A DNA stretch of 64,000 nt, from assembly GCF_000711725.1 (NCBI RefSeq), contig NZ_JONP01000001.1, forward strand, positions 248,001-312,000, in the 5' to 3' direction. Shown piece by piece: positions 1-64,000 of this stretch. Made by a program: the position numbers and the translations under genes. How positions within the stretch are numbered: position 1 is the first letter of the stretch; every line of letters begins with the position of its first letter. The notes below the pieces were generated by a model. That model saw only the letters and a program-made list of their open reading frames with translations. It did not search any database and had not been told where the DNA came from. The DNA is from Roseomonas aerilata DSM 19363 (lineage in GTDB: Bacteria; Pseudomonadota; Alphaproteobacteria; Acetobacterales; Acetobacteraceae).

Positions 1-1
1 G

Positions 2-313
2 GGGCTCTGGGCCTCCATGGCGATCCGGATGGGGGACCAGGCGGGCCGGCCGGGCGTGGTCCTGCGGAAGGGCGACGCGGACAGCGGCGGCATCCTGTGC
101 GTGCTGCGCGGGCGGGAAGGGCTGGTCGTGCTCTCCCAGACGCGGGACGCCCGGGGGCGGCCGGCCTGGATGCGCGGCACCGGCGCGGCGCCGGTGGACG
201 ACGCGGCGGCCGACGCCTACGTCGCCCGGCAGGTGAAGCGCGACCCGGACCTCTGGGTGCTGGAATTCGAGGCGCCGGACCTGCTGCCGCCCTTCGAGGC
301 GGTGATCGTCTAA
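2..313 (+). CDS. DUF1491 family protein, 5' end outside window
   Basis: The reading frame is open to the left edge of the window, so the true start lies upstream. The residues before the first visible Met (L-W-A-S) match the conserved N-terminal LWV-x-A segment of DUF1491, so the ATG at 17 is probably internal. The body carries the family hallmarks: a VLRKGD stretch, WMRGTG, then a DAYVARQ...DPDLWVLE block near the C-terminus. DUF1491 proteins are small (about 110 aa) cytosolic alphaproteobacterial proteins of unknown function. It converges on the minus-strand operon that ends at 600. Confidence 0.8.
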   Translation, partial: GLWASMAIRMGDQAGRPGVVLRKGDADSGGILCVLRGREGLVVLSQTRDARGRPAWMRGTGAAPVDDAAADAYVARQVKRDPDLWVLEFEAPDLLPPFEAVIV

Positions 314-538
314 GGGCGGGTGCCGGTGGTCCCGGAGAGGGCTCTGTCCTCTCCGGACCTCGCCCGCCAAGGGCCTGAGCCCCTTGGATCGCCGTCTGGC
401 TGTTGCGGACGCGATGACCAACGGCCGGTTCCGTATCCTGGCGCCCTTCCCGGGCGTGCAGTCGCCTCGGGTCCATGACCCGAGGCGAACCGGCTATCAG
501 GCATTTCAGACCGATGGAAAAAGATGATGGTGAGGGGG

Positions 539-574
539 CCGGGGAGAGGAAGAATTCCTTCTTCCTCTCCCCGG
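539..574. terminator. strong hairpin between convergent genes
   Basis: A perfect 16-bp stem (539-554 with 559-574) closes a 4-nt TTCC loop. It lies 26 nt beyond the stop of the minus-strand MotB-like gene and about 225 nt beyond the DUF1491 stop. There is no immediate T-run, though the minus strand has a short T-run about 17 nt further on. The arm sequence (GAGGAAG / CTTCCTC) resembles the hairpin at 26658-26682. Confidence 0.65.
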
Positions 575-599
575 CGTCACCCGAGCCGCCGCATCGAGA

Positions 600-2339
600 T
601 CAGCGATCCGTGAGCCGCAATTCGATGCGCCGGTTGCGGGCGCGCGCGGCCGGGGTGTCGGCGGTGTCGATGGGTTGGAACTCGCCGAAGGCCGTGGCGG
701 CCACACGGTTCGGGGGCAGGCCGTCCTGGATCATGAGTTGGGCGACGGCGATCGCGCGGGCGGCGGAGAGTTCCCAGTTGCTGGCGAAACGGGGATTGCC
801 GCGGATGGGCAGGTTGTCGGCGTGCCCGTCCACGCGGAGGACCCAGTTGGTGCCCTCGGGAATGCGGCGGGCAATGTCGAGGAGGAGGGTGGTGACGCTG
901 GCGACCTGTTCCTTGCCGGCGTCGGAAAGGTCGGCACTGCCCTGGGGGAAGAGGACCTCGGACTGGAGGACGAAGCGGTCGCCGACGATGCGGATCTCGG
1001 GGCGGTCGCCCAGGACGTCGCGGAGGCGGCCGAAGAAGTCCGAGCGGTAGCGCTGGAGTTCCTCGACACGGGCGGCGAGGGCGGCGTTCAACCGCGTGCC
1101 GAGGGCGGCGATCTGGGCGTCCTTCTCGCGGCCGGTGGCCTCCTGGGCGTCGAGGGCGGCGGCGACGCGGCGGAGTTCGGCGCGCAGCGCGTCGAGCTGC
1201 TGGTTGAGGAGGGCGGCCTGGGCGCGGGCGCTCTCGGAGAGGCGCGCATAGGCGCCGGCGCCGGCCTGGAGCTCGGCCTCGGCGGCGCGGCGGGCCTCGG
1301 CCTCGCGGGTGGCGTTGCGGGTGGCCTCGGCGGCAGCGGCTTCGGCAGTCTGGCGGGCGCGGGTGGCCTCGGTGGCGGTCGCCTCGGCGGCCTGGCGGGC
1401 GCGGGTGGCCTCGGTGGCAGTGGCTTCGGCGGTTTGGCGGGCACGGGTGGCGTCGGCGGCGCCTGCTTCGGCGGCCTGGCGCGCGCGGTCGGCGGCGGTG
1501 GCGGCGGCCTCGGCCTCGCCGCGGCGGCGGTCGGCGGCCTCGGCACGGGCGAGGGCTTCCTGGGCCGACTTCTCGGCCTGGTCGCGCAGGGCCGCGAGGG
1601 CGCGGAGCTGGTCGTTCAGGCGGGCGATGTCGGAGAGGCGGGCCTCGATGGTGCCGCGGTCCACCGCCACCTGCTGGTCGAGGGCGGCGGCCTGCTGCTG
1701 GATGGCGGCGAGGTCGCGGCGGGCGGCCTCCAAGGCGGCGCGGGTTTCGGCAAGGTTCTGTTCGGCCCCCTGGCGGGCGGTTTGTTCCGTGGCCAGCGCC
1801 CTGCGGGTCTCGGTCAGGCCGCGGACGGTGCGGGCGGCGTCGGTGCCAGCGGCGTCGAGGCCGCCGAGGGCTTCCGTCAGGCGGGCTTCGAGGCCGGCGA
1901 TGCGCTCGGCATTGCCGCGGGCGGCGAGGTCGGCGTCGGAGAGGCGGGCGGCGAGTCCGTCGCGCTCCTCCCGCAGGGCGTCGCGGGCGGTGGCGGCGCG
2001 GGCGGCCTCGGTGCGCAGGCCCGCGAGGTCGCGGCGGGCGGCGTCGCGCTCGGCGGCAGCGGTGCGGGCTTCCTCCTGGCTGCGGCCGAGATTGGCGCGC
2101 AGGTCCTCGGCGCCGGCGCGCTCGAGCGAGAGGAGTTCGGCCAGTTCGGCCACCTGGCGGTTCAGCCGGTCCAGCGCGCGGTCCCGCGAGGAGAGGGCGA
2201 CGGAGAGGAAGCCCTGCGCCAGCACGAAGACGAGCAGGACGAAGATGATGATGATGAGCAGCGTCGCGAGGGCGTCCACGTAGCCCGGCCAGGCATTGGC
2301 GGATTCGCGCACGCCGCGGCGGCCGTTCCCTAGCGCCAT
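600..2339 (-). CDS. MotB-like peptidoglycan-binding stator protein with long coiled coil
   Basis: About 579 aa. The start ATG at 2339 has a GAGGGG ribosome site and lies 25 nt after the upstream gene; a longer in-frame start would overlap that gene. Residues 20-46 form one membrane helix opened by Y-V-D-A-L-A-T, and Asp22 matches the proton-carrying Asp of MotB/ExbD/TolR. Next comes roughly 350 residues of Ala/Glu/Arg-rich coiled coil, including four 14-residue repeats. A C-terminal OmpA-like peptidoglycan-binding domain follows (about 440-579; DGHADNLPI...NWELSAARA...NRRIELRL). By family it would anchor a proton-driven complex to the cell wall, paired with the ExbB/MotA-like protein next door. 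No flagellar gene is nearby. The coil is far longer than in MotB; function unknown. Confidence 0.85.
   Translation of the reverse strand: MALGNGRRGVRESANAWPGYVDALATLLIIIIFVLLVFVLAQGFLSVALSSRDRALDRLNRQVAELAELLSLERAGAEDLRANLGRSQEEARTAAAERDAARRDLAGLRTEAARAATARDALREERDGLAARLSDADLAARGNAERIAGLEARLTEALGGLDAAGTDAARTVRGLTETRRALATEQTARQGAEQNLAETRAALEAARRDLAAIQQQAAALDQQVAVDRGTIEARLSDIARLNDQLRALAALRDQAEKSAQEALARAEAADRRRGEAEAAATAADRARQAAEAGAADATRARQTAEATATEATRARQAAEATATEATRARQTAEAAAAEATRNATREAEARRAAEAELQAGAGAYARLSESARAQAALLNQQLDALRAELRRVAAALDAQEATGREKDAQIAALGTRLNAALAARVEELQRYRSDFFGRLRDVLGDRPEIRIVGDRFVLQSEVLFPQGSADLSDAGKEQVASVTTLLLDIARRIPEGTNWVLRVDGHADNLPIRGNPRFASNWELSAARAIAVAQLMIQDGLPPNRVAATAFGEFQPIDTADTPAARARNRRIELRLTDR
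1322..1490 (-). repeat. 42-bp tandem repeat inside coiled coil (4 copies)
   Basis: Four near-identical 42-bp units encode the 14-residue unit T/D-R-A-R-Q-x-A-E-A-x-A-x-x-A, exactly two heptads. Unit length keeps the frame and the heptad phase, so gain or loss of copies would lengthen or shorten the coil without breaking it. Confidence 0.75.
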
Positions 2340-2364
2340 GGGCGGCCCCCTCGCGCGGTGTCGC

Positions 2365-3504
2365 TCATGGCGGGGGCGGGGCCTCGGCCAGGGCGGCAAT
2401 GGTGCGGGCGAGCACCTTGATCTCCGAGCGGATCTCCTGGGTGGACTGGGCGCGGCCTTGCGCGGATTCCTCGAGCATGCGGGCGAGGTAGAGCTCGACG
2501 TTGCGCATATGGGCGCGGGTGGCGGATTCGTGCTCGCCGGGCTCGGCCATGCGGTGGAGGAGGGGGGCGAGGCTTGCCTGGGCCTCGGCCACGCGCTGCA
2601 TGAGGTGCTGGCTGGCGCGCATCTGGTCGGTGAGGACGGAGAGGCGTTCCGTCAGCGTCTCCAGCGAGCGGGCGGAGTTGCTGCCGCGCTCCTCCCCGCG
2701 GGCGAGGAGGCGCTGGAGGCCTTCCAGGTTCTCGGCGGTCTGCTCCAGCAGGGCCTGGACATAGGCGGGCACGGAGCCGCCCTCCGCGGCGTCGCTGCCG
2801 AGCACGCCGGAGGAGAGGCGGGTGACGCCGGCGAGCCATTCCTCCAGCTCGTTGTAGAAACGGGCCTGGGCCTGCCCGGCCGTGAGGTCGAGGAAGCCGA
2901 GGACGATGGAGCTGGCGAGGCCTAGCATCGAGGAGGAGAAGGCGACGCCCATGCCCTGGAGCGGCTGGGCAAGGCCGGATTTGAGCTGGTTGAACAGGTT
3001 CGTCACGTCGCCCGTGCCGACCGACATGTTCTGGATGACGTCCGAGACCGAGCCGATGGTCAGGATCAGGCCCCAGAAGGTGCCGAGCAGGCCGAGGAAG
3101 ATGAGCAGGCCCGTCATGTAGCGGGATAGTTCGCGGTCCTCGTCGAGGCGGGAGCCGATGCCGTCGAGCACGCTGCGCATGGCGCCCGTGGAGAGGGAGA
3201 GGTGGTCGGTGCGGCGGCTGGCCAGCATGGAGGCCATCGGGCCGAGCAGGCGCGGCGGCGGCTGGGCGGGCTGGCCGGGCTTGGCGGAGCGGAAGGCGTT
3301 CAGCCAGGCGGCCTCGCGCTTCAGCAGGACGACCTGGCGGATGCACCAGGCGATGCCGAGGGCGAGCACGGCGAGGATGAGGGAGTTGAGCACCGGGTTG
3401 ACCGCGAAGGCGTGCTGCAGCTCGCCGAAGAGAAGGGCCGCGACCAGCGCCACGAGGGCGAGGAAGAGGACCATCCGCAGGAGGTAGCGGGTCGGGTTCG
3501 TCAT
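2365..3504 (-). CDS. MotA/TolQ/ExbB-type proton channel protein
   Basis: 379 aa. Two membrane helices lie near the N-terminus (about 8-26 and 38-56). A third, with the glycine-rich LGLLGTFWGLILTIG motif typical of MotA/TolQ/ExbB, follows at about 135-160. A fourth (G-M-G-V-A-F-S-S-S-M-L-G) lies at about 185-215. The C-terminal ~150 residues are predicted coiled coil in the cytoplasm, which is longer than in TolQ or ExbB. The ATG overlaps the stop of the upstream OmpA-like gene by 4 nt, so translation is probably coupled. The gene sits 25 nt before its MotB-like partner. It likely forms the inner-membrane proton channel of a non-flagellar, non-Tol stator, since a true tolQR pair lies at 27.8 kb. 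Confidence 0.85.
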   Translation of the reverse strand: MTNPTRYLLRMVLFLALVALVAALLFGELQHAFAVNPVLNSLILAVLALGIAWCIRQVVLLKREAAWLNAFRSAKPGQPAQPPPRLLGPMASMLASRRTDHLSLSTGAMRSVLDGIGSRLDEDRELSRYMTGLLIFLGLLGTFWGLILTIGSVSDVIQNMSVGTGDVTNLFNQLKSGLAQPLQGMGVAFSSSMLGLASSIVLGFLDLTAGQAQARFYNELEEWLAGVTRLSSGVLGSDAAEGGSVPAYVQALLEQTAENLEGLQRLLARGEERGSNSARSLETLTERLSVLTDQMRASQHLMQRVAEAQASLAPLLHRMAEPGEHESATRAHMRNVELYLARMLEESAQGRAQSTQEIRSEIKVLARTIAALAEAPPPP

Positions 3505-4244
3505 CGGCTCGGCCCTCCTCCTGGCCCCGTATTGGCCGGGGTGCTGGCGGGATTGTTGGCGCGGCGCTGGGCGGGCGCGGGGGCCGGCCTTGCCTGGGGC
3601 GAGCCGGCCCTTCCGGCGCGGGGGGCCGGTTCGGCGGGGGGCGGGGGGATCGGCGGCGGCTCCGGCGCGGGCGGCGGCGGCTCCTCCTTCGGCGGCCGGG
3701 CCGCGGGGGCGATGATGTCGAGCGCGTCCCGCCCCTCGGGCGTGCGGCCCAGGGGCCGAAGGTCGATGCGCGTGCCAGGCAGGCCGCCGCCGGTGAGGGC
3801 GGATTTCACGGAGATGGCGCGGGCGAGGCTCGTGCGGCGGGCGATCGAGGGGTCGTCGGCCGGGCCGGAAACCTGGGCGACGACGGTGACACGGCCCGTG
3901 GTCTGCTCCGCGAGGTAGCGGCCGATGGTTTCGATGGACATGCGCGCGCCGTGGTCGGCCTCGCCCTTTCCGGCGCGGCCGGTGATGCGCCAGCCGCCGA
4001 TGGGCAGGCGCGCGAAGCTCGGGCCGAGCTGAAGGTCGGGGAGGACCGGGATGTTCGCGCGCAGCGGGCCGGTGGCGAGGCTCGCCGGGGCGGGGGCCGA
4101 TTCCGCGGGGCCGGCGGGTGCCTCTGGCTCGGTGGCCGCGGCTGTTTCCTGGGCGCGCGCGGCGCCCGGCAGGGCCCCCGGCGCGGCGGCGAGCAGGAGA
4201 GCGAAGGCCGTTGCGGCGGCGCGTCGGATCGAGGGGAAGGTCAC
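3501..4244 (-). CDS. secreted OmpA-like periplasmic protein, proline-rich tail
   Basis: About 247 aa from a GTG at 4244; this is where the signal peptide begins (RRAAATAFALLLAAAPGALP, cleavage near ARAQ). Residues 100-185 have the shape of a divergent OmpA-like fold: an I-E-T-I-G-R-Y-L segment, V-V-A-Q-V-S-G, then a run of Arg/Ser followed by V-K-S-A-L...G-R-T-P-E-G. The C-terminal ~60 residues are almost all Pro, Ala, Glu and Arg and probably disordered. The stop overlaps the start of the ExbB-like gene (ATGA). It is the first member of a three-gene stator-like unit; a periplasmic accessory role is inferred from position. Confidence 0.65.
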   Translation of the reverse strand: MTFPSIRRAAATAFALLLAAAPGALPGAARAQETAAATEPEAPAGPAESAPAPASLATGPLRANIPVLPDLQLGPSFARLPIGGWRITGRAGKGEADHGARMSIETIGRYLAEQTTGRVTVVAQVSGPADDPSIARRTSLARAISVKSALTGGGLPGTRIDLRPLGRTPEGRDALDIIAPAARPPKEEPPPPAPEPPPIPPPPAEPAPRAGRAGSPQARPAPAPAQRRANNPASTPANTGPGGGPSR

Positions 4245-4450
4245 GCGGCGCAGGCTAGCCCAGGAAGGGGCCCCGTTGAAGCAAGTGGCGCCACGAGGGC
4301 GGGCGTTTCGTGGCGGGCTTCGTGCCCCCGTTCGGGCTGGGCGGCCACGGCGGTTGTCCCACTGGTTCGTGCAGGGAGGCGACAACGTATCGGGAGGCGT
4401 TGCCGCGTTGCCCGGTTGCGGTTCGGCCGGGGCGTTGCCCGCGCGGGCTC

Positions 4451-5332
4451 TCAGGCCTCGCGAGCCGGCCCCGCCGCCTCGGTGCCGGCGCGGCGGCCGG
4501 CGACATAGGCCATGCCCTCGGCCACCGCCTCGCGCAGCTTGGCGTGGAGGAAGGGGTTGCCGGCGACGATGTTGCCGGTGGCGTAGGGGTCCTCGTCGCC
4601 CGGGCCGGTGACGTAGCCGCCGGCCTCCTTGACCATGATGATCCCCGCCGCGCAGTCCCAGCGGTGGAGGCCGAGTTCCCAGTAGCCCTCGTAACGGCCG
4701 GCGGCGACCCAGGCGAGGTCCAGCGCGGCGGAGCCGAAGCGGCGGATGCCCGCCACCTGCGGCATGAGCTTCGCGAGGGTGGTGCTGAACTCCGCGCGGT
4801 GCGGCACCTTGGCGAAGGGGATGCCGGTCGCGAAGAGAGCTGCGTTCATGTCCCGGCGGCCGGAGACGCGCAGGCGCTTGTCGTTGAGAAAGGCGCCACG
4901 CCCCTTCTCGGCCCAGAAGAGCTCGTCGGTCGCGGGGTTGTAGATGACGCCGGCCACGACCTCGGTGGCGGTGGGGCTGAGGCGGTGCTCGATGCCGACG
5001 GAGATGCACCACTGGGGGATGCCGTGGAGGAAGTTGGTCGTGCCGTCCAGCGGATCGACCACCCAGCGCCATTCCCAGTCCTCGTTGCCGCTCTCGCCGC
5101 TCTCCTCCATGAGGAAGGAGAAGCCGGGGCGGGCGCGGCGGAGTTCCTCGCGCAGCGTCTCCTCCGCGCGGAGGTCCGCCTGGGAGACGAAGTCGCCCGG
5201 GCCCTTGCTGCTGACCTGGAGGTTCTCGACCTCCGCGAAGTCGCGCAGCAGCCGCCGCCCGGCCTTGCGGGCAGCGTTGATGACGACGGTCATCGCGGGG
5301 GAGAGACGCGAGGAGGGCTGGGCGCCGGACAT
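4451..5332 (-). CDS. inositol monophosphatase family protein (SuhB-like)
   Basis: 293 aa. The metal-binding signatures of the family are present: E-E-S-G at 76-79, D-P-L-D-G-T-T-N at 93-100, and W-D-C-A-A-G near residue 225. The family hydrolyses phosphate monoesters such as myo-inositol-1-phosphate using Mg2+, and in E. coli SuhB also acts in rRNA transcription complexes. Which role applies here cannot be told from sequence. It lies 22 nt downstream of efp on the same strand, so the two are probably cotranscribed, and 206 nt upstream of the stator-like genes. Confidence 0.9.
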   Translation of the reverse strand: MSGAQPSSRLSPAMTVVINAARKAGRRLLRDFAEVENLQVSSKGPGDFVSQADLRAEETLREELRRARPGFSFLMEESGESGNEDWEWRWVVDPLDGTTNFLHGIPQWCISVGIEHRLSPTATEVVAGVIYNPATDELFWAEKGRGAFLNDKRLRVSGRRDMNAALFATGIPFAKVPHRAEFSTTLAKLMPQVAGIRRFGSAALDLAWVAAGRYEGYWELGLHRWDCAAGIIMVKEAGGYVTGPGDEDPYATGNIVAGNPFLHAKLREAVAEGMAYVAGRRAGTEAAGPAREA

Positions 5333-5354
5333 TCTCGTTTTTCCTGGAAGGGCC

Positions 5355-5924
5355 TCAGCCCTTCGCCCGCTCCAGGTAGGTCGCGTCCTCGGTGCGGACG
5401 ACGATCTTCTCGCCGGCGGTGATGAAGGGGGGCACCATGACCTTCACGCCGTTCGAGAGCACGGCGGGCTTGTAGGAGGAGGAGGCGGTCTGGCCCTTCA
5501 CGACGGGGTCGGCCTCCACGACTTCGAGCACGACCGTGTCGGGGAGTTCCATGCCGACGGGCTCGCCCTCGATGAGGCGGACGTTGACGGTCATGTTCTC
5601 GACGAGGAAGGGCAGGCGGTCGCCGAGGATGGCGCCGGGGACGGTGGTCTGCTCGAAGGTCTCAGGGTCCATGAGCACGATGTTGTCGCCCTCGGCGTAG
5701 GAGTAGGTGAACTCCTTGTCCTCGGTGTTCAGGCGCTCCACCGTGTCGGCCGTACGCCAGCGCTGGTCCTTCTTCGCGCCGGTCTTGATGTTGCGCATGT
5801 CGACCTGGATGATCGCGTTCCCCTTGCCGGGGATCATGATGTTCTGGCGCAGGATCGTGTAGCGCTGGCCCTCGAACTCGATGACCATGCCGGCGCGCAT
5901 CTGGTTGGCCTGCATCTTCGCCAT
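5355..5924 (-). CDS. efp: elongation factor P
   Basis: 189 aa, the normal EF-P length. The start ATG at 5924 gives M-A-K-M-Q; the frame is open further upstream, but the family starts here. EF-P binds between the P and E sites and relieves ribosomes stalled at polyproline. The modification loop I-P-G-K-G-N-A puts Lys34 at the position that EpmA beta-lysylates in E. coli. Both modification enzymes are close by (epmB 7472-8560, epmA 8636-9691). This proteome is likely to need EF-P: the TolA-like protein in this window alone has hundreds of prolines, many in PP or PPP runs. Confidence 0.95.
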   Translation of the reverse strand: MAKMQANQMRAGMVIEFEGQRYTILRQNIMIPGKGNAIIQVDMRNIKTGAKKDQRWRTADTVERLNTEDKEFTYSYAEGDNIVLMDPETFEQTTVPGAILGDRLPFLVENMTVNVRLIEGEPVGMELPDTVVLEVVEADPVVKGQTASSSYKPAVLSNGVKVMVPPFITAGEKIVVRTEDATYLERAKG

Positions 5925-6386
5925 GGGCGGGGCGTCCTGTTCGTCTTCTGTGGGGCGCGCGGTCGGGCGCGCCTGGGGAGCGCGCCGGGGCGCGCCGGTG
6001 GGGCACGCCGAGGGCGTGCGGGAACTGGGGATTGGGCGCGGGCCATACACGCGCGGCGGGGGTTCTGGCAACCGTGCCGGGCACCCGGGCTGACCTGCCG
6101 CGGGTGGCAGGCTTGGCCGGCAGATGGGGTTCCTCGCAGCTGCAACAGAATCCACAGGCTGCTCACGCGCCCGGGAGGCCACTTGCGGGGAAAAGCTGTG
6201 GCGGGGGCTCTGAGCTGGACGGTATGTATTTGACAAACAGCAGTATTTCGGAAGTCAAGCCTGTGGAAAACCCTGTGAGGAACCTGTGCCCGTTCTGTGC
6301 CTTCATGGGGAAGTGGCCGGGCCGGAAGGTTGTGCACCGTGCCTTTCGGGCAGGCCGCGCGGGGGCGGATCGCGCCCCCGGCGGGA
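5925..6386. other. 462-bp intergenic region upstream of efp
   Basis: No convincing gene. The part from 6130 to 6300 is clearly less GC-rich than its surroundings and probably holds the efp promoter. TTGACA (6230-6235) and, on the other strand, TTGACT (6258 to 6253) form a TTGAC-N19-GTCAA dyad, but neither has a good -10 partner. TGTGGAAAA at 6262-6270 (minus strand TTTTCCACA) matches a DnaA box at 8 of 9 bases. Confidence 0.4.
6360..6380 (-). terminator. hairpin after TctC gene
   Basis: An 8-bp GC stem (6360-6367 with 6373-6380) starts 6 nt after the stop of the minus-strand TctC gene. There is no T-run, so Rho-independent function is uncertain. Confidence 0.4.
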
Positions 6387-7370
6387 TCAGTCGGCGTAGC
6401 CGTTCGTTGCTTCGATGATCGGCTTCCACTTCGCGATGTCGGCGGTCCAGAAGCGGCGGTGGGCCTCGGGCGTCGCGTCCTCCTGGGACACGGGGGCCGT
6501 GCCGATCTCGGTGAAGCGCTGAACGATGCGGGGGTCGCGCAGCGCGGCCTGGAGGGCCGTGGTGAGGCGGGCGAGGACGGGCGCCGGGGTGCCCCGGGGC
6601 GCGTAGAGGCCGTGCCAGACCGTGATCTCGAAGCCGGGAAGGCCGGCCTCGGCGGTGGTGGGTATGTCCGGCAGGGTCGCGATGCGGGTGCGGGAGGGGG
6701 TGGCGAAGACCTTCACCGCGCCGCCGCGGATGTATTCGGTGGTCTGCGTCGTCTGGTCGCAGAGGAGGTCCACGCGGCCGCCGAGGATTTCCTGCATGGC
6801 GGGGCCGGTGCCGCGGAAGGGGACGACGGTCGGCTTCGCGCCGATGGCGTTGGCCAGCAGGGCGCCACAGAGGGCGGAGGAGGAGCCGATGCCGGCATCG
6901 GCGAGGTTGAACCGGTCGCCGCTCGACTTCATGAGGGCGACGAGTTCGGCGAGATTGGCCGCGGGGAGTTCCTTGCGGCCGACGAGGGTCATCGGCACCT
7001 CCGTCACCAGGCCCAGCGGTTCGAAGCCGTTGACGGGATCGTAGGCGAGGCGGCGGTACATGGTGGGGATCACCCCCATGCCGATGTGGTGGAGCAGGAT
7101 GGCGTAGCCGTCCGGGCGGGCCGTTGCCACGCGCTGGGCGCCGAGGGTGCCGCCGGCGCCGGTGGTGTTCTCCACGACAACGGGCTGGCCGAGTTCGCGC
7201 GACATGCTCTCGGCCAGGAGGCGGCCGACGATGTCGGTAGGGCCACCCGCGGCGAAGGGGATGGTCATGGTGATCGGGCGATTCGGAAATCCGGCCTGAG
7301 CGCGCGCGGAACGGGCGGCGAGGCCGGCGATCGCGGCCGCCGCGAGGGTGCGGCGCGTCGTCTTGGTCAT
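6387..7370 (-). CDS. tripartite tricarboxylate transporter substrate-binding protein (TctC/Bug)
   Basis: 327 aa. The N-terminus has a twin-arginine-like signal (T-T-R-R-T-L-A-A-A) with cleavage near ARAQ. The family blocks follow: FPNRPI, PFAAGGPTDI, VVENTTGAGG, ARPDGY, and the ligand-loop V-P-F-R-G-T-G-P-A. Bug proteins bind carboxylates in the periplasm and deliver them to TctAB, or act as sensors. No tctA or tctB is in the window, so it is an orphan receptor. It is closely similar end to end to the receptor at 59968-60948, including the W-x-P-I-I-x-A-x-x-Y-A-D ending. Ligand unknown. Confidence 0.9.
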   Translation of the reverse strand: MTKTTRRTLAAAAIAGLAARSARAQAGFPNRPITMTIPFAAGGPTDIVGRLLAESMSRELGQPVVVENTTGAGGTLGAQRVATARPDGYAILLHHIGMGVIPTMYRRLAYDPVNGFEPLGLVTEVPMTLVGRKELPAANLAELVALMKSSGDRFNLADAGIGSSSALCGALLANAIGAKPTVVPFRGTGPAMQEILGGRVDLLCDQTTQTTEYIRGGAVKVFATPSRTRIATLPDIPTTAEAGLPGFEITVWHGLYAPRGTPAPVLARLTTALQAALRDPRIVQRFTEIGTAPVSQEDATPEAHRRFWTADIAKWKPIIEATNGYAD

Positions 7371-7471
7371 GGATGGTCTCTCCCTGTGCGGCGCCCTTTT
7401 CGCGGGGTCGCTTGCGGGGAAGTCTGGCGCGCCCGCCGGCCGGCGGGAAGCCGTTCCGCGGGCGCGCGGGT

Positions 7472-8560
7472 TCAGGTGGCGATGCGGCGCGGCAGAGGGA
7501 GCTCCGCAGCCGCGTCTGGCTGGAAGTGGTCTCCGCCGAGGGGACCGCGGACGTGCCAGCCGCCCTCCCGCCGCTCGGCGAAGTCGGGGCCGATGGGGGC
7601 CTTGCCCTGGCCCTCCGGCAGGTCCAGCGCGTAGGTCGGCCAGGCGAGGCCGGTGAGGCGGCCGCGCAGGCCCTCAAGCAGGGCGCGGCCCTCGGCGATG
7701 GGCACCTCGAAGCGGGCGGTGCCGGGCGCGCGGTCGAGCTGGTGGAGGTAGTAGGGCTTCACGCGGTGGGCGAGCATCGTGCGAAGCAGGTCCTCCATCG
7801 CCTCGGGCGTGTCGTTCACGCCGCGCAGAAGCACCGACTGGCCGAGGAGGACGACGCCGGCGCGGGAGAGCTGGCGCAGGGCGGTGCGGGCCTCCCCGGT
7901 GAATTCGCGGGCGTGGTTGGCGTGGAGGCAGAGGAAGAGGGCGGTCTCGGTGTCGAGCGCTTCCGCCATCGCCTCCGTCACGCGTGCGGGGTCGGCGACG
8001 GGCACGCGCGTGTGCAGGCGGATGATCCCGATATGCGGCATGGCCGAGAGGCGGGCCACGATGTGCCGCAAGCGGCGGGGGGAGAGCATCAGGGGGTCGC
8101 CGCCGGTGAGGATGGCCTCGCGGACCCCTGGGTGCGCGGCGAACCAGTCGAGGGCGGTGTCGAGTTCGGCCTCGGTCAGAACGCCGCCGGCGGGGCCGAC
8201 CTGTTCGCGGCGGAAGCAAAAGCGGCAATAGACGGGGCAGGCGAGCAGGGGCTTGAGCAGGGCGCGGTCGGGGTAGCGGTGGGTGACGCCTTTCACCGGG
8301 GTGTGGGGGGCGTCGGCGATGGGGTCCTCGCGCTCCTGCTCGGTGGCGTCGAGTTCGGCTGCCCGGGGGATGTATTGGGCGGCGATGGGGTCGGCGGGGT
8401 CGGCGGGGTCGATCAGCGCGGCCATGGCCGGGGTGACGGAGACGGCGTAGCGGGCCGCGACCGCGCGCAGGGCGGGCAGGGCTTCGGGCGGGATCAGGCC
8501 GGCGGCGGCCAGGGCGTCGGCGTCGCGCAGGGGGCGGGGAGGATGGGAGCCGTCGGGCAT
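7472..8560 (-). CDS. epmB: EF-P beta-lysylation protein EpmB (lysine 2,3-aminomutase family)
   Basis: 362 aa radical-SAM enzyme. The 4Fe-4S motif C-P-V-Y-C-R-F-C places the cysteines at 108, 112 and 115. The SAM-binding T-G-G-D-P segment and PLP-site residues of the lysine aminomutase family are present. It makes (R)-beta-lysine from lysine for attachment to EF-P. A catabolic lysine 2,3-aminomutase is the alternative. Length and immediate linkage to epmA, with efp 1.5 kb away, favour EpmB. It is divergent from epmA with 75 nt between the starts. Confidence 0.88.
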   Translation of the reverse strand: MPDGSHPPRPLRDADALAAAGLIPPEALPALRAVAARYAVSVTPAMAALIDPADPADPIAAQYIPRAAELDATEQEREDPIADAPHTPVKGVTHRYPDRALLKPLLACPVYCRFCFRREQVGPAGGVLTEAELDTALDWFAAHPGVREAILTGGDPLMLSPRRLRHIVARLSAMPHIGIIRLHTRVPVADPARVTEAMAEALDTETALFLCLHANHAREFTGEARTALRQLSRAGVVLLGQSVLLRGVNDTPEAMEDLLRTMLAHRVKPYYLHQLDRAPGTARFEVPIAEGRALLEGLRGRLTGLAWPTYALDLPEGQGKAPIGPDFAERREGGWHVRGPLGGDHFQPDAAAELPLPRRIAT

Positions 8561-8635
8561 GGCGGGGCTGGTAGCCCCATCCGGGGCGATGTGTCACGGA
8601 GCGGGCGATCTCATCCCGTTCCTGGAGCCTATGCG

Positions 8636-9691
8636 GTGCCGCACCAGCCGCTTCCCCCCTGGCGTCCCGAGGCGCTTTCCGCCCGGCTTCCCGCGCTGCG
8701 GCGCCGGGCAGCGCTGGTGCGGGAGACGCGCGCCTTCTGGGAGGCGCGGGGCTGCATGGAGGTCGAGACTCCCTGCCTGGTACCCGTGCCGGGGATGGAG
8801 GTGCACCTGCACGGCTTCGCCTCGCGCTTCGAGGCGCATCTTGGGCGGGGGGAGGGAATGGACCTTTGGTTGCGGACCTCGCCGGAGCTGGCGATCAAGC
8901 GGCTGCTGGTGGGCGGCGTGGGGAGCGTGTTCGAGCTCGCGCGGGTCTGGCGGAACGGGGAGGTCTCGCCCAGGCACGCGCCGGAATTCACGATGCTGGA
9001 GGTTTATCTCGCCGGCGAGGGGCTGGAGGGGCTGATGGACGCGGTGGAGGGTTATCTCCGCGCCGTGCTGCCGCCCATCGTGGCCCATGCGGGGGTGGAG
9101 ACGGACCTTTCCCTGCCCTTTGAGCGGGTGACGGTGGCGGAGGCCTTCGCGCGGGTGGGGGTGGACGTGCTGGCCTCCGTCGATGCCGCGACGGCTGAGG
9201 GGAACGGGGCGGTCCTGGCGGCCTCCGCGCGCGCGGCGGGGCTGGCGGTGCCGGCGGGGCTGGGCTGGGAGGACCTGTTCTTCCACCTGATGCTGGAGCA
9301 CGTGGAGCCGCATCTCGGGCGGAGGCGGGGCACCTTCCTCACCCACTGGCCGGCGCCCCAGGCGGCGCTGGCGCGGCGGGATCCCCGGGATCCGCGCGCG
9401 GCGCTGCGCTTCGAGGTTTTCGCGGCCGGGCTGGAGCTGGGCAACGCCTTCGACGAACTGCGCGACCCTGCGGAGCAGCGGGCGCGCTTCATCCGCGACG
9501 TGGCGGAACGGGAGGCGCTTCACGGGCCCGGCTGGGGGGTGGACGAGGACTTCCTGGCGGCGCTCGACCATGGCCTGCCGGCGGTCTCGGGCATCGCGAT
9601 GGGGTTCGACCGGCTGGCGATGCTGGCGGCCGGGGTGCCGGACCTCGAGGGGGTGCGCTGGCTCGGCGGCTGGCCCTTCCGGGACGGCTGA
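8636..9691 (+). CDS. epmA: EF-P--(R)-beta-lysine ligase EpmA (GenX/PoxA)
   Basis: About 351 aa, a free-standing class II lysyl-tRNA synthetase-like catalytic core without the anticodon-binding domain. Motif 2 (V-W-R-N-G-E-V...H-A-P-E-F-T-M-L-E) and motif 3 (G-I-A-M-G-F-D-R-L-A-M-L) are intact. It adenylates beta-lysine and transfers it to Lys34 of EF-P. No ATG fits; I chose GTG 8636, which has GGAG 9 nt upstream. GTG 8591 is an alternative that would add 15 residues. The E. coli enzyme is 325 aa, so the shorter form fits better. Confidence 0.9.
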   Translation: MPHQPLPPWRPEALSARLPALRRRAALVRETRAFWEARGCMEVETPCLVPVPGMEVHLHGFASRFEAHLGRGEGMDLWLRTSPELAIKRLLVGGVGSVFELARVWRNGEVSPRHAPEFTMLEVYLAGEGLEGLMDAVEGYLRAVLPPIVAHAGVETDLSLPFERVTVAEAFARVGVDVLASVDAATAEGNGAVLAASARAAGLAVPAGLGWEDLFFHLMLEHVEPHLGRRRGTFLTHWPAPQAALARRDPRDPRAALRFEVFAAGLELGNAFDELRDPAEQRARFIRDVAEREALHGPGWGVDEDFLAALDHGLPAVSGIAMGFDRLAMLAAGVPDLEGVRWLGGWPFRDG

Positions 9692-9745
9692 GCGCATCGA
9701 AGCGGGCCAAGAGGCGTTGTGAGCGTTCCAAAGGAGGATACTCAC

Positions 9746-11002
9746 ATGGTCGATACGAGGTCGTTGCTTGAAGGTTTTCTGGGCGGTGGGTCGCGCGGTG
9801 GCGGGATCGGCAGCCTCGGCGGCGGGTCGAGCGGGGGCGGCATCGGCAGTCTCGGCGGCGATGACCGGGGCGGCGGGGGCGGTGGCCTCTTCGGCGGCTC
9901 GGGTGGTGGGATCGGCAGCCTCGGCGGCGGCGGCGGCGGGTCGCTGCGGGACGTGCTGGGCGGGCTCTTCGGCGGCTCGGGCGGCGGCATCGGCAGCCTC
10001 GGCGGCGGGAGCAGCGGCGGCGGCGGAATTTTCGGCGGGCCGATCGGCAGCCTCGGCGGCGAGGACCGTGGGGGCGGCGGGCTGTTCGGTGGCGGCGGAA
10101 TCGGCAGCCTTGGGCGTGAGGGGACGGTGCAACCGCCCTCGCAGGAGGATGACCGCGGTGGCGGCGGGCTCTTCGGCGGCGGCATCGGCAGCCCGGGCAC
10201 CGGCGGCATGGGCGGGGGCGGCTTCGGCGGCGGTCTCGGCGGGATGCTGGGCGGTGGCCTGGGCGGCGGGCTCGGATCGATGGCGGCGGGCGGCATCCTC
10301 GGCTCGCTGCTCGGCGGCGGGCGGCGGCGGAGCGGCGGCGGCAGCCTGATGCAGATGGGCGGGATGGCCGTGCTCGGCACGCTCGCCTATCGCGCCTGGC
10401 AGAAGTTCCAGGAGTCGCAGGGGGTGCCGGAGTCGGCCCGCGCGGGTGCGGGCACCGCGCCCTCCGCGCCGCCTTCCTCCGGACCCTGGGCCGGGGCCAC
10501 GGCGGCACCGGCCGGGGCGCCCGTCGGCGCGCAGGGAAGCGTGCCGGACCCGAAGGAGTTCGCGCAGGACGAGGTTCCGGCCGCCGACGGGCAGCCCTTC
10601 GGGCTCTCGATCATCAAGGCCATGATCTCGGCCGCGAAGGCGGACGGGCACATGGACAACGACGAGCGGAACCGCATCTTCGACGAGGTGGAGAAGCTCG
10701 GCCTCGATGCCGAGGCGAAGGGCTTCGTCTTCCAGGCGATGGACGCGCCGACCGATCCGGGCGCGGTCGCGGCGCTGGCGCGGACGGACGCGCAGAAGGC
10801 GGAGATCTACCTCGTGTCGCGCATGGTGGCGGAGCCGGACACGGCGGCGGAGCGGGCCTATCTCGACGCGCTGGCGCACCGGCTGGGGCTGGCGGCGGGG
10901 CTGCGGCAGTCGCTCGACGCCCAGGCGGCGGAGGCCCATGAGCTCGTGGAGTCCGGCGCGTTGCAGGCGCCCCAGCAGGGGGGCGCCACGCCGCAGCTCT
11001 GA
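9746..11002 (+). CDS. DUF533 (YebE/TerB-like) protein with glycine-rich repeats
   Basis: 418 aa. The ATG at 9746 follows a near-perfect AAAGGAGG site; an upstream GTG is disfavoured. The N-terminus M-V-D-T-R-S-L-L-E-G-F-L is typical of DUF533. Residues ~13-205 are low-complexity Gly/Ser with many copies of G-G-G-I-G-S-L-G-G, with little else. A short hydrophobic stretch follows (M-G-G-M-A-V-L-G-T-L-A-Y). Residues ~285-405 form the helical TerB-like DUF533 domain (SIIKAMISAAKADGHMD...). DUF533 proteins are inner-membrane-associated and of unknown function. The Gly-rich insert is much longer than in E. coli YebE (about 220 aa in total). It converges with the FkbM gene, 1 nt between stops. Confidence 0.85.
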   Translation: MVDTRSLLEGFLGGGSRGGGIGSLGGGSSGGGIGSLGGDDRGGGGGGLFGGSGGGIGSLGGGGGGSLRDVLGGLFGGSGGGIGSLGGGSSGGGGIFGGPIGSLGGEDRGGGGLFGGGGIGSLGREGTVQPPSQEDDRGGGGLFGGGIGSPGTGGMGGGGFGGGLGGMLGGGLGGGLGSMAAGGILGSLLGGGRRRSGGGSLMQMGGMAVLGTLAYRAWQKFQESQGVPESARAGAGTAPSAPPSSGPWAGATAAPAGAPVGAQGSVPDPKEFAQDEVPAADGQPFGLSIIKAMISAAKADGHMDNDERNRIFDEVEKLGLDAEAKGFVFQAMDAPTDPGAVAALARTDAQKAEIYLVSRMVAEPDTAAERAYLDALAHRLGLAAGLRQSLDAQAAEAHELVESGALQAPQQGGATPQL

Positions 11003-11003
11003 T

Positions 11004-11717
11004 CTAGTCGGGCAGGAGCGCGCGGGCTTCCGCCGCGCGCTCCACTGGCCAGGCGTAGAAGTTGAAGATGTAGGGGTCCGACGCCTCGAAGACGGAGGGG
11101 TCGGGGCTCGCACGCTGCATGGTCGGGCGGTGGAGGGCTGACATGGGGTGCCACTGCCCCCTGTGCTCGAAAGCGGTCTCGTAGCCGAGGGCGTCGAGAA
11201 AGGCGGGCACGGACCAGGTGCAGCCCTCCGCGTGGCGTTCCTCCAGCTCGAGGGTGAGGACGGGGCGGCAGCGGGCGAGGGTGGCGCGGGCGCCGCGAAG
11301 GATGGCGTATTCGGCGCCCTCCGCGTCGATCTTGATGGCCGTGAGATCGGACAGGGCGAGGCTGTCGAGGGTGATGACGGGCACCCTTTCGCGGCGGACT
11401 GTGACGCGCGGGGATTCGTGGGCGGCGTAGGTCTTCGCCGTGCTCGCCCATTGCCACTGGGGCACGCCGTCCAGCAGCGGCAGGGAGAGGTCGAGCGTGC
11501 CGTGGGCGGCGCCGAGCGCCTCGGGCCGGAGGGCGATGGCGGGGTTGCCGGCCGCGGCGCGGGCGAGGGCCTCGCGAGCCTCGGGCAGGGGCTCGAAGGC
11601 GATGACGCGGGCGCCGGGCAGGGCGGCGAGCGGCAGGGTGAGCAGACCCTCATGCGCGCCGACATCCACGATCGTGCCGGGGCGGTGGAGGGCGGTGAGG
11701 AAGGCGAGCTCGTCCAT
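11004..11717 (-). CDS. FkbM family methyltransferase
   Basis: 237 aa. The start ATG at 11717 has AAAGAGG upstream; a longer in-frame ORF exists but has no family sequence before this Met. SAM-binding motif I is I-V-D-V-G-A-H-E-G near residue 17, followed by V-I-A-F-E-P at motif II. The FkbM-typical I-K-I-D-A-E-G-A-E segment sits around residue 130. Members O-methylate diverse substrates, often sugars or polyketides. No biosynthetic cluster is next to it, so the substrate cannot be inferred. The leader carries three copies of a 12-bp GAATCGGGCGGC unit at 11735-11765. Confidence 0.85.
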   Translation of the reverse strand: MDELAFLTALHRPGTIVDVGAHEGLLTLPLAALPGARVIAFEPLPEAREALARAAAGNPAIALRPEALGAAHGTLDLSLPLLDGVPQWQWASTAKTYAAHESPRVTVRRERVPVITLDSLALSDLTAIKIDAEGAEYAILRGARATLARCRPVLTLELEERHAEGCTWSVPAFLDALGYETAFEHRGQWHPMSALHRPTMQRASPDPSVFEASDPYIFNFYAWPVERAAEARALLPD

Positions 11718-11859
11718 CGGGCCTCTTTGCCGGCGAATCGGGCGGCGAATCGGGCGGCGATTCGGGGCCGGAGCCTTGGCTGTAGCCGCTGCGGCGGCAA
11801 CTGGGCAGGGCGGGAGGGCGTTCCATCCGCTGCGAACGACACATCCGATGAGGCTTGCC

Positions 11860-12342
11860 ATGCGGTTTCTGACCCTTGCGGCAGCGATGGTGCTCGCCGC
11901 CACGCCGGCCTTCGCGAATCTGTACGACGGGCGCAGCTCGACCGGGCGCTCGCCCGGCGCGCCGCTGGATCGCGGGCCCTATTCCTCGCGAGCGGACGGC
12001 GCCTATGCGGGCGGCGGGCTGGTGCTAGAGGGCGCGCCCGGCGCCCCGGCCCCGATGCCCTACCAGACGGCGCCGGCGGGCTCGCTGATGCCGGATCGCG
12101 GCTTCCGCGACCGCGCGGCCTCGGGGATGCCTGACTCGGGGATGCCTGAGCGGATGGATGACCGCACGGCCTCGAGCGCGCCCTACGGCGCTTACGGTGG
12201 CATGCCCTCGCGCCCCATGGCGCCGATGTACGCGCCGAGCCCCTATTCGGGCGGGATGAGCAGCGACATGTCGAGGCAGGGCATGATGCAGGAGCGCATG
12301 CCGCAACCCATGCCGATGGCGCAGCCGATTCCGATGCGCTGA
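11860..12342 (+). CDS. secreted lineage-specific protein, first of a tandem pair
   Basis: 160 aa from the ATG at 11860, preceded by TGAGG; an ATG 12 nt earlier is possible. A clear Sec signal peptide (RFLTLAAAMVLAATPAFA) leads into N-L-Y-D-G-R-S-S-T-G-R-S-P-G-A-P-L-D-R-G-P. This block and the later G-G-G-x-V-L-E-G-A-P-G-A-P-A-P are shared with the gene at 12482. The C-terminal half is rich in Met, Pro, Ser and Gly (repeated P-M-x and S-G-M-P). No cysteines, no recognised domain. Probably a small exported, disordered protein; function unknown. Confidence 0.65.
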   Translation: MRFLTLAAAMVLAATPAFANLYDGRSSTGRSPGAPLDRGPYSSRADGAYAGGGLVLEGAPGAPAPMPYQTAPAGSLMPDRGFRDRAASGMPDSGMPERMDDRTASSAPYGAYGGMPSRPMAPMYAPSPYSGGMSSDMSRQGMMQERMPQPMPMAQPIPMR

Positions 12343-12366
12343 GCGGCGTATCCTTCGCGTTCGATG

Positions 12367-12399
12367 CGGGCTGTGCCCTTTCCCGGGCACGGCCCGTTT
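12367..12399 (+). terminator. Rho-independent terminator
   Basis: A 12-bp stem with one G-U pair (12367-12378 with 12385-12396), loop TTTCCC, then a short T-run. It lies between the two tandem secreted-protein genes, so they are probably transcribed separately. Confidence 0.65.
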
Positions 12400-12481
12400 C
12401 CTTGCCCGCCTTCCCCGAGGGGCTGCGCAACGGTCAGGCCGGCGGGTGCGTTTCCCCGGTGCAACGACACGGAGAGCCGCC

Positions 12482-12736
12482 ATGCGTATCGCCACCCTTG
12501 CCGCCGCCCTGGCGCTCGTCGCCGCACCGGCGCTCGCGAACCTGAATGACGGGGTGAGCACGACCGGCCGCTCGCCGGGAGCGCCGCTGGACCGCGGGCC
12601 GACCTCCTCCGCCAGCGACCGCGCCTATTCGGGCGGGGGCGCGGTGCTGGAGGGGGCGCCTGGTGCGCCGGCGCCGGCGCCGTTGCCGACGGCCCCCGCC
12701 GGTTCCACCCGGCCGCAGGACATGCCGGCGCGCTGA
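12482..12736 (+). CDS. secreted lineage-specific protein, second of a tandem pair
   Basis: 84 aa; the ATG at 12482 has GGAGA upstream. Signal peptide (RIATLAAALALVAAPALA), then N-L-N-D-G-V-S-T-T-G-R-S-P-G-A-P-L-D and V-L-E-G-A-P-G-A-P-A-P, matching the protein encoded at 11860. It lacks the Met-rich extension of its neighbour, so the shared ~65-residue core is probably the functional or ancestral part. Unknown function; very Pro/Ala-rich and probably disordered after export. It converges with thiE, 4 nt between stops. Confidence 0.65.
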   Translation: MRIATLAAALALVAAPALANLNDGVSTTGRSPGAPLDRGPTSSASDRAYSGGGAVLEGAPGAPAPAPLPTAPAGSTRPQDMPAR

Positions 12737-12740
12737 GCGC

Positions 12741-13412
12741 CTAGCGCACCGGGCGCGGGGCGGCGGCGATGGCGGCGTTCATCGCGCGCAGGCCCGCGGC
12801 CGGTCCTTCCGGGTGGTTCCAGACGGCACCGACGACCGCAAGGAAGTCGGCGCCCGCCTCGACGAGCGGCGCGCAGTTCGTCGCGTTGATGCCGCCGATG
12901 GCGACGCAGGGGATCTCGAAGATCGAAGACCACCACTCGAGGATCTCGGGATCCGGGTGGTATTGCGCCTCCTTCGTGGTGGTCGGGAAGAAGGCGCCGA
13001 AGGCGACGTAGTCGGCGCCCATCTCGCCCGCGCGCATCGCGAGGTGGCGGCTGTCGTGGCAGGTGATGCCGAGCGTCGCGCCGCCGAGCAGGGCGCGGGC
13101 CTTGGCGTGGTCGCCGTCCTCCTGCCCGAGATGCGCGCCGTCGCACCCGGTCTCGGCCGCGAGCTGCGCGTCGTCGTTGAGGATGAAGGCGACATCGCGG
13201 GATTGCGCGACGGGGCGCAGCGCGTCGATCGCGCGGCGCACCTCATCCTGCTCCGCATCCTTCAGGCGGAGCTGGAGGCAGGCGCAGTCGCCGGCGTCGA
13301 GGGCGCGGGCGAGGTCGTCGGGGAAGGTCGCGAGGTCGATGCGCGGCGGGGTGATGAGGTAGAGGCGGCAGTCATTCGCGCCGGGTGCGGCAGCGGGCGG
13401 CGTTCGGGCCAA
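12741..13412 (-). CDS. thiE: thiamine phosphate synthase
   Basis: 223 aa, a TIM-barrel enzyme that joins HMP-pyrophosphate and the thiazole phosphate to give thiamine monophosphate. Visible family blocks: L-Y-L-I-T-P-P near the N-terminus, [41 protein letters not shown] (phosphate loop), and V-A-I-G-G-I-N. All are in order and spacing. It is 46 nt downstream of the aldolase gene on the same strand. thiD lies elsewhere in the window (39661-40467). No TPP riboswitch is visible upstream. Confidence 0.92.
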
Positions 13413-13458
13413 GCTGGTGGTTCCTTATCCTGGCCGGAAGTGGCCGCCCCTTGCCTGT

Positions 13459-14397
13459 TCAGGCCGGGTTCGCCGCGGCCTCGGCCTTGTAGGTCTCGAT
13501 GATGTCGGAGAGCAGCGCCAGCGCCTCGGCCTTGGGGCGCTGGAAGGTGTTTCGGCCGATGATGGAGCCGTTGCCGCCGCCCTGGTGGATGCCGCGGGCC
13601 ATGGCCATCATCGCCTCGTTCGTGCCGGCCTCGCCGCCGGAGAAGACGACGAGGCGGCGGCCGTTGAAGCAGGCCTGGACGACATGGCGGATGCGGCCGG
13701 CGAGGTCGTTGATGTCGGGCACGGGCGACTTCTCGTAGGTCTTCTTGGCGGCGTCGAGGAAGATCGCCTCGGTCGGCGGCTTCACCTTGATGATGTGGGC
13801 GCCCAGCAGCGCGGCCATGTGCGCGGCATAGGCGCAGATGTCGAGCGCGGTTTCGCCGACCTTGTCGAGCATCGGGCCGCGCGGGTAGCTCCAGACGACG
13901 ACGGCGAGGCCGACGGACTTCGCCTCCTCCGCCATCTCGCGCAGTTCCTCCATCATCTCGAACTGGTATTCGGACCCGGGATAGATGGTGAAGCCGATGG
14001 CCGAGCAGCCGAGGCGCAGCGCGTCCGATACCGATCCCGTCACCGCCTGGTCCTTGGTGGTGGAGAGGGAGTTGGAGGAGTTCACCTTCAGGATGGTGGG
14101 GATGGCGCCGGCGAAGGTCGAGGCGCCGGCTTCGATCATGCCGAGGGGGGCGGCGTAGGCGTTCAGCCCGGCCTCGATCGCCAGCTCGAAATGGTAGCGC
14201 GGATCGTAGGCGGCGGGATTGGGGGCGAAGGAGCGGGCGGGACCGTGCTCGAAGCCCTGGTCCACCGGCAGGATGACCATGCGGCCGGTGCCGCCGAGGC
14301 GGCCCTGCATGAGGATGCGGGCGAGGTTGCCCTTCGTGCCGGGGTTGTCGCTCTCGTACCAGGAGAGGATTTCCCGGACCTTCGGCGTCAGCTGCAT
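13459..14397 (-). CDS. fbaB: class I fructose-bisphosphate aldolase (FbaB/DhnA type)
   Basis: 312 aa from the ATG at 14397, which has GGGAG upstream. The family signatures are I-L-P-V-D-Q-G-F-E-H-G near residue 45, L-K-V-N-S-S-N, I-I-K-V-K-P-P with the probable Schiff-base lysine, and V-F-S-G-G-E-A-G-T. This class is metal-independent and unrelated in sequence to animal class I aldolases. It cleaves fructose-1,6-bisphosphate to DHAP and GAP. It overlaps no neighbour and is followed by thiE; a small hypothetical gene precedes it. Confidence 0.9.
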   Translation of the reverse strand: MQLTPKVREILSWYESDNPGTKGNLARILMQGRLGGTGRMVILPVDQGFEHGPARSFAPNPAAYDPRYHFELAIEAGLNAYAAPLGMIEAGASTFAGAIPTILKVNSSNSLSTTKDQAVTGSVSDALRLGCSAIGFTIYPGSEYQFEMMEELREMAEEAKSVGLAVVVWSYPRGPMLDKVGETALDICAYAAHMAALLGAHIIKVKPPTEAIFLDAAKKTYEKSPVPDINDLAGRIRHVVQACFNGRRLVVFSGGEAGTNEAMMAMARGIHQGGGNGSIIGRNTFQRPKAEALALLSDIIETYKAEAAANPA

Positions 14398-14476
14398 CGG
14401 CGTGCTCCCTCTTCTCCGGCCCCTGCCCTGGCGTCGCGGGGCCTTCTCCCGGAGGTAGCCGAGGGCGCCGCGGCTG

Positions 14477-14914
14477 TCACGGCTGCGGGGGCGTGCCGCG
14501 CAGATGGCGGGCGAGGATGGCACGGCCGCCGGGCTTCTGGAGATCGAGGGTGGAGAGGTCCAGCACCGGGGGCGCGGCGGGGAGAAGGGTGGCGCCGACC
14601 TCCTCCGCCGCGCCGACGACGGCGGGGAAGGCGGGGTGGGTGTTGTCGAGCACGAGCAGGCGCCAGCCCTGGCGCAGGGCGTCCAGCGCGAGGCCGGGCG
14701 CGCTGCCGCAGTCGAGAGCGGCGGTGAAGGGGATGCCCGGGTGGCGCGCGGCGGCCTGGCCGAGCATGGCCGCGACCGCGGCGGCGCCCGGCCAGGCGGC
14801 GGCCGCGGGGGCGGAGAGGAGGAGGAGGCCCCCCGGCGGCGGGGTGGCGGCCGCTTCCTCGAGCGCGGCGGCGGCCTCGGCGGCGCTGAGGAAACGGATC
14901 GCGGCGGGCGTCAC
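14477..14914 (-). CDS. conserved hypothetical protein
   Basis: 145 aa, Ala-rich, no signal peptide. Central residues P-F-T-A-A-L-D-C-G-S-A-P-G-L-A-L-D and R-L-L-V-L-D-N-T-H-P-A-F have the alternating beta-strand/helix look of a small Rossmann-like domain. I do not recognise a named family. It ends 79 nt upstream of fbaB on the same strand and may be in its operon. The regular codon bias and lack of a better ORF on the other strand support it as real. Confidence 0.6.
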   Translation of the reverse strand: MTPAAIRFLSAAEAAAALEEAAATPPPGGLLLLSAPAAAAWPGAAAVAAMLGQAAARHPGIPFTAALDCGSAPGLALDALRQGWRLLVLDNTHPAFPAVVGAAEEVGATLLPAAPPVLDLSTLDLQKPGGRAILARHLRGTPPQP

Positions 14915-15098
14915 GGTTGACCCTCTTGCGGGTGGATGCGTAAAGCCCCCAGGTTTGGCGGTCGCGGAACGGGGTGCCCCTTGGGCCCTGGCTTCGGGCC
15001 GTCACAGCTTGGCACAGGTCGGGTCCCGCTGTTACGGCATGAGCGTGATGAAGGCGGAACGACCCCTGGGCAAGGGGACGGGCGGAGGTTGGCACGGC

Positions 15099-15464
15099 AT
15101 GTCTGAGGGCCTTTCGGGGGCGATCGGAAAGCTCGAGGCGGCGGTGGAGCGCCTCGCGGAGGTCGCGCGCGGCGTCGCCGAGGAGCGGGCTGCCCGTGCG
15201 CGCGGCGACGGGGAGCCGGCCGGCGTGCCGCCCGCGGAGGTGGCTGCCCTTTCGGCCCGGCTGGAGGCGACCATCGCCCGCCTGCGCGCCGCGCTGCCCG
15301 AAGGGGCTGAGGCGGGCGCCGAGGTGGACGAGCTCGGATTGCCGGAAGACGGGGCAGAGGACGGGACCGAGGATGGGGCGGACGACGCCCTGGACGAGGG
15401 CATCGACGAAACGGGCCGCGGAGGCAGGGCTTCCGGCGCGCCGCGCGGCGCCGGGGAGGGTTGA
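15099..15464 (+). CDS. small coiled-coil protein upstream of zapA
   Basis: 121 aa from the ATG at 15099 (GGAGG about 10 nt upstream); an ATG at 15042 in frame is an alternative without a ribosome site. Residues 5-75 are heptad-rich helix (I-G-K-L-E-A-A-V-E-R-L...). The C-terminal third is acidic and probably disordered (repeated E-D-G). It ends 3 nt before zapA, so the two are translationally coupled. Small coiled-coil proteins in this position are common in alphaproteobacteria. A role with ZapA at the division ring is an inference from position only. Confidence 0.7.
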   Translation: MSEGLSGAIGKLEAAVERLAEVARGVAEERAARARGDGEPAGVPPAEVAALSARLEATIARLRAALPEGAEAGAEVDELGLPEDGAEDGTEDGADDALDEGIDETGRGGRASGAPRGAGEG

Positions 15465-15467
15465 GTC

Positions 15468-15827
15468 TTGGGACAGGTCACGGTTCGCGTCGGCGGATAC
15501 AGCCATCCGGTCTCCTGCGAGGACGGGCAGGAGGCGCATCTTATCGCCCTGGCGGCGGAGGTGGACCGGCGGGTCGCCTCCGTGAAGACGATGGGCGGCA
15601 GCTACGGGGAGCCGCGGCTGCTGCTGCTGGCCGCCCTGCTGCTGGCGGACGAGGTTCACGACCTGAAGGTTGAGGTGGCGCAGGCCAGGGCGGGCATTCC
15701 CGCCTCCACGTCTCCTGCGCCGGTGGCCGCGGCGCCGGCTCCGGCGGCAGACCCGATGCTGGCCGAGCGGCTGGCGCGGGTCGCGGAGCGGATCGAGGGA
15801 ATCGCGACTGATCTCGGCAAGGGCTGA
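15468..15827 (+). CDS. zapA: cell division protein ZapA
   Basis: 119 aa. The start is a TTG at 15468 with GGGAGGG 7 nt upstream; no ATG or GTG fits. The N-terminal ZapA domain has V-T-V-R-V-G-G-Y, D-G-Q-E-A-H-L-I-A-L-A-A-E-V-D-R-R-V, then A-A-L-L-L-A-D-E-V-H-D-L, followed by a helix for dimerisation. ZapA binds and crosslinks FtsZ filaments at midcell. The Ala/Pro linker around residues 80-100 is lineage-typical. It is followed by the 6S RNA candidate and ygfA, the usual order. Confidence 0.9.
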   Translation: MGQVTVRVGGYSHPVSCEDGQEAHLIALAAEVDRRVASVKTMGGSYGEPRLLLLAALLLADEVHDLKVEVAQARAGIPASTSPAPVAAAPAPAADPMLAERLARVAERIEGIATDLGKG

Positions 15828-15904
15828 ATCCGGCCCTTTCCGCGGTCATCCACTGGTGCCGGGGGGCGGGAAGGCCTACATGGGTCGGGCGGGGCTGCCT
15901 TTCG

Positions 15905-16020
15905 CGCCAGGCAAATCATCCCCAGGGCCAATAAGCATCCTCCGGGAGCTGGCTCTGTCCGGACCCTGGTCCGGGTATCTGGTGCCCACCTGCGCTAGCA
16001 GGCCTTGGGAGGACGAATCG
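15905..16020 (+). ncRNA. ssrS: 6S RNA candidate
   Basis: It lies between zapA and ygfA, the standard place for the sigma70-mimicking 6S RNA. The 250-nt gap has no convincing ORF. A closing stem pairs 15921-15929 with 16001-16009 (one G-U), extended imperfectly outward. A hairpin at 15959-15963/15970-15974 sits in the apical arm, and a large internal region separates the two. This matches the closed-bubble architecture of 6S RNA. Ends are approximate; no promoter was resolved. Confidence 0.5.
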
Positions 16021-16079
16021 CCAGCGGTCATGGCGGCTCCGCACCCTTCTTCCCCTCGATCGAGTCGGCCACTCTGCGC

Positions 16080-16658
16080 ATGAGCGGGGGCGGCGAGGAT
16101 CCGCGCCTGCGCGCGGCCAAGGTGGTGGCGCGCGAGGAGGCGCAGGCGCGCCGGGCCTCCGCCCTGGCCGCGGGGGCCGGGCCGGCGCTGTGCGCGCATG
16201 TTCTGCGCGAGACGCCGCCGCCCGCGGGCGCGGTGGTCGCGGGCTTCTGGCCCATGGGGCACGAGATCGACATCCGGCCGCTGCTGCGGGCGCTGGAGGG
16301 GCGCGGGCACCGGCTCTGCCTCCCGCGCACGCCGAAGCGCGGCCTGCCGCTCGACTTCCGCGCCTTCGCTTTCGGAGATGCGATGGACAAGGGGCCCTTC
16401 GGGACCTTGCAGCCCCTGGCGGAGGCGGCACCTCTCACCCCTGGCTTCGTCATCGTGCCGCTGCTGGCCTTCGACGGGGCGGGGAGGCGGCTGGGCTATG
16501 GTGGCGGGTATTACGACCGCACGCTGGCGGCGCTGCCGGGGGTTCCGACGCTCGGCGTGGCCTTCGCCTGCCAGGAGATGGACGAGGTGCCGGCGGGTCC
16601 GCTCGATGCGCCGCTGGACGCCGTTGCGACGGAAGCGGGGGTGATGCGGTTCCGATGA
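16080..16658 (+). CDS. ygfA: 5-formyltetrahydrofolate cyclo-ligase
   Basis: 192 aa; ATG at 16080. It converts 5-formyl-THF to 5,10-methenyl-THF with ATP. The signature L-G-Y-G-G-G-Y-Y-D-R-T-L (nucleotide-binding loop) is near residue 140. Basic residues start the N-terminal helix (L-R-A-A-K-V-V-A-R-E-E), and F-W-P-M-G-H-E-I-D lies in the substrate region. Cotranscription with 6S RNA is known in E. coli and is likely here. It is followed 34 nt later by the YmdB-like gene. Confidence 0.92.
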   Translation: MSGGGEDPRLRAAKVVAREEAQARRASALAAGAGPALCAHVLRETPPPAGAVVAGFWPMGHEIDIRPLLRALEGRGHRLCLPRTPKRGLPLDFRAFAFGDAMDKGPFGTLQPLAEAAPLTPGFVIVPLLAFDGAGRRLGYGGGYYDRTLAALPGVPTLGVAFACQEMDEVPAGPLDAPLDAVATEAGVMRFR

Positions 16659-16692
16659 CGCGGGTGCGCGGGTTTTCCGAGGGGTGGTTGGG

Positions 16693-17514
16693 TTGAGGAT
16701 CCTGTTCCTGGGCGACGTGGTCGGGCGCGCGGGCCGCGATGCGGTGGTCGAGCGGCTGCCGGGCCTGCGTGCGGAGCTGCGCGCCGACCTCGTGGTGCTG
16801 AACGCCGAGAACGCCTCTCACGGCTTCGGCCTGGCGCCGGAGATGGCGCGGGCCTTCCTCGCGGCCGGGGCGGATGTGCTGACGCTCGGCAACCATGCCT
16901 GGGACCGCAAGGAGATCATCCCCTACATCGAGGGCGAGCCGCGCCTGATCCGGCCGATGAACTACCCGCCGGGCACGCCGGGGCGCGGCGCGACCGTGGT
17001 GGAAGTGCCGGGCGGGCGCCGGGCGCTGGTGATCCAGGTGATGGGCCGGCTGTTCATGGAGCCGCTGGACGACCCCTTCCGCGCCGCCCAGGCCGAACTG
17101 GCGCGTCACTCGCTGGGCGCGCACGGCTCCGTGCAGGCGGTGGTGGTGGATATCCACGCGGAGGCGACGAGCGAGAAGCTCGGCTTCGGGCACTCTTTCG
17201 ACGGGCGGGTGAGCCTCGTGGCCGGCACGCACACCCACGTGCCGACGGCGGATCACCAGGTGCTGGAGGGTGGCACGGCCTATATTTCCGATGCCGGGAT
17301 GTGCGGCGACTACGACAGCGTGATCGGCATGGCCAAGGCCGGCGCCTCGATCCGCTTCTGGCGGAAGGTGCCGGCCGAGCGGCTGGCGCCGGCGGAGGGA
17401 CCGGCGACGCTCTGCGGCGTGCTGGTGGAGACGGACGACGCGACGGGGCTCGCGCAGCGGATCGGGCCGCTGCGGGTGGGTGGACGGCTCTCGGCGATCA
17501 CGCCGGGATTTTAG
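16693..17514 (+). CDS. TIGR00282 family metallophosphoesterase (YmdB-like)
   Basis: 273 aa from the TTG at 16693, which gives the family-typical (M)-R-I-L-F-L-G-D start and has GAGGGG 8 nt upstream; GTG 16684 is an alternative. Metal ligands are visible in G-D-V-V-G-R-A-G, L-N-A-E-N-A, L-G-N-H-A-W-D, and A-G-T-H-T-H-V-P-T-A-D. B. subtilis YmdB is a cyclic-nucleotide phosphodiesterase that affects biofilm fate. The physiological substrate here is unknown. Followed by a likely terminator. Confidence 0.88.
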   Translation: MRILFLGDVVGRAGRDAVVERLPGLRAELRADLVVLNAENASHGFGLAPEMARAFLAAGADVLTLGNHAWDRKEIIPYIEGEPRLIRPMNYPPGTPGRGATVVEVPGGRRALVIQVMGRLFMEPLDDPFRAAQAELARHSLGAHGSVQAVVVDIHAEATSEKLGFGHSFDGRVSLVAGTHTHVPTADHQVLEGGTAYISDAGMCGDYDSVIGMAKAGASIRFWRKVPAERLAPAEGPATLCGVLVETDDATGLAQRIGPLRVGGRLSAITPGF

Positions 17515-17588
17515 CGGGCATCACGTCCGGGCGCGGGCGGGAAACCAGTCCTGCCGGGGGTCGCTTTGAAAAGGGGGCTCGTGGAAGG

Positions 17589-17613
17589 CGAAGGCCGACC
17601 GCGCCTTCGGCTT
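17589..17613 (+). terminator. Rho-independent terminator
   Basis: A 7-bp stem CGAAGGC/GCCTTCG (17589-17595 with 17603-17609) followed by GCTTT, 75 nt after the YmdB-like stop. Confidence 0.55.
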
Positions 17614-17671
17614 TGGTGGCGCCATGTCTGCCAGGGACCGGTGAGCCCACCAGCCTGGAGTGCCCCAACGC

Positions 17672-20131
17672 ATGCAGCAGCCCCGCCGTTCCGATGCAGC
17701 GCGCCCGTGTCCGCTCCTCGCCTGGCCGGGAAGGGTTCTGCGTGGGGGATGGTTGGCGGTGCTGCTGGCAACCGCGCTGTTGGCGGGGCCCGCGCGGGCG
17801 CAGGACGCGGCCTCGCTGACGCCAGCGGAGGCGCGGCAGGCGCTTGAGGTGCTGCAGGACGCGGGCCGGCGGCGGCAGGTGATCGAGGTGCTGCGCGCGA
17901 TCGCGGCGGCGGGACCGGAGGAGGTGGCGGAGCGCGCGCCGGCCCCGGCCACGGGCGGCGCCGCGCCGCCGGCCCGCACCGCCCCGGCGGCAGGCGCGGC
18001 CGCTCCGGCGGCGGAGACGGTCTCGCTGACCTCTGACAGCCTGCTCGGCGCGATCATCGCTTCCTCCTCCACCTGGCTCTCAGGGCTATCGGGGGTGCTG
18101 GCGGCGGCGGGGAGCGTGATCGGGGGCGCGCCGCTCGTCTGGAACTGGTTGGCGCGGACGGCGACGAATCCCTTCGCGCAAACTGCCGTGCTGGACGTCG
18201 CCTGGCGGCTGGTGGTGGTGGTCGGGCTGGCCTGGGCACTGCGCTGGCTGCTGGCGCGCGCGCTGCGCCGGGCCGTGCGGGCGCTGGAGCGGCGGGCCGA
18301 GGCCCGGCGGGCGCGCCGGCGCGCGGCGCCGGAGGTTGCGCCGGGCATCGCCAGCCGGCCGGAGCGCCGGCTGCTGCACCGGGCGCCGCTGGCGGCCCTC
18401 TGGCTGCTGCTGGAACTCGTGCCGCTGGCGGGCTTCGCGGCAGCGGGGAATCTTCTCGTCACCACGCCGCTCGGGGGCGCGGGGGGCATCGCGCCGCTGA
18501 TCATCCTTGTCGCGGTGAATGCCTTCGTCGTGCAGCAGGCGGCGATGGCGATCGGCCGGGCCGCGGTGTCGCCGGAATCGCGGGAGCTGCGGCTGTTCCG
18601 CCTCTCGGACGAGAGCGCGGCCTATGTGGAGGTCTGGCTTGGGAGGATCACGGGGGTCGCGATCTACGGGATGGCCGGGCTGGATGTCGCGCGGCTGCTC
18701 GGCCTTTATCCCGCGGCCTACGACTCCGCGGCCAAGCTGCTGATCCTGCTGAACCACCTGCTGCTCGCGCTGGTGGTGATGCAGTGCCGGCACGCGGTGG
18801 CGGTCGCCATCGCGCCGGCGGGCCATGCGAGCGGGACGGTCGCGGTGCTGCGCCACTGGTTCGCGCGCATCTGGCACGTGGTCGCGATCTTCCTGCTGAT
18901 CGCGGTCTGGTTCGTCTGGGCGCTGCGGATCGACAACGGCTACGCGCTGCTGCTGCGCTACGTGGGCGCGACGGTGGTGGTGCTGGTCCTCGCGCGGCTG
19001 GCGGCGGTGGCGGTGCTCGGGGCGCTGGACCGCGTCTTCCGCATCGGCGAGGAGACGGCGCAGCGGCTGCCCTCTCTGGCGGGGCGCGCCAACCGCTACG
19101 TGCCGATCCTGCGGCACGTCGTCTCGGGCGCGATCGGGGTGCTGGCGGCGCTGGCGCTGCTGCAGGTCTGGGGGCTCGATGTCACGGGGTCCTTCCACGA
19201 CGGCGGGCTGGGGCAGCGCGTCGCGGGCTCCGCCGTCGTGCTTCTCGTCGCGGCCGTGCTGGGCGTCGTGATCTGGGAGGGCGTGGACAGCTGGATGAGC
19301 CGCAAGATCGCGGGACTCACGGGATCCGGCGAGTACGCGCGCGCGGCCAGGCTGCGGACGCTGCTGCCGCTGCTGCACTCCACGCTGCTCGTCGCGATCG
19401 TGCTCGTGGTGGGCTTCACGGCGCTCTCGCAGCTCGGCGTCAACATCGCGCCGCTGCTGGCGGGGGCGGGGATCGTCGGCGTCGCCGTTGGCTTCGGCTC
19501 GCAGAAGCTCGTTCAGGACGTGATCACCGGCATCTTCCTGCTGCTGGAGAACACGATGCAGGTGGGGGACTGGGTGACGGTCTCGGGCCTCTCGGGCTCC
19601 GTCGAGAACCTTTCCATACGCACGATCCGGCTGCGCGCGGGGGATGGGTCGGTGCACGTGATTCCGTTCAGCTCCGTCAGCACCGTGACGAACACCAACC
19701 GCGGCATCGGCAACGCGGCCGTCTCCGTCACCGTCGCCTTCTCGGAGGATCCGGACCGGGTCGGCTGCGTGCTGAAGGAAATCGGGGCGGAGATGCGGCG
19801 CGATCCGGCTTTCCGCGACCTCATCCTCGACGACTTCGCGCTCTGGGGCGTGGACAAGGTGGACGGCGCGACCTTCACCGTGCTCGGCCAGATGAAGTGC
19901 ACCGATGCGGGGCGCTGGGGTGTGCAGCGGGAGTTCAACCGCCGCATCAAGGGTCGCTTCCAGGAGATGGGGATCGAGATCGCGCTGCCGGCGCAATCGG
20001 TCATCCTTTCCCGCGCGCCTCGACCGGGGGAAGCGGCGGAGGGCCATGCGGCCGAGGACGTGGTGACGGGCACGGCCTCGGGGGCGGAACGGCACTCGCC
20101 GCCGCCTGCGGCTTTGGGGAATACGCAGTAG
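17672..20131 (+). CDS. large MscS-family mechanosensitive channel (YbiO-like)
   Basis: About 819 aa from the ATG at 17672; GTG 17660 is possible. Signal peptide (LAVLLATALLAGPARAQ), a periplasmic N-domain to ~130, then about ten membrane helices. The MscS pore signature follows: A-G-A-G-I-V-G-V-A-V-G-F-G-S-Q-K-L-V-Q-D near residue 610, then V-G-D-W-V and the beta-domain I-P-F-S-S-V. The long N-terminal module resembles the E. coli YbiO/YbdG class rather than MscS itself. It opens under hypo-osmotic stress. Upstream is a terminator; downstream a bidirectional hairpin. Confidence 0.9.
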   Translation: MQQPRRSDAARPCPLLAWPGRVLRGGWLAVLLATALLAGPARAQDAASLTPAEARQALEVLQDAGRRRQVIEVLRAIAAAGPEEVAERAPAPATGGAAPPARTAPAAGAAAPAAETVSLTSDSLLGAIIASSSTWLSGLSGVLAAAGSVIGGAPLVWNWLARTATNPFAQTAVLDVAWRLVVVVGLAWALRWLLARALRRAVRALERRAEARRARRRAAPEVAPGIASRPERRLLHRAPLAALWLLLELVPLAGFAAAGNLLVTTPLGGAGGIAPLIILVAVNAFVVQQAAMAIGRAAVSPESRELRLFRLSDESAAYVEVWLGRITGVAIYGMAGLDVARLLGLYPAAYDSAAKLLILLNHLLLALVVMQCRHAVAVAIAPAGHASGTVAVLRHWFARIWHVVAIFLLIAVWFVWALRIDNGYALLLRYVGATVVVLVLARLAAVAVLGALDRVFRIGEETAQRLPSLAGRANRYVPILRHVVSGAIGVLAALALLQVWGLDVTGSFHDGGLGQRVAGSAVVLLVAAVLGVVIWEGVDSWMSRKIAGLTGSGEYARAARLRTLLPLLHSTLLVAIVLVVGFTALSQLGVNIAPLLAGAGIVGVAVGFGSQKLVQDVITGIFLLLENTMQVGDWVTVSGLSGSVENLSIRTIRLRAGDGSVHVIPFSSVSTVTNTNRGIGNAAVSVTVAFSEDPDRVGCVLKEIGAEMRRDPAFRDLILDDFALWGVDKVDGATFTVLGQMKCTDAGRWGVQREFNRRIKGRFQEMGIEIALPAQSVILSRAPRPGEAAEGHAAEDVVTGTASGAERHSPPPAALGNTQ

Positions 20132-20159
20132 GGGGGCGCCGGCGCGCTTGGCGCTCCCC
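20131..20159. terminator. bidirectional hairpin
   Basis: A 10-bp GC stem with one G-U (20131-20140 with 20150-20159) between the converging MscS and DUF4337 genes. No T-run on either strand. Confidence 0.45.
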
Positions 20160-20180
20160 CGATAGGCTCAGACCAGGGCC

Positions 20181-20744
20181 TCAGAGATGGAGCAGTTCCG
20201 GCGCGAAGAAGCCAAGGCCGGCGAGGACGGTGCCAAGGACGCCCAGCAGCGCGCCGCCGAGGGCGAGGAGGGGCACGCCGGTGACGATGCTCGCCGAGGC
20301 GATGACGATGGCGACCTGGAAGGCGGCGGAGCCGTACTCGTACATGTGGTAGGCGGCCATGGAGCGGTCCCGGATGCGTTCGGCGGCCTTGGCGCGCTCG
20401 GCGAGTTCGCGGCGGCCCTCGCCGGTGGAGGGCTCGCTTTCGTAGCGCTGCGCGGTGGCCTGCCAAGCGGCCACCTGGCGGGAGTTGGTGGCGCGGCGGG
20501 TCTCGTCGCCGCCATCGGGCAGCAGGGCGGCGGTTTCGGCGGCGGTGCGCAGGGTGGTCTGGCGGATGGTGCGGGCCTGGAAGAAGGCCCAGAGGTTCGA
20601 GGCCTCCACGTTGCGCGAGAGGGCTTCGGTCTGCGCGCTCTTCGCGCCGGTCTCGGCGAGCGCGAGGAAGAGGGCGAGGACGGCAATGAGGAGCGCGACG
20701 CGCTTGTTCTCGCCGCTGTGGTCGACATGGCCGTGGCCGGTCAT
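20181..20744 (-). CDS. DUF4337 membrane protein
   Basis: 187 aa from the ATG at 20744 (AGAGGA upstream). One N-terminal membrane helix (R-V-A-L-L-I-A-V-L-A-L-F-L-A-L-A-E) and two C-terminal ones (V-A-I-V-I-A-S-A-S-I-V-T-G-V and L-G-V-L-G-T-V-L-A-G-L-G-F-F) flank a soluble helical middle. The N-A-F/W-A-F-F-Q-A-R-T-I-R-Q-T region is typical of DUF4337. Function unknown. The His-containing start (G-H-G-H-V-D-H) could bind metal, but this is speculative. Confidence 0.75.
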   Translation of the reverse strand: MTGHGHVDHSGENKRVALLIAVLALFLALAETGAKSAQTEALSRNVEASNLWAFFQARTIRQTTLRTAAETAALLPDGGDETRRATNSRQVAAWQATAQRYESEPSTGEGRRELAERAKAAERIRDRSMAAYHMYEYGSAAFQVAIVIASASIVTGVPLLALGGALLGVLGTVLAGLGFFAPELLHL

Positions 20745-20827
20745 GGGGATCCTCTTACATGAAAAATCCCCCATGCCATTCGGTCGCGGGGCTGTGAAGA
20801 GGCCCCGCTGGCTCGATGCCTGCCGTG

Positions 20828-21811
20828 CTACTCCGGCCTGATGCCCACCTCCGCAACGAGGCGCTCGTTGGCCGCGCGCTCGCTCTGGATGAGTGCCTCG
20901 AACCGTACGGGTGTCTCGACGACGGGGCGCAGCCCGAGTTCCTGCATGCGGCGGGTGATTGCGGCGTCCTCGACGCTGAGGCGAATGGCTTCGGCCAGGC
21001 TGTCGCGCAGGCTCGGGGACATTCGCTTCGGTCCCCAGACGGCAAGCCAGTCAACATTCGAAAGGCTCGGAAAGCCGCTTTCCGACAGCGTCGGCACGTC
21101 CGGCAACGCTGGCAGACGCTCCGCTGTCGCGACGGCAAGCGCCTTCACCTGGCGGCTGCGGATCAGGTCGATCGCGGGAGCCATCGGCGCGACCATGAGG
21201 GCGATCGTCCCCGCGATGAGATCGCTCATGGCAGGGCCGGTGCCGCGATAGGCGATCGTCAGCGGCTCGATCCCGAGGCTCTTTCCCATGGACGCGGCGA
21301 CGAGGTGGCTCACCGAGCCGAGGGAGGGATAGCCGAAGGCGTACCTCTGCGGGCTGCTCCGAAGGGCAGCGATCAGGGCGGCCACGTCGTTGGCCTCGAC
21401 CGTCCGTGGGTTGGCAATGAGGACGTAGGGCTCCTCGGCGAGCCGGGCGATGGGCGTGAAGTCGGCGTAGGGATCGTAGCTCACGGCCTTGATCACGTAG
21501 CGCGCCATCAGGTGGACCTTCGGGCTGATCAGCAGCACCTGCCCGTCCGGGGCCGCCTGCGACACGAACTCGCCGCCCACGACGCCGCTCGCGCCCGAGC
21601 GGTTCTCCACCACCCAGGTCTGGTTCAGGCGCTCCGACATCTTCGGCGTGATGAGGCGCGCCAGCGTGTCCGTGGTTCCACCGGGGGCGAAGGGCACCAC
21701 GAGGCGGGCCGGGCCGCGCTGCGCGGTTTGCGCCCAAAGCGCCTTGCCCGGCGGGAGGGCAGCGGCGGCACCGAGACCCAGCGCCAGCCTTCGCGTGATG
21801 ACGTGATTCAT
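20828..21811 (-). CDS. tripartite tricarboxylate transporter substrate-binding protein (TctC/Bug), divergent subfamily
   Basis: 327 aa from the ATG at 21811. A signal peptide is followed by P-F-A-P-G-G-T-T-D-T, V-V-E-N-R-S-G-A-S-G, A-Y-R-G-T-G-P-A-M, all Bug-family landmarks. The body is clearly different from the other two receptors in the window, for example N-V-D-W-L-A-V-W-G in place of W-H-G-L-Y-A-P. No TctAB genes are adjacent. Ligand unknown; probably a periplasmic carboxylate receptor. Confidence 0.88.
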   Translation of the reverse strand: MNHVITRRLALGLGAAAALPPGKALWAQTAQRGPARLVVPFAPGGTTDTLARLITPKMSERLNQTWVVENRSGASGVVGGEFVSQAAPDGQVLLISPKVHLMARYVIKAVSYDPYADFTPIARLAEEPYVLIANPRTVEANDVAALIAALRSSPQRYAFGYPSLGSVSHLVAASMGKSLGIEPLTIAYRGTGPAMSDLIAGTIALMVAPMAPAIDLIRSRQVKALAVATAERLPALPDVPTLSESGFPSLSNVDWLAVWGPKRMSPSLRDSLAEAIRLSVEDAAITRRMQELGLRPVVETPVRFEALIQSERAANERLVAEVGIRPE

Positions 21812-22083
21812 CTCGTCGCGTCTTCCCCGGACTGCTCGACTTGCGCGAGCCGTTATCTTTCGTGCCCCTGCGAGACGCGCTGCCTGCGCTGCGGAACGCC
21901 TCTGCAAAAAACTTTGACAGGACATTTGCCCCGCAGCAAGTCGGCCGTGCCGGGCTGGAAGAGTGCGGTGCTGGCGTCCTGGACAGGCACCGGGCGGCGC
22001 GCATCCCTCGGCATGTGCCGGGACGAGGCGCACCGTTTCTGCCCCGAGGCCACCATGCGTTTCCCGACGGAGGAGGACCGAGC

Positions 22084-22509
22084 CTAGTCCTCCCTCACGC
22101 GGCCGCGGTTCCGTTTGATGCCCGAGCGCACCTCCTTCGCGGCGAGGCGGCGCTGCTGGCTGCCCTTGGTGGGGCGGGTCGGGCGCCGGATCACGGGGGC
22201 GACGAGCGCGTCGCGGAGGAGGGCGGTGAGGCGGGCGCGGGCGGCCTCCCGGTTGCGCTCCTGGGTACGGTGCTCGCGGGAGGTGAGGAGGAGTGCGCCC
22301 TCCTCGGTCATGCGCCGGCCGGCAAGTGCCCGGAGGCGGGCGAGGACGGGTTCGGTCAGGCCTGGAACGCGGGTGGTGTCCAGGCGGAGCTGCACCGCGG
22401 TCGCCACCTTGTTGACGTTCTGCCCGCCAGGGCCGGAGGCGGCGATGAAGCTCTCCTCCAGGGCATCGGCGGGGATGGTCAGGCGGTGGGTGACGCGGAT
22501 CGGGTCCAA
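22084..22509 (-). CDS. arfB: alternative ribosome-rescue factor ArfB
   Basis: 141 aa. The release-factor catalytic loop G-P-G-G-Q-N-V-N-K puts GGQ at residues 28-30. There is no stop-codon-recognition domain. The C-terminal tail is basic and ends in R-L-A-A-K-E-V-R-S-G-I-K-R-N-R, as ArfB uses to probe the empty mRNA channel. It hydrolyses peptidyl-tRNA on stalled non-stop ribosomes. The start is a TTG 1 nt after the stop of the flavoprotein gene, without a visible ribosome site, so it is probably translated by coupling. Confidence 0.9.
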   Translation of the reverse strand: MDPIRVTHRLTIPADALEESFIAASGPGGQNVNKVATAVQLRLDTTRVPGLTEPVLARLRALAGRRMTEEGALLLTSREHRTQERNREAARARLTALLRDALVAPVIRRPTRPTKGSQQRRLAAKEVRSGIKRNRGRVRED

Positions 22510-22510
22510 G

Positions 22511-23140
22511 TTAGTAGAGTTCGGCCGCGCATTGCGGGGCGACGACGTTGTCGTAGTGGTTCCCGCTCAGGCGGCCGGCGGTGTGCTCGGCGAGCAGCTC
22601 ACCGCCCGTGGGCGCGCCCACGGGGCGGGGGGCGCCGGACCAGAGGGCGCCGCGGAGAAGGGCGCGCGGGCACTGGATATAGACCTCGGTGACGGAGACG
22701 AGGAGGACCGTGGCGGGGGTGGTGCGGCCCATCATCAGCCGCTCGCGCAGGGAGGGATCGGTGGTGATGCGGGCGGTGCCGTGGACGCGCAGCGTCTCGT
22801 TCACGCCGGGCACGAAGAAGAGGAGGGCGACGCGGGGGTCGTCGATGACGTCCCGCAGGGCGTCGAGCCGGTTGTTGCCGCGGCGGTCCGGCAGGGCGAG
22901 GGTCCGCTCATCCAGCAGGACGACGAAGCCCGGGGCGTCGCCGCGCGGGGTGGCGTGGGGGCCGCGCTGGCCGATGGTGGAGAGGATGAAGAAGGGGGAA
23001 TTGGCGATGAAGGCGGCGCTGCGGCCCTCGAGCCGGTCGCCCATCTTCGTCAGCACCCGTTCCGTGGGGGTGGGGTAGAGGGAGGACAGGGCTTCCTGGG
23101 TGGTGACGTCGAAGGGGTTGGAGGCGGGGTTGGCGTCCAT
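22511..23140 (-). CDS. pyridoxamine 5'-phosphate oxidase-family FMN protein (MSMEG_1061-like)
   Basis: 209 aa from the ATG at 23140 (GGAG 9 nt upstream); an ATG 27 nt earlier lacks a ribosome site. The split-barrel flavin fold is recognisable: F-F-I-L-S-T, A-T-P-R-G-D-A-P-G-F-V, D-R-R-G-N-N-R-L-D, R-V-A-L-L-F-F-V-P-G and L-R-V-H-G-T-A. These are the signatures of the MSMEG_1061 subgroup. Members bind FMN or F420 and reduce unknown substrates. The trailing C-P-R-A-L-L-R-G-A-L-W segment is typical. Operon with arfB. Confidence 0.85.
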   Translation of the reverse strand: MDANPASNPFDVTTQEALSSLYPTPTERVLTKMGDRLEGRSAAFIANSPFFILSTIGQRGPHATPRGDAPGFVVLLDERTLALPDRRGNNRLDALRDVIDDPRVALLFFVPGVNETLRVHGTARITTDPSLRERLMMGRTTPATVLLVSVTEVYIQCPRALLRGALWSGAPRPVGAPTGGELLAEHTAGRLSGNHYDNVVAPQCAAELY

Positions 23141-23388
23141 CGCGGGCGGCTCCGGGTTCGAGGGCATGGTGGACGCAGGCAAGGGGCGCGCCAAGCTGTT
23201 CCGGAAGCACCGCCGCGGGTGGCGCGGCCCGGCCCGGCCGATTATCATGACAGTCCCGAGCCCCGCCGCGAGGGCCGCCCCGGAACCCTCCGGGGCCTGG
23301 TCCCGGCGGGCCGGCGCGCGGCCCGCGGGCTCCTTCGGGGCATCCTGGCCGGCGTGCCGGGACCCAGGAAGGAACAGGAACGCCGACC

Positions 23389-24138
23389 ATGGCCGGCCAT
23401 TCGCACGCCAAGAACATCGCCCACCGCAAGGCCGCGCAGAGCGCCAAGCGCGCCCAGGCCTGGGGCAAGCTGATCCGCGAGGTCACCGTCTCCGCCAAGC
23501 AGGGGATGCCCGACCCCGCGCACAACCCGCGCCTGCGGGCGGCGGTGAAGGCCGCGCTGGTGGCCAACATGCCGCGCGACACGGTGGAGCGCGCGATCAA
23601 GCGCGTGGCCCAGGGCACGGACACCGAGAACTACGACGAGGTGCGCTACGAGGGCTACGGCCCGAACGGCGTCGCGATCATCGTCGAGGCGCTGACGGAC
23701 AACCGCAACCGCACGGCCTCCGACCTGCGCTCCATGTTCTCGAAGAATGGCGGGGCGCTGGGCGAGAGCAATTCAGTGGCCTTCCAGTTCGAGCGGGAGG
23801 GGGTGGTGCGCTACCCGCCCTCCGCCGGGGATGCGGACACGGTGCTGGAGGCGGCGATCGAGGCCGGCGCCAGCGACGTGGAGAGCGACGAGGACGGGCA
23901 CGCGATCCGCACGGCGATCGAGGACCTTTTCACCGTGCGCGATGCGCTGGAGGCGAAGCTGGGCCCGGCCGAGAGCGCCAAGCTGGAATGGCGGCCGAAC
24001 GCGACGGTGCCGCTGGACGAGGAATCGGCGGGCGGCGTGCTGAAGCTCGTGGACGCGCTGGACGAGCACGACGACGTGCAGAACGTCTACGCGAATTTCG
24101 ACGTGCCGGACGACGTGCTCGATCGGCTGACGGCTTGA
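23389..24138 (+). CDS. yebC: YebC/PmpR family protein
   Basis: 249 aa. The N-terminus [13 protein letters not shown] is the family fingerprint. [20 protein letters not shown] and F-S-K-N-G-G follow. Once annotated only as a transcription regulator, YebC proteins have recently been linked to relief of ribosome stalling at proline-rich stretches. That would be relevant here given the Pro-rich proteins encoded nearby. It overlaps ruvC by 4 nt, the usual alphaproteobacterial order. The 5' leader contains two GC hairpins (around 23277-23330). Confidence 0.93.
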
Positions 24139-24650
24139 GCCTCTCCGTTCGCATCCTGGGGCTCGACCCCGGCCTCCAGCACACGGGCTGGGGGCTGGTG
24201 GAGAGCACGGGATCGCGGCTGCGCCACCTCGGCGACGGGGTGGTGAGCACAAAGGCCGACCTGCCGCTGGCGGAGCGGCTCTGCATCATTCACCGCGCGC
24301 TTTCGGCGCTGATCGAGGAGCACCGGCCGCACGAGGCGGCGGTGGAGCATACCTATGTCAACAAGAATCCGGGCGCGGCGCTGAAGCTGGGGCAGGCGCG
24401 CGGGGTGGTGCTGCTGGCGCCGGCGATGCTCGGCGTGATCGTAGCCGAGTACCAGGCGATGGAGATCAAGCGCGCCGTGGTCGGCACCGGCCATGCCGAC
24501 AAGATCCAGGTGCAGGACATGGTGCGGCGGCTGCTGCCGGGCGCCGTGATCAAGCGGGCGGATGCGGCGGACGCGCTGGCGATCGCGATCTGCCACGCGA
24601 ACCACCGCTCCACCCGGAATGCGCTCGCGCGCGGCTATGTGCCGGCATGA
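24135..24650 (+). CDS. ruvC: Holliday junction resolvase RuvC
   Basis: 171 aa (E. coli 173). The only fitting start is a TTG at 24135 overlapping the yebC stop (TTGA). Catalytic acidic residues are visible: Asp11 in I-L-G-L-D-P-G, Glu in A-A-V-E-H-T-Y, and the paired Asp in [14 protein letters not shown]. RuvC nicks the two strands of a Holliday junction held by RuvAB. Its stop overlaps the ruvA start by 4 nt. Confidence 0.94.
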
Positions 24651-25255
24651 TCGGGAAGCTGACCGGGCGCCTCGACTCGGTGCACGAGGGGGGCTGCATC
24701 CTCGACGTGAACGGGGTGGGCTACCTTGTCGCGGCCTCCTCGCGCGCGGTCGCGGCGCTGCCGGCGGATGCGCGCGGCACCCTCTGGATCGAGACGGTGG
24801 TGCGGGAGGACGCGATCACCCTCTACGGCTTCGCGGACGCGGCGGAGCGGGACTGGTTCCGGCTGCTGACGGGCATTCAGGGCGTGGGGCCGAAGGTGGC
24901 GCTGGGGCTGCTCTCGGCGATGTCGCCGGGCGACCTGGCGGCGGCGATCCTGGCAGGGGACCGGGGAAGCCTCACGCGCGCCCCGGGCGTGGGGCCGAAG
25001 CTCGCGGTGCGGCTGCTGAGCGAGCTGCGCGAGAAGGTCGGTGGGATGCCGACGGGAGATGCGAGCTTCGTCGTGCCCGCCGCGCCGGTGCCGGAGCGCG
25101 GGGCGGCGGCGGATGCGGTTTCGGCGCTGCTGAACCTTGGCTGGCGGCGGCCGGAAGCGGCCTCGGTCGTCGCGCGGGTCATGGACCGGCTGGGTGAGGG
25201 CGCGGACCTGAACACGCTGATCCGCGAGAGCCTGAAGGAGATGGCGCCGCGCTAA
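24647..25255 (+). CDS. ruvA: Holliday junction branch migration protein RuvA
   Basis: 202 aa. M-I-G-K-L-T-G start, OB-fold N-domain (to ~65), two helix-hairpin-helix motifs (G-I-Q-G-V-G-P-K-V-A and A-P-G-V-G-P-K-L-A), and a C-terminal RuvB-contact helix bundle (A-V-S-A-L-L-N-L-G-W...). It binds four-way junctions as a tetramer and loads RuvB. Translationally coupled to ruvC. Confidence 0.95.
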   Translation: MIGKLTGRLDSVHEGGCILDVNGVGYLVAASSRAVAALPADARGTLWIETVVREDAITLYGFADAAERDWFRLLTGIQGVGPKVALGLLSAMSPGDLAAAILAGDRGSLTRAPGVGPKLAVRLLSELREKVGGMPTGDASFVVPAAPVPERGAAADAVSALLNLGWRRPEAASVVARVMDRLGEGADLNTLIRESLKEMAPR

Positions 25256-25256
25256 C

Positions 25257-25394
25257 TCACGCGCCCGGCGCGCCGCGCTTCTTGGCGGGCAGGTCGGGCA
25301 GCGGGCAGAGGGCGCGCGACAGCAGCGGCAGGGCGGCGCAGGCGACGGCGGCCACGGCCGGGAGCGAGAGAAGAAGCAGGGCAGGCGTGGTCAT
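25257..25394 (-). CDS. possible small single-pass membrane protein
   Basis: 45 aa from the ATG at 25394: a single hydrophobic segment (A-L-L-L-L-S-L-P-A-V-A-A-V-A-C-A-A-L) followed by a Pro/Lys/Arg-rich tail. It lies antisense in the gap between ruvA and ruvB, where 309 nt would otherwise be empty. No clear ribosome site. Supported only by composition; it may be spurious. Confidence 0.3.
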   Translation of the reverse strand: MTTPALLLLSLPAVAAVACAALPLLSRALCPLPDLPAKKRGAPGA

Positions 25395-25564
25395 GCCAGT
25401 GAGCACGGTGGTCTCGTAAGCGGGCTTTCGGGCTGCGGAACTCCTTTCCTGCGCCGGCATCCCCTGTTTGGGGCAGGGCATCATCGCCGTGATTCGGTAA
25501 AGAGGGGATTGATGCGGCCCTCCCGCGGGGCGACAGGGGCGGGCGGTCACGCTATGTTCCGGTG

Positions 25565-26617
25565 ATGAGCGCCTCTTCGAACCAGGATCGGATCACGGCC
25601 GGCAACCGGCAGGAGGAGGACGCGGCCGAGGCCACGCTTCGCCCCCAGACCCTGGCCGACTTCACGGGCCAGCCGGCGCTGCGGGAGAACCTCTCGGTCT
25701 TCGTGCAGGCGGCGCGGGCGCGCGGTGATGCGCTGGATCATGTGCTGCTGTTCGGCCCGCCCGGCCTGGGCAAGACGACGCTTGCGCAGATCGTGGCGCG
25801 GGAGCTGGGGGTGGGGTTCCGCGCGACCTCCGGCCCTGTTCTCCAGCGGGCGGGGGACCTGGCGGCGATCCTGACGAACCTGCAGCCGCGGGACGTGCTG
25901 TTCGTGGACGAGATTCACCGCCTCCAGCCGGCGATCGAGGAAACCCTCTATCCCGCGATGGAGGACTTTCAGCTCGACCTCATCATCGGCGAGGGACCGG
26001 CGGCGCGGACGGTGCGGATCGACCTGCCGCCCTTCACCCTGGTGGGTGCCACGACACGGGCGGGGTTGCTGGCGACGCCGTTGCGGGACCGCTTCGGCAT
26101 CCCGCTGCGCCTCCAGTTTTACTCGCCGGAGGAGCTGGAGCTGATCGTGGCGCGCGGGGCGCAGAAGCTCGGTTTCGTGCTGACGCCGGACGGGGCGCGG
26201 GAGATCGCGCGGCGGGCGCGGGGCACGCCCCGCATCGCCGGGCGGCTGCTGCGGCGCATCCGGGACTTCGCGGCGGTCGCCGGGCGGCCGGCCGACAAGA
26301 AGCTGGCGGATTCCGCGCTGGATCGTCTGGAGGTGGACCGACTGGGCCTGGACGCGATGGACCGGCGTTACCTGCGCCGCCTCGCCGACCACCACGGCGG
26401 CGGACCGGTGGGCGTGGAAACCCTGGCCGCGGCTCTCGCGGAGAGCCGCGACACGCTGGAGGAGGTGATCGAACCCTACCTCATCCAGGAGGGGCTGATC
26501 CTGCGCACCCAGCGCGGGCGCGTGCTGGGGCTGCCGGGATGGAAGCACCTGGGCATGACGCCGCCGCGCAATGCGCTGGCCGCCCAGGGAGATCTGCTGG
26601 ACGATCCGGGGGCCTGA
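25565..26617 (+). CDS. ruvB: Holliday junction ATP-dependent DNA helicase RuvB
   Basis: 350 aa; ATG at 25565, one codon after a GTG. Walker [10 protein letters not shown] near residue 65, Walker B F-V-D-E-I-H-R, sensor 1 V-G-A-T-T-R-A-G, arginine finger in P-L-R-D-R-F-G, and the C-terminal winged helix ending in P-R-N-A-L-A. It drives branch migration on RuvA-bound junctions. It is separated from ruvA by about 310 nt, so it may have its own promoter. A terminator follows. Confidence 0.95.
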
Positions 26618-26657
26618 GGGCTCGGTCTGAGACGGGGTCGCTGGTGACTTCGGGGAA

Positions 26658-26682
26658 GAGGAGGAAGGGATTCTTCCTCCTC
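26658..26682 (+). terminator. hairpin after ruvB
   Basis: A perfect 10-bp stem GAGGAGGAAG/CTTCCTCCTC (26658-26667 with 26673-26682), 40 nt after the ruvB stop and 11 nt beyond the stop of the convergent secreted-protein gene. It resembles the hairpin at 539-574. Confidence 0.55.
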
Positions 26683-26693
26683 GGTCCCAGCTC

Positions 26694-27068
26694 TCAGCGC
26701 GCCTGGGTGGACGTGTTCCCCGGCGCTGTCGAGCGGCCGGCGACGGAGGGGCCGGCCTGACCGGTGCCGATCTCCGAGTTATTGGGCATGGGGTTGCCGC
26801 GGCCGCTCGTGCCCGTGCTGCGGCCCGCTGTGCCAGTGCCAGTGCCAGTGCCAGTGCCGGTGCCCGAAAGGCTGTCGTCGTTGTGGCCGGCGCGGCCGGG
26901 GGAGGTGGGGGCCCCGCCGGAGCGCGGCATGGCGCCGGCCGCGGTGCCGCCGGAGGTCGAGCCGACGGCCGGGCCGCTGCTCATGCTGCCACCTGTCTGG
27001 GCCTGGGCACCGAGGGCAGTGCCGGCGAGGAGGGCAAGGGCGAGGGTGGCGTGCTTCATGGCTGCCAT
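26694..27068 (-). CDS. small secreted Gly/Ser/Thr-rich protein with GT repeat
   Basis: 124 aa from the ATG at 27068 (GGGAGA about 6 nt upstream). Signal peptide (K-H-A-T-L-A-L-A-L-L-A-G-T-A-L-G-A-Q-A), then a low-complexity Gly/Ser/Thr/Pro mature part with six Gly-Thr dipeptides in a row near residue 80. No cysteines, no domain. Exported and probably disordered; unknown function. The gene converges with ruvB. Confidence 0.55.
   Translation of the reverse strand: MAAMKHATLALALLAGTALGAQAQTGGSMSSGPAVGSTSGGTAAGAMPRSGGAPTSPGRAGHNDDSLSGTGTGTGTGTGTAGRSTGTSGRGNPMPNNSEIGTGQAGPSVAGRSTAPGNTSTQAR
26831..26860 (-). repeat. hexanucleotide repeat encoding (Gly-Thr)n
   Basis: Four perfect TGCCAG units and one TGCCGG unit in tandem. 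Each unit encodes one Gly-Thr pair on the minus strand. Copy-number change would keep the frame. Confidence 0.7.
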
Positions 27069-27278
27069 GGGCTGTCTCCCGTTCTTCCGTGCGGCCGGTT
27101 CGCGGGACCGCAGGATGGGATAACGGCCGGGACCGGCATTCTTTGACGCAGAACTGTCGGTCAGGTTCACGTCTCCCGGAGCCGGGGCGCGGTGCGGCGG
27201 CCACCGTGGCGCGGAAACCCTTTCGAATCCCGCCTGCACCCCTGGCAGCGAGGCGCGAAGGGCGCTAGGGCGCGGCGC

Positions 27279-27710
27279 ATGGAAGTGCATCGCTTCTCGC
27301 TTCGCGTCTATTTCGAGGACACCGATGCGGGCGGCGTGGCCTACCATGCGAACTACCTTCGCTGGGCGGAGCGGGCCCGGACGGAATCCTTGCGCGACAT
27401 TGGGTTGCCGCATTCGCTTATGATGGAGCGTCACCGTTCGTTGCTTGTGGTGCGGCGCATCGAAGTAGCGTATTTGCGGCCCGCGCGGCTCGACGATGCG
27501 GTGGTGGTGGAGACGCGGGTGCTGAAGGCTGGCGCCGCCTCGGTGGATGTCGGGCAGGACGTGTTGGCGGCCGACGGGGGGATGCTGGCGCGCCTGAAGG
27601 TCGGGCTTGTCTGCGTCTCGCAGGACACGCTGCGGCCGGTGGCTCTGCCGGAGCCCTGGCGCTCGGCCCTCGGGCCAGCGGTGGGGCCGGCGGAGGGGCG
27701 GGGCGACTAG
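27279..27710 (+). CDS. ybgC: acyl-CoA thioesterase YbgC
   Basis: 143 aa hot-dog-fold thioesterase. The signature Y-F-E-D-T-D-A-G-G-V-A-Y-H-A-N-Y-L-R-W-A-E-R-A-R starts at residue 11, with the catalytic Asp in D-T-D. It opens the tol-pal cluster, as in most proteobacteria, where it is linked to phospholipid metabolism and the Tol system. The gap to tolQ is 137 nt. Confidence 0.93.
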   Translation: MEVHRFSLRVYFEDTDAGGVAYHANYLRWAERARTESLRDIGLPHSLMMERHRSLLVVRRIEVAYLRPARLDDAVVVETRVLKAGAASVDVGQDVLAADGGMLARLKVGLVCVSQDTLRPVALPEPWRSALGPAVGPAEGRGD

Positions 27711-27847
27711 CCGCTTCGCGCTGGGACGGCGCCGCGGGGACGGCGCGCCGCGGGGCGGTTGGCCTGGCGGGATAATGGAATGACCGCTCCCGGGGGGGAT
27801 GCGGTGGTAGCGCCCCGGTCTGGGGCGAGGGGATGAGGAGACCGCCC

Positions 27848-28606
27848 GTGGGTGGTGTGACTGCGCAGAACCTGGCCGCGGCCGGGCACGACCTCTCTCT
27901 CTGGGGGCTCTTCCTCCAGGCGGACTGGGTGGTGAAGGCCGTGATGATCGGGCTGCTGATCGCCAGCATCTGGGTCTGGGCCATCGTCTTCGAGAAGTGG
28001 AACACCATGCGGCGCGTGAACCGCGCGGCGGACGCCTTCGAGGACAAGTTCTGGTCGGGCGGCAGCCTGGAGGACCTCTACCGCACGGATGGCGAGCGCC
28101 CGACGCACCCGATGGCCGCCGTGTTCGGCGCGGGGATGCGGGAGTGGCAGCGCTCCGCCGATGGCGGCGCGACCGGCGTGCTCGCGCTCACCGGCATGAA
28201 GGAGCGGTCCGAGCGGGCGATGAACGTGGCCGTGGGTCGCGAGATGGACGGGCTCGAGAAGTGGATGACCTTCCTCGCCTCCGTCGGCTCCGTCGGGCCC
28301 TTCATCGGTCTGTTCGGTACGGTCTGGGGCATCATGAACTCCTTCTCGGCGATCGCCGGGATGAACAACACGAACCTCGCGGTGGTGGCGCCGGGCATCG
28401 CGGAGGCGCTGTTCGCGACCGCGATCGGTCTCGTGGCCGCCATTCCGGCCGTGCTCGCCTACAACAAGATCAACGTGGACCTCTCGCGCTTCTCCGGCCG
28501 GCTGGAGGCCTTCTCGGCGGAGTTCGGCGCGATCCTGTCCCGCCAGGCCGAGGAGGCGCCGGCCTCCGTGCCGACCTCCGGCGCCCGTCAGACGGCCCAG
28601 GTCTGA
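27848..28606 (+). CDS. tolQ: Tol-Pal system protein TolQ
   Basis: 252 aa from the GTG at 27848, which has GAGGAG 7 nt upstream; the ATG at 27833 sits too close to its G-rich run. Three membrane helices: near residues 15-40, then F-L-A-S-V-G-S-V-G-P-F-I-G-L-F-G-T-V-W-G, then A-T-A-I-G-L-V-A-A-I-P-A-V. With TolR it forms the proton channel that energises TolA. The next gene starts 4 nt later. Confidence 0.94.
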   Translation: MGGVTAQNLAAAGHDLSLWGLFLQADWVVKAVMIGLLIASIWVWAIVFEKWNTMRRVNRAADAFEDKFWSGGSLEDLYRTDGERPTHPMAAVFGAGMREWQRSADGGATGVLALTGMKERSERAMNVAVGREMDGLEKWMTFLASVGSVGPFIGLFGTVWGIMNSFSAIAGMNNTNLAVVAPGIAEALFATAIGLVAAIPAVLAYNKINVDLSRFSGRLEAFSAEFGAILSRQAEEAPASVPTSGARQTAQV

Positions 28607-28610
28607 TCCG

Positions 28611-29129
28611 GTGGCCGTCTCCCTGAACGCGGGCGGCGGGCGCGGCGGGCGCCGCCGCCGCCGGCCCATGGCCGAGATCAACGTCACCCCGATGGTGGAC
28701 GTGATGCTCGTGCTGCTCATCATCTTCATGGTGGCGGCGCCGCTGATGACTGTCGGCGTGCCGGTGGACCTGCCCAAGACGAACGCGGCCGCGCTCAACC
28801 AGGAGCAGGAGCCGCTGACGATCACGGTGAACCCCGAGGGCAAGATCTTCCTGCAGGAGACGGAGGTGCAGGCCGAGAACCTCGTGCCGCAGCTCCAGGC
28901 GATCATGGCGAACCAGCCCCAAGGCCAGCCGGAGCGGCGCATCTTCGTGCGAGGCGACCGTGCGATCGCGTACGGCCGGATCATGGAGGTGATGGGCATC
29001 GTCTCCTCCGCCGGCTTCTCGCGCGTGGCGCTGCTGGCCGAGCAGCCGGCGGGCCAGCCGGCGCGCGGTGCCGCGCCGGCCCGTGGCGCGGCACCGCCGG
29101 CCCGTCCGGCGGGCACGCCGCAGCGCTAG
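28611..29129 (+). CDS. tolR: Tol-Pal system protein TolR
   Basis: 172 aa, GTG start. A basic N-terminus is followed by one membrane helix (T-P-M-V-D-V-M-L-V-L-L-I-I-F-M-V) holding the proton-path Asp. The periplasmic ExbD/TolR domain runs to ~145. The last 30 residues are an Ala/Pro/Arg tail (repeated A-R-G-A-A-P) not found in E. coli TolR. Confidence 0.94.
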   Translation: MAVSLNAGGGRGGRRRRRPMAEINVTPMVDVMLVLLIIFMVAAPLMTVGVPVDLPKTNAAALNQEQEPLTITVNPEGKIFLQETEVQAENLVPQLQAIMANQPQGQPERRIFVRGDRAIAYGRIMEVMGIVSSAGFSRVALLAEQPAGQPARGAAPARGAAPPARPAGTPQR

Positions 29130-29137
29130 GACCCGCC

Positions 29138-30715
29138 ATGGCGTCGGAGATCACAGTCTGGGCGGATGGCGGCACCTCGGAGAGCCGCCTCCGGAACTGG
29201 GTGGCGGCCTCGCTGCTGCTGCACGCCCTGGTGGCGGCACTGCTGATGGCGGAGCTGCCCGGCCGCAAGATCCCCGAGCCATTGGAGGAGGCAATCCCGG
29301 TCGAGGTGGTGGTGCCGGAGGTGCCGCAGCTCTCGGAAGCGCCGGAGCCGCTGCCGCTGCCCGCGCCGCCCGTGCCCGCACCGCCGACGCCGAACGCGGC
29401 GCCGACCCCGCCCGAGCCGCCGCGCGCCGAGGCGCCCGCGCCGCTGCCACCGCCCCCGCCGCCGAACCCGGCCGCACCGGCCCCGGCCGCGCCGCCGCCC
29501 GCCGCGCCGGTGGAGGCCCTGCCGATGCCAGCGCCGCCGCCGCCCCCGGCGCAGAGCCAGGCCGCAGCCCCAGCGCCCACGCCGCCGATGCCGACCCCAC
29601 CGGCCCAGGCCGCGGCGCCGACGCCCCCGACGCCAGCGCCCGCGCCGACGCCGCCGGTGCCGACTCCGCCCGCGCAGACAGCGGCGCCGCCCGCGCCCAC
29701 GCCGCCGCCGCGCCCGGCCACGCCCGCGCCCACGCCGCAGCCGGCGCCGGTCCAGGCGCAGCCGGTCGCGCCGCCGCTTCCCTTGCCGCTGCCGCCCGCG
29801 CCACCGGCGCCTGACGCGATCCGGCAGGCCCAGCCCGCGCCGGCGCCGACCCCGCCGCAGCAGCAGGCCGCGGCGCCCGCGCCGACACCGCCGCCGGCCC
29901 CGACCCCGCCGCGCCCGGCGCCGCAGCCTCAGGCGGCCGCGCCGACTCCGCCTGCGCCGCCGGCACCTCCCGCCCCGTCTCGCCCGGCCCCCGCACCGGC
30001 TCCGGCTCCGGCGGCGACGCCGGCACCGGCGCGGCCGAGCCCGGCGCCGCCGCAGCAGGCGGCCGCACCCGCGCCGCCGGCACCGCCCGCGCCCGCGGCG
30101 GCGCCCTCCCGGCCGGCGCCCGCGGCGGCGCAGCAGCACGCCTCGGCGGCGACGCCTTCGCCGGCGGCGCCCGCGCGGCCGAATGCGGTGGCGAACCAGG
30201 CGCCGGTCCCGCCGGCGCGGGAGAGCAACGCGCGGCCCGGCACGGGGCAGACCCCGCCCGTGGCAAACCCGGCCGAGCGCAGCAATTCCGTGCAGAGCAC
30301 GCTTGAGCGCCTGCGCGCCCAGGCGGCTGCCTCCGCGGCTGCGCGGCCGCGGCCCAGCGCCCCGGCCGCGGCGGCTCCGGGCGGCGGCGCGCCGACCGGC
30401 GCCGCGCAGCTCACGGCCGGAGAGGTGCGCGGGGTGGCCGACAAGATCAGCGAGTGCTGGTCCGTCGATGCCGGCGCGCCAGGCCTCGAGAGCATCGTGG
30501 TCGAGCTTCGCGTGGAGGCCGATGCGGCCGGCGTGGTTCGCGTGGTGCGCCCGGCCGGAAGCGTGCCGACCGAGCCGCGCGCCCGCGCGGTGTTCGAGGC
30601 CGCGCGGCGGGCTCTGATGGACCCGAAATGCTCCCCGCTGCCTTTCCCGCGGGACAAGCTGGCGGCCATCAACACCGCGACCTTCCGCTTTAATCCGCGC
30701 GGGCTGACGCGGTGA
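29138..30715 (+). CDS. tolA: TolA-like protein with very long proline-rich linker
   Basis: 525 aa. One N-terminal membrane helix ([15 protein letters not shown]) contains the Ser-His pair of TolA/TonB. Residues ~50-410 are almost only Pro and Ala with scattered Gln, Thr and Glu (P-A-P, P-T-P-P runs). The C-terminal ~110 residues form a TolA/TonB-type domain ([12 protein letters not shown]...[10 protein letters not shown]). E. coli TolA has an alpha-helical middle, so this is a different kind of periplasm-spanning rod. Identity rests on position between tolR and tolB. It must be hard to translate without EF-P. Confidence 0.9.
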
Positions 30716-30833
30716 GGCAAGGCCTGCGCGCCATCAATCCGAAGGGCGGACGGGGCGTCGTGCGGCGGGGTGGGTTGCGCCCCCGCGCCGCATCGGCTTC
30801 ATCCGCCCCTCGCAACACCGAGGGTTTCCATCC

Positions 30834-32168
30834 ATGATGACGACCGACCGGCGCGGCCTGATTTTGGGCGGGGCCGCGCTGCTCACGGTGCCAGCGGCGG
30901 CCCGTGCCCAGGGAAGCAGCCAGGGCGCGGTGATCGACATCACCCGCGCGCGGACGGACCCGATCCCGATCGCGGTGCCGGCGCTGGCGGGCGGCGGCGG
31001 GCGTGGGGCGGATATTGCCCGCGTGATCGGGGCAAACCTGCGCAACTCCGGGCTGTTCCGCCCCGTGGACAATGCCGCCTTCATCCAGAGCGCCGAGGCC
31101 GCGGCCGCGACACCGCGCTTCCAGGACTGGCGGGTGATCGGGGCCAACGCGCTGGTGACCGGCCGGGTGGAAGACCAGGGCGGGCGGCTGCGCGTGGAGT
31201 TCCGGCTGTGGGACGTGCTGCCGGAGCAGCAGATCCAGGGCACCGCCTTCACCGCCCCGGCCGCGCAGTGGCGCCGGATCGCGCACCTGATCTCCGACGT
31301 GATCTACGAGCGGCTGCTGGGCGAGAAGGGCTATTTCGACACGCGCATCGTCTACGTGGCCGAGAGCGGGCCGCGGGACCGGCGGACGCGCAGGCTGGCG
31401 ATCATGGACCAGGACGGGGAGAACAACCGCTTCCTGACCGACGGCTCCTTCCAGGTTCTCTCGCCGCGCTTCCACCCGAACGCGCAGCAGATCGTGTTCA
31501 TGTCCTATTTCCAGAACACGCCGCGGGTTTACCTGTTTGATCTCAACAGCGGGCGGTCCGAGGTGCTCGGGCAGTTCCCGGGGATGACGCTCTCGCCGCG
31601 CTTCAGCCCGGATGGGCGGACGGTCGTGCTCTCCTATGCGCGGAACAACGACGCGAACATCGTGGCGGTGGATGTGGGCTCGCGCTCTCAGCGGCAGCTC
31701 ACCTCCGGCAACGGGCTGGACGTCTCGCCCTGCTACAACCCGGACGGCACGCAGATCGTGTTCAACTCCGACCGGGGCGGCGACCAGCAGCTCTATGTCA
31801 TGGACGCGGGCGGCGGCGGGGCGCGGCGCATCTCCTTCGGGCGCGGGCGCTACGCGACGCCGGTCTGGTCGCCGCGCGGGGACCTGATCGCCTTCACGCG
31901 CATCTCGGGTGGGCAGTTCGGGATCGGCGTGATGCGGCCGGACGGCTCCGGGGAGCGCATCCTGTCGGAGGGCTGGGGCATGGAGGGGCCGACCTTCGCG
32001 CCGAACGGCCGGGTGCTCGCCTTCTATCGGGAGAGTCAGGCGCGCGGGGCGCGGGGCGAGGGCTACTCGGCCCGTCTTTCCCAGATCGACATCACCGGCT
32101 TCAACGAGCGGCAGATCGTCACGCCGACGGACGCGACCGACCCGTCCTGGTCGCCGCTGCTTGCCTGA
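30834..32168 (+). CDS. tolB: Tol-Pal system protein TolB
   Basis: 444 aa. Signal peptide with a twin Arg ([11 protein letters not shown]), cleaved near ARAQ. An N-terminal domain to ~165 is followed by a six-bladed beta-propeller with repeated [27 protein letters not shown] and D-P-S-W-S-P motifs. It is periplasmic, binds Pal, and is regulated by TolA. It lies 118 nt after tolA. Confidence 0.95.
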
Positions 32169-32211
32169 TTTTTGCTACACACCCTTAACGATTTTTAGGA
32201 GAAGTAGAGAG

Positions 32212-32709
32212 ATGAACGCGAAGATCCTGGGTGCGCTCGGCGCTCTGGCCCTGCTGGCGGCCTGCTCGTCCGACGACGCGAGCAACGCGGCGGCGACGGG
32301 TGCGGGCGGCTCCGGCGGGCTGGCCGGCGGCGCCGGCATGGGCAGCGCGCGCCCGGGCAGCCAGGAGGACCTGGTGGCCAGTGTCGGCGACCGCGTGTTC
32401 TTCGACACGGACAGCACCCAGGTGCGCGCCGATGGCCGCTCCACGCTCGAGCGGCAGGCCGCCTGGCTCGCCCGCTACCCGCAGGTGAGCGTCTATATGG
32501 AAGGCCATGCGGACGAGCGCGGGACCCGCGAGTACAACCTCGCCCTCGGCCAGCGCCGCGCCAACGCGGCGCGCGACCTGCTGGTGGCGAGCGGCGTTTC
32601 CGGCCAGCGGATCCAGACCGTGTCCTACGGCAAGGACCGGCCGGCGGCGCTGGGCTCGGACGAGGCGTCCTGGGCGCAGAACCGGCGCGCGGTGACGACG
32701 GTCCGCTGA
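32212..32709 (+). CDS. pal: peptidoglycan-associated lipoprotein Pal
   Basis: 165 aa from the ATG at 32212, behind an AGGAGAAG site in an AT-rich 43-nt gap. Lipobox L-L-A-A-C gives an acylated Cys. A Gly/Ala linker follows, then the OmpA-like domain with F-D-T-D-S-T, G-H-A-D-E-R-G-T-R-E-Y-N-L-A-L-G-Q-R-R-A and the diaminopimelate-binding Asp and Arg. It anchors the outer membrane to the wall. Confidence 0.96.
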   Translation: MNAKILGALGALALLAACSSDDASNAAATGAGGSGGLAGGAGMGSARPGSQEDLVASVGDRVFFDTDSTQVRADGRSTLERQAAWLARYPQVSVYMEGHADERGTREYNLALGQRRANAARDLLVASGVSGQRIQTVSYGKDRPAALGSDEASWAQNRRAVTTVR

Positions 32710-32717
32710 CCGCGGTT

Positions 32718-32787
32718 GGATGGCCTTCGGGCCGGCGCACCCGTTGCGCGCCGGTCCCGGGGGCGATGACACTGGGCCCGGCCATCC
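32718..32787 (+). other. nested stem-loop between pal and cpoB
   Basis: An 8-bp outer stem GGATGGCC/GGCCATCC (32718-32725 with 32780-32787) encloses a 7-bp GC hairpin (32732-32738 with 32748-32754). Possible intercistronic processing or attenuation structure; it could lower cpoB expression relative to pal. Confidence 0.35.
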
Positions 32788-32806
32788 GGGCCGTGGAGGG
32801 GTGAGG

Positions 32807-33718
32807 ATGCGCGGACGCGGGTCTTGTCGCCGGAGCGGGCTTCTGCCGCTCCTGCTCGCAGGCGTGGCTGTGGCCGGGCTGATGCCCGGCGCCGCCTGGG
32901 CGCAGGCGGAGAGCCGGGAGGGCCTCTACCTCCAGAACCAGATCTTGCAGCTTCGGCAGGAGATGGAACTGATGCGGCGCGCCGGACCTGTCGCGCCGCA
33001 GGTGGTGGCGCCGTCGCGTGGCGGCGTGCCCGCGGGCGGGGGGGAGCTGGTCGCCCAGCTGCTCGAGCGCGTGGCGGCGCTGGAGGACGAGGTCCGGCGC
33101 CAGCGGGGCCTCGCCGAGCAGGCGGAGTTCCGCAACCGCACGCTCCAGCAGCAGGTCGAGAAGCTGCAGGGCGACGTGGAGTACCGCTTCAACCAGATCG
33201 AGAGCCGCGGCGCGGCCGGGGCGGCGCCGGCGGGGCGAGCCGGGGGCGGGCAGCAGGGCGCGCTGAACCCGTCGACACCCTCCGCGCCCGCGGCACCGCC
33301 AGCACCGGCTGGGCAGCCGGCGGCGCCCACGCCGCGCACGCCGGAGGTGGCGCTGCGCGAGGGGCAGACGGCGCTGGAGCGGCGTGACTACGCGGCGGCC
33401 GAGGCGGCGGCGCGGGAGGTGCTGGCCGCGCGCGCGCCGACGCGGGCGCAGGATGCCGGGATTCTTCTCGGCGATTCGCTGATCGGCAAGCGTGACTACC
33501 AGAACGCGGCACTCGCCTATGACGAGGCCTATCGGCGCGCGAAGACCTCCGGCCGGGCACCGGAGGCGATGGTGGGGCTGGCGAACGCCTTCAATGGCTT
33601 CGGCGCCAAGCGCGAGGCCTGCCAGACGCTCGACGACCTGCGCAGCCAGTTCCCGCGCGTGCCGGCGAGCCTCGCGGAGCGCGTGGCGGGGGCGCGGCAG
33701 AGGGCCGGCTGCCGCTGA
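32807..33718 (+). CDS. cpoB: cell division coordinator CpoB (YbgF)
   Basis: 303 aa from the ATG at 32807 (GAGG upstream). Signal peptide (L-L-P-L-L-L-A-G-V-A-V-A-G-L), a coiled-coil trimerisation segment (~60-125: L-L-E-R-V-A-A-L-E-D-E-V...), an Ala/Pro linker, then TPR-like repeats (A-L-E-R-R-D-Y-A-A-A-E, L-I-G-K-R-D-Y-Q-N-A-A) to the end. CpoB links Tol energy to peptidoglycan synthesis during constriction. Confidence 0.92.
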   Translation: MRGRGSCRRSGLLPLLLAGVAVAGLMPGAAWAQAESREGLYLQNQILQLRQEMELMRRAGPVAPQVVAPSRGGVPAGGGELVAQLLERVAALEDEVRRQRGLAEQAEFRNRTLQQQVEKLQGDVEYRFNQIESRGAAGAAPAGRAGGGQQGALNPSTPSAPAAPPAPAGQPAAPTPRTPEVALREGQTALERRDYAAAEAAAREVLAARAPTRAQDAGILLGDSLIGKRDYQNAALAYDEAYRRAKTSGRAPEAMVGLANAFNGFGAKREACQTLDDLRSQFPRVPASLAERVAGARQRAGCR

Positions 33719-33724
33719 ACGCGG

Positions 33725-34927
33725 TTGCTGGCCTGCCCGGTGGCTGGCCTGGAGGCCGGTTTCTCGGCTGCCATGGCCGGGCTGGGGCCCTTCGGGGCGG
33801 CGCCGGTGCTGGGCATCGGGGTTTCGGGCGGGCCGCACAGCCTGGCGCTGGCGGTGCTGGCGCGTGGCTGGGCAGCGGCGCGCGGCGGGCGGGTGATCGC
33901 GCTGGTCGCGGACCATGGCTTGCGGGAGGACAGTGCGGCGGAGGCTAACGGAGTGGTCCGGCGCCTGTGCAGCATGGGCATCGAGGCGCGACTGCTGTCG
34001 CTGGGGCTCTCCCCCGGGCCGGGGCTGCACGAGCGGGCGCGGGCTGCGCGGCTGGCGGCTCTGGCCGAGGGCTGCGAGGCGGCGGGGGCGCCCTGGTTGC
34101 TGCTGGGTCACCACCGCGCGGACCAGGCGGAGACGGTGGCCTTCCGCGCGCTCCGTGGTTCCGGCGAGGCGGGGCTGGCGGGCATGGCGGCGGCGCGGCC
34201 GGCGGGTGGGGTTCTGGTGCTGCGGCCGTTGCTGGGGGTGGGGCCCGGGGGAATCGAGGAATTCCTGTCCGGGCGGGGGCTGGTGCCGGTGCGCGACCCC
34301 TCCAACGGCGACCCGCGCTTCGCTCGGGCGCGGCTGCGGGCGGTGCTGGGGGCTCCCGACGGGCCCGGCGTCGCGGCGCTCGCTGAGGCGGGCGCGGGAT
34401 TCGCGGCGCGTCGGGAGAGGATGCGGCGGCTGGTGGCGGCGCGGCTGGCGGAGGCGGCGCGCTTCGAGCCGGAGGGCTGGGCGCGGCTGGACCGGGGCGC
34501 GCTGGGAATGGATGCGGTCGCGGAGGCGGCGCTCTCGACACTGGTTCGGGCAGTTGGCGGGGGCGGGCATCCGCCGGGGCGGGCGGCGGTCGCGGCGATG
34601 CTCGCGCGCGGTGGGGGCAGCCTGGGTGGCGCGGTCTGGCGGGGAGCGGTGCTGTGCCGGGAGCCGGCACGCTGCGCGCCGCCCGTGCCCGCTCTGCCCG
34701 GTATCGTGTGGGACGGGCGGTGGAGGGTGGTCGCGGCGCCTGAGGGGGCTGTCGTCGGGGCGCTGGGTGAGGGGGCCGGAAGGGGCCGGATGCCCGCTCT
34801 GGTGGCGGCGGGGCTGGCGGCGGTCAGGGATACCGCCGGGCGGCTTCTCGCCGCGCCGGGTCTCCCTGACGGGTGCCACGAGGCTGTGAAGGTCGAATTC
34901 CGCCCTATTACTGGACCGGTCGCGTGA
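33725..34927 (+). CDS. tilS: tRNA(Ile)-lysidine synthase TilS
   Basis: 400 aa from a TTG at 33725; a GTG at 33740 is an alternative. TilS puts lysine on C34 of the AUA-reading tRNA(Ile). The PP-loop is [11 protein letters not shown]: the consensus SGGxDS has His where Asp is expected. The rest fits ([30 protein letters not shown]). It lies 6 nt after cpoB and precedes ftsH, the usual order, and should be essential. A sequencing error at the His codon is possible. Confidence 0.9.
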
Positions 34928-35018
34928 AACCGGCTTCATCTGGTGGTTCCCTGTTAGCGATCGCATCCCTATCTTGTTGTGCGAGCCGGTTTCGCCGGCC
35001 AAGGATCGGGACCTCCAA

Positions 35019-36944
<1,926 letters not shown>

Positions 36945-37000
36945 GGCGGGCTTTCCGCCCACGCCCCCTGGCGCTGGGGACCACGAGACGCTTGAATGGA

Positions 37001-37026
37001 ACGGGGGCCCTCAGTGGCCCCCGTTT
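37001..37026 (+). terminator. Rho-independent terminator after ftsH
   Basis: A 9-bp stem ACGGGGGCC/GGCCCCCGT (37001-37009 with 37016-37024), loop CTCAGT, then TT. It lies 57 nt after the ftsH stop and ends the tol-ftsH transcription unit. Confidence 0.7.
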
Positions 37027-37076
37027 CCGTGCGTGACCCCCCGATGCGCCGGATGGCACGGGGGAGGGAGGGACCG

Positions 37077-38129
37077 ATGGCGCGCTGGGTCGAACCGATG
37101 GGGCTCCTGCACGGGCGGGGCGCCTTCGCCGCCGTGGCCGCCGGGGCTGCCCTGCCGCTGGAGGGCGGGTCGGCGGCCTTCACGCTGGTGCGGCTGATCG
37201 AGGACGGGCGCGCGGCCGGGCTGATGCCGGCGGTGGAGACGCCGGAGGACTGGCAGGAGGCGGTGTTGGCCCTGACCCGGCCGCCCCGCCCCTTCGCGGG
37301 CCTGCCCGACATGGCCAGCCTCGGGCGGCCGCTGGTCATGGGGGTTCTGAACGTGACTCCCGACAGCTTTTCCGATGGCGGTAAGCATTTCGACCCTCGT
37401 GCGGCGCTGATGGCGGCCGATGCCATGCTGACCGCGGGTGCCGACATGATCGATGTGGGCGGGGAGAGCACCCGCCCCGGTGCGCCGCCGGTGGATGCCG
37501 AGACGGAGATGGCGCGGGTGCTTCCGGTGATCCGCGCGATCGCCCGTGACGCACCGGTGAGCGTGGACACGCGCCACGCCGCCACCATGCGGGCCGCGCT
37601 GGAGGCGGGGGCCGAGGTGGTGAACGACGTCACCGCCCTTCGCCACGACCCGGAGGCGCTGGCGGTGGCGGCGGAGGCCGGCTGCTCGGTGGTGCTGATG
37701 CACATGCCCGGCACCGAGCCCGCGACCATGCAGGAGCACGCCCACTACGCTGACGTGACCCTGGAGGTAACCGAGTTCCTGGCCGGACGGATCGCCGCCT
37801 GCGAGGCGGCGGGCATCCCGAGGGAGCGGATCGCGGTCGATCCCGGGATCGGCTTCGGCAAGACGATGGAGCACAACCTTGAGTTGCTCGACCGCCTGCC
37901 GATCCTGCTGGGGCTGGGCTGCCCGATACTCGTGGGTGCCTCGCGCAAGCGCTTCATCGGCACGCTGTCCGGGCTGAAGGCGCCGGCGGACCGGATGGCG
38001 GGCAGCCTCGGTGTGGCGGTCTCGGCCGCGACGCGGGGGGCGGCTATGCTTCGGGTGCACGACGTGGCGGAGACGGTGGCTGCGCTGCGACTTTGGCGCG
38101 CGAGCGTCGCAGGGGTGCCGCAATCCTAA
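37077..38129 (+). CDS. folP: dihydropteroate synthase
   Basis: 350 aa from the ATG at 37077, right after a GGGAGGGAGGG site; earlier in-frame ATGs lack one. The first ~75 residues (W-V-E-P-M-G-L-L-H-G-R-G...) are an extra N-terminal stretch seen in related alphaproteobacteria. The catalytic barrel starts near residue 85 with M-G-V-L-N-V-T-P-D-S-F-S-D-G-G, D-V-G-G-E-S-T-R-P, V-D-P-G-I-G-F-G-K and G-A-S-R-K-R-F. It condenses p-aminobenzoate with the pterin diphosphate and is the sulfonamide target. Confidence 0.94.
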   Translation: MARWVEPMGLLHGRGAFAAVAAGAALPLEGGSAAFTLVRLIEDGRAAGLMPAVETPEDWQEAVLALTRPPRPFAGLPDMASLGRPLVMGVLNVTPDSFSDGGKHFDPRAALMAADAMLTAGADMIDVGGESTRPGAPPVDAETEMARVLPVIRAIARDAPVSVDTRHAATMRAALEAGAEVVNDVTALRHDPEALAVAAEAGCSVVLMHMPGTEPATMQEHAHYADVTLEVTEFLAGRIAACEAAGIPRERIAVDPGIGFGKTMEHNLELLDRLPILLGLGCPILVGASRKRFIGTLSGLKAPADRMAGSLGVAVSAATRGAAMLRVHDVAETVAALRLWRASVAGVPQS

Positions 38130-38284
38130 GGCAAGGCTCCCACCGCGACGGGGGTGCTAGGGATGGTTTTGGCGCGGCAGCCGGGTTCCTGGCCGGAACG
38201 GTAGCGGTACAACCTCTCGTTTCATTGCAGAGCCGTGCTGCCCGTGCCGCGTTATGGTGGCGCGTCGAGTAAGATGAGGTTTTG

Positions 38285-39664
38285 ATGACGAACGCGCAGC
38301 GGCGTCTTTTCGGTACCGATGGCATCAGGGGTGTCGCGAACCGCGCGCCGATGGACGCGGCCACCGCCCTCCGGCTGGGCCAGGCGGCAGGCCGCTTCTT
38401 CAACCGCGGTCAGCACCGGCACCGGGTGGTGATCGGCAAGGACACGCGGCTTTCGGGCTACATGCTGGAGCCTGCGTTGACCGCGGGCTTCGTGGGCGCG
38501 GGGATGGACGTGGTGCTGCTGGGCCCGCTGCCGACGCCGGCCGTGGCCCTGCTGACGCGGAGCCTCCGGGCGGATCTCGGCGTGATGGTCAGCGCCTCCC
38601 ACAATTCCTACGAGGACAACGGGATCAAGCTCTTCGGGCCGGATGGGCTGAAGCTCTCGGACGAGCAGGAGATCGCGATCGAGGCGATGATGGAGGGTGA
38701 CCTCACCTCCGCGCTGGCCGCGCCGTCGAAGCTCGGCCGCGCCTCCCGGCTGGAGGGCGCGCAGGGGCGCTACATGGAGGCGGTGAAGGCGAGCTTCCCG
38801 CGCGGCCGGAGCCTGGAGGGGCTGCGGATCGTCGTCGATTGCGCGCACGGCGCCGCCTATCGCGTGGCGCCGACCGTGCTGTGGGAACTGGGGGCGGAGG
38901 TGGTGTCCGTCGGTGTCGCGCCGGACGGCTTCAACATCAACGACGGCTGCGGCAGCACGGCGCCGGGGCAGCTCTCGGCCCTCGTGCGGGAGAGGCGGGC
39001 CGATCTCGGCATCGCGCTCGACGGCGACGCGGACCGGGTGGTGCTGGTGGACGAGACTGGCGTGGTCGTGGACGGGGACCAGCTTCTCGCGGTGGTGGCC
39101 GAATCCTGGGCGGCCTCGGGGCGGCTGAACGGGAAGGGCGTGGTGGCGACCGTGATGTCGAATCTCGGGCTTGAACGCTTTCTCAACGGAAAGGGGCTCA
39201 ATCTGCACCGCACGAAGGTCGGCGACCGCTATGTCGGCGAGGCGATGCGCGAGCGGGGTTGCAACCTCGGCGGCGAGCAGTCGGGGCACCTTATCCTCTC
39301 GGACCACGGCACGACCGGGGACGGGCTGGTGGCGGCGCTTCAGGTGCTGGCCGTGCTGGTCGAGGAGGGGCGCCCCGCGAGCGAGGTGCTGCGCCGCTTC
39401 CGCCCGCTGCCGCAGAAGCTGGTGAATGTTCGCCACGCCGGCGGCTCGCCACTGGAGGACGAGCGCGTCGTGGAGGCGGTAGCGGCCGCGGAGGCGGAGC
39501 TGGGATCGCGCGGGCGGGTGCTCATCCGCCCGAGTGGGACGGAGCCGCTGATCCGGGTAATGGTCGAGGCGGAGGAGAATGCGTTGGTGGAGATGCTGAC
39601 GGCGCGGCTGGCCGATGTGATCCGGAGGGCAGCGGCCTCGCCCTCTCGGGTGGCGGCGGAATGA
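38285..39664 (+). CDS. glmM: phosphoglucosamine mutase
   Basis: 459 aa from the ATG at 38285 (a TTG precedes it). F-G-T-D-G-I-R-G at the N-terminus, the phosphoserine loop S-A-S-H-N (Ser near 105), metal loop D-G-D-A-D-R and sugar-binding G-G-E-Q-S-G-H are intact. It converts GlcN-6-P to GlcN-1-P for UDP-GlcNAc. Its stop overlaps the thiD start (ATGA). Confidence 0.96.
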
Positions 39665-40467
39665 AGGGTCGCGTGCTGATCGTCGCCGGGTCCGATTCCG
39701 GCGGCGGCGCGGGCATCCAGGCGGATATCAAGGCCGTGACGGCGATGGGGGCCTATGCGGCCACCGCCGTGACGGCCCTGACGGCCCAGGACACGGAGGG
39801 TGTCCGGGCCGTGCACCCGGTGCCGCTCGACTTCCTGCAGCTGCAAATCCGCATGTCGCTCGAGGATATCGGGGCGGATTGCATCAAGACGGGGATGCTC
39901 GCGGATGCCCCGACCATCGATGCCGTCTGCGACGCGTTGGCGGGCACGGGCCTGCCGCTCGTGGCCGACCCCGTGATGGTGGCCAAGGGCGGGGCGCGGC
40001 TGCTCGACCCGGCCGCGGTGGAGACGCTGAAGCGCCGGCTGATGCCGCTGGCGGCCCTGCTGACGCCCAACCTGCCGGAGGCGGAGGTGCTGTCGGGGAT
40101 GGAGATACGGGACCTTGCGACCATGCATCACGCGGCGGAGGTGCTGATGACCCTCGGCGTGCCGGCCGTGCTGCTGAAGGGCGGACACCTGGAAGGGCCG
40201 GTGGTGACGGACGTGCTGGCGACCGAGGATGGGCTGGAGGTCTTCGAGAGCCCCCGGATTGAGACGCGGCACACCCATGGCACCGGCTGCACCCTCGCCT
40301 CCGCAATCGCGGCGGGGCTGGCACAGGGGATGGGGCTGCGGGACGCGGTGGTGCGGGCGCGCGCCTATGTGGTGGCGGCAATCCGCGCCGCGCCGGGCTA
40401 CGGGCGCGGGCACGGGCCGCTGGACCATGGCGTGACGGTGGACCCGGCGCGGCTGGCCGCCCTCTAG
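39661..40467 (+). CDS. thiD: hydroxymethylpyrimidine/phosphomethylpyrimidine kinase
   Basis: 268 aa ribokinase-fold enzyme. [16 protein letters not shown] at the N-terminus binds the pyrimidine; D-P-V-M-V-A-K-G-G and the anion-hole/catalytic [12 protein letters not shown] complete the family pattern. It phosphorylates HMP twice for thiamine synthesis and supplies ThiE (12741-13412). Coupled to glmM. Its stop interlocks with that of the convergent AI-2E gene (shared CTA). Confidence 0.94.
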
Positions 40468-41495
40468 GGGCGGATCAGCGTCTGGCGGGTGGCTTCGCCC
40501 GGTTCCTCGACCCAGCCCTCGACATAGGCGACGCGCACCGCGGCCAGGCCGGCGGCGGTGATGGGGGCTGCCAACAGGATGCCGAGGATGCCGAAGACGG
40601 TGCCCATCAGCGCCTGCATGGCCAGCAGGAGCGCGGGCGGCACCTCGGAGGCCTGCTTCTGGACCATGGGCGTGAGCACGTTGCCCTCGAGGTTCTCGAC
40701 CACGACGACGAGGGCGAGGACCCAGGGGACCAGGGAAGCATCAGCCGAGGCCGCGATGAGGATCGCGGGCACGGCGCCGATGAAGGGCCCGATATAGGGC
40801 ATGAAGACGAAGAGGCCGGCGATGATGGCGAGCAGCCCGGCCAGCGGCACGCCCAGCAGCCAGAGGCCGATGAAGGTGAGGCCGCCGCTGACCGCCATGG
40901 CGAAGAGCTGGCCGAGCAGCCAGCCGCGCATTGCCTGGGCCATGGCGTTGAGCGTGGCTTCCGCCCGCGGGCGTAGAGCCGGGGAGAGCAGGGCGAGGGC
41001 GCCGCGCCGGTAGAGCGTGGGATCGGAACCGATATAGAGGCCGAGCAGGAGGATCAGCAGCGCGTTGCCGAGGGCGCCGAGCGTGCCGCCGACTCCGGCC
41101 AGGGCCACGTTCGCGGCGGTCTGGGCGGAGGGCTGCACCTCCTCGAAGGAGAGGTTTTGCTTCAGCCACTCGGCGCCGGGGAGGCCGTTCAGCATCTCCG
41201 TGGCCTGGCGCAGCGTGCGCGGCGCGGTCTGGCTGAACTCGCGGGCCTGGGCGGCGATGGTGTCGAAGCCGAGCCAGGCGAGCAGGCCGAGGCCGATGAG
41301 GGCGACGAGGGCCACGAGCAGCACGCCCCAGTGCGGCGCGATTCCCAGCCGTTCCGCCAGCGGCTGGCCGGCGGCGTTGAGGGCGACCGCGAGGAGGCAA
41401 CCGGCGAAGACGATGAGCAGCACGTCCGGCGCGGCCCAGCCGATCAGCGCGGCGGTGGCGAGGGCGATCAGAAGGGTGGCGGTCTGGTGTCGCAT
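40464..41495 (-). CDS. AI-2E family transporter (PerM-type membrane protein)
   Basis: 343 aa from the ATG at 41495. Seven to eight hydrophobic segments: two near the N-terminus, then a soluble stretch (~70-140), then four or more to the C-terminus. The conserved [12 protein letters not shown] and N-V-L-T-P-M-V-Q-K motifs are typical of this family. Members include autoinducer-2 exporters and Na+/H+ antiporters; the substrate here is unknown. A very long minus-strand ORF runs upstream in the same frame but is a shadow. Confidence 0.85.
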
Positions 41496-41621
41496 CGCGG
41501 GCGCAACGGGGCGGGAGGGGGCGAGTTGCCGCCGCCCTCTTTCGCGCGCTTGACCAGCGGAACGGTCGGCGGCAAGCCCTGCCGCGACGAGGGCGCGATC
41601 GGCCGCCGAGGGGTGACGAGC

Positions 41622-42818
41622 ATGGTTAGGACCATCGAGCTGGGCACGGCGCGGCCTTCGGTGCGGCCGGCGAACCCTTGCTTCTCTTCCGGCCCCTGCG
41701 CCAAGCGGCCGGGCTGGTCGCTCGCGGCGTTGGAGGGGGCGATGCTCGGGCGCAGCCACCGGGCACCGGGGCCGAAGGCGCGCATCAAGGAGGTGATCGA
41801 CCGGTCGAAGGCGATCCTCGGCATGCCCGCGGACTGGCGGCTGGGGATCGTGCCGGCTTCCGATACCGGGGCGGTGGAGATGGTGCTCTGGTCGGTGCTG
41901 GGCGCGCGGGGCGTGGACGTGCTCGTCTGGGAATCCTTCTCGAAGGAATGGGCCACGGACGTCGTCACGCAACTGCGGCTGGCGGATGCGGTGGTGCGGG
42001 AGGCGCCCTACGGGCAGCTTCCGGCGCTCGATCCTGTCGCGCCCGATCGGGATGCCGTTTTCGTATGGAACGGCACGACCAGCGGCGTGCGGCTGCCGCA
42101 TGCGGATTTCATCGCGGATGAGCGTGAGGGGCTGGCGATCTGCGACGCGACCTCGGCGGCTTTCGCGATGCGGCTGCCCTGGGAGCGGCTCGATGTCGTC
42201 ACCTGGTCCTGGCAGAAGGTGCTGGGCGGGGAGGCGGCGCACGGGATGCTGGCGCTCTCGCCCCGCGCCGTTGCACGGCTGGAGGGCTACGAGTCCGGGC
42301 GGCCGCTGCCGAAGATCATGCGGCTGACGAAGGGCGGGAAGCTCATCGAGGGGATCTTCGAGGGGGATACGATCAACACGCCCTCGCTCCTCTGTGTGGA
42401 GGACGCGCTGGATGGGCTGCGCTGGGCCGAATCGGTCGGCGGGCTGGACGGGCTGATCGAGCGGTCGGAGGCGAATCTCGCGGCGGTCGACCGCTGGGTT
42501 TCGGCCAGCGGCTGGGCGGACTTCCTGGCGGAGGACCCGGCGACGCGGTCCTGCACCTCCATCTGCCTCAAGATCACGGTGCCCTGGTTCCGCGCGCTGG
42601 ACGGGGCCGCGCAGGCGCGGGTGGCGAAGCGGCTGGCGGCGATCCTGGAGGCGGAGGGGGTGGCGCTCGACATCGCCTCCTATCGCGACGCGCCGCCGGG
42701 GCTGCGGATTTGGGGCGGCGCCACGGTCGAGACCGCGGACATCGAGGCGCTGCTGCCCTGGCTCGACTGGGCCTTCGCGGAGGTGGGGGTGGAGATGGCG
42801 CACGAGGCGGCGGGCTGA
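41622..42818 (+). CDS. serC: phosphoserine aminotransferase
   Basis: 398 aa from the ATG at 41622 (GAGGGG 9 nt upstream). [11 protein letters not shown] at the N-terminus and the PLP-lysine segment [11 protein letters not shown] mark the longer alphaproteobacterial/archaeal-type SerC. It makes 3-phosphoserine from 3-phosphohydroxypyruvate and glutamate. serA, often next to it, is not in the window. The gap to the MFS gene is 63 nt. Confidence 0.92.
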
Positions 42819-42881
42819 CGCCGCTGTAACCTTTTCGCCTTTTTGCGGTTCCGCTCCGGCGTGTCCTTCCGGGGAGGAACC

Positions 42882-44327
42882 ATGTCCAGCAGCCAGAGCA
42901 CCGCCAGCTTCCAGACGAACGTGCCAAACCGGCTGGACCGGCTGCCCTGGTCCCGCTTCCACTGGCTGGTGGTGGTGGCGCTCGGCGTCACCTGGGTGCT
43001 CGACGGGTTGGAGGTGACGCTGGTGGGCTCGCTCGCCGGCGCGATCCGCGAGAGCCCGCGGCTTCAGCTGACGGAAACGCAGGTGGGGCTGACGGCCTCG
43101 GCCTATCTGCTCGGCGCCGTCTCGGGGGCGCTGTTCTTCGGCTGGCTGACGGACCGGCTGGGGCGGAAGAAGCTGTTTACGCTGACCGTGCTCGTCTACC
43201 TCGTGGCGACGATCGCGACCGGCTTCTCCTGGGATTTCTGGTCCTTCGCGATCTTCCGTTTCTTCACCGGCGCGGGGATCGGGGGGGAGTATTCGGCGGT
43301 GAACTCCGCGATCCAGGAGCTGATCCCGGCGCGGCGGCGTGGGACGACGGACCTCGCGGTCAACGGGACCTTCTGGGGAGGGGCGGCGGCCGGTGCCGCA
43401 TCCTCGCTGCTGCTGCTCGATCCCGCGGTGATCGACCCCGAGCTCGGCTGGCGCCTGGCCTTCGGGGTGGGGGGCGCGCTGTCGCTCTCGGTGCTGCTGC
43501 TGCGGCGCTACATCCCCGAGAGCCCGCGCTGGCTGATGACGCATGGGCGGAAGGAGGAAGCGGAGAAGATCGTCGGCGACATCGAGGAGCGGGTGGCGCG
43601 CGAGAAGGGGCCGCTGCCGCCGGTGGTCGGGCGGCCGATCACCATCGACCCGCGCACCCACACGACACTGGGGGAGGTGGCGACGACGCTGTTCCGCACT
43701 TATCCGCAGCGGGCGGTGCTGGGCATCGTGCTGATGGCGTGTCAGGCCTTCTGCTACAACGCGGTGTTCTTCACCTACGCGCTGGTGTTGACGCGCTTCT
43801 ACGCCATCCCTTCCGCACATATCGGCTGGTACATGCTGCCCTTCGCGCTGGGGAACCTCGCGGGGCCGCTGACACTCGGGCACTTCTTCGACACGGTGGG
43901 TCGGCGGGTGATGATCACCGGCACCTACGCGATTGCCGGCGTGCTGATGGCGGCGACGGGCTTCGCCTTCGCGCAAGGCTGGCTCTCGGCCTGGGAGCAG
44001 ACGCTGGCCTGGACAGTGATCTTCTTCTTCGCCTCCGCCGCGGCATCCGCGGCCTATCTGACGGTCGGCGAGAGCTTTCCGCTGGAGATGCGGGCGATGG
44101 GGATCGCGCTGTTCTACGCCTTCGGCACGCTCGTCGGCGGCGTGGTGGGGCCGGCGCTGTTCGGCGTGCTGATCGAGGGCGGGGAGCGGGTGAACATCAT
44201 GTGGGGCTACCTGCTGGGCGCCGCGCTGATGCTCATCGCCGCGGGAACCGAGTGGAAGCTCGGCTTCGCGGCGGAGGGCAAGTCGCTGGAGGACGTGGCG
44301 CGCCCGCTCTCCCAGGCGGCGGAATAG
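42882..44327 (+). CDS. MFS transporter (sugar/aromatic-acid porter type)
   Basis: 481 aa from the ATG at 42882 behind GGGGAGGA. Twelve membrane helices. The cytoplasmic loop 2-3 motif G-W-L-T-D-R-L-G-R-K-K and the D-G-L-E-V in helix 1 resemble the metabolite:H+ symporter group (aromatic acids, sugars). The G-E-Y-S-A-V-N-S-A motif in helix 4 is also typical. Substrate not predictable. Stops lie back to back with the TPR gene (44327/44328). Confidence 0.87.
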   Translation: MSSSQSTASFQTNVPNRLDRLPWSRFHWLVVVALGVTWVLDGLEVTLVGSLAGAIRESPRLQLTETQVGLTASAYLLGAVSGALFFGWLTDRLGRKKLFTLTVLVYLVATIATGFSWDFWSFAIFRFFTGAGIGGEYSAVNSAIQELIPARRRGTTDLAVNGTFWGGAAAGAASSLLLLDPAVIDPELGWRLAFGVGGALSLSVLLLRRYIPESPRWLMTHGRKEEAEKIVGDIEERVAREKGPLPPVVGRPITIDPRTHTTLGEVATTLFRTYPQRAVLGIVLMACQAFCYNAVFFTYALVLTRFYAIPSAHIGWYMLPFALGNLAGPLTLGHFFDTVGRRVMITGTYAIAGVLMAATGFAFAQGWLSAWEQTLAWTVIFFFASAAASAAYLTVGESFPLEMRAMGIALFYAFGTLVGGVVGPALFGVLIEGGERVNIMWGYLLGAALMLIAAGTEWKLGFAAEGKSLEDVARPLSQAAE

Positions 44328-46427
44328 TCAGGCCGCCAAGCGCCCTTCCGAGGGCAGGGCGGCGGCGATGCGGGCGATGACGTCCTCCCACCGCTCCGAC
44401 CGGGCGCGGCGATGCAGGCGAAGGCTGGGGTACCAGGGTGTATCCGCGCGGTCGAGCAGCCAGCGCCAGTCCGGCAAGGAGGGGAGGAGGAGGTGGACGG
44501 GGCGGCCGAGCGCGCCCGCGAGATGCGCGACGCTCGTGTCCACGCAGATCACGGCATCCATCGCCATGAGGGCGGCGGCGGTTTCGGCGAAGCTGGTCAG
44601 GCGCGGGCGGAGATCGGTGAGGCCGGGGGCGGAGGCCAGGAAGGGCTCGTCCGCCGGGCGAACCTGTGTCTGGACGAGGAAGGCCTCGACGCCCGGTTGC
44701 AGCAGGGGCGCGAAGAGGGCCAGCGGGATGGAGCGGTGCCGGTCGCCGGCGTGCTCCGGGTTGCCCGAGCAGGCGATGCCCAGGCGGAAGGCCTCGCCCG
44801 GCAGGTCATGCGCCCAGGCGGCGGCGCGCGCGGGATCGGCGCGGAGATAGGGGATGGGCGCCGGGATGCTGTCGAGCCGCGTGCCGAAGGCGAGCGGCAG
44901 GCTGAGCAGCGGGCATTGTGCGTCGTGCGGCGGGGCCTCCTCGTCGGCGCTGATCAGAGCGGCGATGCCGGGGAGGTCCGCCAGCAATGGATGGAGAGCG
45001 CGCTGGGCCTCGAGCACCACGCGTGCGCCGCGCTTGGCCGCCAACGGGATGTAGCGGGCCATCTGGATAGTGTCGCCCAGGCCCTGCTCGGCATGGAGGA
45101 GAAGGGTGCGGCCCTCCATCGCCTCGCCGGCCCAGAGGGGGGAGGCGGCGTGGCGATGGGGGCGGCAGCCCTTGCGCTGCCAGCGCCACTCGTAGCCGCG
45201 GAAGCCCTCCTCCAGCCGGCCGAGGGCGAGGGCACTGAGGGCGGTGTTCCAGTGGGCGTCGGCGTAGTCCGGGTCGATGGCCAGCGCCTCGCGGTAGAGG
45301 GCGATGGCGTCATCGTGCCGGCCGAGCCCGCGGAAAGCGTTGCCGCGGTTGAAGGGAATGCTGCGGTTGCCCGGGTGCAGCTCGGCGGCGCGGTCGAAGC
45401 AGCTCATCGCCTCCTCGAAGCGGCCGAGCTCGGTGAGGGCGATGCCGCGGCCATTCCAGGCCTGGCCGGAGGCGGGGTCGGCGTGCAGGACGAGGCGGTC
45501 CTCGGCCTCGGCCTCGGCGTGGCGAGAGAGGCGGGTGAGCACCTCAGCGCGGTTGCGGTGGCCGGCCGCGTTGTCGGCCAGCGAGAGGGCGCGCTCGGCG
45601 CTCGCCAGCGCCTCCTCATGGCGGCCGAGGTCGCAGAGGGCGGCGGTGCGGTTGGCCAGAGGATCGGCGAGCTGCGGGGCGAGGGCGATGGCGCGATCGA
45701 AGCTCGCCAGCGCCTCCTCCGGCCGGCGGAGGGCGCGGAGGACGACGCCCTGGGTGTTCAGGAAGCTCGGATCGTCGGGGCGGAACATGAGGGCGATGCC
45801 GATGCTCGCGAAGGCCTCGGTGTCCCGGTGGAGGTCGGCCAGCGCCGTCGCGCGGTTCGCGTGGGCGCTCGCGTAGTCGGGCTTGCGGGCGACGGCCATG
45901 TCGTAGGCGGCCAGAGCCTCGGCGGGGCGGTTCAGGGAGCGGAGGGCGTTGCCGCGGTTGTTGTGCAGTTCCGCCATGTCGGCGCCCAGCGCGCGGGCCT
46001 CGTCAAGCGCGGCCAGCGCCTCGGCGGGGCGGTTGAGGGCCTGCAGGGAGTTGGCGCGGCCGATGCGGGCCTCGGCGAGCTTCGGGTCGAGGGCGACGGC
46101 GCGGTCGAAGGTTTCGAGCGCCTCGGCGGGCTGTCCGGCCTCGACGAGGGCGTTGCCGAGGTTGCTGTGGACGAAGCCATGCCGTGCGTCCTCCGCCAGG
46201 GCGCGGCGGAGGAGGGGGATGGCGTCTGCCGGGTCCCCGCGCATGGCGCGGAGCAGGCCCAGCAGGTGTAGGGCCTGGAAGTGGCGCGGGTGCTCCGCCA
46301 CCACCGCGCGGTAGAGGGGCTCCGCGGCCGCGAGGTCTCCCGCGCGGTGCAGGGCGAGCGCTTGGGCGGTGCGGCGCTCGGCCTCCGCCGGGCTGCTGTG
46401 CTGGGGCAAGTTCTTCGCTCCGACCAT
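44328..46427 (-). CDS. TPR protein with glycosyltransferase-9-like C-terminal domain
   Basis: 699 aa. Residues ~15-440 hold about twelve TPR units (for example A-L-E-T-F-D-R-A-V-A-L-D-P, and G-N-A-L-R-S-L-N-R-P-A-E-A-L). Residues ~450-690 resemble ADP-heptose-type GT9 sequences: L-H-A-E-Q-G-L-G-D-T-I-Q, F-R-L-G-I-A-C-S-G-N-P-E-H, and D-A-V-I-C-V-D-T-S-V-A-H-L-A-G-A-L-G-R-P-V. Such fusions are common in Acetobacteraceae and other alphaproteobacteria. Substrate unknown; soluble, cytoplasmic. Confidence 0.85.
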   Translation of the reverse strand: MVGAKNLPQHSSPAEAERRTAQALALHRAGDLAAAEPLYRAVVAEHPRHFQALHLLGLLRAMRGDPADAIPLLRRALAEDARHGFVHSNLGNALVEAGQPAEALETFDRAVALDPKLAEARIGRANSLQALNRPAEALAALDEARALGADMAELHNNRGNALRSLNRPAEALAAYDMAVARKPDYASAHANRATALADLHRDTEAFASIGIALMFRPDDPSFLNTQGVVLRALRRPEEALASFDRAIALAPQLADPLANRTAALCDLGRHEEALASAERALSLADNAAGHRNRAEVLTRLSRHAEAEAEDRLVLHADPASGQAWNGRGIALTELGRFEEAMSCFDRAAELHPGNRSIPFNRGNAFRGLGRHDDAIALYREALAIDPDYADAHWNTALSALALGRLEEGFRGYEWRWQRKGCRPHRHAASPLWAGEAMEGRTLLLHAEQGLGDTIQMARYIPLAAKRGARVVLEAQRALHPLLADLPGIAALISADEEAPPHDAQCPLLSLPLAFGTRLDSIPAPIPYLRADPARAAAWAHDLPGEAFRLGIACSGNPEHAGDRHRSIPLALFAPLLQPGVEAFLVQTQVRPADEPFLASAPGLTDLRPRLTSFAETAAALMAMDAVICVDTSVAHLAGALGRPVHLLLPSLPDWRWLLDRADTPWYPSLRLHRRARSERWEDVIARIAAALPSEGRLAA

Positions 46428-46469
46428 CCTGGCGGGGCGGAGTTTGCACCGGCGATGGTGAAGGTCCGG

Positions 46470-46988
46470 TTACCCGCGGCCCTGCCGGCCAGGCTGGTTC
46501 GACTCGATGGCGACGGCCTGCGCCGCCTCCTCGACGCGCGGCAGGCGGGGGAGGTTCGAGAGGCGGGCGAGGGTGGCGGCGCCGCCGACCGGGGCCAGTG
46601 CCTGGGCCGCGGCGGCGGTGTCGGCCCGATCGAGCGCGAGGGCCGCGCCGCTGAAGGCCCTCACGGCGACGGTCGAGGGCGTGGCGGCGGGGATGCCGAG
46701 GGCCTCGCGGAACTCGCGCCGGGCGATCTGGAGTTGCGGCAGGAGGAGGGCGTTGCGCGGGTGGGTCCAGAGGGGATCGGTTTCGGCGGCGTTGGCGAAG
46801 GCCTCGATCTGGGCGGCTGCGGTGGCGGCCGCGGCGGGGCGGCCGGCGAGCTTCGTGGTGTCGCCGTACTCGAAGGGCGCGGCGCGGGCGGGGCCGCGCA
46901 GCGGATCGGCGAGGCCGATATTGCTTACGAGGCTGCCTCCGCCGCAGGCCGTGAGGAGGAGCGGAAGGGCGAGGAGGGCGCGGTTCAT
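46470..46988 (-). CDS. putative lipoprotein
   Basis: 172 aa from the ATG at 46988 (GAGAGGA upstream). Lipobox L-L-L-T-A-C-G-G-G predicts an acylated Cys15. The mature part is Ala-rich and helical, with N-A-L-L-L-P-Q-L-Q-I-A-R-R-E-F-R-E-A-L in the middle. No named family recognised. It lies 42 nt upstream of the TPR gene on the same strand, so the two may form an operon. Confidence 0.65.
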   Translation of the reverse strand: MNRALLALPLLLTACGGGSLVSNIGLADPLRGPARAAPFEYGDTTKLAGRPAAAATAAAQIEAFANAAETDPLWTHPRNALLLPQLQIARREFREALGIPAATPSTVAVRAFSGAALALDRADTAAAAQALAPVGGAATLARLSNLPRLPRVEEAAQAVAIESNQPGRQGRG

Positions 46989-47151
46989 GGGATCCTCTCC
47001 GGCGGGGAAGGGGCGATCAGGCTGGCGCATCGTGCTTACAACGCGCTGGCATGCGGGGAAGGGGCGGGGCTTGCGGCGCGGGGCCCCGGCTGGCATCCAC
47101 CCCGCGCAAGAAAGCGCGGGCGATCCCCCCTCCAGCCGATGATCCCTTTCC

Positions 47152-48318
47152 GTGACTGACGACCCTCCGAACCCGGCCCTGCTGCCGGTTGGCCTCTCCG
47201 ACCTGCTGCCGCCCGAGGCGGCGCGGGAGGCGGCGCTGGTGGAGGCCATGATGGCGGTCTTCGCGAGCCACGGTTACGAGCGGGTGAAGCCGCCCCTGCT
47301 GGAGTTCGAGGAGGGGCTGCTGCAGGGCTCCGGCGCGGCGCTGGCCGACCAGACTTTCCGGCTAATGGACCCCGAGAGCCAGCGGATGATGGGGCTTCGC
47401 GCTGACACCACGCCGCAGGTGGCGCGGATCGCGGCGACGAGGCTGCGGGATGCGCCGCGGCCGCTGCGGCTCTCCTATGCCGGGCAGGTGCTGCGGGTGC
47501 GCGGCACGCAGATCGCGCCGGGGCGGCAATTGCCGCAGCTGGGCGTGGAGCTGATCGGCGTGGACAGCGCCGAAGCGGATGCCGAGGCCGCGGCGCTGGG
47601 GGTGGAGGCGCTGGCGGCGGTGGGGATCGAGGATGTCGGGCTCGACATCACCCTGCCGCAGATGTCGCCGGCGCTGCTGGATGCGGCGGGGCTGGAAGGG
47701 GCGGCGCGCAACCGCCTGGCGCGCGCGCTGGACCGCAAGGACGCGGCCGAGGTCGCGCGGCTGGCCGAGGAGGCGGGGCCGCCCGCGATCTTCCTGGTGG
47801 GCCTGCTGGCGGCGGCGGGGCCGGCGGATGGCGCGCTGGCCGCGCTGCGGGCGGCGCCGCTGCCCGAGGGGCCGCGGCGGATCGCCGACAACGCGGCGGA
47901 GGTGGTCGCGGCGCTGCGGCGCCGGCTGCCGGGGCTTCGCATCACGCTCGACCCCGTGGAGTTCCGGGGGTTCCGCTATCACACGGGCGTGGCCTTCACG
48001 CTTTACGGGCCCGGGCGCACCGGGGAACTCGGGCGCGGCGGGCGCTATGTGAGCGGCGAGGAGCCGGCGACGGGGCTGAGCCTCTATCCGGACGCGGCGA
48101 TGCGGGCGGCGCCTGCCGTGGCCGCGCCGCGCCGGGTCTTCCTGCCGGCGGGGCATGATCCCGCGCGCGCGGCGGCGCTGCGGCGTCAGGGGATGGTGAC
48201 GGTCGCGGCGCTCTCGCCGGCGGACGGGGCGCAGGCGCTCGGCTGCACGCACGAGCTGCGCGGCAGGGACGTGGTTGAACTGGATGGCGCGGGTGCCGCG
48301 CTGGCTGTGAAGGAGTAG
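47152..48318 (+). CDS. hisZ: ATP phosphoribosyltransferase regulatory subunit HisZ
   Basis: 388 aa, GTG start. A histidyl-tRNA-synthetase-like core with motif 1 ([12 protein letters not shown]), [14 protein letters not shown], and L-S-Y-A-G-Q-V-L-R. It lacks the tRNA-binding C-domain and activates short-form HisG in histidine synthesis. hisG is not nearby. It sits 4 nt before purA, a frequent alphaproteobacterial pairing. Confidence 0.92.
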
Positions 48319-48322
48319 GGCC

Positions 48323-49611
<1,289 letters not shown>

Positions 49612-49612
<1 letters not shown>

Positions 49613-49633
49613 GGGGCGCTGGTTAGCGCCTCC
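49612..49633 (+). terminator. hairpin after purA
   Basis: A GGCGCT/AGCGCC stem (49615-49620 with 49625-49630) with a 4-nt GGTT loop. It is extended by one G-U and two G-C pairs and starts at the purA stop. No T-run. Confidence 0.45.
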
Positions 49634-49635
49634 GT

Positions 49636-49815
49636 TCAGCCTTTCCGCGGGGCGCTCCCCGCAGGGGGCAGGGCGCAGCCGCCGTCACCGGGGAAGCGGC
49701 CGGGGCGGCCGGTGGGCCTGTCCATCAGCATCGCCTGACGCTCTGCCTCGGTCCGGCCGAGGCGGTGCGCGTCCGCGCGCACGGGGCGGGCCTGGGTGTT
49801 CGGCAGGGTCGGCAT
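49636..49815 (-). CDS. small hypothetical protein
   Basis: 59 aa from the ATG at 49815 (GGGAG 8 nt upstream). Rich in Pro, Arg and Gly, with R-T-E-A-E-R-Q-A-M-L-M-D in the middle. No signal peptide, membrane segment or known domain. The reason to list it is the ribosome site and that it fills the 329-nt gap between purA and glcF. Confidence 0.4.
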   Translation of the reverse strand: MPTLPNTQARPVRADAHRLGRTEAERQAMLMDRPTGRPGRFPGDGGCALPPAGSAPRKG

Positions 49816-49941
49816 GCTGGGCTCCCGTTCTGTTTTCTGGCGGGGGCCTTGCATCCTGGCCCCCGAATGTTCTCTTTGTGGGCCAACGGCGCGGGCCGGG
49901 AAGAGTTACCGCCGGCCCGGGGGCGATGCCAGGGGGAATGG

Positions 49942-51288
49942 ATGCGCACCGAGTTTACCGCGGAGCAGCTCGCCGATCCCGAGATCCGGGAGTCGAACAA
50001 GATCCTGCGGACCTGCGTGCATTGTGGGTTCTGCACGGCCACCTGCCCCACCTTCGTCCTGCTGGGCGACGAGCTGGATAGCCCGCGCGGGCGCATCTAC
50101 CTCATCAAGGACATGCTGGAATCCGGCCGTGCGGCCTCTGAGCAGGAGGTGCGGCACGTGGACCGCTGCCTCTCCTGTCTCTCCTGCATGACGACCTGTC
50201 CGAGCGGGGTGCACTACATGCACCTCGTCGACCACGCGCGACACCATATCGAGGAAACCTACCAGCGGCCGCTCATGGAGCGGGCGATCCGGGGCGTGCT
50301 GGCGCTGGTGCTGCCGCGGCCAGGGCTGTTCCGGGCGGCGCTGATCGGCGCGCGGCTGGCGCGGCCGCTGCGCGGGCTGTTCGGCGGCGCCTCGATGACG
50401 GCGAAGCGGCTGCGGGCGATGCTGGACCTGGCGCCGGCCGCGCTGCCGCCCGCGGGCAATTCAGCGCGGGCGACGGTGCATCGGGCGGAGGGCCACCGCC
50501 GCGGGCGGGTCGCTCTACTGACGGGCTGCGCGCAGACGGTGCTCGCGCCCTCCATCAACGAGGCGACGATCCGGCTGCTGACGCGAATGGGCCTCGACGT
50601 GGTGGTGACCGCCGGTCAGGGCTGCTGCGGCGCGCTGACGCACCACATGGGACGGCAGGAGGGTTCCCACGCGCAGGCACGGGCCAATATCGAGGCCTGG
50701 GCAGCGGAAGCGGAAGGCGAGGGGCTGGACGCGGTGGTGATCAACGCCTCGGGCTGCGGGACCACGGTGAAGGATTACGGCCATATGTTTCGCGAGGCCG
50801 AGCCGGTGCTGCGCGACCGCGCGGCGCGCATCGCGGGGCTGGCGAAGGATGTTTCCGAGGTGCTGGCGCGCTTCGACTACGCGCCGCTGCGGGACCGGCC
50901 GGGGCTGGCCGTCGCGTATCACGCCGCCTGCTCGCTCCAGCACGGGCAGGGGATCACGGCGGTGCCGAAGACGCTGCTGGAACGCGCGGGCTTCGAGGTT
51001 CGCACCCCGGCCGAGGCGCATCTCTGCTGCGGCAGCGCGGGCACCTACAACATCCTCCAGCCGGAAATCGCGGGGCGGTTGCGGGAGCGGAAGCTGGAGA
51101 ACCTGCAGCGCACGGGAGCGGACCTTGTGGCGTCCGGGAATATCGGCTGCCTGACGCAGCTCGGCGGCGACGGGCTGCCGCTGGCGCACACGGTGGAACT
51201 GCTGGACTGGATGGCCGGAGGGCCGGCTCCGCCCGCGGTGGAGGCGGCGCGGGCGCGGCGGGCCGCCGCACGAGTGGCGGCGGAATGA
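49942..51288 (+). CDS. glcF: glycolate oxidase iron-sulfur subunit GlcF
   Basis: 448 aa from the ATG at 49942 (GGGGGA upstream). Two 4Fe-4S motifs, C-V-H-C-G-F-C-T-A-T-C-P and C-L-S-C-L-S-C-M-T-T-C-P, are followed by two CCG-type domains (G-C-C-G-A-L-T-H-H and C-C-G-S-A-G-T-Y-N). With GlcD and GlcE it oxidises glycolate to glyoxylate. glcD and glcE are not in the window. Its stop overlaps the next gene by 4 nt. Confidence 0.92.
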   Translation: MRTEFTAEQLADPEIRESNKILRTCVHCGFCTATCPTFVLLGDELDSPRGRIYLIKDMLESGRAASEQEVRHVDRCLSCLSCMTTCPSGVHYMHLVDHARHHIEETYQRPLMERAIRGVLALVLPRPGLFRAALIGARLARPLRGLFGGASMTAKRLRAMLDLAPAALPPAGNSARATVHRAEGHRRGRVALLTGCAQTVLAPSINEATIRLLTRMGLDVVVTAGQGCCGALTHHMGRQEGSHAQARANIEAWAAEAEGEGLDAVVINASGCGTTVKDYGHMFREAEPVLRDRAARIAGLAKDVSEVLARFDYAPLRDRPGLAVAYHAACSLQHGQGITAVPKTLLERAGFEVRTPAEAHLCCGSAGTYNILQPEIAGRLRERKLENLQRTGADLVASGNIGCLTQLGGDGLPLAHTVELLDWMAGGPAPPAVEAARARRAAARVAAE

Positions 51289-51911
51289 GGCGGCTGGTCC
51301 TTCTCGCGGTCCTTGCGGCGGGCGGGGCTGGCGCGCAGGTGCTGCCGACGCCCGGCGCGGGGCCGGGGATTGGGCCGGCCGTGCCGCCGCTCGCCAGTCC
51401 GATGCCACGCGCGGGGGCGGCCGAAGCGCGGCGGGCAGAGTTGGACCGGCTGCTGGACGCGCTCGTCCAGGCGCCGGACGAGGCCGCGGCGGCGCCGATC
51501 CAGGCGCGCATCCAGGCGCTGTGGGCCGAGGGCGGTTCCCCGGCCGTGGGGCTGCTGCTGCGGAAGGGACTGCGGGCGCTCGGCGCGAACGAGGCGGGCG
51601 ACGCGGTGGAGGATCTCGACGCCGCGATCACGCTGCAACCGCACTTTCCGGAATCCTGGGTGCTGCGGGGCCAGGCCCAGGCGGCGGCGGGGGACCGGGC
51701 GGCGGCGGCCTCGGACCTGCGGGAGGCGCTGCGGCTGGAGCCGCGGCACTTCGGCGCGCTGGTGGCGCTCTCCGAGTTGCAGGAAGAGGCTGGGGATTTG
51801 GCCGGCGCGCTGCGGAGCCTCGATGCGGCGCTCGCGATCAATCCGTGGTTGCCGGGCGGGGCGCAGCGGCGGCGGGAGCTGTCACGCCGGGCCCTGGGGG
51901 ATCAGACCTGA
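51285..51911 (+). CDS. secreted TPR-repeat protein
   Basis: 208 aa, translationally coupled to glcF (ATGA). A short signal peptide (R-L-V-L-L-A-V-L-A-A-G-G-A-G-A) is followed by a helical part and at least two TPR units (A-V-E-D-L-D-A-A-I-T-L-Q-P; A-L-R-S-L-D-A-A-L-A-I-N-P). Periplasmic; function unknown. Similar small TPR proteins are common in the family, but I cannot place it in a named group. Confidence 0.75.
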   Translation: MRRLVLLAVLAAGGAGAQVLPTPGAGPGIGPAVPPLASPMPRAGAAEARRAELDRLLDALVQAPDEAAAAPIQARIQALWAEGGSPAVGLLLRKGLRALGANEAGDAVEDLDAAITLQPHFPESWVLRGQAQAAAGDRAAAASDLREALRLEPRHFGALVALSELQEEAGDLAGALRSLDAALAINPWLPGGAQRRRELSRRALGDQT

Positions 51912-51969
51912 GGCATACGGGCGCAACGGCCGGATGGCCCTGTGCCCGCCCGGCGCGCGAGATGGCGGC

Positions 51970-53055
51970 ATGAGCAACGCAGCCGAACCCCTGATCGACC
52001 ATGACCCTGGCGAGGAGGCGCTGTGGGCGGCCCTGCTTCGACGGGAGCCCCTGCCCGGGCGCTTCTACGCGGTGACGACGCAGGGGGTGGTCTGCCGCCT
52101 CGGCTGCCCCGCCCGGCCGCCCCTGCGGCGGAACGTGCGCTTCTTCGGCAGCGTGGCGGAGGCGGTCTCGGCGGGTTTCCGCCCCTGCCTGCGCTGCGAC
52201 CCGCAGGGGGAGAGGGCGCGGATCCATGCCGCCGCCGCCCGCGCGGCCTGCGCCGATATCGAAGCGGCCCTTGCGGAGAGCGAGGCGGTGCCGCCGCTTG
52301 CCGCCCTGGCCGCGCGCGCCGGCTATGCGCGCCACCACTTCCTGCGGCTGTTCCGCGAGATGACGGGGGTGACGCCCGCTTCCTACGCGGCGGCGCTGCG
52401 GGCCCGGCGGCTCGGCGAGGCGCTGGCCTCGGGGGAGCGCGTGGCCGATGCCGTCGCTGATGCCGGATTCGGTAGCGAGAGCCGGGTTTACGAGGACGGC
52501 GCGCGGGTGCTGGGGATGACGCCGGGCGCCGTGCGGCGCGGGGGCGCGGGCGAGGTGATCCGCACGGCCTTCGGGAGGAGCGCGCTCGGCCCCCTGATGG
52601 TGGGGATGACCGACCGCGGGGTTTGCTCGATCGAGTTCGGGGAGGACGAGGCCGCACTCCGGGAAGGGCTGGCCGCGCGCTTCCCGGCGGCGCGGATCGA
52701 GCCGGCGGACGAGACGGCGTCCGAGGCGGTGGCGCGCGTGCTGGCCTGGGTGGAGGAGCCGCGCGGGGCGCTGGACCTGCCGCTCGACCTGCGCGGCACC
52801 GCTTTCCAGAAGCGGGTCTGGGAGGCGCTCCGCCTCATCCCCACTGGCGGCACGGTGGACTACGCGGAGCTGGCGGCGCGGCTGGGGATGGCGCGAGGGG
52901 CGCGGGCCGTGGCGCGTGCCTGTGCGGGCAACGGAGTCGCGCTCGCCGTTCCATGCCACCGCGTTGTCGGGCGGGACGGGGCCCTACGGGGCTATCGCTG
53001 GGGCATAGCGCGGAAGGCGGCGCTACTTCGCCGGGAAGGGACGGGACGGGGCTGA
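51970..53055 (+). CDS. ada: bifunctional DNA alkylation-repair regulator Ada
   Basis: 361 aa from the ATG at 51970. N-terminal zinc/methyl-acceptor domain with cysteines at 42, 46, 73 and 76 (V-V-C-R-L-G-C-P-A-R and R-P-C-L-R-C-D-P). An AraC-type helix-turn-helix (~85-175) follows. The C-terminal O6-methylguanine methyltransferase has the active site P-C-H-R-V-V-G. Cys42 corresponds to E. coli Cys38, whose methylation turns Ada into an activator. Full-length, so probably functional and autoregulated. Confidence 0.95.
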   Translation: MSNAAEPLIDHDPGEEALWAALLRREPLPGRFYAVTTQGVVCRLGCPARPPLRRNVRFFGSVAEAVSAGFRPCLRCDPQGERARIHAAAARAACADIEAALAESEAVPPLAALAARAGYARHHFLRLFREMTGVTPASYAAALRARRLGEALASGERVADAVADAGFGSESRVYEDGARVLGMTPGAVRRGGAGEVIRTAFGRSALGPLMVGMTDRGVCSIEFGEDEAALREGLAARFPAARIEPADETASEAVARVLAWVEEPRGALDLPLDLRGTAFQKRVWEALRLIPTGGTVDYAELAARLGMARGARAVARACAGNGVALAVPCHRVVGRDGALRGYRWGIARKAALLRREGTGRG

Positions 53056-53447
53056 GCTCCCGCTTTCTATTGCAGGTTAAATCTACGAGTCTCTGCGGCT
53101 GCGCTGGCTTCTCGCGCCCCCGCGCGCAGGGTTGTCCGTCTGGCGGACGAGGTCCCCTTTCGCGCTTGTTAGCCTGCCCGCCCCAAAGCTGATGCGAGTG
53201 CGCAACAGTATGAACGCAACTTAAAGAGGAAGGTGCCCGAGACGGGGTTGTAGGCGGAAAAACGTTTGGGCCTTATCACCAAGCGATCGATAAAGAGGCG
53301 TCATTACAAGGTTCTGAGTGGGCTTGGTGGCATCACGCGTTCTTGAAATGCAATTGTCGCGTGCACGAAACAGGCTCTCTCGGGGAACGTTGAACACGCG
53401 CCCGCTGCCGGGGTTCTTCCCGGCCGGTGGAGGAGGAGGAGGCGCCG
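53056..53447. other. 392-bp gap of lower GC, no gene seen
   Basis: Between ada and the small membrane-protein gene. GC falls visibly from about 53080 to 53390. Minus-strand ORFs exist but lack a ribosome site and extend antisense into the next gene. A GTCCG/CGGAC hairpin is near 53130. It probably contains the promoter of the downstream gene; an sRNA cannot be excluded. Confidence 0.3.
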
Positions 53448-53702
53448 GTGCTTCGGCATTCGACCTATGACGACCCGTTCCGCAGGCGCGCGGCACGGCC
53501 GAGGCGTGAGGCAGCGATCGATCGCTTCCCCGACCTCGAACTGGAGCCCTATGATCCGACCCTTCCCTGGGAACAATGGACGGAGGAGCAGCGCATGGGC
53601 GCCGCCGTCCTCAATGCCGTCCGGGCGCTGCTCCTGGTCACGGTCTTCGGCTGCGCGGCGGCCTTCGCCGTGATGCTCTGGCGGATTTTCATGACCGCCT
53701 GA
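53448..53702 (+). CDS. small membrane protein
   Basis: 84 aa from the GTG at 53448, which follows a repeated AGGAGGAGG site; GTG 53427 is the alternative. A charged N-terminal half (R-R-R-A-A-R-P-R-R-E) is followed by acidic P-D-L-E-L-E-P-Y-D-P-T-L-P-W-E-Q-W, and one C-terminal membrane helix (L-L-L-V-T-V-F-G-C-A-A-A-F-A-V-M-L). Cytoplasmic N-terminus likely. No family recognised. Confidence 0.6.
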   Translation: MLRHSTYDDPFRRRAARPRREAAIDRFPDLELEPYDPTLPWEQWTEEQRMGAAVLNAVRALLLVTVFGCAAAFAVMLWRIFMTA

Positions 53703-53732
53703 GCCAGGGCCAACCGAATCTCGGTGGACGCC

Positions 53733-54119
53733 TCAGCGCGGCGTCAGGTTCTCAGTACCGATCGCGCTGCTGCCGACCAGGGTCCACTGGCCGGACATGC
53801 CACCATCAGGGGCAACCTCGTAGATGCTCATGCCCGGGCGGTCTCCGATGACGAAGCCGACGGAGAAGATGGGGCCGACGGACATGGCGTAGCCCTCGAC
53901 CTGCGCCTGCCCGATCTGCCAGCGCACGCGCCAGGAAGCGAGGCCGACCTGCTGGATGGTCATCATGCCCGTATAGCTGGAGCCGTCCGGGTTCGTGCCG
54001 TTCACCTCGTAGCTGCCGTTCCGCTGGGCCTTGGCCGGAGAGGCCAGGCCGGCCAGGAGAAGCAGCCCGAGGGCCGGGGCCAGGAGCGCGGAGCGGAGGG
54101 AGGGCGCGAGGCGCTTCAT
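53733..54119 (-). CDS. secreted conserved hypothetical protein
   Basis: 128 aa from the ATG at 54119. Signal peptide (L-L-A-P-A-L-G-L-L-L-L-A-G-L-A-S-P-A-K-A). The mature ~95 residues look like a small beta-barrel or sandwich with G-S-Y-E-V-N-G-T-N-P-D-G-S-S-Y-T-G, V-R-W-Q-I-G, and a closing G-Q-W...G-T-E-N-L-T-P-R. This GxYxVxGxxPDGSxYxG pattern recurs in alphaproteobacterial periplasmic proteins of unknown role. No cysteines. It converges with the small membrane protein gene and ends 53 nt after the pyruvate kinase stop. Confidence 0.7.
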   Translation of the reverse strand: MKRLAPSLRSALLAPALGLLLLAGLASPAKAQRNGSYEVNGTNPDGSSYTGMMTIQQVGLASWRVRWQIGQAQVEGYAMSVGPIFSVGFVIGDRPGMSIYEVAPDGGMSGQWTLVGSSAIGTENLTPR

Positions 54120-54172
54120 CGGGAATTCCGTCGTTTTCAGGGCAGGCGCGCCTCTTAGCCCTCCTGCGCCGC

Positions 54173-55804
54173 TCATTCCACTATCGCCACGCGGAGCGCG
54201 TTGGTGGTGCCGGGGGTGCCGAAGGGGACGCCGGCGACGACCACCACCTCATCGCCGCGCGTGGCGAAGCCTTCCGCGGCGGCGGCGCGGACGCCCTTGG
54301 CGACCATGTCGCTCATGCTCGCAGGTTCCTTGCCCGGCACGGGATGCACGCCCCAGACGAGGGCGAGGCGGCGGGCGGTCTCCTCGCTGGCGGTCAGGCC
54401 GATGATCGGCGGCGTTGGACGCTCCCGTGCCACGCGCAGCACGGTGCTCCCCGTCGAGGTGAAGCAGGCGATGGCCTCGGCCTCAATTGTGGTGGCCACC
54501 TGGCGGGCGGCGGCGGCGATGGCGTCCGAGGAGGTGTGGCGCGGCTCGGGGCGGGCGGCGTCGGTCATGGAGCGCCAGCCCGGGTCCTGCTCGGTGCGGG
54601 CGATGATGCGGTCCATGATGTTCACGGCCTCGTAGGGGTACTGGCCGGCGGCCGTCTCGGCGGAGAGCATCACGGCGTCGGCGCCGTCGAAGACCGCCGT
54701 GGCCACGTCGCTCGCCTCGGCGCGAGTGGGCGTGGGGGCGCTGATCATGCTCTCGAGCATCTGCGTCGCGACCACGACGGGAATGCCGCGGGTCCGGGCG
54801 CCGCGGATGATGCGCTTCTGGATGAGGGGCACCTCCTCGGGCGGGCATTCCACGCCAAGGTCGCCGCGGGCGACCATGACGGCGTCGGCGAGGTCCAGGA
54901 TCTCGTCCATGTGCTCGACGGCCTGGGGCTTCTCCATCTTCACCATGATCCAGGCGCGGCCGGCGGCGATCTCCTTCGCCTCCGCCACGTCCTCGGGGCG
55001 CTGGACGAAGGAAAGGCCGATGAACTCGACGCCCTGCTCCAGCACGAAGGCGAGGTCGGCGCGGTCCTTCTCGGTCAGCGCGGGGATGGGGAGTGCGACG
55101 TCCGGCACGTTCACGCCCTTCCGGTCCGAGAGGGCGCCGCCGACGAGCACCTCGGTTTCCAGATGGTCCTCCCGCTGACGGGTGACGCCTAGGCGGAGCT
55201 TGCCGTCGTCCAGCAGGAGGCTGGTGCCGATACGGGCGGCGGAGATGATCTCGGGGTGGGGGAGCTGGACGCGGCGGACGTCGCCGGGAACGGGGGAGAG
55301 GTCGAGGCGGAAGGGCTGCCCGGGCTGGAGCTGCACGCGCCCGCCCGCGAACTTACCGACGCGGAGCTTGGGCCCCTGCACGTCCGCGAGGATGCCGATC
55401 GGGCGGCCGGTGCGGCGCTCGAGGTCTCGGATGGTCGCGATCCGCGCCGCGTGGTCGTCATGCGAGCCGTGCGAGAAGTTGAGGCGGAAGATGTCGGCGC
55501 CGGCGCGGAAGAGGCGTTCGATCACCTCCGGGCTGCTGCTGGCGGGACCGAGGGTCGCGATCATCTTCGTGCGGCGGCGGCGGCGGATGGCGATCTTGGG
55601 GGCCAAGCGGGGCGCTCCTGCAGGGGCGGCGGTCGGGAGAAGGGTGTCGGGGGCGACCTCCATGATGCGGGCCACCTCCTCCACCCGTTCGGGCGGGATG
55701 CGACGCCACTGCGAAACGGCGGCGGTGGAGATGCCGAGGCCGGTGGCGATGCGGGTGACCGCACCGCGCCGGGCGAGAAGGGTTTCGAGAGCTTGGTCGC
55801 GCAT
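54173..55804 (-). CDS. pyk: pyruvate kinase with N-terminal YdaS/Cro-like helix-turn-helix
   Basis: 543 aa. Residues ~70-543 are a complete pyruvate kinase: R-R-T-K-M-I-A-T-L-G-P-A-S, R-L-N-F-S-H-G, the signature I-M-V-K-M-E-K-P-Q-A-V, V-A-R-G-D-L-G-V-E, and M-L-S-A-E-T-A-A-G-Q-Y-P. Residues 1-57 instead resemble YdaS/Cro-type DNA-binding domains: A-L-E-T-L-L-A-R-R-G-A...L-G-I-S-T-A-A-V-S-Q-W-R-R-I-P-P-E-R-V. I checked on the minus strand that this frame runs without a stop into the kinase. An internal ATG at 55673 with GGAGGAGG 11 nt upstream could give a kinase without the domain. The 55804 ATG has no clear ribosome site. Context (glycerate kinase, tartrate dehydrogenase) recalls ttuE. DNA binding is inferred. 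Confidence 0.9.
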   Translation of the reverse strand: MRDQALETLLARRGAVTRIATGLGISTAAVSQWRRIPPERVEEVARIMEVAPDTLLPTAAPAGAPRLAPKIAIRRRRRTKMIATLGPASSSPEVIERLFRAGADIFRLNFSHGSHDDHAARIATIRDLERRTGRPIGILADVQGPKLRVGKFAGGRVQLQPGQPFRLDLSPVPGDVRRVQLPHPEIISAARIGTSLLLDDGKLRLGVTRQREDHLETEVLVGGALSDRKGVNVPDVALPIPALTEKDRADLAFVLEQGVEFIGLSFVQRPEDVAEAKEIAAGRAWIMVKMEKPQAVEHMDEILDLADAVMVARGDLGVECPPEEVPLIQKRIIRGARTRGIPVVVATQMLESMISAPTPTRAEASDVATAVFDGADAVMLSAETAAGQYPYEAVNIMDRIIARTEQDPGWRSMTDAARPEPRHTSSDAIAAAARQVATTIEAEAIACFTSTGSTVLRVARERPTPPIIGLTASEETARRLALVWGVHPVPGKEPASMSDMVAKGVRAAAAEGFATRGDEVVVVAGVPFGTPGTTNALRVAIVE

Positions 55805-55813
55805 GCCACGAAG

Positions 55814-55826
55814 TTAGTGATGTTAA
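55814..55826 (-). promoter_or_regulatory. operator-like site 1 upstream of pyk
   Basis: TTAGTGATGTTAA on the plus strand, 10 nt before the pyk start codon. Matches site 2 at 11 of 13 positions, differing only in the central two bases, and is a TTA-N7-TAA imperfect dyad. Confidence 0.5.
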
Positions 55827-55853
55827 GCTGTCTGCGCGAGGGAGTGGATGACC

Positions 55854-55866
55854 TTAGTTTTGTTAA
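55854..55866 (-). promoter_or_regulatory. operator-like site 2 upstream of pyk
   Basis: TTAGTTTTGTTAA on the plus strand, exactly 40 bp from site 1 (start to start, about four helical turns). Both sites lie in the only AT-rich part of the 135-nt gap upstream of pyk. Confidence 0.5.
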
Positions 55867-55897
55867 GGATTTGGGAAGGCGGGCATTTCCCTGCGCG

Positions 55898-55930
55898 CTG
55901 GGAGCCGGGAGAAAGCCCCACGGCTCCCAG
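55898..55930 (-). terminator. hairpin after the PEP-CTERM gene
   Basis: A 10-bp stem (55898-55907 with 55921-55930) 9 nt beyond the stop of the DUF4394 gene. No T-run on the minus strand. Confidence 0.5.
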
Positions 55931-55939
55931 GCTCTTTCT

Positions 55940-56881
55940 TCAGGCGGCGGATGCGCCCGACCGGCGCTTGCGCACCATGGCCAGGCCGAGAAGCCCCAGA
56001 CCGAACAGCGCCATTGAGGCGGGTTCCGGCACGGCGACCGGGCCAATGCTGCCGAAGGCGATATCGCTGACCGCGTTCGACCCGAAGCCACCCAGGAAGG
56101 TGGCCGCACCGGTGGCCAGGTTGATCGTGTAGAGGCCGGTTCCACCGGTCAGGCTGGTGAGCGAGGCGAGGGCCTGGCCGGAGAGGCCGTCGATGTCGAA
56201 GCCGATGCCGCTGGAGGAGAAGCTCAGGCCGAGCGAGCCGATGGTGCTGAGCGTGCCGTTGTTCGGCGGATTCTGGAGGACCAGGGAACCCGTCGCCGCG
56301 TCGATGCCGTAGAGCATGGTGGCGGTGACCGTGCCCGGAACCTGGTTCGTATAGGCGACTGCCGTCATGTTCGGGTTGGCGCCGGCATTGGCGTCGGCTG
56401 GCGCGTAGGCGAGCGTCCCGTCGATGGTGGTGGCGCCGGTCGTTGGGTTCACGCGCAGGTTCTGGTCGGTGGCGGTGACGACGCGGATCGCGTCGGGCAC
56501 CGGGTTGAAGGCCATGCCGAAGTCGAGGTTGCCGCTGTTCACGGGAATGCCGGGCCCCGCCACGCGCGTCGCCGCCCCGCTGGCGGTATCGATGGTGAAG
56601 AGGCCACCGGACTGGCCGATCGCGTAGAGCTGCCCGTTGGAAGGGCGCACATCGATGCCGCGGATGGCCTCACCATTCAGGCCGCTGATGCTCAGCGTTG
56701 AGGTGACGGCGGATGGGGCAGCCGAATCGAAGCCGATGAGGGTGTTCGACCCGGCCAGGCCGATGATCGGCGCGGCGGTGGCGGCGGAACCGGTCGCTGT
56801 CAGGACGAGGAAGGATCCGAGGGTCAGCGCATGGCGGAAGGAGGGTGCCCGGACGGAACGCGTGAGTCTCGACGGATGCAT
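55940..56881 (-). CDS. DUF4394 protein with PEP-CTERM sorting signal
   Basis: 313 aa from the ATG at 56881 (GAGAGG 9 nt upstream). Signal peptide (A-L-T-L-G-S-F-L-V-L-T-A-T-G-S-A-A-T-A-A). The DUF4394 beta-propeller-like repeats follow (I-G-F-D, L-Y-A-I-G-Q-S-G-G-L-F-T-I-D-T, R-V-N-P-T-T-G-A-T-T-I-D-G). The C-terminus has the motif V-P-E-P-A-S-M, a membrane helix and a basic end (V-R-K-R-R). Such proteins are processed by an exosortase and go to the surface or to exopolysaccharide. No exosortase gene is in the window. Confidence 0.9.
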   Translation of the reverse strand: MHPSRLTRSVRAPSFRHALTLGSFLVLTATGSAATAAPIIGLAGSNTLIGFDSAAPSAVTSTLSISGLNGEAIRGIDVRPSNGQLYAIGQSGGLFTIDTASGAATRVAGPGIPVNSGNLDFGMAFNPVPDAIRVVTATDQNLRVNPTTGATTIDGTLAYAPADANAGANPNMTAVAYTNQVPGTVTATMLYGIDAATGSLVLQNPPNNGTLSTIGSLGLSFSSSGIGFDIDGLSGQALASLTSLTGGTGLYTINLATGAATFLGGFGSNAVSDIAFGSIGPVAVPEPASMALFGLGLLGLAMVRKRRSGASAA

Positions 56882-56940
56882 GGTGGTGCCTCTCGGTTGT
56901 CGGCAGCCGGGTTCGGCCCAGGCTGCTCGGCAGGCCTTGC

Positions 56941-56956
56941 AGCAAACACTGTGCCT
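56941..56956 (-). promoter_or_regulatory. sigma-54 (-24/-12) promoter for the PEP-CTERM gene
   Basis: Minus strand AGGCACAGTGTTTGCT fits the consensus TGGCACGNNNNTTGCA with the -24 GG and -12 GC exactly 12 nt apart. Transcription would start about 50 nt before the ATG. PEP-CTERM genes in other bacteria are known to use RpoN with PrsK/PrsR. Confidence 0.6.
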
Positions 56957-57325
56957 GAAATTAAAAAACTGTAATTGCGTGATATAATCATTCATCTCCT
57001 GCGAGGTGTTAATTTTCCTGACAGAAAAGAAAACATTGAATGCGCCGGCGTTACGTCCGGATGCGACACGAAATTATCAAATTGGTGCGGAATTAGCGAG
57101 TTGTAGCAGGAATTTCCGGAAATTCTTCGGCCTGGCTGCTTGGTATCTTTTCCGTGCAGCGAAGATCTGATGGGAATGCAGCACGGTTTTTACAAAAAGC
57201 TATCTGTGCTGCGAAAATTGCAGCTCGTTCATGTTTCGAGCGGGCGGAACCCTTGCGCGTGGGTCGGAAACAATCTTCCGTGCAGGGGCGTTCCGAGCAG
57301 GAATGGCCCCGCGCAACAGGCTGGC
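56957..57325. other. AT-rich intergenic region upstream of the PEP-CTERM gene
   Basis: The most AT-rich stretch of the window (about 56950-57250) and without a gene. It holds the region where a sigma-54 activator would bind, a 16-bp perfect palindrome (57110-57125), and a stem-loop (57178-57184 with 57206-57212, inner TTTTT/AAAAA stem). TATAAT occurs at 56983-56988 on the plus strand without a convincing -35. Confidence 0.5.
57110..57125. promoter_or_regulatory. 16-bp perfect palindrome
   Basis: GAATTTCCGGAAATTC, its own reverse complement, about 155-170 nt upstream of the sigma-54 promoter. A plausible dimeric activator site. Confidence 0.4.
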
Positions 57326-58654
57326 TCAGGGACGGGCTGCGGCCGGGGTTCCGGCGATGATAACGGCGCGGAAGTCGTTCACGTTGGTCAGGGTCGGGCC
57401 GGTGACCACGAGGTCGTCCAGGCCGGAAAAGACGTCATGGCTGCGATGGGCGAGGAGCGCCCCGCGTGGATCGATGCCGGCGGCGGTGCTGCGGGCGAGG
57501 GTGTCGGGGCCGGCAACGGCGCCCGCGTTGCTCTCCGAACCGTCGATGCCGTCCGTGTCCGCCATGAGGGACCAGATGCCGGGGTGGCCGGCGAGCGCCA
57601 CGGCGAGGCCGAGCAGGCATTCGCCGTTGCGGCCACCGGCGCCCTTCGCCTCGCCGAGGGTGACGGTGGTTTCGCCGCCGGAGAGGAGGACGGCCGGGGC
57701 GCGCAGCGGGTGGCCGTGGGCCGCGACGGAGCGGGCGATGCCGGCGAGAAGGGTGCCGGCCTCCCGCGCCTCGCCTTCCAGGGCATCGCCGAGGATGAGG
57801 GGGGTGAGGCCGATGGCCTCCGCCTCCTTCGCGGCGGCCTGGAGGGCCATGAGGGGGGTGGCGATGAGGCGGTACTCGGCGCGGGCGAGGCGGGCGTCGC
57901 CGGGCTTGGGGGTTTCCTCGGCGGCGGCGTCGAGATGGGCACGGACATGGTCCGCCAGCGGGATGGCGTAGCGGGCGACGATCCTCTGCGCGTCGGCGAA
58001 GCTGGTGGGGTCGGCCACGGTGGGGCCCGAGGCGATGGCGATGGGGTCGTCGCCAGGTACGTCGGAGATGGCGAGGGTCACCACGCGCGCGGGGTGGGCG
58101 GCGGCGGCGAGGCGGCCACCCTTGATGGCCGAGAGGTGCCGGCGCACCGCGTTCATCTCGTTGATCGTGGCGCCGCAGGAGAGGAGGGCGCGGTTGACGG
58201 CCTGCTTGTCCGCCAGCGTCAGCCCGGGGGCGGCCAGGGGCATGAGGGCGGAGCCGCCGCCGGAGATGAGGGCGAGGACGAGGTCGTTCTCGGTCAGGCC
58301 CTGCACCATGGCCAGGATGCGGGCGGCGGCGGCCTCCCCGGCGGCGTCGGGCACGGGGTGGGAGGCCTCGACCACCTCGATGCGTGCGGTGCGGACGGCG
58401 TGCCCGTACCGGGTGACGACGAGGCCGGTGAGGGGGGTGTCGGGCCAGGCGGCCTCCACCGCCGCGGCCATGACGGCGGCAGATTTTCCGGCGCCGACGA
58501 CGATCACGCGGCCGCCGGAGCCGAGGGCGGGTGGCTCGGGCAGGTGGGCGGCAAGGATGGTGCGGGGATCGGCGCTGGCGATGGCGGCGTCGAGCAGGCG
58601 GCGGAGCGCGGCGCGCGCCGCGGTGTCGTCCCAGTTCCCGGGTTGCGCGTCCAT
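57326..58654 (-). CDS. ttuD: glycerate 2-kinase (DUF4147/MOFRL family)
   Basis: 442 aa from the ATG at 58654 (AGGAGAGA upstream). N-terminal DUF4147 domain with V-G-A-G-K-S-A-A-V-M and S-G-G-G-S-A-L (phosphate loops), then V-R-R-H-L-S-A-I-K-G-G and A-I-S-D-V-P-G-D-D. C-terminal MOFRL domain with G-G-E-T-T-V-T-L, G-G-R-N-G-E-C and the D-T-D-G-I-D-G-S segment. It phosphorylates D-glycerate at O2; older annotations call it hydroxypyruvate reductase TtuD. It is divergent from tartrate dehydrogenase (160 nt). The product, 2-phosphoglycerate, feeds towards pyruvate kinase. Confidence 0.88.
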   Translation of the reverse strand: MDAQPGNWDDTAARAALRRLLDAAIASADPRTILAAHLPEPPALGSGGRVIVVGAGKSAAVMAAAVEAAWPDTPLTGLVVTRYGHAVRTARIEVVEASHPVPDAAGEAAAARILAMVQGLTENDLVLALISGGGSALMPLAAPGLTLADKQAVNRALLSCGATINEMNAVRRHLSAIKGGRLAAAAHPARVVTLAISDVPGDDPIAIASGPTVADPTSFADAQRIVARYAIPLADHVRAHLDAAAEETPKPGDARLARAEYRLIATPLMALQAAAKEAEAIGLTPLILGDALEGEAREAGTLLAGIARSVAAHGHPLRAPAVLLSGGETTVTLGEAKGAGGRNGECLLGLAVALAGHPGIWSLMADTDGIDGSESNAGAVAGPDTLARSTAAGIDPRGALLAHRSHDVFSGLDDLVVTGPTLTNVNDFRAVIIAGTPAAARP

Positions 58655-58814
58655 GCTCTCTCTCCTGGCGTCGGCGGCATCTTCACCGGGCGGGCGGTGC
58701 GGGCAAGCCCACCGGGTGAAATGGCCCGCGGGCTTGCCGCGAGGGCGGGGCTGTGGAATTCGCTGGGGGAAGCGGCCCCGCCGCGCCGAACAGGAAGAGG
58801 AAGGCCCAGGAACC

Positions 58815-59894
58815 ATGCGACGCCACCGGATCGCCGCCATCCCCGCTGACGGCATCGGCAAGGAGGTCATCCCCGCCGGGTTGCGCGTGCTGGAGGCTCT
58901 GGCCAAACGGGACGGCGGCTTCGCCTTCGATGTCGAGACGCTGCCCTGGGGCAGCGACTACTACCGCCAGACCGGCGCGATGATGCCGGAGGACGGGCTG
59001 GAGACGCTGCGCGGCTTCGACGCCATCTATTTCGGCGCGGTGGGCGACCCGGACCTGCCGGACAGCATCACGCTCTGGGGTTTGCGCCTGAAGATCTGCC
59101 AGGGCTTCGACCAGTACGCGAACATCCGCCCGACACGGGTGCTGCCGGGGCTGACGAGCCCGCTGCGCGCGGTGGAGCCCGGCGACATCGACTGGGTGAT
59201 CGTGCGGGAGAACTCCGAGGGCGAGTATGCCGGCCACGGCGGCCGGGCCCATCGCGGGCATCCGGAAGAGGTGGCGACCGAGACCTCCATCTTCACCCGC
59301 GCGGGGGTGGAGCGGATCATGCGGGTGGCCTTCGACATCGCGCGCGCGCGGCCGCGGAAGCTGCTGACGGTGGTGACGAAGTCCAACGCCCAGCGCCACG
59401 GCATGGTCATGTGGGACGACATCGCGGCCGAGGTGGCGAAGAACTACCCGGACGTGACCGTGGAGAAGGAGCTGGTGGACGCGATGGCCGCGCGGATGGT
59501 GAGGAAGCCCGCGAGCATCGACACGGTGGTGGCGACCAACCTGCACGCGGACATCCTCTCGGACCTCGCGGGGGCGGTGGCAGGGTCGCTCGGCGTGGCG
59601 CCGACGGCGAATCTCGATCCCTCCCGCCGCGCACCCTCGATGTTCGAGCCGATTCACGGCTCGGCCTTCGACATCATGGGCAAGGGCATCGCCAATCCCG
59701 TCGCGACCTTCTGGACGGGGGCGATGATGCTCGAGCACCTCGGGGAGCCCGCGGCGGCGGCGGCGCTGATGACCGCCGTGGAGCGCGTCTGCGCCGACGG
59801 CGTGTTCACGGCGGATCTCGGCGGCACGGCGGATACCGAGACGGTGACGCGGGCCGTCGTCGCGGCGATCGAGGGCGCGAACAAGGCGGGGTGA
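58815..59894 (+). CDS. ttuC: tartrate dehydrogenase / beta-decarboxylating dehydrogenase
   Basis: 359 aa. Isocitrate/isopropylmalate-dehydrogenase fold: I-P-A-D-G-I-G-K-E-V at the N-terminus, D-Q-Y-A-N-I-R-P, V-I-V-R-E-N-S-E-G-E-Y, K-S-N-A-Q-R-H-G, N-L-H-A-D-I-L-S-D-L, E-P-I-H-G-S-A. The Y-Y-R-Q-T-G-A-M-M-P-E-D-G block near residue 50 and the overall length favour the TtuC/D-malate group over LeuB. It oxidises tartrate, D-malate or related acids with NAD and Mn2+/Mg2+. A TctC receptor follows 73 nt later. Confidence 0.85.
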   Translation: MRRHRIAAIPADGIGKEVIPAGLRVLEALAKRDGGFAFDVETLPWGSDYYRQTGAMMPEDGLETLRGFDAIYFGAVGDPDLPDSITLWGLRLKICQGFDQYANIRPTRVLPGLTSPLRAVEPGDIDWVIVRENSEGEYAGHGGRAHRGHPEEVATETSIFTRAGVERIMRVAFDIARARPRKLLTVVTKSNAQRHGMVMWDDIAAEVAKNYPDVTVEKELVDAMAARMVRKPASIDTVVATNLHADILSDLAGAVAGSLGVAPTANLDPSRRAPSMFEPIHGSAFDIMGKGIANPVATFWTGAMMLEHLGEPAAAAALMTAVERVCADGVFTADLGGTADTETVTRAVVAAIEGANKAG

Positions 59895-59940
59895 GCGGGC
59901 GCGGATGGGGCTGACGCCCGGCGCGGGGCGGTCCACACTC

Positions 59941-59960
59941 CCCGGTAACGAAGAACCGGG
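59941..59960 (+). other. hairpin overlapping the TctC ribosome site
   Basis: CCCGGT/ACCGGG stem (59941-59946 with 59955-59960) whose 3' arm runs into the GGGAGAG ribosome site of the next gene. Could damp translation of the receptor relative to ttuC. Confidence 0.3.
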
Positions 59961-59967
59961 AGAGACC

Positions 59968-60948
59968 ATGTCCAAGCTGCCCCGCCGCGCGATCTTCGCG
60001 GCACCGCTGGTGCTGGCGCCGCCGGCCGTCCGCGCGCAGGCCCAGGCGTTTCCTAACCGGCCGATCACCGTCACCGTGCCCTTCACGGCGGGCGGGCCGA
60101 CCGATGTCATCTCGCGCCTCGTGGCGGAGGGGATGGCAAAGGACCTCGGCCAGACCGTCGTGGTGGAGAACGTGACGGGGGCGGGCGGCACGATCGCCGC
60201 CGCCCGCGTCGCTAATGCCCGGCCGGATGGCTACACGCTGCTTTCGCACCACATCGGGCACGCGACGAGCGCGACGCTTTACCGGACGCTGCCCTACAAC
60301 GTGGAGACCTCCTTCGCGCCGCTCGGCCTCGTCTCGGACGCCGCGATGACGATCGTGGCGCGGCCGGATTTCCCGGCGAACGACCTCGTGGGCTTCATGG
60401 CCGAGGTGAAGCGGCAGGGCGACAAGCTGAACCTCGCGCATTCCGGGCTGGGCGGCGCGAACCAGCTCTGCGGGATGCTTCTTCAGCATGCGGCGGGGAC
60501 GGCGCTGACCACCGTGGTGTTCCGCGGCTCCGCGCCCGTACTGACGGAGATGATGGCGGGGCGCATCGACGTGTTCTGCGATCAGGCGACGAACACGGCG
60601 CCCTTTATCCGCGACAACCGGGTGAAGTCCTACGCGGTGACGCTCGACCGCCGGGCGGAGGGGCTGGACCTTCCGACGACCGCGGAGGCCGGGCAGCCGG
60701 CGATCGCGATGAGCACCTGGCACGGGCTCTATGCGCCGGCGGGCACGCCGGAGCCGGTCCAGGAGCGGCTATCGGCGGCGATCCGCGCGGCGCTGCGGGA
60801 GGAGCGGCTGAAGCAGCGCTTCGCGGAGCTGGTGACGGAGGTGGCGACGCCCGAGCAGGCGACGCCGGCCTTCCACCGACGGCACCTGGCGGCGGAGGTT
60901 GCGCGGTGGCGGCCGATCATTCAGGCGGCGAATGTCTATGCCGACTGA
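59968..60948 (+). CDS. tripartite tricarboxylate transporter substrate-binding protein (TctC/Bug)
   Basis: 326 aa from the ATG at 59968 (GGGAGAG upstream). Signal peptide cleaved near VRAQ. Family blocks F-P-N-R-P-I-T, P-F-T-A-G-G-P-T-D-V, V-V-E-N-V-T-G-A-G-G, A-R-P-D-G-Y, V-V-F-R-G-S-A-P-V. Close paralogue of the protein at 6387-7370. Its place after tartrate dehydrogenase suggests that it binds tartrate, malate or a similar dicarboxylate, an inference from position only. No TctAB genes nearby. Confidence 0.9.
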   Translation: MSKLPRRAIFAAPLVLAPPAVRAQAQAFPNRPITVTVPFTAGGPTDVISRLVAEGMAKDLGQTVVVENVTGAGGTIAAARVANARPDGYTLLSHHIGHATSATLYRTLPYNVETSFAPLGLVSDAAMTIVARPDFPANDLVGFMAEVKRQGDKLNLAHSGLGGANQLCGMLLQHAAGTALTTVVFRGSAPVLTEMMAGRIDVFCDQATNTAPFIRDNRVKSYAVTLDRRAEGLDLPTTAEAGQPAIAMSTWHGLYAPAGTPEPVQERLSAAIRAALREERLKQRFAELVTEVATPEQATPAFHRRHLAAEVARWRPIIQAANVYAD

Positions 60949-61309
60949 GGCGCGGCCGCTCACGGGCGGCTGCCATTGCGCGGATTGCCGGCGGGCGGCC
61001 GGGGCGCCGATGGTCGCCTGGTTCAGCGTGGCGCCGGAGGATTTCCGCGTGGTGGCCGGCGAGATGCGGCGCTACGCCTCAAGCGCGCGGGCTGAACGCG
61101 GGTTCTGCGGGGATTGCGGCACGGCGCTGACCTATGCCGCGCATGATTCGCCGGGCGAGATCGACGTGACGACCGCGAGCCTGGATGATCCGGCGCTGAT
61201 GCCACCGGAGGACCATGTGCAGTTCGGTTCGCACCTGCCCTGGGTGGTGCCGGGGGATGGGCTGCCGAGGTTCCGGGGGAGCCGGGCCGAGGGGCAGCGC
61301 GAGGAGTAG
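60932..61309 (+). CDS. GFA-family zinc protein, apparently lacking the first zinc segment
   Basis: 125 aa; overlaps the end of the TctC gene by 17 nt (ATG 60932, alternative 60938). The second half is normal for GFA (glutathione-dependent formaldehyde-activating-like) proteins: D-C-R-R-A-A-G-A-P, F-C-G-D-C-G-T-A-L-T, and H-V-Q-F-G-S-H-L-P-W. Full-length members start G-G-C-H-C-G-x-x-R-Y and reach a second C-H-C-x-x-C about 25 residues later. Here G-G-C-H-C is joined straight to A-D-C-R-R. This looks like a deletion between the two C-H-C repeats, and zinc binding may be lost. Function unknown; possibly a decaying gene. Confidence 0.75.
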   Translation: MSMPTEARPLTGGCHCADCRRAAGAPMVAWFSVAPEDFRVVAGEMRRYASSARAERGFCGDCGTALTYAAHDSPGEIDVTTASLDDPALMPPEDHVQFGSHLPWVVPGDGLPRFRGSRAEGQREE

Positions 61310-61359
61310 CGCGAGCGCGGCCGCGTCCCCATTTCGATGCGGACCGAGGAGGTTCCGAC

Positions 61360-61665
61360 ATGACCGAGATCGACGACAAGACGCGCACGGAGCTTGAGGC
61401 CGCGGCCTTCCGTCGGCTGGTGGAGCACCTGCGCGAGCGGACCGACGTGCAGAACATCGACCTGATGAACCTCGCCGGTTTCTGCCGGAACTGCCTCTCG
61501 CGCTGGTACCGCGAGGCGGCGGAGGGGCAGGGGATCGCGCTGCCCGATCCGGAGGCGCGGGAGATCGTCTACGGCATGCCCTACAAGGAGTGGCAGGCGA
61601 AGCACCAGCGCGAGGCGACGGCCGAGCAGAAGGCGGCTTTTGCCGCGGCAAATCCGGGGCACTGA
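61360..61665 (+). CDS. DUF1244 family protein
   Basis: 101 aa. The whole protein matches DUF1244: A-A-F-R-R-L-V-E-H-L, V-Q-N-I-D-L-M-N-L-A-G-F-C-R-N-C-L-S-R-W-Y, and Y-G-M-P-Y-K-E-W-Q. The C-R-N-C-L pair is invariant in the family. Cytosolic, unknown function, common in alpha- and gammaproteobacteria. It lies 6 nt before the EI24 gene, so an operon is likely. Confidence 0.9.
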   Translation: MTEIDDKTRTELEAAAFRRLVEHLRERTDVQNIDLMNLAGFCRNCLSRWYREAAEGQGIALPDPEAREIVYGMPYKEWQAKHQREATAEQKAAFAAANPGH

Positions 61666-61671
61666 GCGCGC

Positions 61672-62349
61672 GTGACAGCGGTGATCGCGAGCCTGACGCT
61701 GCCTTTCGATCAGGTCTTTGACCGCGGGTTCCGCGGGCCGCTCATCAAAGGGCTGCTCGGTGCGGTGCTCGCGCTGGCGGGACTCATCTGGCTGTCCTCC
61801 TGGGGCGTGGCGGCGCTGGCGGGCGGGACAGGGTGGCTGGCGACCGCCGCGGAGGTGCTGGGGGGCGTGGCCGCGCTGTTCGCCGCCTTCTGGCTCTTCG
61901 TGCCCTTCGCGCTGGCCATAGCCGGGCTGTTCCTCGACGAGACGGCAGCGGCGGTAGAGCGGCGGCACTATCCGGGGCTGCCGCCGCCGCACGGGGCCTC
62001 GCTGGCGGCGCAGGGCGTGTTCAACGTGACGCTGGCGCTGAAGGTGCTCGCGCTGAACATCGTACTGTTGCCGCTCGCGCTGCTGGTGCCGTTCGTGGGC
62101 GGCGTGCTGCTCTGGCTCGTGGCGGCGATCTCGCTTGGGCACGGGCTGTTTGAGGGGGTGGCGCAGCGGCGGCTGACGGTCGCGCAGGCGCGGGTGCTGC
62201 GGAAGCGGCGCGAGTTCTCCGTCCTCGCGGTGGGTGCCGTGATGGCGGCGCTGGCGGTGGTGCCCTTCGCAAACCTGCTCGTGCCGGTGCTCGGGACCGC
62301 CGCGATGACGCATCTGCTGCACCGGGGGGCGGATGGGCCCGTGGCCTGA
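61672..62349 (+). CDS. EI24 domain-containing membrane protein (CysZ-like)
   Basis: 225 aa, GTG start. About four to five membrane helices (around 25-45, 60-90, 120-145 and 185-215). F-L-D-E-T-A-A-A-V-E and the H-Y-P-G-L-P-P segment are usual in the EI24/CysZ family. CysZ imports sulfate in E. coli, but the alphaproteobacterial EI24 proteins are not shown to do so. Substrate unknown. Confidence 0.82.
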   Translation: MTAVIASLTLPFDQVFDRGFRGPLIKGLLGAVLALAGLIWLSSWGVAALAGGTGWLATAAEVLGGVAALFAAFWLFVPFALAIAGLFLDETAAAVERRHYPGLPPPHGASLAAQGVFNVTLALKVLALNIVLLPLALLVPFVGGVLLWLVAAISLGHGLFEGVAQRRLTVAQARVLRKRREFSVLAVGAVMAALAVVPFANLLVPVLGTAAMTHLLHRGADGPVA

Positions 62350-62541
62350 GCGCCACGCCGTTCCCGAAGGGTTCCCTCCGCGCGCCGGGGGGCATTGAGG
62401 CGGGCAGGGAGGAAGGGGTAAGACCCCCCGCTCCACCCGAGGGGGGAATGGTGGATCGGCGGAATACCGCCGGCAGCCCCGCCGCGCCGGCTCGCGACCG
62501 AACCCCCTTATCGCCTTCCGACCAGAAGCACCGAGAGATCC

Positions 62542-62853
62542 ATGTCCGACGTACCCTTCGACATCGACGATGAGGCTGCCGCGAGCCGTGAGAGGCAGAA
62601 GGCCGATCCGGACCCCGACGTGGGCGGCATCGCGGCCGACCGGCTACGCTCGATCATCGAGCGGGTGGAGCGGCTGGAAGAGGAGCGCAAGGCGCTCGCC
62701 GACGACATCAAGGACATCTTCATGGAGGGCAAGAGCGCCGGCTTCGACGTGAAGGTGATCCGGCAGATCATCCGCATTCGGAAGCAGGAGCCGGCGGAGG
62801 TGGAGGAGCAGGAGACGCTGCTCGACCTCTACCGCCGCGCGCTCGGCATGTGA
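62542..62853 (+). CDS. gapR: GapR-type nucleoid protein (DUF2312/UPF0335)
   Basis: 103 aa. The family core R-L-R-S-I-I-E-R-V-E-R-L-E-E-E-R-K-A-L, E-G-K-S-A-G-F-D-V-K-V-I-R-Q-I-I-R-I-R-K-Q and L-D-L-Y-R-R-A-L-G-M aligns well with Caulobacter GapR. GapR binds overtwisted, AT-rich DNA as a ring-like tetramer and aids replication and transcription. The ~30-residue acidic N-terminal extension is a local feature. In this GC-rich genome the AT-rich intergenic patches would be its natural sites. Confidence 0.88.
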   Translation: MSDVPFDIDDEAAASRERQKADPDPDVGGIAADRLRSIIERVERLEEERKALADDIKDIFMEGKSAGFDVKVIRQIIRIRKQEPAEVEEQETLLDLYRRALGM

Positions 62854-63113
62854 GACGGCCGCTGCTCCGGTCATCTCGCCGGGGCAGCGATCCGCGCGGA
62901 GGGCGATGCCTGGAAAGGCGGCGAGTCCTTCGCCCAGCGCCGGTGCGCTGATCATCATACAAGGTTCATGGCGTTATTTTTCAGGGGCTTGGCGTCCAGA
63001 TCGGCCGTCGCGGTCCTGATCCCCGTGTGGTGCAACGATCCCGCGTCTGTCACCTCTCCGCCCCATCGCTGATCGGGCGATAACGGCCTCCGGGCCGCGA
63101 GCGAGGTGCTGAT

Positions 63114-64000
63114 ATGCGATTGATTTCACTCCACACTGCTCTGCTGGCCCTTGGCGGCCTGGCCTGCGCCACCTCGGCCGGCGCGGCGCCGCTGCTGCTG
63201 GCGACGGGCACGCTGACCGGAAGCGCGGCAGGCGCGAACGCCGACCTTTCGGGGCTGACGGGGACGCTCGAGAACGGCCTGCCCGCCAATATCCTGGGCG
63301 GCACGGGCTCGGGCATCGCCTATGCCGGCGGGAACACCTTCATCGCGGTTCCGGACCGCGGGCCGAACGCCACGCCCTATGCCTCCGGCGTGGACGACAC
63401 CGTTTCCTACGTCCCGCGGTTCAACACGATCACCATGAACCTCGCGCCGGCGACGAGCGGGAGCCTGCCTTTCGCGCTGACGCCGACGCTGCAGTCTACG
63501 ACGCTGCTCTCGAGCCGCACGCCCCTCGCCTACGGCACCGGCGCGGGCATCGCCACGAACAGCGGCGCGCCGCTCGGCTCGGGCGTGCCGGCCGGGAACA
63601 CGCCGACGGTGAACTACTTCAGCGGGCGGTCGGACAATTTCGATCCGGCGGTGCCGAATTCGGGGAACCCCAACAACGCGCGACTTGATCCCGAGGGCGT
63701 GCGTGTTTCGAACGATGGCCGGAGCGTCTTCGTCTCGGACGAGTACGGCCCCTATGTCTATCAGTTCGACCGGCAGACCGGCGAGCGGATCCGGTCCTAC
63801 GCGCTGCCGGCCAATCTCGACGTGTCCAACCTCAGCCCGGTCGGGCAGACGGAGATCGATGGCAACCCCGTCGGGCGCGTCGCCAACAAGGGGATGGAGG
63901 GGCTGGCGATCACGCCCGATGGCAAGACCCTCGTCGGCATCATGCAGGCGGGGCTGGAGCAGGACACCGCCAGCCCCAAGCTGCTCCGCATCGTCACCGT
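63114..64000 (+). CDS. esterase-like activity of phytase family protein, 3' end outside window
   Basis: At least 295 residues, open to the window end. ATG at 63114, then a signal peptide (L-H-T-A-L-L-A-L-G-G-L-A-C-A-T-S-A-G-A). The mature part has I-A-Y-A-G-G-N-T-F-I-A-V-P-D-R-G-P-N, L-D-P-E-G-V-R-V-S, V-S-D-E-Y-G-P-Y-V-Y-Q-F-D, and N-K-G-M-E-G-L-A-I-T-P-D-G-K-T-L. This is the pattern of the phytase-like propeller family (Phytase-like, PF13449). Secreted; substrate unknown. A CTGTCAC half Pho box lies upstream (63047-63053) but lacks a second half. Confidence 0.88.
   Translation, partial: MRLISLHTALLALGGLACATSAGAAPLLLATGTLTGSAAGANADLSGLTGTLENGLPANILGGTGSGIAYAGGNTFIAVPDRGPNATPYASGVDDTVSYVPRFNTITMNLAPATSGSLPFALTPTLQSTTLLSSRTPLAYGTGAGIATNSGAPLGSGVPAGNTPTVNYFSGRSDNFDPAVPNSGNPNNARLDPEGVRVSNDGRSVFVSDEYGPYVYQFDRQTGERIRSYALPANLDVSNLSPVGQTEIDGNPVGRVANKGMEGLAITPDGKTLVGIMQAGLEQDTASPKLLRIVT

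Follow-up and report, generated by a model that had tools for sequence, protein, structure and literature searches.

A pyruvate kinase with a Cro-type DNA-binding domain and phage-like operators before its gene in Roseomonas and relatives

Results

The fused pyruvate kinase gene

The window analysed here (64,000 nucleotides of the genome of Roseomonas aerilata DSM 19363) contains a pyruvate kinase gene (pyk) whose predicted product is a Cro-type helix-turn-helix (HTH) joined through a flexible linker to a complete pyruvate kinase (PK), all in a single open frame. The gene and the elements before it are as follows.

54173..55804, minus strand: HTH-PK fusion gene, one ATG-started frame of 543 codons plus stop
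54176..55576, minus strand: pyruvate kinase barrel and C-terminal domain (Pfam and NCBIfam matches, structure model)
55577..55633, minus strand: variable linker, residues 58-76 (pLDDT below 50 at residues 59-69; pN/pS)
55604..55606, minus strand: candidate internal start TTG, at the position of the start codon in HTH-less relatives
55615..55619, minus strand: AGGAG, Shine-Dalgarno-like, 8 nt before the TTG
55634..55804, minus strand: Cro-type HTH, residues 1-57 (Pfam, profile, structure model)
55700..55729, minus strand: STAAVSQWRR, recognition helix region within the HTH
55811..55816, minus strand: TAACTT, putative -10 box that shares bases with the proximal operator (position counts)
55813..55827, minus strand: proximal operator CTTAACATCACTAAC, 7 of 8 bases, -23 to -9 from the ATG
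55834..55839, minus strand: putative -35 box TCGCGC, 17 nt before the -10 box (position counts)
55853..55867, minus strand: distal operator CTTAACAAAACTAAG, 8 of 8 bases, -63 to -49 from the ATG

A preliminary description of this DNA had proposed that an HTH runs in frame into a complete PK, and the single 543-codon frame with Pfam matches to both parts bears this out. The PK barrel family PF00224 matches residues 77-394 (E 3.3e-109, 365.4 bits) and the PK_C family PF02887 residues 427-539 (E 9.3e-36, 122.8 bits), both over their curated cut-offs, as is the score of 497.9 bits for TIGR01064. The translation contains the stretches MVKMEKP, ARGDLGVE and ATQMLESM, which we take to be important for catalytic activity, and judged by its sequence the PK domain is intact. 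Ordinary pyruvate kinases (NCBIfam NF004886; PDB 7oo1 and 7ueh) resemble residues 74-543 of the fusion; its close HTH-less relatives lack the HTH, the linker and the operators, all three of which are present here. AlphaFold predicts an ordinary PK, a disordered linker (residues 59-69) and a compact helical HTH. Since the only other PK-like match in the genome (a 518-aa frame) is just 34% identical over residues 76-405, the fusion looks like the sole ordinary PK of its genome. The DVQGPK stretch (residues 141-146, window 55367-55384) bears a Lys where potassium-dependent pyruvate kinases presumably have Glu, which suggests a potassium-independent enzyme.

For the HTH, the YdaS/Cro-type label given in the preliminary description stands as to the general kind; its YdaS part is the weaker one. 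P22_Cro (PF14549) matches residues 14-46 with 27.9 bits in the whole protein and 31.3 bits in the first 78 residues alone, the cut-off of 30.2 being passed in the latter scan and missed in the former. YdaS (PF15943) scores 21.4 and 25.6 bits, short of its cut-off of 30. By these curated cut-offs the domain is nearer to P22 Cro than to YdaS, and two phage relatives (L183 and L179) exceed the PF14549 cut-off. Modelled alone by AlphaFold (mean pLDDT 86), the HTH has as its top Foldseek match among solved structures the prophage Cro 3bd1 (probability 1.00, with a weak E of 0.078), and its sequence profile matches P22 Cro 1rzs (E 1.5e-6); the predicted fold is thus that of Cro. With phage Cro proteins of the P22-Cro/YdaS kind (PF14549, PF15943; 1rzs, 3bd1) the fusion shares HTH sequence and recognition helix. 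YdaS is itself described as a Cro equivalent in PMC9986795. At E 0.001 the window's genome gave no second match to the HTH profile (A1, built on 25 of 41 distinct HTH sequences) among the 31 of 128 first-look candidates that were scored.

Distribution and conservation

The N-terminal extension recurs on pyk homologues, in at least 57 distinct loci of Roseomonas and relatives. A search of 60 related genomes and of genome contigs (best 80 loci, identical coding sequences removed) yielded at least 43 HTH-bearing loci versus 52 close HTH-less pyruvate kinases, and scanning 200 genomes of the family with a profile brought up 26 HTH-PKs, of which 14 were new and distinct. Among 289 genomes across the class (a few of them of the same family), five had a match at E 1e-8, and only the window's own showed a PK-length frame. 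The fusion is more than a chance event because the same HTH heads PK in 43 plus 14 distinct loci.

Twenty-one HTH columns are invariant among 25 sequences, including A28, A29, V30, S31, Q32 and W33; some of the later-added loci differ at S26, T27 or R34. Within the genus, pN/pS is 0.14 for the HTH (residues 1-46), 0.115 for the PK barrel and 0.97 for the linker; over all 43 loci it is 0.33 for the HTH versus 0.24 for the barrel. By these ratios the HTH is under purifying selection, within the genus almost as strong as that on the barrel. Counted from the first residue, the 'RTK' of PK lies at 13 different distances in the 43 loci and the frame is always kept; read in the other frames, the stretch before it contains a stop in 35/43 loci (+1) and 28/43 (+2).

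In a PK-domain tree of 42 fused and 52 HTH-less rows (the truncated L104 was left out), all 42 full-length fused rows fall in one group of 54 (SH-aLRT 98) that also includes 12 HTH-less rows. One gain of the HTH followed by losses is therefore the simple reading, to which alternatives exist. The tree has six changes of HTH state, and with an AU p of 0.056 a single origin is neither shown nor firmly rejected.

Internal starts

The first residues of HTH-less pyruvate kinases form a short stretch such as MSARIPLRRRRRTK, and an ATG or TTG stands at the corresponding position in 32/43 fused loci. At least four Shine-Dalgarno bases precede all 32 of these internal starts, and at least five precede 30 of them versus 1/11 of the loci that have no such start. 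At least four such bases occur at the internal position in 39/43 loci, start codon or not (background 31%). The internal codon is TTG in ten Roseomonas loci, whose genes use TTG only 13 times among 416 leucine codons, ten of these being the internal codon itself. Ten of the 14 added loci have an ATG at this position and four have no start there. The retained start codon and Shine-Dalgarno bases suggest that a PK without HTH is probably also made in most lineages; since the internal start is absent in 11/43 loci (and 4/14 added ones), two products cannot be general.

A further in-frame ATG, Met48, is preceded by AGGAGG. The preliminary description had put an internal ATG at 55673; its true position is 55663-55661. 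Met occurs at position 48 in the 11 HTH-PK loci of the same genus and is a possible third start.

Operators and putative promoter before pyk

A CTTA-N7-TAAG palindrome with at least 7 of its 8 bases lies within 110 nt of the start in 56/57 HTH-PK loci (43/43 of the first set, 13/14 of the added set), mostly at -23 over the -10 box. In the first set the proximal copy, at 7/8 bases, is at -23/-24 in 40/43 loci. A second, non-overlapping palindrome is present in 37/57 loci (34/43 of the first set, 3/14 of the added); a 7/8 site is absent from L144, and in L140 the one present is distal. None of 52 near HTH-less relatives has the palindrome at 7/8 bases in the 110 nt upstream, and mononucleotide shuffles of the same upstream stretches gave one site in 3% and two in 0.06%. 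For this comparison the start of an HTH-less gene was the nearest upstream ATG (set at the motif in L016 and L103, which have no ATG; L108 has 74 nt upstream), and L002 (below 60% identity) and L021 (motif not matched) were dropped. HTH and sites coincide over all 94 tree rows, with both in 42 and neither in 52; this coupling amounts to one independent contrast on well supported branches and six on the best tree.

In the region of the putative -35 box, T stands at -35 in 31/39 loci and G at -33 in 35/39. The pyk start lies about 7 bases past the putative -10 box, a spacing that would give a leaderless mRNA.

Genome-wide, the double site turned up in 18 of the 21 HTH-PK genomes that were searched, a single time per genome and, by comparison of coordinates, immediately in front of pyk in every case; it occurred in 0/14 HTH-less genomes, and a reversed control gave none in all 35 genomes searched. 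The 21 were taken from 35 known HTH-PK genomes, and because the 14 omitted ones have at most one 7/8 site before pyk, the double site is present in at best 18/35 and is not universal. In the window's genome both the exact palindrome and the double site occur once, at pyk. Single CTTA-N7-TAAC sites lie in nine places, one at pyk and eight elsewhere. Exact-site and double-site searches of the genomes gave no second double-site place among the matches listed, and a regulon is unsupported. Control of neighbouring carbon genes, raised in the preliminary description, thus found no backing, and control of further target genes by HTH-PK is not supported by the distribution of sites. Control of its own gene, proposed there as well, gains support from the operators and from the phage relatives described below.

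Exact sites number 76 in 28 HTH-PK genomes (of the 35 known) and 17 in 14 others. We considered avoidance of the palindrome and dropped it as evidence: the window's genome has one exact site versus 10 reversed-control sites, but genomes without the HTH are just as poor in it. Since the motif is scarce in every genome, with or without the HTH, its scarcity away from pyk does not point to a dedicated regulator.

Relatives among phage cro genes

The nearest stand-alone relatives of the HTH that we found are cro genes, on 13 viral contigs and in three bacterial loci. The viral genes, identified via the peptide ISTAAVSQ and a second pattern and not via the operator, are 43-60% identical to the HTH and encode products of 65-69 aa. 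CTTA-N7-TAAG lies at -23/-24 from their first ATG in 11/11 distinct upstream regions (13 viral loci), with 8/8 bases in nine and 7/8 in two, and a CTTGC or TTGC -35 box stands at the same position as in the pyk set in the eight viral upstream regions inspected. Phage cro promoters therefore share with the fused pyk an operator at -23 over the -10 box and the promoter spacing. A divergent HTH_3-type (CI-like) gene adjoins cro in 5/5 loci scanned and is also annotated in phage phiKM1. The arrangements differ in two respects: phage Cro is a stand-alone protein (65-69 aa) opposite a cI-like gene, whereas in the window a glycolytic enzyme carries the Cro domain at its N-terminus; and a PEP-CTERM protein is encoded upstream of the window's pyk, versus cI in the phages.

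Where the recognition helix of a Cro relative differs, so does the palindrome, which stands at a similar position. The sequence CTAAACATGGTTTAG precedes phiKM1 cro, GTTAGCATTGCTAAC precedes L145, and GCTCAG-type repeats, judged by eye, precede small HTH genes. For two of our loci (L191 2501-2683 and L147 1432-1677) we note an unannotated cro gene in Komagataeibacter phage phiKM1 and, in genome G224, the same sequence upstream of cro, probably in a related prophage.

Because the same operator stands before phage cro genes with the same recognition helix, it appears that a phage cassette of promoter, operator and cro was captured by pyk, as one piece inserted between glycerate kinase and pyk. 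That the transfer ran from phage to pyk is argued from parsimony; a tree of the HTH (26 rows) is poorly separated, and this direction is not seen in the short-domain tree.

Gene neighbourhood and similar fusions

Between glycerate kinase and pyk, the window has a gene for a DUF4394/PEP-CTERM protein (55943-56890); in many relatives the end of the glycerate kinase frame, judged by eye, directly precedes pyk. Beyond it lie the glycerate kinase gene (DUF4147/MOFRL) and a divergent dehydrogenase gene of the Iso_dh family (57329-59891). Glycerate kinase, Iso_dh-family dehydrogenase and pyk together resemble a tartrate utilisation cluster (ttuC-ttuD-ttuE).

Related domains were seen before other enzymes and chaperones. 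In L195 (1311-2447) a YdaS/HTH_3-type HTH precedes CysD (PF15943 36.3 bits, PF01507 173 bits), and L199, L204, L205, L206 and L207, judged by eye, are HTH-CysD fusions too. TTTAG-N5-CTAAA palindromes lie shortly before the start in 3/6 of these and further upstream in 2/6; none was found in L204. By Pfam, a YdaS/P22_Cro-type HTH precedes a chaperone of the TorD/nitrate reductase delta type in L112 (1600-2379) and L113 (979-1734), with further HTH-TorD-type fusions, judged by eye, in L193, L194, L196 and L197.

Discussion

We consider it probable that pyk acquired a phage cro gene along with the promoter and operator of that gene, that the cro reading frame was joined to pyk, and that the fused PK binds its own palindromes as an autogenous repressor, with plain PK also being made. 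Full-length PK subunits would carry Cro domains to the proximal palindrome, and to the distal one where it is present. Given that the proximal palindrome overlaps the -10 box, binding there should block RNA polymerase, and repression of its own promoter would hold PK at a set level. PK tetramers could occupy both sites at once, and a second product, PK without HTH, would come from the retained ancestral start inside the linker. That HTH-PK binds, and with what sign it acts, we infer from the position of the operator and from the phage model; on these grounds autorepression is the likeliest function of the fusion.

Several other explanations were weighed. The fused protein might instead activate, sitting on the distal site, which lies upstream of the -35 box, and assisting RNA polymerase. 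A separate distal site in 34/43 loci of the first set would suit such a role, but 20/57 loci have no second separate site, and the proximal site over the -10 box, which varies least, is placed as in front of phage cro genes, whose Cro is expected to act as a repressor; activation is improbable. Still more so is use of the internal start alone, with the upstream codons a relic or a separate small Cro peptide. The AGGAG and TTG of the window, and the start codon with at least four Shine-Dalgarno bases in 32/43 loci, speak for it; yet none of the 43 loci has a stop between the two parts, linker lengths differ by whole codons, the HTH is under purifying selection, and in the 11/43 loci that have no internal start PK would be made as the fusion. 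Scarcely credible is the proposal that a different regulator, such as a prophage CI or Cro supplied in trans, is the one that uses the palindromes. Within a phage, Cro and CI as a rule recognise the same operators, which would allow this, but sites and fused HTH coincide throughout the tree, and in the window's genome the HTH profile matches one place, the fusion itself (31 of 128 first-look candidates scored).

A metabolite sensor, in which DNA binding would be switched when PK takes up PEP, pyruvate or a sugar phosphate, was already suggested in the preliminary description; it is compatible with autorepression and somewhat unlikely. Pyruvate kinase is an allosteric tetramer, and there is precedent in the enzyme-repressor PutA, which is switched by its substrate (PMC5293562); the predicted disordered linker, in turn, would pass on a conformational change poorly. 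On a wider reading, a whole phage lysogeny-switch module could have been domesticated as glycolytic feedback, in which a DNA-binding PK from a leaderless mRNA and plain PK from the internal start form mixed tetramers that respond, at the two operators, to how much PK is present or to its ligand state, HTH-CysD and HTH-TorD being similar captures by other proteins in the same bacterial family; this wider scheme is possible and less likely than not.

Enzymes that repress themselves via an added DNA-binding domain are already known, and such a PK is apparently new: we found no report of an HTH-bearing pyruvate kinase in the open-access literature among the matches listed. The trifunctional proline utilization A (PutA; PMC5293562) represses its own genes via an added DNA-binding domain and is switched functionally by proline. 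Common to PutA and HTH-PK is an enzyme and a DNA-binding domain in one chain; PutA has a ribbon-helix-helix, acts in proline catabolism and has been shown to switch with proline, whereas HTH-PK has a Cro domain and is known from sequence alone. BzdR, an enzyme fold turned regulator (PMC3602430), likewise has a linker between a DNA-binding domain and a kinase-fold enzyme domain. Its shikimate-kinase-like domain is effector-binding and has lost catalysis, whereas the PK domain of the fusion is intact as judged by sequence.

If PK reads its own promoter, it would join the small number of enzymes known to control their own genes by binding DNA directly. The fusion would also be a clear natural example of an enzyme becoming its own regulator, in which ancestral start, added domain, imported operators and the matching phage elements are all still visible. 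Whether the amount of an enzyme or its state sets transcription would then become a question testable with one protein and one promoter.
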